Below, piece by piece: positions 1 through 38,263 of a DNA stretch of 38,263 bases (its first letter is position 1; every line of letters begins with the position of its first letter). Made by a program: the position numbers and the translations under genes. Source of the DNA: Paracoccaceae bacterium (GTDB taxonomy: Bacteria; Pseudomonadota; Alphaproteobacteria; Rhodobacterales; Rhodobacteraceae); the NCBI GenBank assembly GCA_013214575.1, contig JABSSD010000178.1, positions 1-38,263 of the forward strand, read 5' to 3'. The notes beneath the pieces were generated by a model. The model was not told the origin of the DNA, did no database searches, and worked only from the letters and a program-made list of their open reading frames with translations.

Positions 1-140
1 GCAGGTTGCGGAGATCCAAATTCGCGCCGCAATTCTCAACGAATTCACAGCTCTTGGCATACCTGAAACTGTTACCGTAGGATAAGTCCGTCAGGGGTAA
101 GGGGGAGCCCGACCTCAGGCCGATTTGTGCAACAAAGCCC
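1..140 (+). mobile_element. right end of an IS5-family insertion sequence (partial)
   Basis: Positions 2-85 encode the last 27 residues of a transposase (QVAEIQIRAAILNEF.., ending GIPETVTVG, stop at 83-85). This matches from memory the C-terminus of IS5-family transposases common in Rhodobacteraceae. Positions 86-140 then run into a terminal sequence ending GATTTGTGCAACAAAGCCC, which read from the other strand is the familiar IS5-type terminus GGGCTTTGTTGCACAAATC. The rest of the element lies outside the window. The inverted-repeat end near 140 marks the likely boundary with chromosomal DNA. Whether the element is intact cannot be judged from here. Confidence 0.75.
2..85 (+). CDS. IS5-family transposase, C-terminal fragment (cut by window start)
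   Basis: An open frame enters from the left window edge and stops at TAA 83-85. Only 27 residues are visible, ending in the pattern ALGIPETVTVG seen at the end of IS5-family DDE transposases. No catalytic residue is within view, so activity cannot be judged. The gene lies just inside the element's right terminal repeat, as expected for this family. Confidence 0.65.
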   Translation, partial: QVAEIQIRAAILNEFTALGIPETVTVG

Positions 141-248
141 CGCAATGGGCTTAAGTTTCTTCCAAAAATAGTTAAGTAGTTTCACATATGCCTTTTGCGA
201 GTACTTTCGAATCAAGCAAATTAGCTTACCCCATGACCGCCCGAATAA

Positions 249-300
249 AATTGTCACTTTTGGTCAAAGTTTCACCTAGATTTGGCGCTAAGTGACAATT
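249..300. promoter_or_regulatory. 11-bp perfect inverted repeat, possible operator of the AraC gene
   Basis: AATTGTCACTT at 249-259 is repeated as its exact reverse complement AAGTGACAATT at 290-300. The centres are about 41 bp apart, roughly four helical turns. The right arm overlaps the TTG at 299 used as the longest possible start of the AraC-type gene. Spaced arms on one face of the helix would suit binding of a dimeric regulator such as the AraC-family product downstream. That role is inferred from position only. Confidence 0.4.
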
Positions 301-1381
301 GAACTGCGCCAAAGCGTGCTGTCGTGTTAGCATTCCCAGACCCAGACCCAGACCCAGACCCAGCACATTCGAAACATCGAATCGCACCCATCATCCGCTC
401 ATACGATTGTCGTTGATCGCTCCGTTTCTTGAGCGGCTAAAATCTTTAGGGATTTCTTCTGGAAAATCCTTGAAACAACTCGGCCTGACTTCTGACATGG
501 CCGAAAACCCGGATGTCTTTGTGCATTCTGAAGTCTTTTACGGATTGATGAATGAACTGGCCCGCGCCGCACAAGACCCGTTTCTGGGGTTGCACGTCGC
601 CGAAGAAATAGGCTTAGACGAATGGCCTGTTCTGACGGCCTCATTGGAATCATCCCATACTGTGGGCGAATTCCTGATACGGTTCGTGCAGAACGTGCCC
701 AAGCATTATACCTCTGCTGAGCACGCTCTTTTAGTAGGCGCTGATCGGTCGCAGTATCGGTTCAAAAGGGTGAGACAACCTGCAAACAGTGCGGCGCAAT
801 TGGACGGGTTTGCCGCAGGGCTATATCTGAGAATTTTCGAAGCGGCGGCCTCGAAAGCCTGGGTGCCCGAAGAAATCACTCTTCGAACAGCCTACCCGGA
901 AGCAATTCCATCTTTTTACCGAGAGGCGACGATAGAGACCCATTCTGATGCCGCCTTTATAATTGAGTTTCCCACCGAAATACTGTTTGAAGGCATCGCA
1001 TTCGACGCCACCGTTTTACAATCTTCGCCTGCTTGGGAAACCAGACCCTCCCTCGTTTCCGCTGCCCGCGCCATTGCAATACCGTTGCTGTCACAAGAAG
1101 GCGATCTGAGCCAGGCGATTGCGGATGCCCTTGGTGTCAGCATGAATCTGATGGAAAAAACCCTTACTGGCGAAGGCACGTCTCTTAATCGCGAAATTAA
1201 GACCTTGAAGTGCGAGGTTTCTTGCGAATTATTAGCAGACACTAACACTCCCATCGCAGACGTTGGCGCACAAATCGGGTATTCAGAACCCGCCAATTTT
1301 ACGCGGTTCTTCAAATCCCAGCTTGGAATGACACCAAACCAATATCGAAAAGCCAATAGGCACGAAAACGACGCCAGGTGA
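299..1381 (+). CDS. AraC-family transcriptional regulator
   Basis: A 360-residue protein with a C-terminal double helix-turn-helix of the AraC/XylS type: the second helix pair and its tail read GYSEPANFTRFFKSQLGMTPNQYR, split here as GYSEPANFTRFFK and GMTPNQYR. The N-terminal 200 residues (APFLERLKSLGIS.., DPFLGLHVAEEIG.., FAAGLYLRIF) resemble the arabinose-binding-like domain of OruR/ArgR-type AraC regulators. The start is uncertain. The longest frame begins with TTG at 299, without a clear ribosome site, and the first 30 residues include a PRPRPRPRP run encoded by a hexamer repeat. In-frame TTG codons at 407 and 413 would give a length nearer the family norm. The neighbour downstream is a small cupin-like gene in the same direction. 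The effector is unknown. Confidence 0.8.
   Translation: MNCAKACCRVSIPRPRPRPRPSTFETSNRTHHPLIRLSLIAPFLERLKSLGISSGKSLKQLGLTSDMAENPDVFVHSEVFYGLMNELARAAQDPFLGLHVAEEIGLDEWPVLTASLESSHTVGEFLIRFVQNVPKHYTSAEHALLVGADRSQYRFKRVRQPANSAAQLDGFAAGLYLRIFEAAASKAWVPEEITLRTAYPEAIPSFYREATIETHSDAAFIIEFPTEILFEGIAFDATVLQSSPAWETRPSLVSAARAIAIPLLSQEGDLSQAIADALGVSMNLMEKTLTGEGTSLNREIKTLKCEVSCELLADTNTPIADVGAQIGYSEPANFTRFFKSQLGMTPNQYRKANRHENDAR
335..364 (+). repeat. CCCAGA hexamer tandem repeat (about 5 units)
   Basis: Four perfect CCCAGA units at 335-358 are followed by CCCAGC at 359-364. In the reading frame of the AraC-type gene they encode a Pro-Arg dipeptide repeat. A hexamer changes length without changing frame. If the real start is at 407 or 413, the repeat lies in the leader instead of the protein. 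Confidence 0.85.
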
Positions 1382-1451
1382 TCAATTTGATCAAGTTGGT
1401 GTTGGAATATTACCCCACCAGCTACGTGGTTCTTATTTAGGGAGAGAAACA

Positions 1452-1826
1452 TTGGACTTAAGCATTCTGGAAATTCTAACAGGGAAAGATGGGCTTCCGC
1501 AGTTTGATAAAGCATTGGTCAAATTCAGATCTGGGGACCATGATTTGATTGAAGGAATGCCCAGAATGTCGACACATGAGAACTGTAAACTACTGGTTTT
1601 CATCGAGTTGACCCCTGGATTTTCCAGCGAGACGCGATCTACTGATATCGACCAGATGGTAGTGTGCCTATCTGGCAAGTTGAGCATTTCCACAGATGAT
1701 GGTGATACCCAAGATCTGGTGCCCGGGAGCGTTGCGCGATTGAGAAAAGCAGATTGCTCGACATATACCATGTCCGTTGCAAGCGACGCGCCAGCACACC
1801 TGATGGTCGTTCAACTTGAAGGATAA
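1452..1826 (+). CDS. small cupin-like protein
   Basis: A 124-residue protein. A GGAGAG ribosome site at 1441-1446 sits six bases before TTG 1452, which supports this unusual start. The pattern LLVFIELTPGFSSETRS, then DQMVVCLSGKLSIST with DLVPGSVARLRKADCS, is the usual two-motif layout of a single cupin barrel (strand, G-x5-G type turn, then PGS). The classic metal-binding histidines are not obvious, so it may bind a ligand without catalysis. It follows the AraC-type regulator by 70 bp on the same strand and could be its target. The substrate is unknown. Confidence 0.6.
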   Translation: MDLSILEILTGKDGLPQFDKALVKFRSGDHDLIEGMPRMSTHENCKLLVFIELTPGFSSETRSTDIDQMVVCLSGKLSISTDDGDTQDLVPGSVARLRKADCSTYTMSVASDAPAHLMVVQLEG

Positions 1827-2086
1827 AGTGCGTTCTAAATCCCTGCAATGTGATTGCCGGGAAATTCCTCTTGAAATGGAAGCCCGCGGCGGTCGTTGGT
1901 AAACTGCCGGTGCTTAATAATTGCCAAGTAGAAGGCGTCCAGCTTATCTTTCGGAACCTCTATCCCAAAGCTAGTCTTTGTTGTTGGCGTGGACGCCCCC
2001 ACACGACAGCAAGCCCAATATACGGGGCAACTCGATTTATTGACCGATTTAGCAACCTGTCGTCTGGAAATTCGGTTTTGGGGTAT

Positions 2087-3048
2087 TCACGCATCCAGGC
2101 ATTCCCATTTGATGTAGGCCTTTGTGTCGACGGCCCATCGTTCGTCGATCTCGACCAGCACGGCGCTGACGAGACGTTTCAGAGCCTCTTCATTTGGAAA
2201 GACCCTGACCTTGATGGTTCGGCGTTTGAGCTCCTGCTGGATGGCGCGCTCAATTAGGTTCGAGGTCCGCAAGCGGCGGCGGTGGTGGTGCTCTGGCAGG
2301 GAGAAGACGGTCAGGCCTTCGGGCACGTTCTCTTCCAGCCATTCGGCCAGTTTAGGGGCGGTTTCGCGATAGGCTGTCACGAGATCGACCAGCGCGGTTT
2401 CCGCCTTGGCCAGCGAGGCTGCATTCCAGACCGTGCGCAGCTCAGCACCGATGCGCTTGCGTACTCTCTGGCTGGGCGCATGATGGATGGCATTCTGGGC
2501 CAGGTGGAATTGGCAACGCTGCCATTTGGCGCCCCCGAAGACGGCCCTGCGGGCGGCGCGTAGACCGGCGTGGTCGTCGGAGACGAAGTATTCGACACCG
2601 CGCATGCCACGGCTCTGCAAGCTTTCGAGGAATGCTCTCCAGTGGACCTCTGCTTCTGACAGGGCCACCGAGACGCCAAGCACTCGGCGGCGCTCATCCA
2701 GGCCACCGCACGCACCGACCGGTGGCCGCGGTCCAGGGACTGGGGGTAGAAGGCTGCGTCCGCATGGCCGGCAGTCTTGGGAACCTGCTCCGTGACCGTG
2801 CCCGCAGGTGTGTCAATCCGCTTGGGCTTGGAGCCGTTGGCATAGCCTTGTCGGCTGGCCGTCCGCTCATAATGACCGGCGCCGAGAAACCACTCACGCT
2901 CAATGCGCATCGCCAACTCAAAGGCCCGTGCAAAAACCGTGGCTATGTCATTCGCGCCATATTCGATCAGATGTTCCAAGATGGCCTCAAAGCCTGTACC
3001 CTTCTGCCTGTCCATTTTTGCTTCTCCATGTTTGTTTTGCAACTCCAT
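2087..3048 (-). pseudogene. IS256-family transposase, internally deleted and frameshifted
   Basis: The N-terminal part (3048 down to about 2700) reads MDRQKGTGFEAILEHLIE.., with REWFLGAGHYER and GYANGSKPKR, typical of the IS256/mutator-family N-terminus, up to FYPQSLDRGHRSVRA. The C-terminal part (about 2697 to 2087, another frame) reads DERRRVLGVSVALSEAEVHW, VSDDHAGLRAARRAVF, WQRCQFHLAQNA, LEENVPEGLTVF, RRRLRTSNLIERA, FPNEEALKRLVSA. The two parts join out of frame. The segment that normally lies between them, with the first catalytic Asp (the DARYEKVR-type motif), is missing. The span is 962 bp against about 1,200 bp in intact copies, so the product cannot be active. Confidence 0.85.
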
Positions 3049-3063
3049 GGAATACCAGTTTGA

Positions 3064-3099
3064 TGAGCCCCTTCTGGGGCATGCCCCAGAAGGGGCTCA
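3064..3099. repeat. 36-bp perfect palindrome
   Basis: TGAGCCCCTTCTGGGGCA at 3064-3081 is followed with no spacer by its exact reverse complement at 3082-3099. It lies 16 bp upstream of the IS256-type transposase start. It could be two abutting terminal repeats (a head-to-head junction of two element ends) or a cruciform/hairpin insulating the transposase from outside transcription. No second copy of the 18-bp arm was seen at the other end of the transposase. Confidence 0.9.
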
Positions 3100-3280
3100 C
3101 AGCGCATTCTCCAACAAAATTTCCAGACATCAGGTTACAGTACCTATTGACATTCTGAGGGCGTAACGGCGTGTTTTGGTGTTTTGGGTCATTGGCCACA
3201 CCGGATTTGAGGAGGTCAGGGACGATCACTGATCCACAGCGGGCATTGGTGGCACTGATCGCGCCCACATCCTGGTGTTT

Positions 3281-3697
3281 TCACGCCGGGAACGGATTCA
3301 GGCGGTGCAATTGGCCAAGTCGGCGGATGTTGTAGACGAGGTTTTTCATCCCGATTTTGACCTTGGCCCGCGCCAGGCCGATGGTTCGCACCAGCGTGCC
3401 ACCCATGTCGTTCGCCTGCGCGCCGAACACATGCTCGATACGGACACGAACTGAGAATTTCGTCCTGTTTCTTTTCATTGCCTGTTCGGTCAAAGGCTTG
3501 CCTCGTTTTCCCTTGCGATGGATGCGGCTGGTCAGTCCTCTTGCCCTGAGCTTCGCCTCGATTTCTTCCGACCGGTAAGCTGCATCTGCCCTGACCCCGG
3601 AGGCGGTGTTGCCGCGCATCAGCAACTCGTCCACCGCCTGACTGTCCACTGCCCGACAGTCGAATGCATCGCATTCGATGAGAGTGAGGCGCCCCAA
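3281..3697 (-). pseudogene. IS5-family transposase, C-terminal remnant
   Basis: About 138 residues are open. GVRADAAYRSEEIEAKLRAR, then RIHRKGKRGKPLTEQ, KRNRTKFSVRVRIEHVFGAQ and RTIGLARAKVKIGMKNLVYN make up the C-terminal half of a DDE_Tnp_1 transposase. They include the DAAYRS region around the second catalytic Asp and the R-x3-E-H-V-F motif holding the catalytic Glu. The N-terminal half and first Asp are absent: the frame is broken near 3697, next to the start of an IS3-type orfA. It belongs to a different IS5 subgroup from the one at 1-140. It is likely a remnant left after another element inserted. Confidence 0.75.
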
Positions 3698-3746
3698 GAT
3701 TTATAGACGCTTTGCTTGGTGATTTTGGAACCAGGGAGAGACGTAC

Positions 3747-3850
3747 ATGAGTAAGGGAATGCGGTTTACGGACGAGTTCAAACGGGATGCTGTGGTGCAG
3801 GTCGTTGAGCGCGGGTACGCGGTCAGTGACGTTGCTGAACGGTTGGGATC
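3747..3850 (+). pseudogene. IS3-family orfA, 5' fragment
   Basis: ATG 3747, after a GGGAG ribosome site at 3734-3738, encodes MSKGMRFTDEFKRDAVVQVV then ERGYAVSDVAERLG. This is the start of the helix-turn-helix OrfA of IS3-type elements. After the glycine, where VS.KSLY is expected, the sequence changes to unrelated DNA. The frame stops about 16 residues later, near 3898. Only about a third of orfA remains and no orfB follows. Confidence 0.7.
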
Positions 3851-3940
3851 AACGCCAATGGCCAGATTGCGGACAAGGACGAAACCGCTCTTGCGGTAGA
3901 GGCGCTTGTTGTTCTGGTAGCGCGTCATTTGGACCGTTGA
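3848..3940 (+). pseudogene. C-terminal tail of an unidentified protein
   Basis: Directly at the orfA break point a different frame reads INANGQIADKDETALAVEAL then VVLVARHLDR and stops at TGA 3938-3940. The composition is protein-like (amphipathic, no repeats), so this may be the cut-off end of a gene whose upstream part was lost in the rearrangement. I do not recognise the family. The opposite strand also has an open frame here (MTRYQNNKRLYRKSGF..), and I cannot choose between them with certainty. Confidence 0.25.
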
Positions 3941-4345
3941 TTTTGTGGATGGGCGCGACTGTCGTTGAATTGGGACCTTCTCAATCCAGCGACAGGAGGT
4001 TTTCATGTCCAATCATTCGATTTCGGTTACGAGACACCCTACCCGAGGAGACAATAGGTTTTTTACAGTGGGCTGCGCCACCGTGTTCTTGCTACCTATT
4101 CTTGCTACTATCGCCGGTAATAGCACCGAATCAAAATTGACGCCAAACCCGGCTTATCGCACTGTGATGTAAGGGCTTTCTGTGGTTTCTCACAATGGGT
4201 TATTTTTAGGGCTGGCGTTGATATTTAGGGCCAGATGAAAAATAGATCTGTTCCGTGGCGAGGGTTCGCGGCCGCCAATACCTTGCTCCTGTACCATGCA
4301 TCGGCTAAACCCCGCGCGACAACACATCCAGAGGGACCATGACCC
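3941..4345. other. non-coding stretch before hisS
   Basis: No recognisable gene, RNA or terminal repeat was found. The region falls between the mobile-element debris and the histidine operon and should hold the hisS promoter. A GAGGGA ribosome site at 4331-4336 precedes the hisS start. The first part may still be element-derived. Confidence 0.5.
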
Positions 4346-5833
4346 ATGGCCAAGCAAAAGAAAGCCCCACGCCCCAAGGCCCAGACGCCGAAGGGATTTC
4401 GCGACTATTTTGGGGCTGAGGTCACTCAGCGCACCGAAATGCTGCAGGCGATTGCCGGGGTCTACCATCACTATGGCTTTGAGGCGCTGGAAAGTGCCGG
4501 CGTTGAAACCGTCGAGGCACTGGGCAAGTTCCTGCCGGATGTGGACCGCCCCAATGAGGGGGTGTTTGCCTGGCAGGAATTTGACGAGAAAGATAATGGC
4601 GACTGGATGGCGCTGCGCTATGATCTGACAGCGCCTTTGGCGCGGGTCTATGCGCAGCACCGCAATGATCTACCCTCGCCCTATCGTCGCTATGCGATGG
4701 GGCCTGTGTGGCGCAACGAGAAGCCGGGACCGGGGCGCTATCGCCAGTTCTATCAGTGTGATGCGGATACGGTTGGATCAGCCTCGATGGCGGCCGACGC
4801 CGAGATTTGTGCCATGTTGTCGGACACATTGGAGACCGTCGGCATTGCGCGCGGCGACTATCTGGTGCGGGTCAACAACCGCAAGGTTCTGAACGGTGTG
4901 CTGGAGACAATGGGGCTGGTTGAGGGCGACGGGGCGCGTGACAATGTGCTGCGCACGATCGACAAGTTCGACAAGGTGGGCGAGGCTGGCGTGCGCCAGT
5001 TGCTGACCAAGGGGCGGCTGGATGCCTCTGGTGCCTATATCGATGGGGTCGGCCTGTCTGACGATCAAGCCGAGCCGGTGATTGCCTTTCTGACCTCGAA
5101 AGCGGCGGATGCGGCGGGCACTCTGGCCAATCTGCGGGCTGCGGTTGGCGACAGCAAGGTCGGGGCCGAGGGCATTGCCGAGCTGGAACAGATTGGCGAA
5201 TTGCTGGCGGCTGGTGGCTATGGATCGGACCGGATTGAGATCGATCCATCGGTTGTGCGTGGCTTGGGCTATTATACCGGCCCGGTCTACGAGGCTGAAC
5301 TGACCTTTGAGATCCTCGACGACAAGGGCCGCAAGCGGCAGTTTGGCTCGGTTGCGGGCGGCGGCCGTTATGACGATCTGGTCAAACGCTTTACCGGCCA
5401 GGAAGTGCCGGCCACCGGGGTCTCGATTGGCGTCGACCGGCTGCTGGCGGCGCTGCGCGAAAAGGGCCGGATCAGCGCTGAGATTTCGGGTCCGGTGGTG
5501 GTGACGGTGATGGATAAGACGCGGATGGCGGATTATCAGGCGATGGTGGCCGAGCTGCGCAATGCGGGCATTCGCGCCGAGGTCTATCTGGGCAACCCCA
5601 AGAATTTTGGCAACCAGCTGAAATATGCGGACAAGCGTAATTCGCCGATTGCGGTGATTGAGGGTGGCGACGAAAAGGAAAAGGGCGTGGTGCAGATCAA
5701 AGATCTGATCCTGGGCGCCAAGATTGCTGAAAATGCAACGCTGGAGGAATGGAAAGCCCGTCCCAGCCAGTTTGAGGTGCCCCGCAATGAGCTGGTCGCT
5801 CGGGTGCGTGAAATCCTCGACGGACAGGGATGA
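4346..5833 (+). CDS. hisS: histidyl-tRNA synthetase
   Basis: Class II aminoacyl-tRNA synthetase, 495 residues, charging tRNA-His with histidine in the cytoplasm. Motif 1 region: [13 protein letters not shown]. Motif 2: near residues 112-134, [20 protein letters not shown]. The histidine-binding motif [11 protein letters not shown] is near residue 304. Motif 3, [13 protein letters not shown], is near residue 356, followed by an anticodon-binding domain to the end ([10 protein letters not shown].., [17 protein letters not shown]). It is longer than the roughly 420 residues of E. coli HisS, as in a group of alphaproteobacterial enzymes. ATG 4346 is preferred over the out-of-frame ATG at 4339 because only this frame is open. 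Three bases separate it from hisZ, so the two are co-transcribed. Confidence 0.96.
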
Positions 5834-5836
5834 GAG

Positions 5837-6925
5837 ATGCCAGATCGTTCTGATATCCGCCTGCGCGCCGCGCAGTTGCGGGCTGATTTCGAAAATGCGG
5901 GGGCGCTGGTGGTGGATCCGCCATTGCTGCAGCCTGCCGGCTTGCTGCTGGATCTCTACGGTGAGGACATCCGGGCGCGGGCCTATGTGACCTCGGATGG
6001 GCTGCGCGGCGAGCAGATGCTGCGGCCGGATTTCACCGTGCCAGTGGTGCAGATGCATATGCGCGACGGGGCTGAACCGGCGCGTTATACCTATGCGGGC
6101 GAGGTGTTCCGGCGTCAGGAGCAGGATCCTGATCGTGCCAATGAATATATTCAGGTCGGCTATGAGATATTCGACCGCGATAATTCCGCAGCGGCAGACG
6201 CCGAGGTGTTTGCACTGATGGCCAACAGCGTCGCCGGATTGGGGCTGCGCGCGGCGACCGGCGATATCGGCATTCTGATGGCTGCCGTTCAGGGGTTGAA
6301 TACCACCGCGCGGCGCAAAGCGGCACTGATGCGTCACATCTGGCGGCCACGGCGGTTTCGGGCGCTGCTGGATCGGTTTGCGCATCGGGTGCCGGTGCCT
6401 CAATCGCGTCAGGCGCTACTGTCGACCGAGGGTGTCCCGACCGACACCGGCGTCGAGATCGGCAAACGCAGCCGCGCCGAGATTGACGAGCGTATTGCGG
6501 CGCTGCGCGAGGATGCCGCGGCGCCACCGATTGCCGAGAATGAATTGCTGGCACTGGAAACGTTGATGGCGGTGCGCGAAACCGTGCCTTACGCGCTGGA
6601 GCAGATGCGTGATATTGCGGTTGATCTGCCGTCGATTTCTACCGCATTGGACCGGCTGGAGGCGCGATCGGCGGCTTTGGCGGCGCGCGGCGTCGATGTC
6701 CAGTATCTCGATTTCGAGGTTTCATATGGCCGCACGTCGATGGAATATTATGACGGGTTTGTGTTTGGCTTTTACGCCGAGACACGCCCGGACCTGCCGC
6801 CAATTGCCAGCGGCGGGCGCTATGATGCGCTGACCCGGCAACTGGGGCAGGGGACGGAGATCCCCGCAGTGGGCGCCGTGTTGCGCCCGGACCTGATGTT
6901 AATATTAGAGAAGGCGTCGTCATGA
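5837..6925 (+). CDS. hisZ: ATP phosphoribosyltransferase regulatory subunit
   Basis: A 362-residue paralogue of the HisS catalytic core that cannot charge tRNA but binds short HisG to make an active, histidine-feedback-inhibited ATP phosphoribosyltransferase. Visible class II-like segments are EQMLRPDFTVPVVQMHM, RYTYAGEVFRRQEQDPD, EYIQVGYEIFD and, near the end, PPIASGGRYDALTRQLG. The anticodon-binding domain of HisS is missing, as expected. The start follows hisS closely. Its TGA overlaps the hisG ATG (ATGA), indicating translational coupling and equal production of the two subunits. Confidence 0.93.
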   Translation: MPDRSDIRLRAAQLRADFENAGALVVDPPLLQPAGLLLDLYGEDIRARAYVTSDGLRGEQMLRPDFTVPVVQMHMRDGAEPARYTYAGEVFRRQEQDPDRANEYIQVGYEIFDRDNSAAADAEVFALMANSVAGLGLRAATGDIGILMAAVQGLNTTARRKAALMRHIWRPRRFRALLDRFAHRVPVPQSRQALLSTEGVPTDTGVEIGKRSRAEIDERIAALREDAAAPPIAENELLALETLMAVRETVPYALEQMRDIAVDLPSISTALDRLEARSAALAARGVDVQYLDFEVSYGRTSMEYYDGFVFGFYAETRPDLPPIASGGRYDALTRQLGQGTEIPAVGAVLRPDLMLILEKASS

Positions 6926-7620
6926 GCCTCAAGCTGGGAGTGCCGTCCAAGGGGCGGCTGATGGAAAAGACCTTTAGCTGGTTTGAAAAACGCGGCGTGA
7001 CCCTGTCGCGTACCGGGTCAGATCGGGAATATGCCGGCCAGGTCGACGGGGTTGACGGGGTCGAGCTGGTGCTGCTGTCGGCGGGTGAGATCCCGCGTGA
7101 GCTGGCGGCGGGTCGCATTCATCTGGGCGTTACCGGTACCGATCTGGTGTATGAGAAGCTGCCGCGCTGGGAACAGCAGGTGCAGCAGATCGAGGCGATG
7201 GGATTCGGTCAGGCGGATCTGATCCTGGCGGTGCCAAAATCCTGGATCGACGTCGATACGCTGGATGATCTGGATGCGGTGGCGGCTGCCTTTCGTGCCC
7301 GGCATGGGCACAGGTTGCGGATCGCCACCAAATATCACCGGCTGGTGCGTGAATTCCTCACCGATGGTGGCGTCGCTGATTATCAGCTGGTCGACAGTCA
7401 GGGGGCAACCGAAGGCACGGTCAAGAACGAGACTGCGGAAATGGTGGCGGATATCACCTCGACCGGGGAAACCCTGCGCGCCAATCACCTGAAGATCCTG
7501 AGCGCCGGACCGGTGCTGAAATCACAGGCAACCCTGTGGCGCAGCCGCACCGCAGCCATGTCCGCCGAGGACAAACTTGTATTGAAGCAGATGCTGGCGC
7601 TGCTGCACGGCGAGGCCTGA
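6922..7620 (+). CDS. hisG: ATP phosphoribosyltransferase catalytic subunit, short form
   Basis: Catalyses the first step of histidine synthesis, joining ATP and PRPP to phosphoribosyl-ATP. At 232 residues it is the short form, which lacks the C-terminal regulatory ACT-like domain and needs HisZ, encoded just upstream. The N-terminus LGVPSKGRLMEKTFSWFEKR and the PRPP-binding loop ADITSTGETLRANHLK (about residues 177-192) are clear. Further matches are GRIHLGVTGTDLVYE and VDSQGATEGTVKNE. It ends the hisS-hisZ-hisG operon, and two strong hairpins follow at 7644-7688. Confidence 0.95.
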   Translation: MSLKLGVPSKGRLMEKTFSWFEKRGVTLSRTGSDREYAGQVDGVDGVELVLLSAGEIPRELAAGRIHLGVTGTDLVYEKLPRWEQQVQQIEAMGFGQADLILAVPKSWIDVDTLDDLDAVAAAFRARHGHRLRIATKYHRLVREFLTDGGVADYQLVDSQGATEGTVKNETAEMVADITSTGETLRANHLKILSAGPVLKSQATLWRSRTAAMSAEDKLVLKQMLALLHGEA

Positions 7621-7643
7621 TTTCACCATGATCTGAACTGTGT

Positions 7644-7688
7644 CCGGAATTTTCAAAAATTCCGGGCCGGAAAATTCGAATTTTCCGG
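7644..7688. terminator. double hairpin between convergent genes
   Basis: Two adjacent hairpins: CCGGAATTTT at 7644-7653 pairs with AAAATTCCGG at 7656-7665, then the 22-bp perfect palindrome CCGGAAAATTCGAATTTTCC+GG spans 7667-7688. They sit between the ends of hisG (7620) and the minus-strand DUF1489 gene (7701). The A/T-rich inner stems give U-tracts in either direction, so a bidirectional terminator is likely. Confidence 0.7.
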
Positions 7689-7700
7689 TGACCGCCGAGA

Positions 7701-8132
7701 TCAGATGACGCCGATTTCTGCCAGCGCCTGGTTCAACTCGGGTGGCAGCGCGTCGTCACTGGTCAGCCCCTCACGCAGGTCAGACGGGCTGTCTTCGGGT
7801 TTGAGATAGCGCCAGCCCTGAAACGGGCGACGCAGTGCGTTGTGGGTACGGTGAATCATCGGGTCGAGCACGAAGGCGCAGCGGCGAATGCCATCCTCGC
7901 CAATCACCTCATCAAATCGCAGGATCTTTTGGCGACATTGAACCGCGCCTTTGATCACCCAGTAGATTGACCCGCCGGCCACGATTTCCGTCTCACGTTT
8001 GGGCCACATACGGGTAACGTGACGCGCCAATCCATCCGCAGATTGTGCGCGGCGCATCTCTTGCCAGTCGATCAGGGTTTCGACGTTTTCCGAGCCAACG
8101 GAAAGTTTGATCAGGTTTGTAAAGTTATCCAC
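7701..8132 (-). CDS. DUF1489 family protein
   Basis: A 143-residue protein that I recognise as DUF1489, a small conserved family of alphaproteobacteria with no known function. Conserved-looking segments are NLIKLSVGSENVETLIDWQ, HVTRMWPKRETEIVAGGSIYW, VIKGAVQCRQKIL, FVLDPMIHRTHNALRRPFQG and WRYLKPEDSPSDL. No signal peptide or membrane segment is visible. It is divergent from nrdJ (176 bp between starts) and convergent with hisG. Nothing in the context gives a role. Confidence 0.85.
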   Translation of the reverse strand: MDNFTNLIKLSVGSENVETLIDWQEMRRAQSADGLARHVTRMWPKRETEIVAGGSIYWVIKGAVQCRQKILRFDEVIGEDGIRRCAFVLDPMIHRTHNALRRPFQGWRYLKPEDSPSDLREGLTSDDALPPELNQALAEIGVI

Positions 8133-8308
8133 CGGTAATCCACAGAGTCGTCCATAGGGTCAACTGCATATTGTAGTCATTATCTGGGCAGCAACAAGGT
8201 ATTGTGGTACACTGGGTAAAAATTCATGGAACATAGGTCGATTTCACGTTGAGACTCGCGGCCTGCCTGTTGTACCAGACCGCTACTCTAGCCTAAAGGA
8301 TTCGCTAA

Positions 8309-10594
8309 ATGAGCCGCTTTGCTGCCCCCATCGCCGCACAGATCTGGGATATGAAATACCGCTTCAAGGAGGCCGATGGTACCCCCATTGATGCCACCGT
8401 CGAAGACAGCTGGCGCCGTATCGCCCGCGATCTGGCCAAGGTGGAGAAAGACCCAGCAGCTTGGGAAGAGACGTTCTACGCAGCCCTGGAAGATTTCAAA
8501 TATCTGCCTGCCGGCCGGATCACCGCCGGGGCGGGCACCGCGCGCAAGGTCACATTGTTCAACTGCTTTGTGATGGGCACCATCCCTGACAGCATGTCCG
8601 GTATTTTTGACATGCTGAAAGAGGCGGCGCTGACCATGCAGCAGGGCGGTGGCATTGGCTATGACTTCTCGACCGTGCGGCCACGTGGGGCCGATGTCAA
8701 AGGGGTGGCTGCGGATGCCTCGGGGCCGCTGTCGTTCATGGATGTCTGGGATTCAATGTGCCGCACCATCATGTCGGCCGGCTCGCGGCGCGGTGCGATG
8801 ATGGCGACCATGCGCTGCGATCACCCGGATATTAAGGAATTCATTGCCGCAAAATCCGATGCTGCCCGCCTGCGCATGTTCAACATGTCGGTGCTGATCA
8901 CCGATGACTTCATGGATGCGGTCAAGGCGGATGGCTCGTGGGAGCTGGTGTTTGATGGCAAGATCTATCACACCGTGCAGGCGCTGGATCTGTGGAACAC
9001 CATCATGCAGGCCACCTATGATTTTGCCGAGCCGGGGGTGATTTTCATCGACCGGATCAACACCGCCAACAACCTGAACTACATCGAGACGATCTCGGCC
9101 ACCAACCCCTGCGGTGAGCAGCCACTGCCGCCTTATGGCGCCTGCCTGCTGGGCTCGATCAATATGGCGCGTCTGGTGTCGCAGCCGTTTGAGGCGGGTG
9201 CGGCGATGGACGAAGCCGTGATGACCGATCTGGTCGCCACCGCGGTGCGGATGATGGATAATGTGGTGGATGTCTCGAATTTCCCATTGCCCGAACAACG
9301 GGCCGAGGCGCTGGCCAAGCGCCGTATCGGGCTGGGGGTCACCGGACTGGCCGATGCGCTGCTGATGGTTGGGCTGCGCTATGGCTCTGACGCCGCGGCG
9401 CGTCAGACCGAAGCCTGGCTGAAAGCGATCGCCCGCGCCGCCTATCTGGCCTCGGTGGATCTGGCTAAGGAAAAAGGCGCCTTCCCACTGTTTGACGCCG
9501 AGCCCTATCTGGCCTCTGGTACCATGATGGCGATGGACGACGACGTGCGCCAGGCGGTGCGCAGCCACGGTATCCGCAATGCGCTGCTGACCTCGATCGC
9601 GCCCACCGGCACCATTTCGCTGTACGCGGGCAATGTCAGTTCCGGCATCGAGCCGGTGTTCGCCTATGCCTATACCCGCAAGGTTCTGCAAAAGGACGGC
9701 AGCCGCAGCGAAGAGGAAGTGGTCGATTATGCGGTGCAGATGTGGCGCGACAAGTTTGGCGACAAAGCGCTGCCTGACTATTTCGTCAACGCGCAAACGC
9801 TGGCCCCCTCCGAACATGTGAAAATGCAGGCGGCGGCGCAGAAATGGGTCGACAGCTCGATCTCGAAGACCATCAACTGCCCCGAAGACATCAGCTTTGA
9901 TGACTTCAAGCAGGTCTATATGCTGGCCTGGGATCAGGGCTGCAAAGGCTGCACCACCTACCGTCCCAACGACGTCACCGGCTCGGTTCTGACGGTCAGC
10001 GAAAGCTCGGATCAGGCCCCCGGTGAAGCAGCGGATGCGCCGCAGGCCAGCAATGGCGCCGAGGTGGTCTATATGTCGGAACCGCTGGATCGGCCGCAGA
10101 GCCTGGAGGGGCATACCTACAAGCTGAAATGGCCCGACAGCGAACATGCGATTTATCTGACCATCAACGACATCATTCTGAACGGTCATCGTCGTCCATT
10201 TGAGGTCTTCATCAACTCCAAGAACATGGAGCATTACGCCTGGACGCTGGCGCTGACCCGGATGATTTCGGCAGTGTTCCGGCGCGGCGGTGATGTGTCC
10301 TTTGTGGTCGAGGAGCTGATGGCGGTGTTTGATCCGCGTGGCGGCGCCTGGGTGCAGGGCAAGTACATCCCCTCGATCCTGGCGGCGATTGGCGGCGTGA
10401 TCGAGACCCATATGATCCGGACTGGATTTATCGAGGGCGAAGGCATGGGGCTGAAAACGGATCCCACCGCCGAGGTGGTCAACCTGGGCGCGCCGCCGCG
10501 TGGCAAAGCCTGCCCCAGCTGTGGCCAGTACGGCCTGCAGATGGTTGAAGGCTGCATGACCTGTCGCAGCTGCGGGCACTCCAAATGCGGCTAG
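8309..10594 (+). CDS. nrdJ: adenosylcobalamin-dependent ribonucleotide reductase (class II)
   Basis: Reduces ribonucleotides to deoxyribonucleotides using a B12-derived thiyl radical, independent of oxygen. The 761 residues include FNCFVMGTIPDSMSGIF (first active-site Cys, near 85), GGGIGYDFSTVRPRGADV, the hallmark NPCGEQPLPPYGACLLGSIN (near 266), ALLTSIAPTGTISLYAGNVS, and the C-terminal region of class II enzymes. A TSCPD-type domain follows (LKWPDSEHAIYLTIND..), then a cysteine-rich tail CPSCGQYGLQ, CMTCRSCGHSKCG, likely the zinc/redox-relay end. It is the compact form; many Roseobacter relatives carry a larger form of about 1,200 residues. An AAAGGA site precedes ATG 8309. No convincing NrdR boxes or cobalamin riboswitch were seen in the 176-bp upstream gap. 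Confidence 0.93.
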   Translation: MSRFAAPIAAQIWDMKYRFKEADGTPIDATVEDSWRRIARDLAKVEKDPAAWEETFYAALEDFKYLPAGRITAGAGTARKVTLFNCFVMGTIPDSMSGIFDMLKEAALTMQQGGGIGYDFSTVRPRGADVKGVAADASGPLSFMDVWDSMCRTIMSAGSRRGAMMATMRCDHPDIKEFIAAKSDAARLRMFNMSVLITDDFMDAVKADGSWELVFDGKIYHTVQALDLWNTIMQATYDFAEPGVIFIDRINTANNLNYIETISATNPCGEQPLPPYGACLLGSINMARLVSQPFEAGAAMDEAVMTDLVATAVRMMDNVVDVSNFPLPEQRAEALAKRRIGLGVTGLADALLMVGLRYGSDAAARQTEAWLKAIARAAYLASVDLAKEKGAFPLFDAEPYLASGTMMAMDDDVRQAVRSHGIRNALLTSIAPTGTISLYAGNVSSGIEPVFAYAYTRKVLQKDGSRSEEEVVDYAVQMWRDKFGDKALPDYFVNAQTLAPSEHVKMQAAAQKWVDSSISKTINCPEDISFDDFKQVYMLAWDQGCKGCTTYRPNDVTGSVLTVSESSDQAPGEAADAPQASNGAEVVYMSEPLDRPQSLEGHTYKLKWPDSEHAIYLTINDIILNGHRRPFEVFINSKNMEHYAWTLALTRMISAVFRRGGDVSFVVEELMAVFDPRGGAWVQGKYIPSILAAIGGVIETHMIRTGFIEGEGMGLKTDPTAEVVNLGAPPRGKACPSCGQYGLQMVEGCMTCRSCGHSKCG

Positions 10595-10685
10595 GGCGGC
10601 GTTTGATACTGTTGTCACGCCATGCATAGTTTGTCCAAAACGGCGGTTTTACCGGTTTCCGACTAGGTATAGATTGTCCAATTTT

Positions 10686-10720
10686 CCAAAGGCCCTTGTG
10701 AATAGGGCCTTTGGGTTTTC
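10686..10720 (+). terminator. rho-independent terminator after nrdJ
   Basis: CCAAAGGCCC at 10686-10695 pairs perfectly with GGGCCTTTGG at 10705-10714 around a nine-base loop, followed by GTTTTCT. It lies 92 bp past the nrdJ stop. The minus strand has an A/T-rich flank (ATTTTCC upstream), so it may also work in reverse. Confidence 0.8.
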
Positions 10721-11040
10721 TGAAGTTGGTTTACCGTTCGGATCATCTCAGGTGTGATTTGAGCGAGGATGCCGTCACTCCGACCTAGATCATTCCGCCT
10801 GTCCAATAGGGAAGGGATGAAACATATGTATCCATATGTTCCTGTTGACGGCAAAAAATGTGCGGCTAGCCATGAAACTGGCGAATTGCGAGCTCATGGA
10901 TCACCGTCAGAAACTCATCGGCTCAGCAATGCTGTCATCTGACAACGAGCCGACATAGGCACAATTGGGCATTCATACGAAGATTAAGTTATCTCTGGTT
11001 TCACTTTGATCATTGTGAGCAGGCTTGCCTGGTGGCGCTT

Positions 11041-11072
11041 GGCCAGTCCTGGAGATGGCCAGTCCTGGAGAT
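11041..11072. repeat. 16-bp perfect tandem duplication
   Basis: GGCCAGTCCTGGAGAT occurs at 11041-11056 and again at 11057-11072, followed by the partial match GGCTGGG. It is in non-coding DNA and looks like a simple replication-slippage duplication. Confidence 0.9.
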
Positions 11073-11445
11073 GGCTGGGCTCATCCCCCGCATTGTCGGC
11101 TGAGAAACTTTTACCACATTAATGCCCAGTGCAGCATCCGACATGAAGGGCGGATTGCCGACAGTCGCTGCAATCTGCATTGATGACTGTTTTGTGCAGG
11201 AAACACTCGTTGCAATCGCCTCCGGCGAGTATGGGGGGATTACCCTGCGAAGAAGCGTTTCGACATTTGAGGGCTACGCACTTCTGGCCAATACTATGAC
11301 GCATGCCATGCATCCAAAATGGTGATGATCAGAATGTCTGTGTTGATGCAGACATGTGGTTTGAGATGATGACTATAGTGGTCATCAGCGGCACGGACCA
11401 ACTATCCTGTCTCGACAAGTCAAACAACTTGGCAATAGCTATTTT

Positions 11446-11471
11446 GCCCCCTGTTTTCGGGGGCCTTTTTT
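11446..11471 (+). terminator. rho-independent terminator with no identified upstream gene
   Basis: GCCCCC at 11446-11451 pairs with GGGGGC at 11459-11464 around a TGTTTTC loop, followed by CTTTTTTT. It is a textbook plus-strand terminator, 65 bp ahead of yaeQ. nrdJ already has its own terminator 750 bp earlier, so this one presumably ends a separate transcript from the 10.7-11.4 kb gap. Confidence 0.75.
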
Positions 11472-11535
11472 ATCTGCTTTCACAAAGTCACCAGACGCAT
11501 TAGTCATCCCTATCTTCGCAATTGTGGGAAAAATC

Positions 11536-12084
11536 ATGGCGCAAAAAGCCACCATTTATAAAGTTGAACTTTCCGTTTGTGATATGGATCGTCACTACTA
11601 TGAGACCCATAAACTGACCGTTGCCAAACATCCATCCGAGACGGATGAACGGCTGATGGTGCGTCTTCTCGCTTTTGCACTGAATGCCCATGAGCACTTG
11701 GAAATGACGAAGGGCCTTTCAGCGGATGACGAGCCAGACATTTGGCAGAAAAGCCTGAGTGGCGAGCTTGAGTTGTGGGTGGCATTGGGACTTCCGAGCG
11801 AGAAGATTGTTCGTAAATCCTGTGGCAAAGCCAGCGAGGTGATTGTCTATTGCTTCGGCGGCAGGACGGCTGAGATATGGTGGGAGAAGATCAAAAACAG
11901 CACCGCTCGGTTTGATAACCTTCAGGTGATCAATTTTTCAGAGACGGACACCCGCGAACTGGGAAACCTAGCAAGTCGCTCGATGAAGCTGCAGGTTAAT
12001 ATTCAGGACGGCGATGTGATGGTCAGTGTTGATGATAGCATCGTTTACGTGACCCCGGCCAAATGGAAAAATGCTGATCATTGA
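11536..12084 (+). CDS. yaeQ: YaeQ family protein
   Basis: A 182-residue protein matching YaeQ, a compact family with a PD-(D/E)XK nuclease-like fold. The E. coli member was linked to suppression of rfaH transcription-elongation defects; the biochemical role is unsettled. Matching segments are MAQKATIYKVELSVCDMDRH, TVAKHPSETDERLMVRLLAF, GLSADDEPDIWQ, LWVALGLPSEKIVRKSCGKA, GGRTAEIWWEKI and MKLQVNIQDGDVMVSVDD. ATG 11536 is chosen over an in-frame GTG at 11524 because MAQKATIYK aligns with the E. coli start. It stands alone, with a terminator upstream. Confidence 0.9.
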   Translation: MAQKATIYKVELSVCDMDRHYYETHKLTVAKHPSETDERLMVRLLAFALNAHEHLEMTKGLSADDEPDIWQKSLSGELELWVALGLPSEKIVRKSCGKASEVIVYCFGGRTAEIWWEKIKNSTARFDNLQVINFSETDTRELGNLASRSMKLQVNIQDGDVMVSVDDSIVYVTPAKWKNADH

Positions 12085-12673
12085 TCGTCGAGCTGCTCAC
12101 ATCGCGCATAAGAGCCCAGACTGTAGAATGCTGCGTCGTTGACCGATGTTTGCCGGATAGACGGACCGGACCAATCGACAGAGAAATAGTGGTTTGCGTT
12201 GGCACATCACTGCAAAGAAACCAAGCCCAGACGCTTCTCTCGTAGTACCAACACTAACGCTACTGTTTGCTGCGCAGGGCATCATTGGCAGCTTGAACGA
12301 GCCGCGCCGCAGCATTCGCAATGACGTCTGAACGTCGGTCGGGTTAGGGCTGTTCGCTACTTTTATGGGCGCGTGACGTGGCCCACTTGCTGCACCATGT
12401 ACATATCAACTCGAAGGGCGGTTTCGGCCATTCGCTGCGGTTTGCATGGATGTCGGCTATGCGCAGAAAATGACCTTTGCAAAGTTGAAGCCTCATGCGA
12501 TGCGAGAGTGCATGAACGGCCCACAGCGGCCATTGAACTACCTCAGACAGGCTGCGGTGCGGCTATCGTATTGCTGCCGTTCATGCAAACTTCTGTCACA
12601 CGTATCCACTTGCTTGTTGGTGATATTGTCCGGCTATTTGGCGCGAAGGATTTCCATCTGATTTCTTTCTCAA
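12085..12673. other. intergenic stretch with degenerate repeat-like sequence
   Basis: An open frame runs through 12373-12876 on the plus strand but overlaps the end of a well-supported minus-strand gene and shows no family motif. Segments such as GCCATTCGCTGCGGTTTGCA (about 12428-12447) resemble degenerate dispersed intergenic repeats that I recall from Roseobacter genomes. No terminator or RNA gene was recognised. Confidence 0.35.
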
Positions 12674-13927
12674 TTATGCTAAAAATGACGTCATTGCGTT
12701 CAAAAATCGGGATACTTCCTGTTCAGTATTATAATGGCAGAACGACACCCGGACACAGCTATCTTGCTTTAGTGGTGTTAGGATGTTGGCCGAATAATGG
12801 TCGGCTTTTCGTACATGGGTGCGTATTCCCTGTTCATTCATATAAGCAACGATATCTACTGCATTTCGCCCGTTAATCATAAAGGAAACCAGCCCCTCGC
12901 GATGTGGGTTGTCAATGCCGGCAAGCACTATGACATCCTTCATATCCGCCAATCCCTTAAGGTTGCCGGTGCCGTGTAGCATCGCGTTGGTCAGAGTCTC
13001 CTCGTGCGCTAGGATGGCTTGCCCCGCGGCCACAATTTTCGCCCGCGGATCGCTTTCTTCGGAAACCTCAGAACCCAGCCATTCGAAATAGCGGATTACC
13101 TCTGACAAAGTGGCATAAGCGCCGGTGTCACGGGTGCCCAGTTCCCACTGCTTCGCCGGACCATTCAGCAACATATTGTGTGGCACGTCTGTCAAGCGGT
13201 CGGAAATCCAACCAACACCATATCCATGGCGCGAAAACATCTTATATGGTGAAACCGCATAGCCATCGATATCGTAGCTGTCGATATCAAGGAGCCCGTG
13301 CGCAGCATGTTGGATGCCGTCGACAATGATAATGCAATCGGGTGACACGGCACGGATCACTTTGCTGATTTCACCAACATCATTTCCGATGCCCGTGACC
13401 GGAGAGGTGTGAAGTATCGTTGCTACGCGGGTGTCTTTGTTCACAACCTTTGCATAATTCTGCGCGGTGACATCACCCGTTTCATCATTGTGGACAACGG
13501 TGATCAATTCTTTCCCCGCGATCTCGGCCCAACGTATCGCAGCGCTGCGGGTGGCCGGATGTTCCACGGTCGAGCTAACAACATTGCCACCTGGCGCGGT
13601 CCCGAGACAAGCCGTGCTGATCATCCTGAACAGCACCTCAGTGCCGCTTTCACCAAAGAACACTTGCCCAGACGAGGCATTGAGGAACAGGTGCATATCC
13701 TTGCGGGCCTGATCAATAACCCGCACCAGTTCATGCGAGGCGGGGTTATCGCGGCCCTGATTATCGGGAATTGCGGCGTACTCCGCCGTGCGAGAAACAA
13801 CCGATTTCAAGGTAAGCGCGCCACCCGCATTTTCAAAGAAAATGCGCTCACCCTGAAACGGGCATGCATCAACATGGGCGAACCGTGCGCGGACTTCCTT
13901 TAGCAAGTTTTCGTTAGATCCCAGCAT
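12674..13927 (-). CDS. fold-type I PLP enzyme, aminotransferase class V (cysteine-desulfurase-like, no catalytic Cys)
   Basis: A 417-residue protein of the aminotransferase class V / SufS-like family. PLP-site residues are present: His123 in STVEHPATR (stacks on the cofactor), Asp203 in IIIVDGIQHAAHG (pyridine nitrogen) and Lys229 in VSPYKMFSRHG (Schiff base). The C-terminus has VRVSFCHYNTEQEVSRFLNA as in SufS. However, the active-site loop that reads RxGHHCA in SufS is VRKADHYSANI here, with Tyr378 where the sulfur-accepting Cys should be. A desulfurase role is therefore unlikely; a C-S or C-N lyase, epimerase or aminotransferase is more plausible. ATG 13927 is chosen because a GGAAG site lies just upstream, rather than an upstream start at 14044 that overlaps the divergent LysR gene. 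Confidence 0.8.
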   Translation of the reverse strand: MLGSNENLLKEVRARFAHVDACPFQGERIFFENAGGALTLKSVVSRTAEYAAIPDNQGRDNPASHELVRVIDQARKDMHLFLNASSGQVFFGESGTEVLFRMISTACLGTAPGGNVVSSTVEHPATRSAAIRWAEIAGKELITVVHNDETGDVTAQNYAKVVNKDTRVATILHTSPVTGIGNDVGEISKVIRAVSPDCIIIVDGIQHAAHGLLDIDSYDIDGYAVSPYKMFSRHGYGVGWISDRLTDVPHNMLLNGPAKQWELGTRDTGAYATLSEVIRYFEWLGSEVSEESDPRAKIVAAGQAILAHEETLTNAMLHGTGNLKGLADMKDVIVLAGIDNPHREGLVSFMINGRNAVDIVAYMNEQGIRTHVRKADHYSANILTPLKQDSCVRVSFCHYNTEQEVSRFLNAMTSFLA

Positions 13928-14020
13928 ATTACTTCCTTGAAGCGATTGGATTGAACACAATCCTAGCACTTGAGCTTCAATTCTTTTAGGATGTAATTGT
14001 TGCCATGCCCTAAAGGAAAG

Positions 14021-14896
14021 ATGTTGGATACCCGATTTCTCCAAAGCTTGATAACCGTAATTGAGCAGGGTTCAATCGCCGAGGCGGCCCGTTCGCTCAA
14101 TCTAACCCCCGCCGCCATTGGGCAAAGAATTAGGGCGTTGGAAGCTGATCTTAATACTGAACTTCTGATCAGAACTGGCCACAAGGCCAGACCAACAGAG
14201 GCCTGTATTCAACTTCTGCCTCAGATGCGAGAAATTATCCTGAAATGTCGGGATCTGGAGTTTGGATGGGATCCGAAGGGTTTATCTGGTGTTATACGCG
14301 TCGGGGCAATTTCGACGGCTCTGACAGGTTTGGTCTCTTCGGCAATCAGAGAGTTGAGGCACGGCTATCCTCAGATGCAAATCCACTTGTTCCCCGGAAC
14401 ATCAAAGGAGTTGCACAGGCAGGTCATAGACGGAGACTTGGATTTGGCAGTTATAGTGTCACCGCCGACGACAGAAAAATCACTGTTTACCGAAGCACTT
14501 TACCGCGAACCTTTGGTTTTAGTCACCCCAGATAGCCCCAGTATCGCGGCGGACATCATGCTGCGCACAGCGCCGTTCATCGCTTATGATCCTGCGTCCT
14601 GGGGAGGGCTGATAATTCAAAGATATCTTGACAGAATTGGCCTGAAACCGAATGTGATCAGTGTTCTCGACAGTCCGGAGGCCATTGCATTCCTTGTTGG
14701 CGAGGGCTTGGGCGTTTCCATCATGCCTGATTGGGGAGGGCTCAACACACAAGCAAGAAAACTCCGCCTGACCCCACTGCCTGATTTGGTGGAACAAAGA
14801 GTCATATCATCGATATACCGGCACGACTCCTCGCGGATTAAGAAAATAGAATTGTTCAACACAATGCTGAGACGCTTGCGAACGGGCGATGATTAG
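14021..14896 (+). CDS. LysR-family transcriptional regulator
   Basis: About 291 residues from ATG 14021. The N-terminal helix-turn-helix is standard: MLDTRFLQSLITVIEQGSIA, EAARSLNLTPAAIGQRIRAL, then LIRTGHKARPTEAC. The effector-binding domain follows (VIRVGAISTALTGLVSSAIR, DLDLAVIVSPP, FLVGEGLGVSIMPDWGG). Starts at TTG 13997 or TTG 14024 are possible; the AAGGAAAG at 14013-14020 is rather close to 14021 and fits 14024 equally well. It is divergent from the PLP enzyme with 93 bp between starts, the usual arrangement for a LysR protein controlling its neighbour, probably with a co-inducer related to that enzyme's substrate. Confidence 0.88.
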   Translation: MLDTRFLQSLITVIEQGSIAEAARSLNLTPAAIGQRIRALEADLNTELLIRTGHKARPTEACIQLLPQMREIILKCRDLEFGWDPKGLSGVIRVGAISTALTGLVSSAIRELRHGYPQMQIHLFPGTSKELHRQVIDGDLDLAVIVSPPTTEKSLFTEALYREPLVLVTPDSPSIAADIMLRTAPFIAYDPASWGGLIIQRYLDRIGLKPNVISVLDSPEAIAFLVGEGLGVSIMPDWGGLNTQARKLRLTPLPDLVEQRVISSIYRHDSSRIKKIELFNTMLRRLRTGDD

Positions 14897-15318
14897 AAGG
14901 ATGGATAATTAGACGCTCCAGCGACTGTCCATCACGGCTTGTTTTCTTGGCTTCAATGGGATGATCTCAAATATTCGCACCTGCAGCGAAAGACCACTGT
15001 CCGCCCTTCGTTTCGGATGCTGCACAGCGCACCAAAGTCTTAAAAGGGCTGGGAACTGCCGCTTGACGTCGCCCCCACCAACGGCAGCTAAGGGCCGAGC
15101 CTGTGTGAAAACTCGGTATTTCGAGAGGATATTCTCAGTCCGCCAATGGATCGGCACCTTCGGGAAGATGCTCTCCAGAGTAAAGGATGTTGGAATGATG
15201 TTCTCAGAGATCGCGGCCGAAGTGAGTTCTCACACAGCCCCGGCCGTTACCGGCAGCCTACCCCAAGAAATCGCTTGATTGCGTAACTACCTTCACGCCT
15301 TCATCGAAAGAAGAGCGA
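14897..15318. other. gene-free stretch with a MITE-like element
   Basis: No supported gene. Small open frames on both strands lack family motifs. The interval includes an inverted-repeat pair bounding 141 bp at 15099-15239, and a pair CTGCCG/CGGCAG (about 15056-15090) that can fold into a hairpin. Confidence 0.4.
15099..15239. mobile_element. 141-bp inverted-repeat-bounded element (possible MITE or IS remnant)
   Basis: GCCTGTGTGAAAACTC at 15099-15114 and GAGTTCTCACACAGCC at 15224-15239 are inverted copies matching at 14 of 16 positions. The interior has no complete gene. Termini of this form (CTGTGTGAAAACTC) resemble ends of known insertion sequences, so this could be a non-autonomous derivative or two ends left after loss of the transposase. 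No flanking target duplication was clear. Confidence 0.4.
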
Positions 15319-15320
15319 TC

Positions 15321-15811
15321 ACAGAGGTGGTCGCGGGACTTCGGACCAGTAGCTAAGGTGGATCACCTTGTGAGAGAGATGATCCGAAATGACCAAGAGA
15401 AAGACCCAGTCGTCCCGCTGCCCGGCAGTGGTTTGCAAGCAAACCATGAAAGGGGTGTGCGACGTCTTTTGCGTTTGGTTCCAATCTACCTGACGCCAAC
15501 ACCAGTAAAAAGGACCCCCAGCACAAGATTTACCGTTACCTTCTTCGGGGCCTGACGATTGACCGGCCCAATCAGGTTCTCCTCTCACGCATGTAAACAT
15601 GCGCTGCCAGGCCGTGCATGTATGGCAAGGGTCGCTGACCCGCTCTCATGATATAGAATACCGCAGAACGCGCCCATTTGCCCCATGGGATATTAACGCC
15701 GAAGGAGGCTTATGAGACCAGAAAGACACCCATGAGATTGGCCGCCTAAATGAAACCCGGATCCCCCTTAAGCAGGCTGCAAACGGGTCGAAAAAATAGG
15801 ACCACCTCTGT
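15321..15811 (+). mobile_element. internally deleted IS3-family element
   Basis: ACAGAGGTGGTC at 15321-15332 and its exact reverse complement GACCACCTCTGT at 15800-15811 bound 491 bp. Inside, HKIYRYLLRGLTIDRPNQV is encoded at about 15521-15577. This is the segment just before the catalytic W.DITY region of IS3-type OrfB. Near the right end, TRIPLKQAANGSKKIGPPLS (about 15746-15805) resembles the C-terminal tail of such OrfB proteins. Intact elements are about 1.2-1.5 kb, so most of orfA and the DDE core are gone. The element is dead unless helped in trans. Confidence 0.55.
15521..15577 (+). pseudogene. IS3-family OrfB fragment
   Basis: The run HKIYRYLLRGLTIDRPNQV matches the conserved stretch preceding the rve integrase core of IS3-type transposases (YLLRG..I.RPNQVW). 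The frame then leaves the family pattern at LLSRM, before the first catalytic Asp, and stops soon after. Too short to encode anything functional. Confidence 0.5.
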
Positions 15812-15948
15812 CATGTTCTTCATAAATAGGGCCAGTGTGGGATCCAGAAGTTGCCGGCGCAGATTTCTGCAGGGCGTCAGACCTCTGATCGGACCCAAAC
15901 CGCTTGATAAGCCGATCAACTGAGCGGCGCCTTTCAGGGCACCCAGAT

Positions 15949-15983
15949 AAAAAGCGCGGAGCTGTGAGGCTCCGTGCTTTTTT
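15949..15983. terminator. bidirectional terminator at the end of the chemotaxis receptor gene
   Basis: AGCGCGGAGC at 15953-15962 pairs with GCTCCGTGCT at 15969-15978 (one mismatch), followed by TTTTT on the plus strand. On the minus strand the stem is followed by TTTTTATC. It lies 36-66 bp beyond the stop of the minus-strand chemoreceptor gene and most likely ends that operon. Confidence 0.75.
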
Positions 15984-16018
15984 GGGTCCTTGAGGGGCGG
16001 TTGGTCGCGGCCTGTTGG

Positions 16019-17845
16019 TTAGAAGTCTTGCCAGCCGGAAACGCGGCGCGGTTCTGGGGTGTCAAAATCCGGTTCATGGGCAGAGAAATCAGCGTTCTCC
16101 ATTGACCCTGTTGGGACAGATTCAAAACGCCCCATTGTGCCGCCGTCATTGCCGGTTTTGAACACCGATACCTGACGGGCCAGCTCGCTTGCGTCATTGC
16201 GCAGCAACTGGCTGGCGGCGGTGGATTCTTCGACCATGGCGGCGTTGTGTTGGGTCACCTGGTCCAGTTGCAAGACACCCGAGTTGATTTCGGCCAGAGC
16301 GATCGACTGTTCTTCGGCGCCTGAAGCAATCCCCATCACGTGATCGGAAATGGTGCCGACGCTGTCGATGATTTTGCGCAACTCGTCGCCGGTGCGGCCC
16401 ACCAGCTCGACGCCGTGCTTTACCTGCTGCGAGCTGTCGCTGATCAGCAGTTTGATTTCCTGCGCCGCGTCTGATGACCGCTGTGCCAAGGCCCGCACTT
16501 CGGAGGCGACCACAGCAAAGCCAAGGCCTGCTTCGCCGGCCCGTGCCGCCTCGACCCCGGCGTTGAGAGCCAGTAGGTTGGTTTGGAACGAGATATCGTC
16601 AATCACCGAAATGATCTGCGAGATCTTTATGGAAGATTTTTCAATCAACGACATGGCATCGACCGCTTCGCGCATGACTAGTCCGCTCTTTTTTGCGGTA
16701 GTGCCGGCAGTGGAGACGATGCTTTCAACTTCTTTTGCACCGGTGGCGGCAGATTTCACGCTGGCTGTCAGCTCATCCAGCGCGGCGGCGGTCTGTTCCA
16801 GTGTGGCTGCCTGACTTTCGGTGCGTTGGGAGAGGTCGTTGGACGATTGGTTGATCTCTTCAGAGCTGCCGCGGATTTTTTCCGAGTTGCTGATCACCGA
16901 GTCGATGATGCCAACCAGGGTGCTGATGGTGCGGTTGTAATTCTCCCGCAGCACTTCGTATTCGCCAGTAAAGGCCTGATCGATCGTCTGGGTCAGATCC
17001 CCTTCGGACAGCCGTTGCAGAGCGCTGGTCAGGGTCTCGACCACGCGGCTTTGCTCTTGTTGTGCCTGAACGCGATCATTCTCCACTTCGCGGGCCTGTG
17101 CCAGCTGGATTTTCAGGTTCTCGACGGTGCGGGCAATGGCACCGATTTCGTCACCACGATCCAGGTGGATCGGGTCCTGATCCAACGTGCCATTGGCAAT
17201 CTCGTCGATCAGGGTGCCGACCTCCTGAAGCGGCCGCGACAGAATTGCCCGCAGCAAGAAGGTCGAAATGGCGCACATGATCAGAAATGCGACACCGGCC
17301 ACCAAGTAAGTGATCATTTTGGCTTTGGCGAGCTCGGCAAAGGCCAGGTCCGGTGACCAGATGATGGCGACCGATCCGACAATGCTGTCGCCTTTGGCCC
17401 CTGCTGTGGCAGGCATTGCGATGTAATACCCGTTGCCAGTCGTTTCACCGGCCCCGGTTGCAAAGGAGGCCGCGGCAAGCGTTGCCAATTGGCGGGCCTC
17501 GTCTTGGTCAGCGGCGCCCGAGGTTGCAATCACCTCGTTTGAGCTGTTGGTGGCGATGGCATAGACCGCGCTGCCACCGGATTCTTGCAGAATTCGGTCG
17601 AGCGCAATCTGTACACCGCTGGCATCGCCAAACCGCATTGCGCCACCATTGCGGGCGCCTGCGGCTTGGGTGATTTCTGACGCCAGGCCTAGAATGCCAT
17701 CTTCAATGGCTTTGCTGACCATGCGCTGGGACTGAAACATCAAGATTGCAGCCACAATCAATGTCGTTGCGGTTATCAACAAAGTACATTTGATAAAAAC
17801 CGACATACCGTTGAGCACCGGAGCAAGTGGATTACGAAATTTCAT
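16019..17845 (-). CDS. methyl-accepting chemotaxis protein
   Basis: A 608-residue inner-membrane chemoreceptor. Membrane segment 1 is at about residues 16-37, a periplasmic sensing region of about 140 residues follows, membrane segment 2 is at about 177-200, then HAMP to about 252, a coiled region, and the cytoplasmic signalling domain. The signalling tip includes DISFQTNLLALNAGVEAARA and GFAVVASEVRALAQRSS, the CheA/CheW-contacting hairpin shared by all receptors. Segments AATLEQTAAALDELTASVKS and GAEEQSIALAEINSGVLQLD are the likely methylation helices. No C-terminal NWETF-type CheR tether is seen. The gene lies 44 bp downstream of a secreted PDC-like sensor protein and is probably co-transcribed with it. 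The ligand is unknown. Confidence 0.93.
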   Translation of the reverse strand: MKFRNPLAPVLNGMSVFIKCTLLITATTLIVAAILMFQSQRMVSKAIEDGILGLASEITQAAGARNGGAMRFGDASGVQIALDRILQESGGSAVYAIATNSSNEVIATSGAADQDEARQLATLAAASFATGAGETTGNGYYIAMPATAGAKGDSIVGSVAIIWSPDLAFAELAKAKMITYLVAGVAFLIMCAISTFLLRAILSRPLQEVGTLIDEIANGTLDQDPIHLDRGDEIGAIARTVENLKIQLAQAREVENDRVQAQQEQSRVVETLTSALQRLSEGDLTQTIDQAFTGEYEVLRENYNRTISTLVGIIDSVISNSEKIRGSSEEINQSSNDLSQRTESQAATLEQTAAALDELTASVKSAATGAKEVESIVSTAGTTAKKSGLVMREAVDAMSLIEKSSIKISQIISVIDDISFQTNLLALNAGVEAARAGEAGLGFAVVASEVRALAQRSSDAAQEIKLLISDSSQQVKHGVELVGRTGDELRKIIDSVGTISDHVMGIASGAEEQSIALAEINSGVLQLDQVTQHNAAMVEESTAASQLLRNDASELARQVSVFKTGNDGGTMGRFESVPTGSMENADFSAHEPDFDTPEPRRVSGWQDF

Positions 17846-17889
17846 GTGAATGCCTTCTGTGTTTGCAGCCCTAGCGAATTTGACCGAGT

Positions 17890-18468
17890 TTAAATCAGGG
17901 ATTCAGCATCGATGCCGATGGTCATCGCGCCAATCGCCTGCCCCGTTGTCGGGTCGGTGATTGTCAGTGAGATCTGGCCCTGGTAGCTTTGGGTAGACTC
18001 ATCCAATTCAACGTCCCCGAAGTGAACGGCGTCGGGGCCAACACTGTAGGTCTGCGCGTGTTTTGCTTCGTCGCCTTGCCACATGTCCGAGGTCATACTT
18101 GACGCGGCTACGTTGAGGCCATGGGCATCCATGATGAAGACTTCGGTGACACGGCCGCCAGAGGCCACCACCTGACTGCGCAGGAACTCTGCTGCTGCAT
18201 TGTCAAGAACCGGAGTGATGGTTGGCGTCGATGGGGCCCCAATTTCCGCGCGCCAGGCCAGGTCCAGCTGGTCGATCATCCCCTGATCGTATTCACTGGT
18301 CAGCAGGTTCTGGGCGTTAATGGCGTCCACCAAAATTGGCGAATGTGCCCAGGACCGGATTTCATTTTCCAGGTAGGCAGACATGGCAGGCGCATATTCA
18401 TTTGCGGATACAGAAGTGGCAACCGCGGGTAGCATGACTGCCAAAACGGCAAGTGTAGTCAGTTTCAT
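17890..18468 (-). CDS. secreted PDC/Cache-like sensor protein
   Basis: A 192-residue protein beginning MKLTTLAVLAVMLPAVATS and VSANEY, a clear Sec signal peptide cleaved near residue 22-23. ATG 18468 follows an AAGGGAA site. The body has the features of a soluble PDC/Cache fold: VTEVFIMDAHGLNVAASSMT, SDMWQGDEAKHAQTY and a closing GQISLTITDPTTGQAIGAMT. The WQGDE motif recurs in small PDC sensor proteins. It has no membrane anchor or output domain and so must act through a partner. The chemoreceptor gene 44 bp downstream is the obvious candidate, as periplasmic binding proteins do for some receptors. Confidence 0.7.
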   Translation of the reverse strand: MKLTTLAVLAVMLPAVATSVSANEYAPAMSAYLENEIRSWAHSPILVDAINAQNLLTSEYDQGMIDQLDLAWRAEIGAPSTPTITPVLDNAAAEFLRSQVVASGGRVTEVFIMDAHGLNVAASSMTSDMWQGDEAKHAQTYSVGPDAVHFGDVELDESTQSYQGQISLTITDPTTGQAIGAMTIGIDAESLI

Positions 18469-18725
18469 TGGTCGTTCCCTTGTGTAGATACCTCTGAGTG
18501 AAAGAGGACGAGTCACATCTGGGTGCTGGAGCTTAAAGCCGCATTAAAGTACCGTAAATTAACTTCCACATTTTTATCGAAATTGGGCGGTCGGGGTGAT
18601 GTGTGGTTGTTTTTGCTGAATTTTCACCGTTGCGCTTGTCTTATGGCGCGGTGGCGATTTATGAAAAGGGGATGTGAGTTGCCGCTGTCGGCGGCTCTCG
18701 ATGTGAACATAGGGAAGGTATTGGA

Positions 18726-19073
18726 ATGTCTGAAATTACGCGAACCCACGTAGGGGCCCGGATGAGCCAGATTGTGGTGCATGGCGACACGATCTATTTG
18801 GCGGGGCAAGTTGGCACCGCCGGAGACAGCGTTGCCGATCAAACCCGCAGCTGTCTGGAGAAGATCGACACATTGCTGGGGGAGGCAGGCTCGGACAAGA
18901 CGCGCATTCTGCAGACAACCATCTGGCTGGCCGATATGGCGGATTTTGCGGACATGAATGCGGTCTGGGATGGCTGGGTGCCAGAGGGACACACCCCGGC
19001 GCGCGCCTGTGGCGAAGCAAAGCTGGCGCATCCCGAATTCAAAGTCGAGTTCCTGGTGACAGCCGCCCGATAG
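18726..19073 (+). CDS. RidA/YjgF-family enamine/imine deaminase
   Basis: A 115-residue protein of the RidA superfamily. Family members hydrolyse reactive enamines/imines (for example 2-aminoacrylate released by PLP enzymes) to ketoacids, as homotrimers in the cytoplasm. Visible motifs are IVVHGDTIYLAGQVG, IDTLLGEAGSDKTRILQTTI, WLADMADFADMNAVWDGW and, with the substrate-carboxylate arginine, GHTPARACGEAKLAHPEFKV. It is likely a Rid subfamily other than archetypal RidA, since the usual IPQAIGPYSQ start is missing. It stands alone and converges on the histidine kinase gene, with a 14-bp tandem repeat between them. Confidence 0.9.
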   Translation: MSEITRTHVGARMSQIVVHGDTIYLAGQVGTAGDSVADQTRSCLEKIDTLLGEAGSDKTRILQTTIWLADMADFADMNAVWDGWVPEGHTPARACGEAKLAHPEFKVEFLVTAAR

Positions 19074-19080
19074 GCCTGTC

Positions 19081-19150
19081 AGGCCGGTGCTGTCAGGCCA
19101 GTTCTGTTAGGCCAGTTCTGTTAGGCCAGTTCTGTTAAGCCGGTGCTGCT
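19081..19150. repeat. 14-bp tandem repeat (five units) between convergent genes
   Basis: Units are AGGCCGGTGCTGTC (19081-19094), AGGCCAGTTCTGTT three times without change (19095-19136) and AAGCCGGTGCTGCT (19137-19150). The array fills nearly all the 61 bp between the RidA-type stop and the kinase stop, and its last unit encodes the kinase C-terminus (PAAPA-stop). The unit is not a multiple of three, but copy-number change in the identical units would fall outside both reading frames. Confidence 0.92.
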
Positions 19151-21339
19151 GGCAGGCGGCTGAGCAACAGCAGGCGCAAGTCGGAAGGATTGATCGGCTT
19201 GTGCAACAGGTCTGCACCGATGGTCTTGCACAGCGTCGCCAGTTCGGGATCCCGGTTGGCGGTGATCAGACAGGCGGGCAGCGGCCCGTGCCGTTGCCTG
19301 AGCTGGGCAATGGCATCGCTGCCCAGCAGACCGTCATCCAGTTGGTAATCGGCAATCACCAGATCCGGGGTGATGTCGACCTCTTGCAGCAGCGACATCG
19401 CCTCGCGCGCGCTGGCACAGGCAAAGACGTCGAGCCCCCAGGCCTCCAGGGCGACGGTCAGGGCGCTGCGCAACCCGCTGTCGTTTTCGATCAGCAGCAC
19501 CAGGGCTGACGGCAAATCGGCTTGGCCGTGACCCCTGGTCGGGGGAGGGTCCACCGCGACCTGAGGGTTTGACAGCGGCAGATCCACCGCAAACATGGTG
19601 TGGCCAGCCTGCGACCGTAGCTGTAACGGATGATCGAGCAATTCGCAGGCACGTTTAACGATGGTCAGCCCCAGACCGACGCCTTCGGTTGGGCGCGGCG
19701 GGGTGTTGAGGCGGTGAAATTCTTCGAATATGCGCTGGTGTTGGTCGCGGGGAATGCCGGGTCCGGTGTCATGGATCTCAACCCGCAGGGTCTTGCCACA
19801 GCGACGGGCCCCCACCAATATTTTTCCGCTGTCGGTATAGCGCACCGCATTTGAGATCAGGTTTTGCAGGATGCGGCGCAGGAAGGTGGCATCGCTGCGC
19901 ACCGTGGCGCCGGGCAGAACGATGCGAAAGTTGAGCCCTTTTTGCGCCGCCAGTGGCGCCAACTCATCGCTCAGCTGACCCAGCATATCCCCCAGCGCCA
20001 CATCTGTCAGGTCAACACTCACCTGGCCGCTGTCCAGTTTGGATATATCGAGCAGGGCCTGGAGAATGTCTTCGACCCCTGCCAGCGCATTGGTGGCCTT
20101 GTCCAGATGGCTGCGCAATTCCGGGGTGTGGAGGCCTTCGGCCAGAGACGCCATATAGAGTTTGGCCGCCGACAAGGGCTGCATCAGATCATGGCTGGCA
20201 GCGGCGACAAAGCGGGATTTGGAGGCATTGGCGCGCTCGGCATCGCTCAAAGCCGCCTCAAGCTCCAGAGTGCGTTCAGCCACCCGGCGTTCCAGCGTCT
20301 CGTTGGCCACGACCAGCGCCTGCGCCGCGGCGCGTTCGGTGGTAATATCGGTGAACGATATGACAAACCCGCCGTCGGGCATCTGCTGGGCAAAGGCGGT
20401 CAGCGCACGGGCGCCAATCAGCACCTCGAAAGACAGCGGCGCGCGCGTGTCCTTGCTGATCATCCAGGCGCGCAGCCGGGTCGCAGACTTGGCATCGGGA
20501 AACTGGCCGTGGTCGCGCAGAAACTGGTACAGCCGCTCGGCCCGACTGCCCAGTGCCATAAAATGCATCGGCAGGGTCAGCAACGCGCTGGCGCGTCGGT
20601 TGCTGCCGGCCAGAAGATTGTGAGAGTCGAAGATGCAGACCCCCTGATCCAGGTGGTCCAGAGTGGCGCGGATCAGCCGGGCCTGATCGTCCAGCAACCG
20701 GTGCCGCTCGCGTCGTTCCAGCCGCATCATGTCGGTGACATCGGTCTGCAGGATCACGGTGCCGCCGTCATGGGTGCGCTGCTCGCTGATCTGCAGCCAG
20801 CGCTGCCCCGAGATGCGGGTGTTGAACACCGCGTGTTTGTCGCGATGATGCGACATCCGCCGCTTGGCCCATTGCCTAGGGGAAACGCCGTTTGGCAACG
20901 CCAAGAAGGGACTGAGGGAGACCAGCTGCACATAGGTTTTAAAGCGAAGCCCCGGTTGCAGCTGCGGGTGTACGTCGCGCATCCATTTGCCAAACCGGCT
21001 GTTGCACATCACCAGGGTGTCACTGGCATTGAACAGCGCAAAGCCGTCGTGGATGGTTTCAATTGCGTTGCTCAGATCGGCCCGCGCCGTTTCGGTGGCG
21101 GCATTGGCCTGCGCCAGTTGGCTGTGGGTGAGGTTCAGCTGGTCCAGCGCCTGTTCCAGATCAAAGGTGCGATTGCGCACCTCGCCCTCTAGCAGCGCCG
21201 CCCTCTCAAACTGGGCATAGGCCAGCCCGGAATCCGAGGGGCTCTGCTCGGCCCGGCGCATCAGCGCCTCGGCGATCTTCAGCAATTTCTGGTTCTGCCG
21301 CTGCAGACTGTCGGTGGCGATGACCAGGGTGTGGCTCAT
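19135..21339 (-). CDS. hybrid histidine kinase with PAS domains and receiver (NahK-like)
   Basis: A 734-residue cytoplasmic kinase with no membrane segment. The order is an N-terminal coiled region (residues 1-90), a PAS-type domain (IETIHDGFALFNASDTLVMC), a second PAS (LDHLDQGVCIFDS.., ending in SFTDITTERAAA) and a coiled linker. Then come HisKA with His383 in AAASHDLMQPLSAAKLY, HATPase (RILQNLISNAVRYTD, DTGPGIP, GVGLGLTIVKRACELL) and a C-terminal receiver with Asp664 in VIADYQLDDG and Lys in LHKP. SHDLMQPL is typical of the Pseudomonas NahK/ErcS' kinase group. Its ATG overlaps the TGA of the FIST gene (ATGA), strongly suggesting coupled synthesis and partnership. It probably signals to the LuxR-type regulator of the same operon, directly or by phosphorelay. 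Confidence 0.88.
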   Translation of the reverse strand: MSHTLVIATDSLQRQNQKLLKIAEALMRRAEQSPSDSGLAYAQFERAALLEGEVRNRTFDLEQALDQLNLTHSQLAQANAATETARADLSNAIETIHDGFALFNASDTLVMCNSRFGKWMRDVHPQLQPGLRFKTYVQLVSLSPFLALPNGVSPRQWAKRRMSHHRDKHAVFNTRISGQRWLQISEQRTHDGGTVILQTDVTDMMRLERRERHRLLDDQARLIRATLDHLDQGVCIFDSHNLLAGSNRRASALLTLPMHFMALGSRAERLYQFLRDHGQFPDAKSATRLRAWMISKDTRAPLSFEVLIGARALTAFAQQMPDGGFVISFTDITTERAAAQALVVANETLERRVAERTLELEAALSDAERANASKSRFVAAASHDLMQPLSAAKLYMASLAEGLHTPELRSHLDKATNALAGVEDILQALLDISKLDSGQVSVDLTDVALGDMLGQLSDELAPLAAQKGLNFRIVLPGATVRSDATFLRRILQNLISNAVRYTDSGKILVGARRCGKTLRVEIHDTGPGIPRDQHQRIFEEFHRLNTPPRPTEGVGLGLTIVKRACELLDHPLQLRSQAGHTMFAVDLPLSNPQVAVDPPPTRGHGQADLPSALVLLIENDSGLRSALTVALEAWGLDVFACASAREAMSLLQEVDITPDLVIADYQLDDGLLGSDAIAQLRQRHGPLPACLITANRDPELATLCKTIGADLLHKPINPSDLRLLLLSRLPAAPA

Positions 21340-22514
21340 GTTTTGGGCCCGTTTTTGAGCCCGTCCGGTGGCATCTCTGGCGGATAGATTGCAACGCCTG
21401 TCAGGGTCTGGTTCACATGCATCGAATTCAGCTGCTCACCGTAGGTGGAAAAGCCAAACACCCGGTTGGCGGACAAGATGCGAGAGACAGCACTGGCTTG
21501 TTGCTTTTGCTCGGCGTCGATGCGGCGCAACAGGCAATCACAGGCCAGCACCATATCGGGCGGCGTCGGAGCGCTCAGCTGGCGCATTTCCTGGTCCAGA
21601 TGGATCACCATGTCTTGTTGGTCGGCCAGCGCCAGCACCATGCCCTCGTCAATTGCCGAAAAGAACACCAATGCGCCGTCTGGCGCCACCCGCTGGATGG
21701 CGCGCACATGGTGTTGGTCGCCCAGGCGCACCAGCAGCGGGTGGGCGGCAAAGGTAAAGGTGGACAGCTGCTCGGGGTCTTTGCCCAGAATCCGGGCCAG
21801 CTCGCGGGCGGCGGGTTCGGCGTTGATCTCATGCACCAGCCGTTGCCCGGGATCCGCCGCGGTGACCACCATGCGGGTGTCGGTCGGGATCAGATTGTCG
21901 GTCTTGAACACCTTGACCGGGCAGCGTGACCGGATCTGAGCCAGCACTGCGGCATTGTCATGCACCCTGCCGTCAAACAGAACCGAGGTGCGCTCAAAAG
22001 CGTCGCCATCTCCGGCCGAGCCACCAAACAATGGCACCGGCCCCAGTCCCGCTGCCAGTTGCCCGGTCAGCGCATCCTCGCGGCGGGACAATCCGTCGAC
22101 CATCAGAAATGCAAATTCAGAGCTCCAGCCCGGCGCGTCCTGCGCCATCTGATTGCGGTTCTGGATGATCCGGTCCAGGGCGGGCTGCACTTCGGCGCTC
22201 TCCAGATCCCGGATCAGGGTGCAGCGGGCGATGAAATGGGATTTGGGAAAGCCAATGGCAACAATGCCGCCTTTGCCATAGCCGTGCTGGGAGATCTCTC
22301 CGGCGGTGCTGCAGCCAATCACCGGCACCGGCGCAAACAGCTGACAGGCCTCAGCCGCGATCCGGGCGATGTCAGCCTGCGGCGAGACAAACAGCACCAC
22401 CAGCTCCAAATCCGCATCTGGCGGGCCGGCTGCCTCCAGCGGTGGGCGGGATAACCCTTGAAAGAGCATCATGGCGGCGCTGGGGTGACGGCAATCGACA
22501 TGGGCTGTTCGCAT
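21336..22514 (-). CDS. FIST-domain sensor protein (NosP-like)
   Basis: A 392-residue protein with FIST_N and FIST_C domains. FIST_N segments are VPVIGCSTAGEISQHGYGKG, VAIGFPKSHFIARCTLIRDL and VPLFGGSAGDGDAFERTSVL; FIST_C segments are LVFFSAIDEGMVLALADQQ, DMVLACDCLLRRIDAEQ and NRVFGFSTYGEQLN. Some FIST proteins (NosP) bind haem and nitric oxide and inhibit a co-encoded hybrid kinase; others may bind amino acids. ATG 22514 is preferred over an upstream start at 22697 that adds a basic low-quality N-terminus and overlaps the response regulator gene. It overlaps the kinase by four bases and follows the response regulator by 70 bp. Haem binding cannot be judged from sequence alone. Confidence 0.85.
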   Translation of the reverse strand: MRTAHVDCRHPSAAMMLFQGLSRPPLEAAGPPDADLELVVLFVSPQADIARIAAEACQLFAPVPVIGCSTAGEISQHGYGKGGIVAIGFPKSHFIARCTLIRDLESAEVQPALDRIIQNRNQMAQDAPGWSSEFAFLMVDGLSRREDALTGQLAAGLGPVPLFGGSAGDGDAFERTSVLFDGRVHDNAAVLAQIRSRCPVKVFKTDNLIPTDTRMVVTAADPGQRLVHEINAEPAARELARILGKDPEQLSTFTFAAHPLLVRLGDQHHVRAIQRVAPDGALVFFSAIDEGMVLALADQQDMVIHLDQEMRQLSAPTPPDMVLACDCLLRRIDAEQKQQASAVSRILSANRVFGFSTYGEQLNSMHVNQTLTGVAIYPPEMPPDGLKNGPKT

Positions 22515-22584
22515 CAGTCTGGGCGCGGTGTTTGAGGAATGTTGCAGAATGGATGGCCCCTGTTCTCTATGCCGGTAGGCTACC

Positions 22585-23277
22585 CTAGGCGCCGCCGCCA
22601 CTGTTGGGCAAGGCCTGGTGGAAACCGGCATCCCCGGCCCGAAGAACCGCCTGAGTGCGGCTGTGAACGCCCAGTTTGCGCAGGATGGCGGTGACATGCG
22701 CTTTGACCGTGGTCTCGGCGATTGTCAGGTCAAAAGCGATCTGCTTGTTCAGTTTTCCCTCGCAGATGAGCCGCAGAATGCGGGTCTGCTGCTGGGTCAG
22801 GCTGCGCACCCTGGCGGCGGCGTCACCGCCACTTTCTTCCTTGCCCACTGGCAACAGCAGATACCCCGGCGGCACAAAACGCTCGCCCCGTCGCAGCCCC
22901 TCCACCGCGGCCTGAAACACCTCACGCTGGCTGTGCTTGGGGATGAACCCGGCGGCGCCTGCGTGCAGCGCCGCACTGATCACCCGGTTGTCTGCCATGG
23001 ATGAAATCACCAATACCGGAGCCTTGCTCAGCCGCTTCAATTGCGTCAGCCCCTCCAACCCCTGCACATCTGGCAGGTTCAGATCCAGTAGGATAAGATC
23101 CGGCTGGTGCTGCAGCATTGGCAGCGCGTCTTGCAGGCAGGGCGCAGTAAAGACCTGTTGCAGCCCGGCGACCGATTGCAGGGTCATGACCAGCGCCTCG
23201 CAGAACAGCGGATGATCATCGATAATCAACGCTGAGGTAAAAGGGATGGGGTCGGTTTTGGCTGCCAATGGCGTCAT
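22585..23277 (-). CDS. LuxR/NarL-family response regulator
   Basis: A 230-residue two-component regulator. The receiver has Asp20-Asp21 (ALIIDDHPLFCEALV), phospho-acceptor Asp65 (LILLDLNLPDVQGLEGL) and Lys114 (GFIPKHSQREV). The C-terminal LuxR-type helix-turn-helix (about 165-225) reads LTQQQTRILRLICEGKLNKQ, IAFDLTIAETTVKAHVTAIL, RKLGVHSRTQAV. It is first in the minus-strand operon with the FIST sensor and hybrid kinase, so it is their likely output. It resembles the ErbR/AgmR type found with NahK-like kinases in Pseudomonas. Its divergent neighbour is the LysR regulator of the formate dehydrogenase locus, 220 bp away. Confidence 0.92.
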   Translation of the reverse strand: MTPLAAKTDPIPFTSALIIDDHPLFCEALVMTLQSVAGLQQVFTAPCLQDALPMLQHQPDLILLDLNLPDVQGLEGLTQLKRLSKAPVLVISSMADNRVISAALHAGAAGFIPKHSQREVFQAAVEGLRRGERFVPPGYLLLPVGKEESGGDAAARVRSLTQQQTRILRLICEGKLNKQIAFDLTIAETTVKAHVTAILRKLGVHSRTQAVLRAGDAGFHQALPNSGGGA

Positions 23278-23363
23278 GCTGGGGGCTCCTTGCCGGGGCA
23301 GACTAGCAAACCAGTCCGGATGGTCAAATTACCTCTGGAACGCTGGCCTCCCTGGGGGATCCT

Positions 23364-23405
23364 TCATCTGGCCATAAATATCCTCGGGGGTCCGGGGGCA
23401 GACAG
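23364..23405. repeat. possible Rhodobacteraceae dispersed intergenic repeat
   Basis: CATCTGGCCATAAATATCCT followed by CGGGGGTCCGGGGGCAG resembles a short repeat found between genes in many Rhodobacteraceae (AAATATCC..GGGGGTCCGGGGGCAG). Only one copy is in this window, so the call rests on memory of other genomes. Confidence 0.35.
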
Positions 23406-23497
23406 TCACCGGCGGCTGCCGCCAAGCGGGTTTTGGCCTGTTCATTCTGTCTCATCAGCGCCAAGATGCGCCTCAACACCGCGCGATGAGAGGCCCC

Positions 23498-24385
23498 ATG
23501 ATCGAGTTGAAAGACCTGCAACTGCTGGCCGCTCTGGCGCGGCACCAGCATTTTGCTAAGGCCGCGCAGGACTGCGGCATATCGCAACCGGCCTTTTCCA
23601 TGCGCATTCGCAACATGGAAGACAAACTGGGGGTTTCCATCGTGCGGCGGGCCAACCGGTTTCAGGGCCTGACCGAAGAGGGCCAGATGATCCTGCGCCG
23701 CACCCGCGGAATTCTGGATGATGTCAAAGCGCTGGAACAGGAAATCGCCGCCAGCAGGGGAGAGATATCAGGGGTTTTGGTGCTGGGCGTGGTGCCGACG
23801 GCGATGGCCTATGCCGCCCAGCTGGTTGTTCAGCTGCTGAGCTCCCATCCAAAAATTCTGCCGCGCATTGAATCTACTACCTCGCTGGCGATCCAGCGGC
23901 GGCTCTATGATGGAACCATCGACGCAGGCATCACCTATGATGATAGCCTGGGGCGTGATATGGTGACCCTGCAGCCTTTGTACGATGAAACCTATGTGCT
24001 GCTGGCGCCTGAGCACATGGTGGCGGATTTCACCGACAGTATCCGCTGGGCCGAGGCCGCAGAATTGCCCCTGTGCCTGCTGGACACACAGATGCAGAAC
24101 CGCCGAATTCTGGACCGCGTTTTTGGCGACCTGGGGCTGAAGCCCCTTATCGTGTCAGAGGCCAATGGGTTCATGGCGGCGATGGTAATGGCCCGGCTTG
24201 GATCTGCCGCGACGATCGTGCCGCGGGCCCTGGTTGATGCGCTGGGGGCGTTGGGCGGCACCCGGGTGCTGGATCTGATCGACCCGGTTCAGGCGCGACC
24301 CATTTGTATCGCCACTTTGGACCGCACCCCCGAACTGACCACGGTGCGGGCGCTGAAAGCACTGGTTGCCGGTTTTTCGCGATAA
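23498..24385 (+). CDS. LysR-family regulator of the formate dehydrogenase locus
   Basis: About 295 residues. The helix-turn-helix region reads MIELKDLQLLAALARHQHFA, KAAQDCGISQPAFSMRIRNM, then RRANRFQGLTEEG. The ligand domain follows (VLVLGVVPTAMAYAAQLVVQ, DAGITYDDSLGRDMV, FMAAMVMARLGSAATIVPRA). An alternative start four codons upstream (23486) cannot be excluded. It is transcribed toward the formate dehydrogenase genes, 94 bp ahead of them. LysR genes hold this position beside many formate dehydrogenase operons, so control of that operon is the best guess. In the gap, TATCGT at 24394-24399 and ACGATA at 24421-24426 form an inverted pair that could be its binding site. Confidence 0.88.
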   Translation: MIELKDLQLLAALARHQHFAKAAQDCGISQPAFSMRIRNMEDKLGVSIVRRANRFQGLTEEGQMILRRTRGILDDVKALEQEIAASRGEISGVLVLGVVPTAMAYAAQLVVQLLSSHPKILPRIESTTSLAIQRRLYDGTIDAGITYDDSLGRDMVTLQPLYDETYVLLAPEHMVADFTDSIRWAEAAELPLCLLDTQMQNRRILDRVFGDLGLKPLIVSEANGFMAAMVMARLGSAATIVPRALVDALGALGGTRVLDLIDPVQARPICIATLDRTPELTTVRALKALVAGFSR

Positions 24386-24393
24386 GATTTCGT

Positions 24394-24426
24394 TATCGTG
24401 CCATTCATTTTTCAAATTTGACGATA
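24394..24426. promoter_or_regulatory. inverted repeat ahead of the formate dehydrogenase genes
   Basis: TATCGT (24394-24399) and ACGATA (24421-24426) are inverted copies separated by 21 A/T-rich bases, in the 94-bp gap between the LysR gene and fdh1B. It may be a LysR-type operator. No U-tract follows, so it is not a terminator. Confidence 0.3.
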
Positions 24427-24479
24427 CAGATTGCTGATGGCATTGCGCTGACAAAGACATCTGCGAATTGGAGATCATC

Positions 24480-26168
24480 ATGGCCCCTTTGGATGACCGT
24501 AAAGGCGTTTGGAAATCCGGCAAAGGCAAAGGGCGCAAGACGCCCAAAGGCCGCCAGGTTGACGATACCGCACTGGAGCAGGTTCAGGCCCTGCTGGGTG
24601 AGCTACCGCGCAACCGGGATCTGTTGATCGAGTTTCTGCACCTGATCCAGGACCATTATGGCCACCTGAGTGGCGCCCATATCCGCGCCCTGGCTGAAAT
24701 CTTGCGCACCGGCCAGGCCGAGATTTATGAGGTGGCCAGTTTTTACGCTCACTTTGATGTGGTGCGCGAGGGTGAGACGCCGCCCCCGGCGCTGACCATT
24801 CGGGTCTGCGATTCCCTGTCCTGTGAACTGGCAGGCGCCGCGCAGTTGCAGCAGGCGCTGAAAGATGGGCTGGACGAAAGCCAGGTTCGCGTCTTGCGCG
24901 CCCCCTGCATGGGGCGGTGTGATACCGCGCCGGTGCTGGAAATCGGGCACAATCACATTGATCACGCCACGCCGGAAAAGGTGCAGGCGGCGATTGCCGC
25001 AAATGATATCCACGCGCATCTGCCGGACTATGAAGGTTTTGATGCCTATGTGGCCGAGGGTGGTTATGCCACGCTGAAAGATCTGCGGTTGAACGGCAAC
25101 TGGGAGGCGGTTCAGGCCAAGATCAAGGAGGCCGGTTTGCGCGGTCTGGGCGGCGCCGGATTCCCCTCGGGCACCAAATGGGGTTTTGTGCGTGCCAATG
25201 AGGGCCCGCGCTATCTGGCGGTGAACGGCGACGAGGGCGAACCCGGCACCTTCAAGGACCGCTACTATCTGGAGCGCACGCCACATCTGTTCCTTGAAGG
25301 CATGCTGATCGCTGCCTGGGCGGTCGAAGCCGAGACGGCCTACATCTATATGCGTGACGAGTATCCGGCGGTTCTGGAGATCCTCGCGACTGAAATTCGG
25401 GCGCTTGAGGATGCTGGCATTGTTGAGCCGGGCTATATTGATCTGCGCCGTGGCGCTGGCGCCTATATCTGCGGCGAAGAAAGCGCGATGATCGAAAGCA
25501 TCGAGGGCAAACGCGGCATGCCGCGCCATCGGCCGCCGTTTGTGGCGCAGGTGGGGATCTTTGGTCGCCCGACGCTGGTGCATAATGTTGAAACCCTGAT
25601 GTGGGTCGCACGGATCAACCGCGAAGGGCCGGAATGCCTGAACGCGGTTGAAAAGAACGGCCGCAAGGGGCTGCGGTCCTATTCGGTCTCCGGTCGGGTG
25701 AACAACCCCGGTGTCTATCTGCTGCCGGCCGGCTCGACCATCACCGACATCATCGAGACCTGTGGTGGCATGATCGAAGGTCACGCCTTCAAGGCCTATC
25801 AGCCGGGCGGGCCGTCCTCGGGATTGCTGCCGGCCTCGATGCACGATGTGCCGCTGGATTTTGACACATTGCAACCGCATGGCACCTTTATCGGCTCGGC
25901 TGCCGTGGTGGTGCTGTCGGATCAGGATTCTGCCCGTGACGCGGCGCTGAACATGCTGCGCTTCTTTGAAGATGAAAGCTGTGGCCAGTGCACACCGTGC
26001 CGAGTGGGTTGTGAAAAGGCGGTCAAACTGATGCAGGCGCCAAAATGGGATCAGGACCTGCTGGAAGAGCTGAGCGCCGCCATGGTTGACACTTCGATCT
26101 GTGGCCTGGGGCAGGCTGCGCCGAACCCGATCCGCCTGACCATCAAACATTTCCCGGATGAGGTATAA
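24480..26168 (+). CDS. fdh1B: NAD-dependent formate dehydrogenase, fused gamma-beta (diaphorase) subunit
   Basis: A 562-residue protein that passes electrons from the formate-oxidising subunit to NAD+. The N-terminal 150 residues are a NuoE-like thioredoxin-fold [2Fe-2S] domain (IYEVASFYAHFD, CDSLSCELAG, APCMGRCDTAPV). The rest is NuoF-like: GLGGAGFPSGTKWGF and AVNGDEGEPGTFKDRYYLE (NADH/FMN site), GAGAYICGEESAMIESIEGK, then [4Fe-4S] Cys501, 504, 507 in CGQCTPCRVGC and Cys near 541. In FdsGBA enzymes these are two genes; the fusion is characteristic of FDH1 of Methylobacterium. ATG 24480 lies six bases after GGAG and is preferred to TTG 24468. It is three bases upstream of fdh1A. Confidence 0.92.
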   Translation: MAPLDDRKGVWKSGKGKGRKTPKGRQVDDTALEQVQALLGELPRNRDLLIEFLHLIQDHYGHLSGAHIRALAEILRTGQAEIYEVASFYAHFDVVREGETPPPALTIRVCDSLSCELAGAAQLQQALKDGLDESQVRVLRAPCMGRCDTAPVLEIGHNHIDHATPEKVQAAIAANDIHAHLPDYEGFDAYVAEGGYATLKDLRLNGNWEAVQAKIKEAGLRGLGGAGFPSGTKWGFVRANEGPRYLAVNGDEGEPGTFKDRYYLERTPHLFLEGMLIAAWAVEAETAYIYMRDEYPAVLEILATEIRALEDAGIVEPGYIDLRRGAGAYICGEESAMIESIEGKRGMPRHRPPFVAQVGIFGRPTLVHNVETLMWVARINREGPECLNAVEKNGRKGLRSYSVSGRVNNPGVYLLPAGSTITDIIETCGGMIEGHAFKAYQPGGPSSGLLPASMHDVPLDFDTLQPHGTFIGSAAVVVLSDQDSARDAALNMLRFFEDESCGQCTPCRVGCEKAVKLMQAPKWDQDLLEELSAAMVDTSICGLGQAAPNPIRLTIKHFPDEV

Positions 26169-26171
26169 GCC

Positions 26172-28949
26172 ATGAGCAACTCGATCACCTTTACCCTCGA
26201 TGGCAAAGAAGTCACCGCTGAAGCGGGGATGAGCATCTGGGAAGTCGCCAATGGGCGTGGGCTGATAATCCCACATCTGTGTCACAAGCCGGCCCCCGGC
26301 TATCGCCCCGACGGCAACTGCCGCGCCTGTATGGTCGAGATCGAGGGCGAACGTGTATTGGCGGCCTCCTGTATCCGCGAACCTGCCGAGGGCATGGTGG
26401 TCACCACCAATAACCCCCGCGCCACCAGTGCCCGCAAGATGGTGATGGAACTGCTGGTCGCCGACCAACCCAAACAGGAAGAGGCGCACGACAAGTCGAG
26501 CCACCTGTGGGACATGGCGGCGCTGAACGGGATTTCGGACTCGCGCTTTCCCAAGCTGGAAGCGGGCCGTATCCCGTTGCTGGACGACAGCCATGTGGCA
26601 ATGTCGGTGAATCTGGATGCCTGTATCTCGTGCAACCTCTGTGTGCAGGCCTGTCGTGAGGTTCAGGTCAACGACGTGATCGGCATGGCCGGTCGTGGCC
26701 ACGGTGCCTATCCGGTGTTTGATATCGCCGATCCGATGGGCGAATCCTCTTGCGTGGCTTGCGGCGAATGCGTGCAGGCCTGTCCCACCGGGGCGCTGAT
26801 GGCCACGGCGGTGCTCGACGATGCCGGTCAGGGCGATTCAAAAGATTTTGACACTGAGACCGAAACTGTCTGCCCGTTCTGCGGCGTCGGCTGCAAGGTG
26901 TCGCTGAAGGTCAAGGACGGCAAGATCAAATCGGTTGAGGGCATCAACGGCCCGGCAAACGAGGGCCGTCTCTGCGTCAAGGGGCGCTTTGGCTTTGACT
27001 ATATCCACCACCCGCACCGGCTGACCAAGCCGCTGATCCGTCGTGATGATGCCCCCGCCAAGGGGCTGAACGTCGATCCCGGCAATCTGGGCACCCATTT
27101 CCGCGAAGCGACCTGGGACGAGGCGCTGGATCTGGCCGCCAAAGGTCTGGTCGATCTGAGGGAGACCCACGGTGGCCGTTCGGTTGCGGGCTTTGGCTCA
27201 GCCAAATGCACCAACGAAGAGGCCTATCTGTTCCAGAAGTTCATCCGTCAGGGGTTCAAGCATAACAACGTCGATCACTGTACCCGGTTGTGCCATGCGT
27301 CATCCGTGGCGGCGCTGATCGAAAACGTTGGCTCCGGCGCGGTGACGGCCACCTTCAATCAGATCGAGAATTCGGATGTGGCGATCATCATCGGCTCAAA
27401 CCCGATTGAAAACCATCCGGTTGCGGCGACCTATTTCAAACAGTTCACCAAACGCGGTGGCAAGCTGATTGTGATGGATCCACGCGGTGTCGGCATGCGG
27501 CGCTTTGCCGAAGAGATGGTGCAGTTCCGTCCCGGTGCCGATGTGTCACTGCTGAACGCGATCATGAATGTGATCGTCGAGGAAGAGCTGTACGATCAGG
27601 CCTATATCGAAAAATACACCGAGAACTGGGAGGCCCAGAAAGCCCATCTGGCGCCGTTCACCCCTGAGGCCATGTCGGAGATTTGTGGCGTCTCCCCCGA
27701 CCAGATACGCCGCGTCGCCCGGATCTATGCCAATGGCAAAGCGGCGCTGATCTTCTGGGGCATGGGCATTTCGCAGCACATCCACGGTACCGACAATTCG
27801 CGCTGCCTGATCTCATTGGCGCTGATGACTGGCAATGTCGGCAAACCCGGCGCCGGACTGCACCCGCTGCGGGGGCAGAACAACGTGCAGGGCGCCTCGG
27901 ATGCCGGTCTGGTGCCGATGTTCCTGCCGGATTATCAATCGGTGATGGATGACGGTATCCGCAAGGCGTTTACCGATGTCTGGGGCAGCGATGACTTCTC
28001 AAGCGAGAAGGGGCTGACCGTCACCGAGATCGTCGATCAGGTCTATGCGGGCAATATCAAGGGGATGTATATTCAGGGTGAAAACCCGGCAATGTCAGAC
28101 CCGGATGTGGAACACGCCCGCGATGCCTTTGCCAAGCTGGAGCTGCTGGTGGTGCAGGATATCTTCCTGACCGAGACCGCCAACTATGCCGATATCATCC
28201 TGCCGGCCTCAACTCTGTATGAAAAGAACGGCACCGTTTCCAATACCAACCGTCAGGTGCAGCGGGTGCGCCCCGCCGTCCCACCTCCGGGTGAGGCGCG
28301 GGAAGACTGGCTGATCACCACCGATCTGGCAAAGCGGATTGGCTTGAACTGGGACTATTCGGATGTGAGCGAAGTCTTTAACGAGATGAAGCTCAACATG
28401 AAGTCGCTGAACAATATCACCTGGGAGCGGTTGAAGACGGAGACGATCACCTATCCGTCGCTGACCCCGACAGACCCCGGTCAGGCGATTGTGTTTGGCG
28501 ATGGTTTCCCGCGGGCTGATGGCCGCGCCAAGTTTACCCCAGCCAGCGTGATTGCGCCGGATGAGGCGCCGGATGCCGAATACCCGATGATCATGACCAC
28601 CGGTCGTCAGCTGGAGCACTGGCACACCGGCTCGATGACCCGCCGGTCGCTGGTGCTGGACGCGGTCGAACCGGAGGCGAACTGTTCGCTCAACCCCAAA
28701 ACGCTGCGCCAGATGGGGGTCGAGCCGGGTGAGATGGTGCGACTGACCACCCGGCGTGGCTCTATCGAGATCATGGCGCGGGCGGATCGGGCCATCGCCG
28801 AGGACATGGTGTTTGTGCCCTTTGCCTATGTTGAGGCGGCCGCCAATGTGTTGACCAACCCGGCGATTGATCCCTATGGCAAGATCCCCGAGTTCAAATT
28901 CGCCGCGGTGCGGATTGAAAAAGTCGAGGGCCAGATTGCCGCCGAGTAA
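26172..28949 (+). CDS. fdh1A: formate dehydrogenase catalytic subunit (W/Mo-bis-MGD)
   Basis: A 925-residue subunit oxidising formate to CO2. The N-terminal [2Fe-2S] ferredoxin domain has IPHLCHKPAPGYRPDGNC then RAC. Two ferredoxin-type [4Fe-4S] motifs follow (CISCNLCVQAC near 155, CVACGECVQACPTGA near 195), then the Mop-type cluster CPFCGVGC with GRLCVKGRFG. The metal ligand is Cys374 followed by His375 in DHCTRLCHASSV, so it is a Cys, not a Sec, enzyme. Further cofactor motifs are IIGSNPIENHPVAATYFKQF and GNVGKPGAGLHPLRGQNNVQ. CTRLCHASSV and the fused partner point to the FDH1 type. No twin-arginine signal is seen, so it is cytoplasmic. Whether the metal is tungsten or molybdenum cannot be read from sequence. 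Confidence 0.95.
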   Translation: MSNSITFTLDGKEVTAEAGMSIWEVANGRGLIIPHLCHKPAPGYRPDGNCRACMVEIEGERVLAASCIREPAEGMVVTTNNPRATSARKMVMELLVADQPKQEEAHDKSSHLWDMAALNGISDSRFPKLEAGRIPLLDDSHVAMSVNLDACISCNLCVQACREVQVNDVIGMAGRGHGAYPVFDIADPMGESSCVACGECVQACPTGALMATAVLDDAGQGDSKDFDTETETVCPFCGVGCKVSLKVKDGKIKSVEGINGPANEGRLCVKGRFGFDYIHHPHRLTKPLIRRDDAPAKGLNVDPGNLGTHFREATWDEALDLAAKGLVDLRETHGGRSVAGFGSAKCTNEEAYLFQKFIRQGFKHNNVDHCTRLCHASSVAALIENVGSGAVTATFNQIENSDVAIIIGSNPIENHPVAATYFKQFTKRGGKLIVMDPRGVGMRRFAEEMVQFRPGADVSLLNAIMNVIVEEELYDQAYIEKYTENWEAQKAHLAPFTPEAMSEICGVSPDQIRRVARIYANGKAALIFWGMGISQHIHGTDNSRCLISLALMTGNVGKPGAGLHPLRGQNNVQGASDAGLVPMFLPDYQSVMDDGIRKAFTDVWGSDDFSSEKGLTVTEIVDQVYAGNIKGMYIQGENPAMSDPDVEHARDAFAKLELLVVQDIFLTETANYADIILPASTLYEKNGTVSNTNRQVQRVRPAVPPPGEAREDWLITTDLAKRIGLNWDYSDVSEVFNEMKLNMKSLNNITWERLKTETITYPSLTPTDPGQAIVFGDGFPRADGRAKFTPASVIAPDEAPDAEYPMIMTTGRQLEHWHTGSMTRRSLVLDAVEPEANCSLNPKTLRQMGVEPGEMVRLTTRRGSIEIMARADRAIAEDMVFVPFAYVEAAANVLTNPAIDPYGKIPEFKFAAVRIEKVEGQIAAE

Positions 28950-28974
28950 GGCGGCGTTTGGATTGATGAGACAG

Positions 28975-29010
28975 CGCGGGCGCGGAGCATAATGCTCCGC
29001 GCCCGCGTCT
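28975..29010. terminator. strong hairpin after the formate dehydrogenase genes
   Basis: GCGGGCGCGGAGCAT at 28976-28990 pairs perfectly with ATGCTCCGCGCCCGC at 28992-29006, leaving a minimal loop, followed by GTCTTT. It lies 26 bp past fdh1A and 43 bp from the end of the convergent aldehyde dehydrogenase gene. A short U-tract makes it a moderate intrinsic terminator, and it may serve both strands. Confidence 0.7.
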
Positions 29011-29048
29011 TTGGTGGCGCCGCGCTGACGCGCGGCGCGGCGTCTGGC

Positions 29049-30479
29049 TCAGGCGATGTCCGCTGAATGCCAAACATTCTTAATCGTCATGTAGTTATCC
29101 AGACCTTCGGTGCCACCTTCGCGGCCATAACCACTGGATTTGACGCCACCAAAAGGCGTTTCCGGCATTGAAGCTTCAAGAGTGTTGATCGACAAGTTGC
29201 CAACTTCGACAGTGTCGATCATATGGTCGATATAGTCGGCCCGATTGGTGAAGGCATAACCCGCCAGACCATATGGCACCGAATTTGCCTTTTGAATGGC
29301 GTCCTCCAGACATGAAACCGGGTTGATGACAGCAATGGGACCAAAGGGTTCTTCCTGCATGATATCTGCGTGATCCGGAACGTTTGTCAGAACTGTTGGC
29401 TGGAAGAAATAGCCTGTGGTGCCGTGCCGGGCGCCACCGGTCCTGACCTCGGCCCCGGCGGCGCGGGCGTCCTCGACCTGTTGCGTCAGTGCAGGAACCC
29501 GGCGTTCATTGGCCAGCGGCCCCATCTCTACCCCATCATCCATACCATTGCCGACCACGGTGGCCGCGGCACGTTCAACAAATTTCTCGGTAAAGCTGTC
29601 AAAGATGCTTTCATGCACGAAAAACCGGGTGGGCGAGGTGCAGACCTGTCCGGCGTTGCGCATCTTTCGCATGGCGCCGCTGATAGCGGCCTTTTCCACA
29701 TCGGTATCTTCGCAGACGATCACCGGCGCATGGCCGCCCAATTCCATCAGGACGGGAGTCATATGCTGCGCGGCCAATGTGGTCAAATGACGTCCCACTG
29801 CGGTAGATCCAGTGAAGGCCACAAGGCGAACAGAGCTCTGTGGGATCAGGTGATCAGAAATTTCGGAGGGGGTGCCAAACACCAGATTCAGAACCCCAGC
29901 CGGCAATCCGGCCTCTGCAAAGGCGCGCACAATGTGGATGGCGCCAGCAGGCGTTTCCTCAGCCGCCTTGAGGATGATTGAACATCCCGCAGCCAACGCC
30001 CCACCGATTTTACGCGCAGGCTGGCTCATCGGGAAATTCCACGGCGAGAAAGCGGCTACGACGCCGAGGGGTTGGTGATGAACGGTGAATTTCTGACCGC
30101 GCGCTGCCGGGATGACCCTGCCGTAGGTTCGCATCGCTTCGCCGGCATCCCACTCAAAAAATTCGGCACCGCGGATGACTTCTTGGCGCGCCTGGGGCAA
30201 TGGTTTGCCATGTTCCGCAGTGATCGCCAGCGCGATCTCCTCCTGACGGGCACGCAGGATCGCGGCAGCCCGCAGAATGGTATCCGCGCGGTCGCGTGGC
30301 GCGGTTCTGCTCCAGATTCGAAACCCCTTTTCAGCCGCCTCTAATGCGTCATCCAGGTCTTTGCGCTCAGCATGTGGCAACCGCCCGATTTCTTCTTCGG
30401 TCGCGGGGTTCACCACCGGCATATCCCGCGCAGTTTTGCGCCACTTGCCGCCGATAAATAGGTCTAGATTAGGGTACAT
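29049..30479 (-). CDS. NAD(P)-dependent aldehyde dehydrogenase
   Basis: A 476-residue soluble aldehyde dehydrogenase oxidising an aldehyde to a carboxylate. Family signatures are VVAAFSPWNFPMSQPARKIG, TGSTAVGRHL, the catalytic Glu in MELGGHAPVIV, the catalytic Cys near residue 279 in NAGQVCTSPTRFFV, EEPFGPIAVI and PFGGVKSSGYGREGG. It looks closest to succinate-semialdehyde dehydrogenase-like enzymes, but the true substrate is open. Given the neighbouring 3-hydroxyanthranilate dioxygenase, a semialdehyde from ring cleavage (such as 2-aminomuconate semialdehyde) is a candidate. It is last in a minus-strand group after a LysR gene, with its own 104-bp upstream gap containing inverted repeats. 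Confidence 0.92.
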   Translation of the reverse strand: MYPNLDLFIGGKWRKTARDMPVVNPATEEEIGRLPHAERKDLDDALEAAEKGFRIWSRTAPRDRADTILRAAAILRARQEEIALAITAEHGKPLPQARQEVIRGAEFFEWDAGEAMRTYGRVIPAARGQKFTVHHQPLGVVAAFSPWNFPMSQPARKIGGALAAGCSIILKAAEETPAGAIHIVRAFAEAGLPAGVLNLVFGTPSEISDHLIPQSSVRLVAFTGSTAVGRHLTTLAAQHMTPVLMELGGHAPVIVCEDTDVEKAAISGAMRKMRNAGQVCTSPTRFFVHESIFDSFTEKFVERAAATVVGNGMDDGVEMGPLANERRVPALTQQVEDARAAGAEVRTGGARHGTTGYFFQPTVLTNVPDHADIMQEEPFGPIAVINPVSCLEDAIQKANSVPYGLAGYAFTNRADYIDHMIDTVEVGNLSINTLEASMPETPFGGVKSSGYGREGGTEGLDNYMTIKNVWHSADIA

Positions 30480-30499
30480 GAGCCACGTGCCTCCTTAAT

Positions 30500-30557
30500 T
30501 GTATTCCTGCAGATCATAAAAATTCGGCCACTTCTTCAAGTGAATTAGCCGAATACA
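30500..30557. promoter_or_regulatory. nested inverted repeats upstream of the aldehyde dehydrogenase gene
   Basis: ATTCGGC at 30522-30528 and GCCGAAT at 30548-30554 are inverted copies. Between them CACTT (30529-30533) and AAGTG (30538-30542) form an inner stem. Further out, TGTATTC (30500-30506) and GAATACA (30551-30557) are also inverted. They lie in the 104-bp gap between the LysR gene and the dehydrogenase, a likely place for LysR binding sites. The outer and inner arms compete, so alternative pairing or binding states are possible. Confidence 0.4.
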
Positions 30558-30583
30558 GGTATAAGAAAGCGGAATATCTGAAG

Positions 30584-31528
30584 CTACATTGCCTGTGCCG
30601 TGTGATGCAGCGCCTGCAAAAAGGCGCGTCCGGCAGGCGACAGACTCTCGTTGCCTCGGTAAGACAGGCCCACCGGTCCGGCGCCAAAGGGAACGGTCCA
30701 GTTGAGCCTCTTTAACAACCCGTTTGCGACGTCCTCGGCAGCAACATGCGCAGGCATCAGGCTGATCAGATTGCGGGACCGCAAAAGCGCGCGATTGGTA
30801 AGATATGAGACCGATTCAACATAGTGAGGCGGCGCATATTGCGCCTGGCTGACAAAGAACTGATCAACCTGTCTGCGGAGCGTGGTCTCTAGTGGCGGCA
30901 ATATCCAACCAAAGGGCTTGATTTTCTCAAAGGACACCGACGGCTCGCTGGCCAGCGGATGGTGATTGCCGACAACCGCATGGATGCGCTCATCGTATAG
31001 CTTTTCCTGGGTAATTTTATCCCTGTGGCGCTGCGATGGAAGCCGCCCCACCACCATATCAATCTCACCTGACAGCAAGGCAGGCATCAGAACCTCATTG
31101 GTGCCTTCGGTTATTTTTATCGCAACTTTCGGCCGTTCCGTTAACAGGATCTCGATCGCCCCCGGCAACAAGCTGGGAGAGGCGGCCAGCAGGGTGCCAA
31201 TGACCACGCGGCCACTGCTGCCCTCGTTCAGATCATCCAGCTCCTGTGCGGCACTTGAAACCTGGGCAAAAATCAGTTTTCCGTGACGGATCAAGGTATC
31301 GCCGAATACCGTCGGGATGACACCGCGATTGGTGCGTTGAAACAGCGTGACCTCGAAATCCAGCTCGAGATCCTGGATCATCTTGGTGGCCGCAGGTTGC
31401 GACACACCCAACTCGCGCGCCGCATTCTGAATGTTACCGTGGCGGCCGACGGCGACCAGCAGCCGCAGTTGCCGCAGCTTTAACCGGCTAAGAGCACGAT
31501 CAACAATTCGGGAGTGTTTGGCTGCCAT
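30584..31528 (-). CDS. LysR-family regulator of the catabolic island
   Basis: A 314-residue regulator with helix-turn-helix LKLRQLRLLVAVGRHGNIQN, AARELGVSQPAATKMIQDLE, LFQRTNRGVIPT and a typical ligand domain (VVIGTLLAASPSLLPGAIEI, GEIDMVVGRLPSQRHRD, SLMPAHVAAEDVANG). HGNIQNAA..LGVSQPAATK resembles the GbpR/PcaQ-like group that often controls aromatic or sugar-acid breakdown. Its start is nine bases after the stop of the aspartate-dehydrogenase-like gene, so they share a transcript. It probably controls this operon, the aldehyde dehydrogenase downstream and the divergent plus-strand genes. Confidence 0.9.
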   Translation of the reverse strand: MAAKHSRIVDRALSRLKLRQLRLLVAVGRHGNIQNAARELGVSQPAATKMIQDLELDFEVTLFQRTNRGVIPTVFGDTLIRHGKLIFAQVSSAAQELDDLNEGSSGRVVIGTLLAASPSLLPGAIEILLTERPKVAIKITEGTNEVLMPALLSGEIDMVVGRLPSQRHRDKITQEKLYDERIHAVVGNHHPLASEPSVSFEKIKPFGWILPPLETTLRRQVDQFFVSQAQYAPPHYVESVSYLTNRALLRSRNLISLMPAHVAAEDVANGLLKRLNWTVPFGAGPVGLSYRGNESLSPAGRAFLQALHHTAQAM

Positions 31529-31537
31529 GGTGAATGT

Positions 31538-32329
31538 CTACAACATAATAGGGTTGGTGAGTTGCTCTAGCTTACTGACCACACTCATGGCTGCCAGCGC
31601 AGAACTGCGTGGGTTGTCAGGCAAAGATTTGCCTCGGATCTGGAACTGAAAGCTGCCAAAATCACCGACCGCCTCAATCTCGTGGATATTCTCTGAGATG
31701 GCGGCATCTGCAATCAGTTTGACGCTTGTTTTCTCAAACCCCAGTCCCGCCAGTGCCACCGCTGCGGCAACATTGGCGTTTTTGGGGTATGCTAGGGCTG
31801 CCTCGCGTGCCGATCCCTCAAAATGCACGACGGCGCCGGTGGTCAGGGCCTCAAGGTCAAGCACCTGTTCGGCAGGCGATCCCGCCCATCCCTTGGGTGG
31901 CTTTCGTCCCACATAGGTGACGCTTGCCAATTGTCCGGTCCGCGCCGCCTGCAGGCAATCCAGAGCGCCAATGGCGCCGCTTGCAAGAAAAAGCTTGGCG
32001 TTGCCCTGCAGGGCGGCTTCCTGCAATTTGTCATACAGTTTCTGGTCGGCCAGGGCGCCAATAGAAACCGTGATCAGATTGGTGCCGCGTTGCAAAATAT
32101 CTGCGCCATAGGCCGACAAAGCACTGTGTCCGGCGCAGTCGATCATCAGATCGAGAACGTCCGGCAATTCGCTGACGGAGTAGACCTGCTGTGCGGCCCC
32201 GGGTTCCCCCCGACCTTCCCCCCGGCGTTCCGGCCGCAGCAAGACCGCGCCAAGGCTATGGTTGGATGACGCAATATGCGCTCTCACATGGCGCGCGATC
32301 GCCCCGTTGCCGATAATTCCTACAATCAT
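31538..32329 (-). CDS. L-aspartate dehydrogenase-like protein
   Basis: A 263-residue NAD(P)-dependent enzyme. The N-terminus MIVGIIGNGAIARHVRAHIA is a Rossmann dinucleotide loop. The C-terminal catalytic domain has the family signatures YPKNANVAAAVALAGLG, ENIHEIEAVGDFGSFQFQI (with the active-site His) and GKSLPDNPRSSALAAMSVV. The family interconverts L-aspartate with iminoaspartate/oxaloacetate, either feeding quinolinate/NAD synthesis or acting in amino acid breakdown. ATG 32329 follows GGAGG and is preferred to an upstream start at 32455. In this setting it may act on an aspartate-like intermediate or recycle the ammonia of an amino-aromatic compound. It is divergent from the DHDPS-like gene. 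Confidence 0.85.
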   Translation of the reverse strand: MIVGIIGNGAIARHVRAHIASSNHSLGAVLLRPERRGEGRGEPGAAQQVYSVSELPDVLDLMIDCAGHSALSAYGADILQRGTNLITVSIGALADQKLYDKLQEAALQGNAKLFLASGAIGALDCLQAARTGQLASVTYVGRKPPKGWAGSPAEQVLDLEALTTGAVVHFEGSAREAALAYPKNANVAAAVALAGLGFEKTSVKLIADAAISENIHEIEAVGDFGSFQFQIRGKSLPDNPRSSALAAMSVVSKLEQLTNPIML

Positions 32330-32375
32330 TGCCGCCTCCGTTTGACAGATGCTGTGTAGCTTTAACTCAGATCGA

Positions 32376-32436
32376 GTTGCTATAGTTTTTTTTGATACCT
32401 GAATTGGGTGTTTCGAATTGGTCGTTGCTATGGTTT
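32376..32436. promoter_or_regulatory. 13-bp direct repeats in the divergent promoter region
   Basis: GTTGCTATAGTTT at 32376-32388 and GTTGCTATGGTTT at 32424-32436 match at 12 of 13 positions with starts 48 bp apart. They lie in the 157-bp gap between the aspartate-dehydrogenase-like gene (minus) and the DHDPS-like gene (plus). They could be recognition and activation sites for the LysR regulator of this cluster, or overlapping promoter parts for the two directions. Confidence 0.4.
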
Positions 32437-32486
32437 GCGCGCAGAAAGGCGGCAAAGACCGCCGACACTCATATAAGGTTCACGCC

Positions 32487-33440
32487 ATGAAATACTCAAA
32501 ATCCGAGGCCAAAGAATACGCCCGCGAGCATATGCGCGGCATTTGGGCCGCTGCTCTGAATCCGTTTCACCAGGGTGGCTCGCTGAACGAGGCAGGCCTG
32601 CGCAGCAACATCCGCCACTGGATTGATGATCTGGAAATACAGGGCCTGTTCATTGCCGGCAAGCAGGGCGAATTTTTCTCCATGAGCCTTGAAGAACGCA
32701 AACGCAATATGACGCTTGCGGTTGACGAATGTGGCGACAAAGCCGGCACAATCATGTCGATCTCGGATCAGAACGTGAATACGGTGCTTGAGCTGGGCCA
32801 GCATGCTCAGGACTGCGGCGCCGACTATGTGGTGGTGCACGCGCCGGTTCTCAGCTTCTGCAGCGACCGAAACGAAGTTCTGTTCAATTACTACAAGTAT
32901 CTGTGTGACCGTCTGGATATCGGCATCGCCATGTGGAGCCATCCGGACAGCGGCTACCTGATGGAGCCGGAAACCTGTGCGCGTATCGCTGAGCTGCCAA
33001 ATATCATGGCGATCAAATATTCAGTGCCACGAGAGATGTATAAACGGCTGAGCCAGATGATTGGCGACAAAATCCACGTTTCAACATCCGTTGAGGATGA
33101 TTGGCTGGATAACATCGAGGAGCTGGACTGGAAGCTCTACCTCTGTTCATCGCCGCCCTATCAGTTGCAGACCAAACATGACAAGCGGATGCACGAATAC
33201 ACCCAATTGGCGTTTCAGGGGCAATTTGCCGAGGCCCGCAGGGTGCGCGACAGCCTGAACCCGGTTCGCCAGGCGATCAAAAGTACCAAGCCGGGTGGCA
33301 AGCCCACGGCGCATGGCAAATATTGGCAAGAGCTTCTGGGGCAGGTCGGCGGGGCGGTTCGCCATCCGATGCTGGAGCTGACAGAGGCTGAAAAAGAGAC
33401 CGTTCGAACCGCGTTCGAGGGATGTGGCCTGAAGCTGTAA
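32487..33440 (+). CDS. diverged DHDPS/N-acetylneuraminate-lyase-family protein
   Basis: A 317-residue class I aldolase-fold (TIM barrel) protein. The Schiff-base lysine is Lys177 in NIMAIKYSVP. Start GIWAAALNPFHQGGSLNEAG and RSNIRHWIDDLEIQGLFIAG follow the family plan. Two hallmark motifs differ: the pyruvate-carboxylate loop G-T-T-G-E is GKQGE here (residues 58-62), and the catalytic Tyr of the YNxP motif is replaced in AMWSHPDSGYLM (Trp150). It is therefore not a lysine-pathway DHDPS and may not use pyruvate in the usual way; a hydratase-aldolase, dehydratase or decarboxylating role is possible. ATG 32487 is chosen over 32418 because upstream residues do not fit the family. A DMT permease gene follows after 27 bp. 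Confidence 0.82.
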   Translation: MKYSKSEAKEYAREHMRGIWAAALNPFHQGGSLNEAGLRSNIRHWIDDLEIQGLFIAGKQGEFFSMSLEERKRNMTLAVDECGDKAGTIMSISDQNVNTVLELGQHAQDCGADYVVVHAPVLSFCSDRNEVLFNYYKYLCDRLDIGIAMWSHPDSGYLMEPETCARIAELPNIMAIKYSVPREMYKRLSQMIGDKIHVSTSVEDDWLDNIEELDWKLYLCSSPPYQLQTKHDKRMHEYTQLAFQGQFAEARRVRDSLNPVRQAIKSTKPGGKPTAHGKYWQELLGQVGGAVRHPMLELTEAEKETVRTAFEGCGLKL

Positions 33441-33467
33441 CCGCGCGCCCGAAATGGACCGGCGCTG

Positions 33468-34349
33468 ATGTCAGGGGAAATCCTTGTTCTGTTGTCGGCG
33501 CTGTTCTACGGCGCCGCGAGTGTTGCGATTGTTCAGGGTCGTGGCGCCAAAGGTCATGACAATGGTTTGCTCCTATCGGTCCTTCTGACGGCGGTGATCA
33601 GTGGTCTGATCTGGCTGCGGTTCGGGCATGTGGGGCTGGAGCAGTTCGAAACTGCAGAAGGGCGCTGGGGCCTGTTGATCTTTGCGCTGGCTGGGATGTT
33701 CTCGATCGTCTTTGGTCGTATCAGCCTTTATGTGTCCACCGAGCGGCTTGGCGCCGTCCGTGCCAGCATTCTGAGACGTTTGACGCCGGTATTTGCGGTG
33801 CCATTTGCCTTTGTGATCCTGGGCACGGTTCCAGGGCTGAGAGAGACGATTGGCGGAGCAATCGTTTTGGCCGCAGTGCTTTTGTTTTTCGGACCTGCGG
33901 GCCGCCTGCCTCCCGGGGCGCTATCGGGCTATATTTGGGCCGTTGGATCCGCCGCGTTCTATGCGATGGCCTATTGCCTGCGCAGCCTGGGGATGGAGAG
34001 CATCCCGGCTCCTGCTTTTGGTACATTTGTTGGCGCCATGACTGGGGTGGGCTGGCTGAGTATCAGAGCCGGTATCCGTAGAGGGGGGCGGGGTTCTGTA
34101 ATGCGGTCGCTTGCCCAAAACGGGCGGTGGCAATGGCTGGCGGCGCTGTCACTCAGCATTGGCCAGATGCTGCAATTCTTTGCTCTCAGCTCGGCCTCGG
34201 TGCCGGTGGTTGCGGTTCTCGGAACGCTCGAAGTCATTTTCGCCGCCGCACTTGCGACCCATTTGGCGGGCAATAGCCGCCAACCCAAAGCCAGGATAGT
34301 GCTCTGCGTGGGCCTTGCCTTGATTGGAACCGCATTGCTTGTCCGGTAG
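33468..34349 (+). CDS. EamA/DMT-superfamily permease
   Basis: A 293-residue, very hydrophobic inner-membrane protein with about ten predicted helices in two EamA repeats, the drug/metabolite transporter layout. Segments include EILVLLSALFYGAASVAIVQ, LLIFALAGMFSIVFGRISLY, IGGAIVLAAVLLFFGPAG, FYAMAYCLRSLGMESIP and SVPVVAVLGTLEVIFAAALA. Such proteins mostly export amino acids or small metabolites. It lies 27 bp after the DHDPS-like gene and 127 bp before the dioxygenase gene. It may export a toxic or excess intermediate while the TRAP system imports the substrate; that is inference. Confidence 0.85.
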   Translation: MSGEILVLLSALFYGAASVAIVQGRGAKGHDNGLLLSVLLTAVISGLIWLRFGHVGLEQFETAEGRWGLLIFALAGMFSIVFGRISLYVSTERLGAVRASILRRLTPVFAVPFAFVILGTVPGLRETIGGAIVLAAVLLFFGPAGRLPPGALSGYIWAVGSAAFYAMAYCLRSLGMESIPAPAFGTFVGAMTGVGWLSIRAGIRRGGRGSVMRSLAQNGRWQWLAALSLSIGQMLQFFALSSASVPVVAVLGTLEVIFAAALATHLAGNSRQPKARIVLCVGLALIGTALLVR

Positions 34350-34476
34350 CAATCAAATCTTCGATGTCGGCGTTTCCAATCTGGTCTCGATATAAGATTT
34401 TCCGATATCTACTTGCCGCAATACTCTTTGCTGTTATGGCCAAAATCTCTCAGGGTTTGGCGAACAGGAGGGTCCC

Positions 34477-35037
34477 ATGAATTTGCATCCAACACTGACA
34501 CCGTTCAATTTCCAGAAATGGGTTGAAGACAATCAGGACAAACTGAAGCCGCCGGTTAACAATCAGTTGCTGCACAAAGAAGGCGATATGATTGTCATGG
34601 TTGTTGGCGGCCCCAACACGCGCGTTGATTTTCACGATGACCCGGTCGAGGAATGGTTTTTTCAGATCAAGGGCGACATGGTCATTAAGATCGCAGAGGG
34701 CGGCAAGATCTACGACGTTCCGGTGCGTGAGGGCGAAGTATTCCTGATGCCTCCGCGTACCATCCACGCGCCTCAGCGGCCAAACGAGGGTCTGGGGATT
34801 GTGGTGGAAGCGCCGCGTCAACCCGGCATGATGGAAGGCTTTGAGTGGTACTGTTTCAACTGTGAAACACGGGTGCATCGCGTTGAGGTATCGCTGGGAG
34901 GGCCAGAAGGTATCGTGACCGCGCTTCCGAAAATCTATGAGGCATTCCACAACGACATGGCTGCGCGGACCTGTCCCGAATGCGGCACCATCCACCCCGG
35001 TAAAGGCAAACCGCCCGAAGGCTGGGTCAAAACTTAG
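34477..35037 (+). CDS. nbaC: 3-hydroxyanthranilate 3,4-dioxygenase
   Basis: A 186-residue cupin-type ring-cleaving dioxygenase converting 3-hydroxyanthranilate and O2 to 2-amino-3-carboxymuconate semialdehyde (ACMS). All expected residues are visible: iron ligands His53, Glu59 and His97; substrate-binding Arg49, Arg101 and Glu111; and the rubredoxin-like second metal site Cys126, Cys129, Cys166, Cys169 (CFNC and CPEC), which is typical of bacterial and fungal enzymes. AGGAGGG lies seven bases before ATG 34477. No kynureninase, ACMS decarboxylase or 2-aminomuconate deaminase is in the window. The TRAP genes follow after 29 bp. ACMS can also cyclise on its own to quinolinate. The symbol follows the nitrobenzoate pathway (haaO is used elsewhere). 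Confidence 0.93.
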   Translation: MNLHPTLTPFNFQKWVEDNQDKLKPPVNNQLLHKEGDMIVMVVGGPNTRVDFHDDPVEEWFFQIKGDMVIKIAEGGKIYDVPVREGEVFLMPPRTIHAPQRPNEGLGIVVEAPRQPGMMEGFEWYCFNCETRVHRVEVSLGGPEGIVTALPKIYEAFHNDMAARTCPECGTIHPGKGKPPEGWVKT

Positions 35038-35057
35038 ATTTGAAACAAAAGACATAA

Positions 35058-36041
<984 letters not shown>

Positions 36042-36060
36042 ATAACAAAAAATCTATGAC

Positions 36061-36094
36061 AAAGGGACGCGGGTCAATCCTGCGTCCTTTTTTT
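36061..36094 (+). terminator. intercistronic hairpin between dctP and dctQ
   Basis: AAAGGGACGC at 36061-36070 pairs with GCGTCCTTTT at 36082-36091 (one G-U pair), followed by a T-run to 36094. This is an intrinsic-terminator shape inside the operon. It probably lets only part of transcription continue, giving many binding proteins per membrane complex, or it stabilises the dctP transcript end. Confidence 0.75.
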
Positions 36095-36110
36095 GGGGAA
36101 AGGGGGGTAT

Positions 36111-36644
36111 ATGCTATATCAGCTATCACGATCTTGGGCGAAACTGGAGCTTTGGTGTTCGGCCTTTCTGGCATTAATGATCACCCTCTTGATCCTTTTG
36201 AACGTGGTGACCCGCTATCTTGGCGCGGCACTGTTCTGGGTCGACGAACTGGCCATCTACGCGATGGTCTGGATGACATTTTTTGGCGCTTCGGCGGCAA
36301 TGCACTACCGAACATCGGTTTCAATAACCTTGCTCACTGACGCGGTGCCCCCAGCGGCCAAGGCCATCATCGAAAAACTGGTCGATCTGATCGTGTTTGC
36401 CTTTGCACTTGCGGTGGTGTGGTTTTGCTGGCGCTGGTTCTCGCCGCTTGAGCTGGTCCGGGCCGGGTTTGACACGGTGGCGTTTCAGGGCGCGACGTTC
36501 AATTTCATCTATGCTGAGCCGACCTCGACGCTTGGGCTGCCGAAATACATGTTCTGGTCGGTGATGTGGTTCTTTGCTTTTGGGGCGACGCTTCATTCCG
36601 CTGTGCACCTGTTGTGCTGGCCAGCTCGGGAGGCAGAGCAATGA
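36111..36644 (+). CDS. dctQ: TRAP transporter small permease subunit (DctQ family)
   Basis: A 177-residue inner-membrane protein with four predicted helices, the DctQ plan: CSAFLALMITLLILLNVVTR, FWVDELAIYAMVWMTFFGAS (with the conserved W-x-D-E-L), DLIVFAFALAVVWFCWRWFS and YMFWSVMWFFAFGATLHSAV. ATG 36111 follows AGGGGGG and is preferred over TTG 36093, which overlaps the hairpin. Its TGA overlaps the ATG of the large permease gene. Confidence 0.9.
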   Translation: MLYQLSRSWAKLELWCSAFLALMITLLILLNVVTRYLGAALFWVDELAIYAMVWMTFFGASAAMHYRTSVSITLLTDAVPPAAKAIIEKLVDLIVFAFALAVVWFCWRWFSPLELVRAGFDTVAFQGATFNFIYAEPTSTLGLPKYMFWSVMWFFAFGATLHSAVHLLCWPAREAEQ

Positions 36645-37900
36645 CTGCGATCGTTTTCCTTGCCACATTGATCCTGTCGGTCCCTGTGGCCATCGTCCTA
36701 GTCATCGCCGCTATCTGGTACATTTGGGAAAGCGGCAATACGGTGCTCTATGACAGTATCGCCCTGAAAATGTTTGGTGGGCTGGAGAACTACGGTCTGT
36801 TGGCAATTCCGCTGTTTATGCTCACAGGAGAGCTGATGAACGAAGGCGGCATGACAAAGCGGCTGATCAATGCAGCACGGGTTTTTGTCGGCGGCTTTCG
36901 CGGTGGTCTGGCCTATATCAACCTTCTGGCCAACATGTTCATGGCGGCGATCATTGGCTCTGCCACGGCGCAGATCGCGGTTATGTCGCGGGCCATGGTG
37001 CCGGCCATGGAGGAAGAAGGCTACGATAAGGGATTTGCCGCCGCGACAACGGCTGCGGGTGGGCTGCTTGCCCCGGTTATCCCGCCCTCAATGATGTTTG
37101 TGATTTACGGCGTGTTGGCGCAAATCCCCATTGGCGAAATGTTCATGGCCGGAATTATCCCCGGTTTTCTTTTGGCCTCGTCCTTCGCCCTGGTTATTAC
37201 TGTCATCGGCTGGATACACCAATTTCCCAAAGGCAGCTGGCTAACCCGCAGGGAGGCCGTCAGCGCCCTTCGCGACGCCCTGCCGGCCCTGCTGATCCCG
37301 TTCTCGATCATTGGTGGCATTCTGTTTGGCATCGCCACACCAACCGAATCCGCAGCCATCGCGTCTCTGATCGCCTTTCTTGTTGGCTGGCTCTTTTATG
37401 GCGAGTTGAAGCCATCGCATCTGGGCGAGATGTTCAAGCGCACCGCCGCCAACGCTTCGATGATCATCTTCATGATTGCCGCGGCCAGTGTGTTTGGTTG
37501 GGTCATCATCTATGAAGAGGTTCCGCAGAAACTGGCGGGGCTGATTACCTCGGTCACATCCGATCCGTTCCTGTTCCTGCTGATCGTCAATGCAGCGTTG
37601 CTGGTGGTGGGCATGGTGATCGACGGCATCGCCGCAATCATCCTTGTCACCCCGATTTTGTTGCCGATTGCCATGGGGTCCTACCACATCAGCCCCTATC
37701 AATTTGGGGTGGTGATTTGCCTGAACCTTGCCCTGGGCCTGTTGACGCCGCCGGTTGGGATCGGGCTGTATATCGCCTCTGCGATGAGCAACACAACACC
37801 CGGTGCAATTCTGAAAGCTCTGTGGCCATTCCTGCTGGCGGTTGCGGTGATTCTCGTTTTGCTGAGCTATTTCCCGGTGCTGTCGCTGCTGCTGATCTGA
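36641..37900 (+). CDS. dctM: TRAP transporter large permease subunit (DctM family)
   Basis: A 419-residue transporter subunit with about twelve helices that carries substrate with sodium ions. Conserved regions are LAIPLFMLTGELMNEGGMTK, ANMFMAAIIGSATAQIAVMS, AATTAAGGLLAPVIPPSMMF, GILFGIATPTESAAIASLIA and NLALGLLTPPVGIGLYIASA, the repeated DctM motifs. ATG 36641 overlaps the dctQ stop (ATGA), showing translational coupling; an upstream start at 36566 would run through dctQ. It ends the plus-strand cluster that begins with the DHDPS-like gene. Confidence 0.93.
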   Translation: MTAIVFLATLILSVPVAIVLVIAAIWYIWESGNTVLYDSIALKMFGGLENYGLLAIPLFMLTGELMNEGGMTKRLINAARVFVGGFRGGLAYINLLANMFMAAIIGSATAQIAVMSRAMVPAMEEEGYDKGFAAATTAAGGLLAPVIPPSMMFVIYGVLAQIPIGEMFMAGIIPGFLLASSFALVITVIGWIHQFPKGSWLTRREAVSALRDALPALLIPFSIIGGILFGIATPTESAAIASLIAFLVGWLFYGELKPSHLGEMFKRTAANASMIIFMIAAASVFGWVIIYEEVPQKLAGLITSVTSDPFLFLLIVNAALLVVGMVIDGIAAIILVTPILLPIAMGSYHISPYQFGVVICLNLALGLLTPPVGIGLYIASAMSNTTPGAILKALWPFLLAVAVILVLLSYFPVLSLLLI

Positions 37901-38263
37901 ATTCGAATTCTGAGGAGCGGGCTGGCGAGCAGCCCCGAAAAGGCAATGTGCAGCGTTTGATGAAATGTGATTGCGCCGCATGACTAGGGGTTTGATCCTA
38001 CGGTTTGATGGCGCGATCTGTTCTTTCTTCGCGCGGTCTGATGGGCTGCGATTCTGGGTGATACATCCTGTGAGCCTCTGCAGGCCTGTGGGTAACTCTG
38101 CGGGTTGCGCTACATGGTTGATCCGGGGGCTGTGGTTTGGCGGTTTTGCTGGTTTGGTGCTGGGATGATGGGGCAGGGGGGTGGCTTTATCTTGGTGTAG
38201 GGTGTTGTTTTTACGGGGTTTGTCGGCTTTCTTCATGGAAACTTCTGATTTGTGTAATTTAGC
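37901..38263. other. stretch after dctM with no recognised gene
   Basis: Open frames on both strands here have biased composition and no family motif; the long minus-strand frame is a shadow of dctM. No clear hairpin terminator with U-tract was seen directly after dctM. Confidence 0.5.

Follow-up and report, generated by a model that had tools for sequence, protein, structure and literature searches.

A candidate alternative lower pathway for 3-hydroxyanthranilate in a recurrent gene module of Rhodobacteraceae and other Pseudomonadota

Described routes and the layout of the locus

The breakdown of 3-hydroxyanthranilate (3HAA) by way of ACMS decarboxylase (ACMSD), and the formation of quinolinate, are described in fungi (available text of PMC7842363), and ACMS is stated to cyclise spontaneously (available text of PMC10143591 and PMC7842363). 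In the DHDPS/NAL superfamily the catalytic Tyr is conserved except in KdaD, which has a catalytic Glu instead, and KdgD is a decarboxylating dehydratase (available portion of PMC13398020). On a Vibrio plasmid, TRAP, 3HAO and LysR genes related to those studied here sit with a canonical lower pathway (ACMSD, an AMSDH-type dehydrogenase and RidA) in a set that includes dmpE, dmpG and an acylating acetaldehyde dehydrogenase. A full-text search of open-licence papers found no description of the 3HAA route proposed below, and a word search of PMC12442348, which deals with Roseobacter aromatics, gave no match to any of five related terms.

The window is the whole 38,263-nucleotide stretch of contig JABSSD010000178.1 from a Paracoccaceae bacterium, and at 29049-37900 every gene named in a first-pass annotation of this DNA was found in its place. 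On the minus strand lie a semialdehyde-type aldehyde dehydrogenase (ALDH; 29049-30479; Pfam Aldedh, 525 bits), a PcaQ-like LysR regulator (30584-31528; TIGR02424, 222 bits against a cut-off of 304) and an aspartate dehydrogenase (AspDH; 31538-32329), which scored above the curated cut-offs of NF009828 (331 vs 177 bits) and the equivalog NF009827 (249 vs 226 bits) and whose H215 (numbering of A6) was invariant in 25/25 sequences. The plus strand carries a DHDPS-like protein (32487-33440), an EamA/DMT-family transporter (33468-34349; Pfam EamA, 70 bits) that was seen in 26/81 loci, about a third, 3-hydroxyanthranilate 3,4-dioxygenase (3HAO; 34477-35037) and a TRAP system comprising the solute-binding protein DctP (35067-36041; 504 bits to 4paf/4pai/4pbh), the small permease DctQ (36093-36644; Pfam DctQ, 77 bits) and the large permease DctM (36641-37900; TIGR00786, 377 vs 268 bits). 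Compared with the canonical Vibrio cluster, DctP was 63% and 3HAO 71% identical. Because that plasmid places related TRAP, 3HAO and LysR genes with canonical genes, the ALDH, DHDPS-like protein and AspDH very probably replace the canonical ACMSD lower pathway as a module, judging from sequence. A formate dehydrogenase beside the window cluster was dropped as a part of this module, as among the other loci searched only L181 had one.

The 3HAO scored above both NCBIfam cut-offs (PRK13264, 244 vs 220 bits; TIGR03037, 219 vs 146 bits). Residues mapped by alignment to 1yfu were invariant in 30/30 sequences, namely H53, E59 and H97, which we take to be the metal ligands, R49, R101 and E111, presumably binding the substrate, and Cys 126, 129, 166 and 169, presumably of rubredoxin type; the earlier observation of a dioxygenase with the expected metal and substrate residues thus held. 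The window ALDH is not an AMSDH, reaching 294 bits with TIGR03216 against a cut-off of 693, compared with 761 for the ALDH of the canonical cluster; annotated records label the ALDH next to the DHDPS-like gene 'NAD-dependent succinate-semialdehyde dehydrogenase'. Across 81 loci it alternated with a molybdenum oxidase (ALDH in 54, Mo oxidase in 23, both in 0), with neither nearby in L116 and L137 and with other Mo oxidase subunits adjoining the Mo oxidase in L119 only. The swaps amounted to 6 changes, of which strongly supported branches force only 1.

A LysR-type operator learned before AspDH and the DHDPS-like gene also preceded 3HAO (49/59) and ALDH (38/43), against a background of 15/451 other lead genes. 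Within the window, a candidate operator of the form TAT-N11-ATA (16.4 bits) lies between AspDH and the DHDPS-like gene at 32381-32397, a region that belongs to the training set. The matrix scan placed a further candidate (17.1 bits) at 34391-34407, 69 bp before 3HAO, and a weak one (7.3 bits) at 30560-30576, about 80 bp before ALDH. The prediction that the module genes are under one LysR regulator is supported by comparison of loci.

Distribution of the module and the search for ACMSD

Strong matches to the DHDPS-like protein and to 3HAO coincided in the same 30 of 248 family genomes, one per genus (Fisher 2e-39, or 2e-36 if the weak matches in G153 and G128 are counted as discordant, kinship being ignored in both values). 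The module occurs also on conjugative plasmids, and all 47 plasmids with the DHDPS-like gene carried 3HAO as well. Among 348 Pseudomonadota genomes, 26 had 3HAO; the DHDPS-like gene accompanied it in 10 of these and ACMSD in 9, no genome had both, and 7 had neither. Carriers include many marine and some soil bacteria. The neighbourhood and co-occurrence check proposed with the first-pass annotation therefore showed that the grouping is not unique to this strain, but recurs across Alpha- and Gammaproteobacteria.

At E 1e-20 the ACMSD profile matched nothing in the window genome, and ACMSD was found in 0/248 family genomes, the 30 module-bearing ones included, with scoring confined to the 6 to 8 best first-look candidates of each genome. 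The two score ranges lay far apart, true matches reaching at least 500 bits and other amidohydrolases no more than 245. The first-pass annotation had remarked that known downstream enzymes are missing from the cluster and had allowed that they might lie elsewhere; for ACMSD the absence extends to the window genome and the 30 module genomes, and a canonical ACMSD pathway encoded elsewhere was rejected on the same counts. Since the grouping recurs and ACMSD was not found, the idea that the 3HAO product takes a different route is well supported.

Proposed fate of ACMS and competing readings

The DHDPS-like protein has the TIM-barrel fold of the DHDPS/NAL superfamily, although families that the fold search left unnamed are not thereby excluded for it, and one genome scan yielded more than 500 relatives; annotated records call it only 'dihydrodipicolinate synthase family protein'. 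Lys176, which aligns with the Schiff-base lysine of NAL, was invariant in 29/29 sequences, and in 29/29 Trp149 replaced the conserved catalytic Tyr of the superfamily. The protein thus lacks the Tyr of the DapA, NanA, KdgD and hydratase-aldolase subfamilies and equally the Glu that KdaD has at this position, and it scored below the curated cut-offs for DapA (72.5 vs 206 bits), NanA (PRK04147, 81.1 vs 281) and KdgD (70.5 vs 374). Because Trp149 stands for the catalytic Tyr, ordinary aldolase chemistry is not to be assumed. The roles suggested in the first-pass annotation, a carbon-carbon lyase for this protein and amine handling for AspDH, would fit.

In the route that we propose, which would be shorter than the textbook one, 3HAO would open the ring of 3HAA to give ACMS, which the ALDH or the Mo oxidase would oxidise to 2-amino-3-carboxymuconate, a 3-substituted iminosuccinate without the aldehyde needed for cyclisation to quinolinate. 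The Schiff-base Lys of the DHDPS-like protein would then support hydration at C4 and C3-C4 cleavage, as in hydratase-aldolases, to oxaloacetate or iminosuccinate (C4) and malonate semialdehyde (C3). L-Aspartate would then arise from the C4 product by AspDH-catalysed reduction, and malonate semialdehyde would reach acetyl-CoA via an ordinary MMSDH; MMSDH was near the module in 2/80 loci, which may be chance. We regard the case for C3-C4 cleavage by the DHDPS-like protein as evenly balanced, and give the replacement and the cleavage chemistry together, as a complete alternative lower pathway for 3HAA, slightly better than even prospects. More tentatively, and with somewhat less than an even chance of being right in full, we suggest a third fate of ACMS beside decarboxylation and cyclisation, in which oxidation and a C3-C4 cut by a Tyr-less lyase, within a set of four enzymes, would yield aspartate, its nitrogen kept, and malonate semialdehyde in Roseobacters, other Alphaproteobacteria and some Gammaproteobacteria.

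The best surviving alternative, although unlikely, keeps the same module and substrate: the DHDPS-like protein would decarboxylate and/or deaminate 2-amino-3-carboxymuconate, general enzymes would use the product, and AspDH would only recycle nitrogen. The missing catalytic Tyr agrees with this, as do the relatives KdgD, which decarboxylates, and KdaD, which is also without the Tyr (available portion of PMC13398020). AspDH was found in 67/81 loci; 4 of the 14 misses lay near contig ends, but the 10 well-covered ones, which also favour this alternative, lacked it in about 10 kb upstream of the DHDPS-like gene (L074, L099, L106, L107, L109, L114, L121, L130, L136 and L142). However, a C6 product would require a tautomerase, a hydratase and an aldolase, none of which was recognised among the recurrent gene clusters, whose neighbours are partly annotated, whereas the canonical Vibrio set has dmpE, dmpG and the acylating acetaldehyde dehydrogenase. 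The common operator and wide co-occurrence of AspDH also speak against this alternative.

The two central steps of the cleavage route could also run in reverse, with the DHDPS-like protein cutting ACMS itself to malondialdehyde and the ALDH or Mo oxidase then oxidising this C3 dialdehyde. The genomic data leave the sequence of both steps unfixed, but we consider the reversal improbable, as malondialdehyde is a reactive compound. Moreover, because ACMS cyclises spontaneously (available text of PMC10143591 and PMC7842363), early oxidation of its aldehyde would be the more useful order.

Assignment of the substrate class to 3HAA is supported, at the level of sequence, by the swap with ACMSD, the AMSDH-type enzyme and RidA on the Vibrio plasmid. 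Three gammaproteobacterial loci support it as well, since they carry KynU and KMO in addition, and two of these loci also have a TDO homologue. For the Alphaproteobacteria, the TRAP system could instead bring in a different amino- or hydroxybenzoate as the real substrate, in place of 3HAA. KMO was found in 0/36 alphaproteobacterial module genomes (5/6 comparison genomes matched, G474 not), the window 3HAO is part of a divergent group, at 54-64% to the other 3HAO group, and the DctP relatives 4paf, which we take to be Ruegeria pomeroyi SPO1773, 4pai and 4pbh presumably hold simple benzoates as ligands. We nevertheless hold this to be improbable too: the same TRAP type and a 71% identical 3HAO stand beside the canonical enzymes in Vibrio, KynU-like genes were present in 18/81 loci and KynU above its cut-off in 33/36 genomes, and the other 3HAO group also accompanies close DHDPS-like genes (G038, 86/57%). 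3HAO was absent from 14/81 loci, a count that covers the locus neighbourhoods only. Because KMO was found in none of the 36 genomes, kynurenine as the sole origin of 3HAA in Alphaproteobacteria is not supported, and the 3HAA of these carriers is probably imported; the TRAP system, where present, probably serves as importer.

A link to pyridine carboxylates, the alternative of the first-pass annotation, would have ACMS cyclise spontaneously after 3HAO to quinolinate for NAD, with AspDH acting as NadX to feed iminoaspartate to NadA. AspDH does belong to the family that contains NadX, NadA lies near 3HAO in one gammaproteobacterial locus (L125), and NadB exceeded its cut-off of 452.75 bits in 2/36 genomes and reached 432-451 bits in 3 more; matches in the remaining genomes, mostly 326-346 bits and of SdhA length, are presumably SdhA. 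Since NadB was above the cut-off in only 2/36 genomes, AspDH may have a second role in NAD synthesis. As an account of the module, however, this alternative is very improbable and was not supported: it leaves the ALDH or Mo oxidase, the DHDPS-like protein and the TRAP system without a role, KMO was not found in the 36 alphaproteobacterial genomes, the module is kept in the 5 genomes that probably have NadB, and the Vibrio counterpart is plainly catabolic. That the standard ACMSD route is supplied from elsewhere in the genome, the grouping being incidental, can be dismissed almost entirely, as no supporting point was found and both the 0/248 result for the candidates scored and the gap between true ACMSD and other amidohydrolases contradict it.

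If the proposed cleavage route is true, textbook tryptophan and 3HAA catabolism would have a branch so far unrecognised, present in widespread marine bacteria, genomes seemingly unable to finish 3HAA breakdown would be complete, the DHDPS-like family would gain a function, and it would be accounted for how module bearers manage without ACMSD.

Comparison with known systems

With the NadX-type L-aspartate dehydrogenase, the module AspDH shares its family and an invariant His in an NIH-type motif, but it sits in an aromatic-acid regulon and has NadA nearby only in L125. KdgD and KdaD, with KGSA dehydrogenase, have in common with the module the superfamily and the pairing with an ALDH of SSADH/KGSA type, although the DHDPS-like protein is far under the KdgD cut-off and its module partner is 3HAO. 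The trans-o-hydroxybenzylidenepyruvate hydratase-aldolases NahE and PhdJ, to which it is likened by description only, share the TIM barrel and Schiff-base Lys, and the DHDPS-like protein is proposed to act alike on an unsaturated alpha-imino acid; it differs in Trp149 for Tyr, in its carboxylate loop GKQGE and in its proposed substrate, and is not classed as a member. The lower pathway of kynurenine and 2-nitrobenzoate has the same 3HAO, substrate class, LysR and TRAP genes, as seen on the Vibrio plasmid, whereas in the module an ALDH or Mo oxidase, the DHDPS-like protein and AspDH would take the place of ACMSD, AMSDH, the RidA deaminase, the hydratase and the aldolase.

Gene content of the module

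The first-pass annotation had placed nine genes at 29049-37900 of the window, and family profiles recovered all nine at those positions and in the named families: an aldehyde dehydrogenase (ALDH), a LysR regulator, an aspartate dehydrogenase (AspDH), a DHDPS-like protein, an EamA permease, 3-hydroxyanthranilate 3,4-dioxygenase (3HAO) and the TRAP proteins DctP, DctQ and DctM. The ALDH belongs to the succinate/alpha-ketoglutarate-semialdehyde group, with 9zh8 and 5x5t as its nearest PDB entries, and its score (294 bits versus a cut-off of 693) ruled it out as a 2-aminomuconate semialdehyde dehydrogenase (AMSDH). The DHDPS-like protein fell far under the cut-off of every curated model that it matched, and is a member of no named subfamily of its superfamily among those tested. 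A PDB search placed DctP nearest to 4paf, 4pai and 4pbh (504 bits), which we take to be aromatic-acid complexes of one Ruegeria protein. NAD-type formate dehydrogenase genes, presumably beta/gamma-like and alpha, adjoin the cluster at 24468-28949; among the other loci searched, only L181 had relatives (62-64%) so placed, beside a canonical cluster of 3HAO and ACMSD, the canonical decarboxylase.

The best 80 of 523 relatives of the DHDPS-like gene from one genome scan gave, with the window, 81 loci, of which contig ends cut 18 of the 80. With low-identity matches counted, tblastn found LysR, AspDH and 3HAO in 67 loci each, ALDH in 55, DctM in 40, DctP in 39, EamA in 26 and KynU in 18. ALDH at 60% identity or above was present in 54/81 loci, and a large-subunit gene of a xanthine-dehydrogenase-type Mo oxidase (a family assigned from one member) lay directly upstream of the DHDPS gene in 23, accompanied in L119 by Fe-S and FAD subunits. 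The two oxidases were never found together and four loci had neither, with tblastn returning the same sets. Among these, the contig of L135 ends in a fragment of ALDH and L127 starts beside the module; L116 and L137 have no contig-end explanation. On the DHDPS tree the two states require 6 changes versus 20 when shuffled, and well-supported branches force just one change. AspDH was absent from 14/81 loci, the ~10 kb upstream of DHDPS being present in 10 of those. Distant versions of AspDH (34-40%) occur in Sinorhizobium, Chelatococcus and Paroceanicella, on the same strand as, and within ~8 kb of, DHDPS and 3HAO.

TctABC (tripartite tricarboxylate) or branched-chain-type ABC transporters were seen in or beside the module in L192 (6073-9023) and in L075, L082, L110 and L197-L199, perhaps as alternatives to TRAP in other organisms. 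Downstream of the module on Pukyongiella plasmid p1 (L193, 17703-24567) lie two genes of the Asp/Glu racemase family and one for an aspartate ammonia-lyase, a single case suggestive of aspartate metabolism. A gene near the module in L110 (20568-20945, cut by the locus end) matches bifunctional salicylyl-CoA 5-hydroxylase and perhaps marks an aminobenzoyl-CoA branch.

Co-occurrence and a shared upstream motif

The gene grouping that had been claimed proved to be real and wider than first reported. Among 248 genomes of the window's own family, one per genus, the DHDPS-like and 3HAO queries each matched 31; with one weak match dropped per query (genomes G153, 27% identity, and G128, 30%), both genes fell in an identical 30. 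They lay within 15 kb of each other in 25 genomes and on separate contigs in five, among them G220, a fragmented assembly, and G232, where a contig break is the probable cause. Identities to the window were uncorrelated between the two proteins (Spearman 0.26, P 0.17, 29 genomes), as in G038, which has an 86% DHDPS-like protein yet a 57% 3HAO; the dioxygenase was therefore probably exchanged during evolution while the presence of one was kept. All 47 plasmid records with the DHDPS-like gene also hold 3HAO, and 16/47 were typed as conjugative. Two more plasmids, both from Vibrio, carry a close 3HAO without the DHDPS-like gene.

A 17-bp palindrome, TAT-N11-ATA, was seeded by palindrome count and learned solely from the intergenic regions between AspDH and DHDPS or Mo oxidase genes. 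It exceeded 7 bits in 57/66 of these regions, scored on the training regions themselves, versus 0/66 shuffled. Elsewhere in the same loci, in regions with no overlap with the training regions, it was found before 49/59 3HAO lead genes and 38/43 ALDH lead genes, against a background of 15/451 other lead genes and 0/431 other non-lead genes; seven other genes diverging from a module gene were counted separately, four having a site. Some 3HAO genes on contigs separate from the DHDPS-like gene had the motif as well, in L045 (15.1 bits), L049 (16.8), L058 (7.2) and L050 (11.3); among the ten tried, L041 and L055 had none. Across the 81 loci, 166/207 sites of at least 8 bits precede a module gene. 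In the window itself, the motif occurs at 32381 (16.4 bits) and 34391 (17.1 bits), weakly before ALDH at 30560 (7.3 bits) and twice outside the cluster (7.9 and 9.3 bits); three shuffled windows together held a single site of at least 10 bits. Plasmid loci of other lineages were different: those of Chelatococcus and Paroceanicella had no site of 7 bits, and that of Sinorhizobium had two (7.1-7.2 bits), one preceding DHDPS; the LysR proteins of Sinorhizobium and Chelatococcus are just 25% identical. We infer that the module genes form one regulon, with LysR binding to the motif.

Source of 3-hydroxyanthranilate and proposed chemistry

In three gammaproteobacterial loci (L120, L125 and L143) 3HAO-KynU-KMO lies beside ALDH, AspDH and DHDPS, with a TDO homologue additionally in L125 and L143. 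In L125, KynU scored 435 bits (cut-off 246), TDO 376 bits, slightly under its cut-off of 391, and KMO had a best PDB match of 4e-81. KynU was above cut-off in 33/36 alphaproteobacterial module genomes; the KMO profile found 0/36, with 5/6 comparison genomes positive at 699 bits or above. We infer the identity of the imported compound: alphaproteobacterial 3-hydroxyanthranilate (3HAA) probably arrives through TRAP or, in other loci, ABC uptake systems, or is made from imported 3-hydroxykynurenine. KynU is accompanied in L105 by a TDO homologue and a formamidase-like hydrolase. NadB was above cut-off in just 2/36 alphaproteobacterial module genomes, three more reaching 432-451 bits, and NAD synthesis in most of these 36 bacteria may lack its aspartate oxidase step.

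The DHDPS-like protein has a predicted structure that is a regular barrel, an invariant Lys176 and a carboxylate loop, GKQGE, in which Lys58 and Gln59 are invariant; the extra Lys58 would suit a tricarboxylate substrate. A published report describes a conserved catalytic Tyr in the DHDPS superfamily (PMC13398020); this protein has Trp149 in its place. Judging from the structures of ACMS, the 3HAO ring-cleavage product, and of the normal substrate of AspDH, ACMS would become a 3-substituted iminosuccinate on oxidation; hydration and then C3-C4 cleavage would therefore yield the AspDH substrate (or oxaloacetate) and malonate semialdehyde. MMSDH, the ordinary enzyme taking malonate semialdehyde to acetyl-CoA, was above cut-off in 32/36 alphaproteobacterial module genomes and lay inside two of the 80 named loci, which may be chance. 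Every reaction after ring cleavage is a predicted one; the module itself is supported by co-occurrence, exclusivity, a common upstream motif, conserved residues and a predicted fold. We class it as a variant of 3HAA catabolism, new as far as searched, and a search of open-licence papers found no description of this 3HAA route.

Comparison with the ACMSD pathway

An ACMSD profile was built from five proteins found in the neighbourhoods of other 3HAO genes, the best PDB matches of these five being ACMSDs at about 1e-153; in both genome sets, scoring covered each genome's 6 to 8 best first-look candidates. Among 348 Pseudomonadota genomes (completeness at least 90%), 3HAO occurred in 26 and the DHDPS-like gene in 10, every one inside the 26 and seven belonging to the window's own family. 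The profile reached at least 500 bits in 9/348 genomes, followed by a gap down to 245 bits; all nine were within the 26 and none was among the 10. Seven of the 26 had neither gene (five of family f46, plus G416 and G518), and three clearly readable f46 stretches read 3HAO-KynU-KMO, without ACMSD. In the family set of 248, no genome exceeded 245 bits among the candidates scored.

A Vibrio nigripulchritudo plasmid (L196, 1-9558) combines the canonical lower pathway with TRAP, 3HAO and LysR homologous to those of the window (TRAP proteins 63, 43 and 57% identical, 3HAO 71%, LysR 42%). Its lower-pathway genes are ACMSD (62% to a reference ACMSD), RidA, a 2-hydroxymuconic-semialdehyde-type (AMSDH-type) dehydrogenase, dmpE, dmpG and an acylating acetaldehyde dehydrogenase. 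A search of the plasmid at a 1e-60 limit found no DHDPS-like gene. This Vibrio stretch has at least six motif sites, but is AT-rich, so that they carry little weight. Uptake and ring cleavage are thus alike in the plasmid and the window, whereas the lower-pathway genes are different as a whole set.
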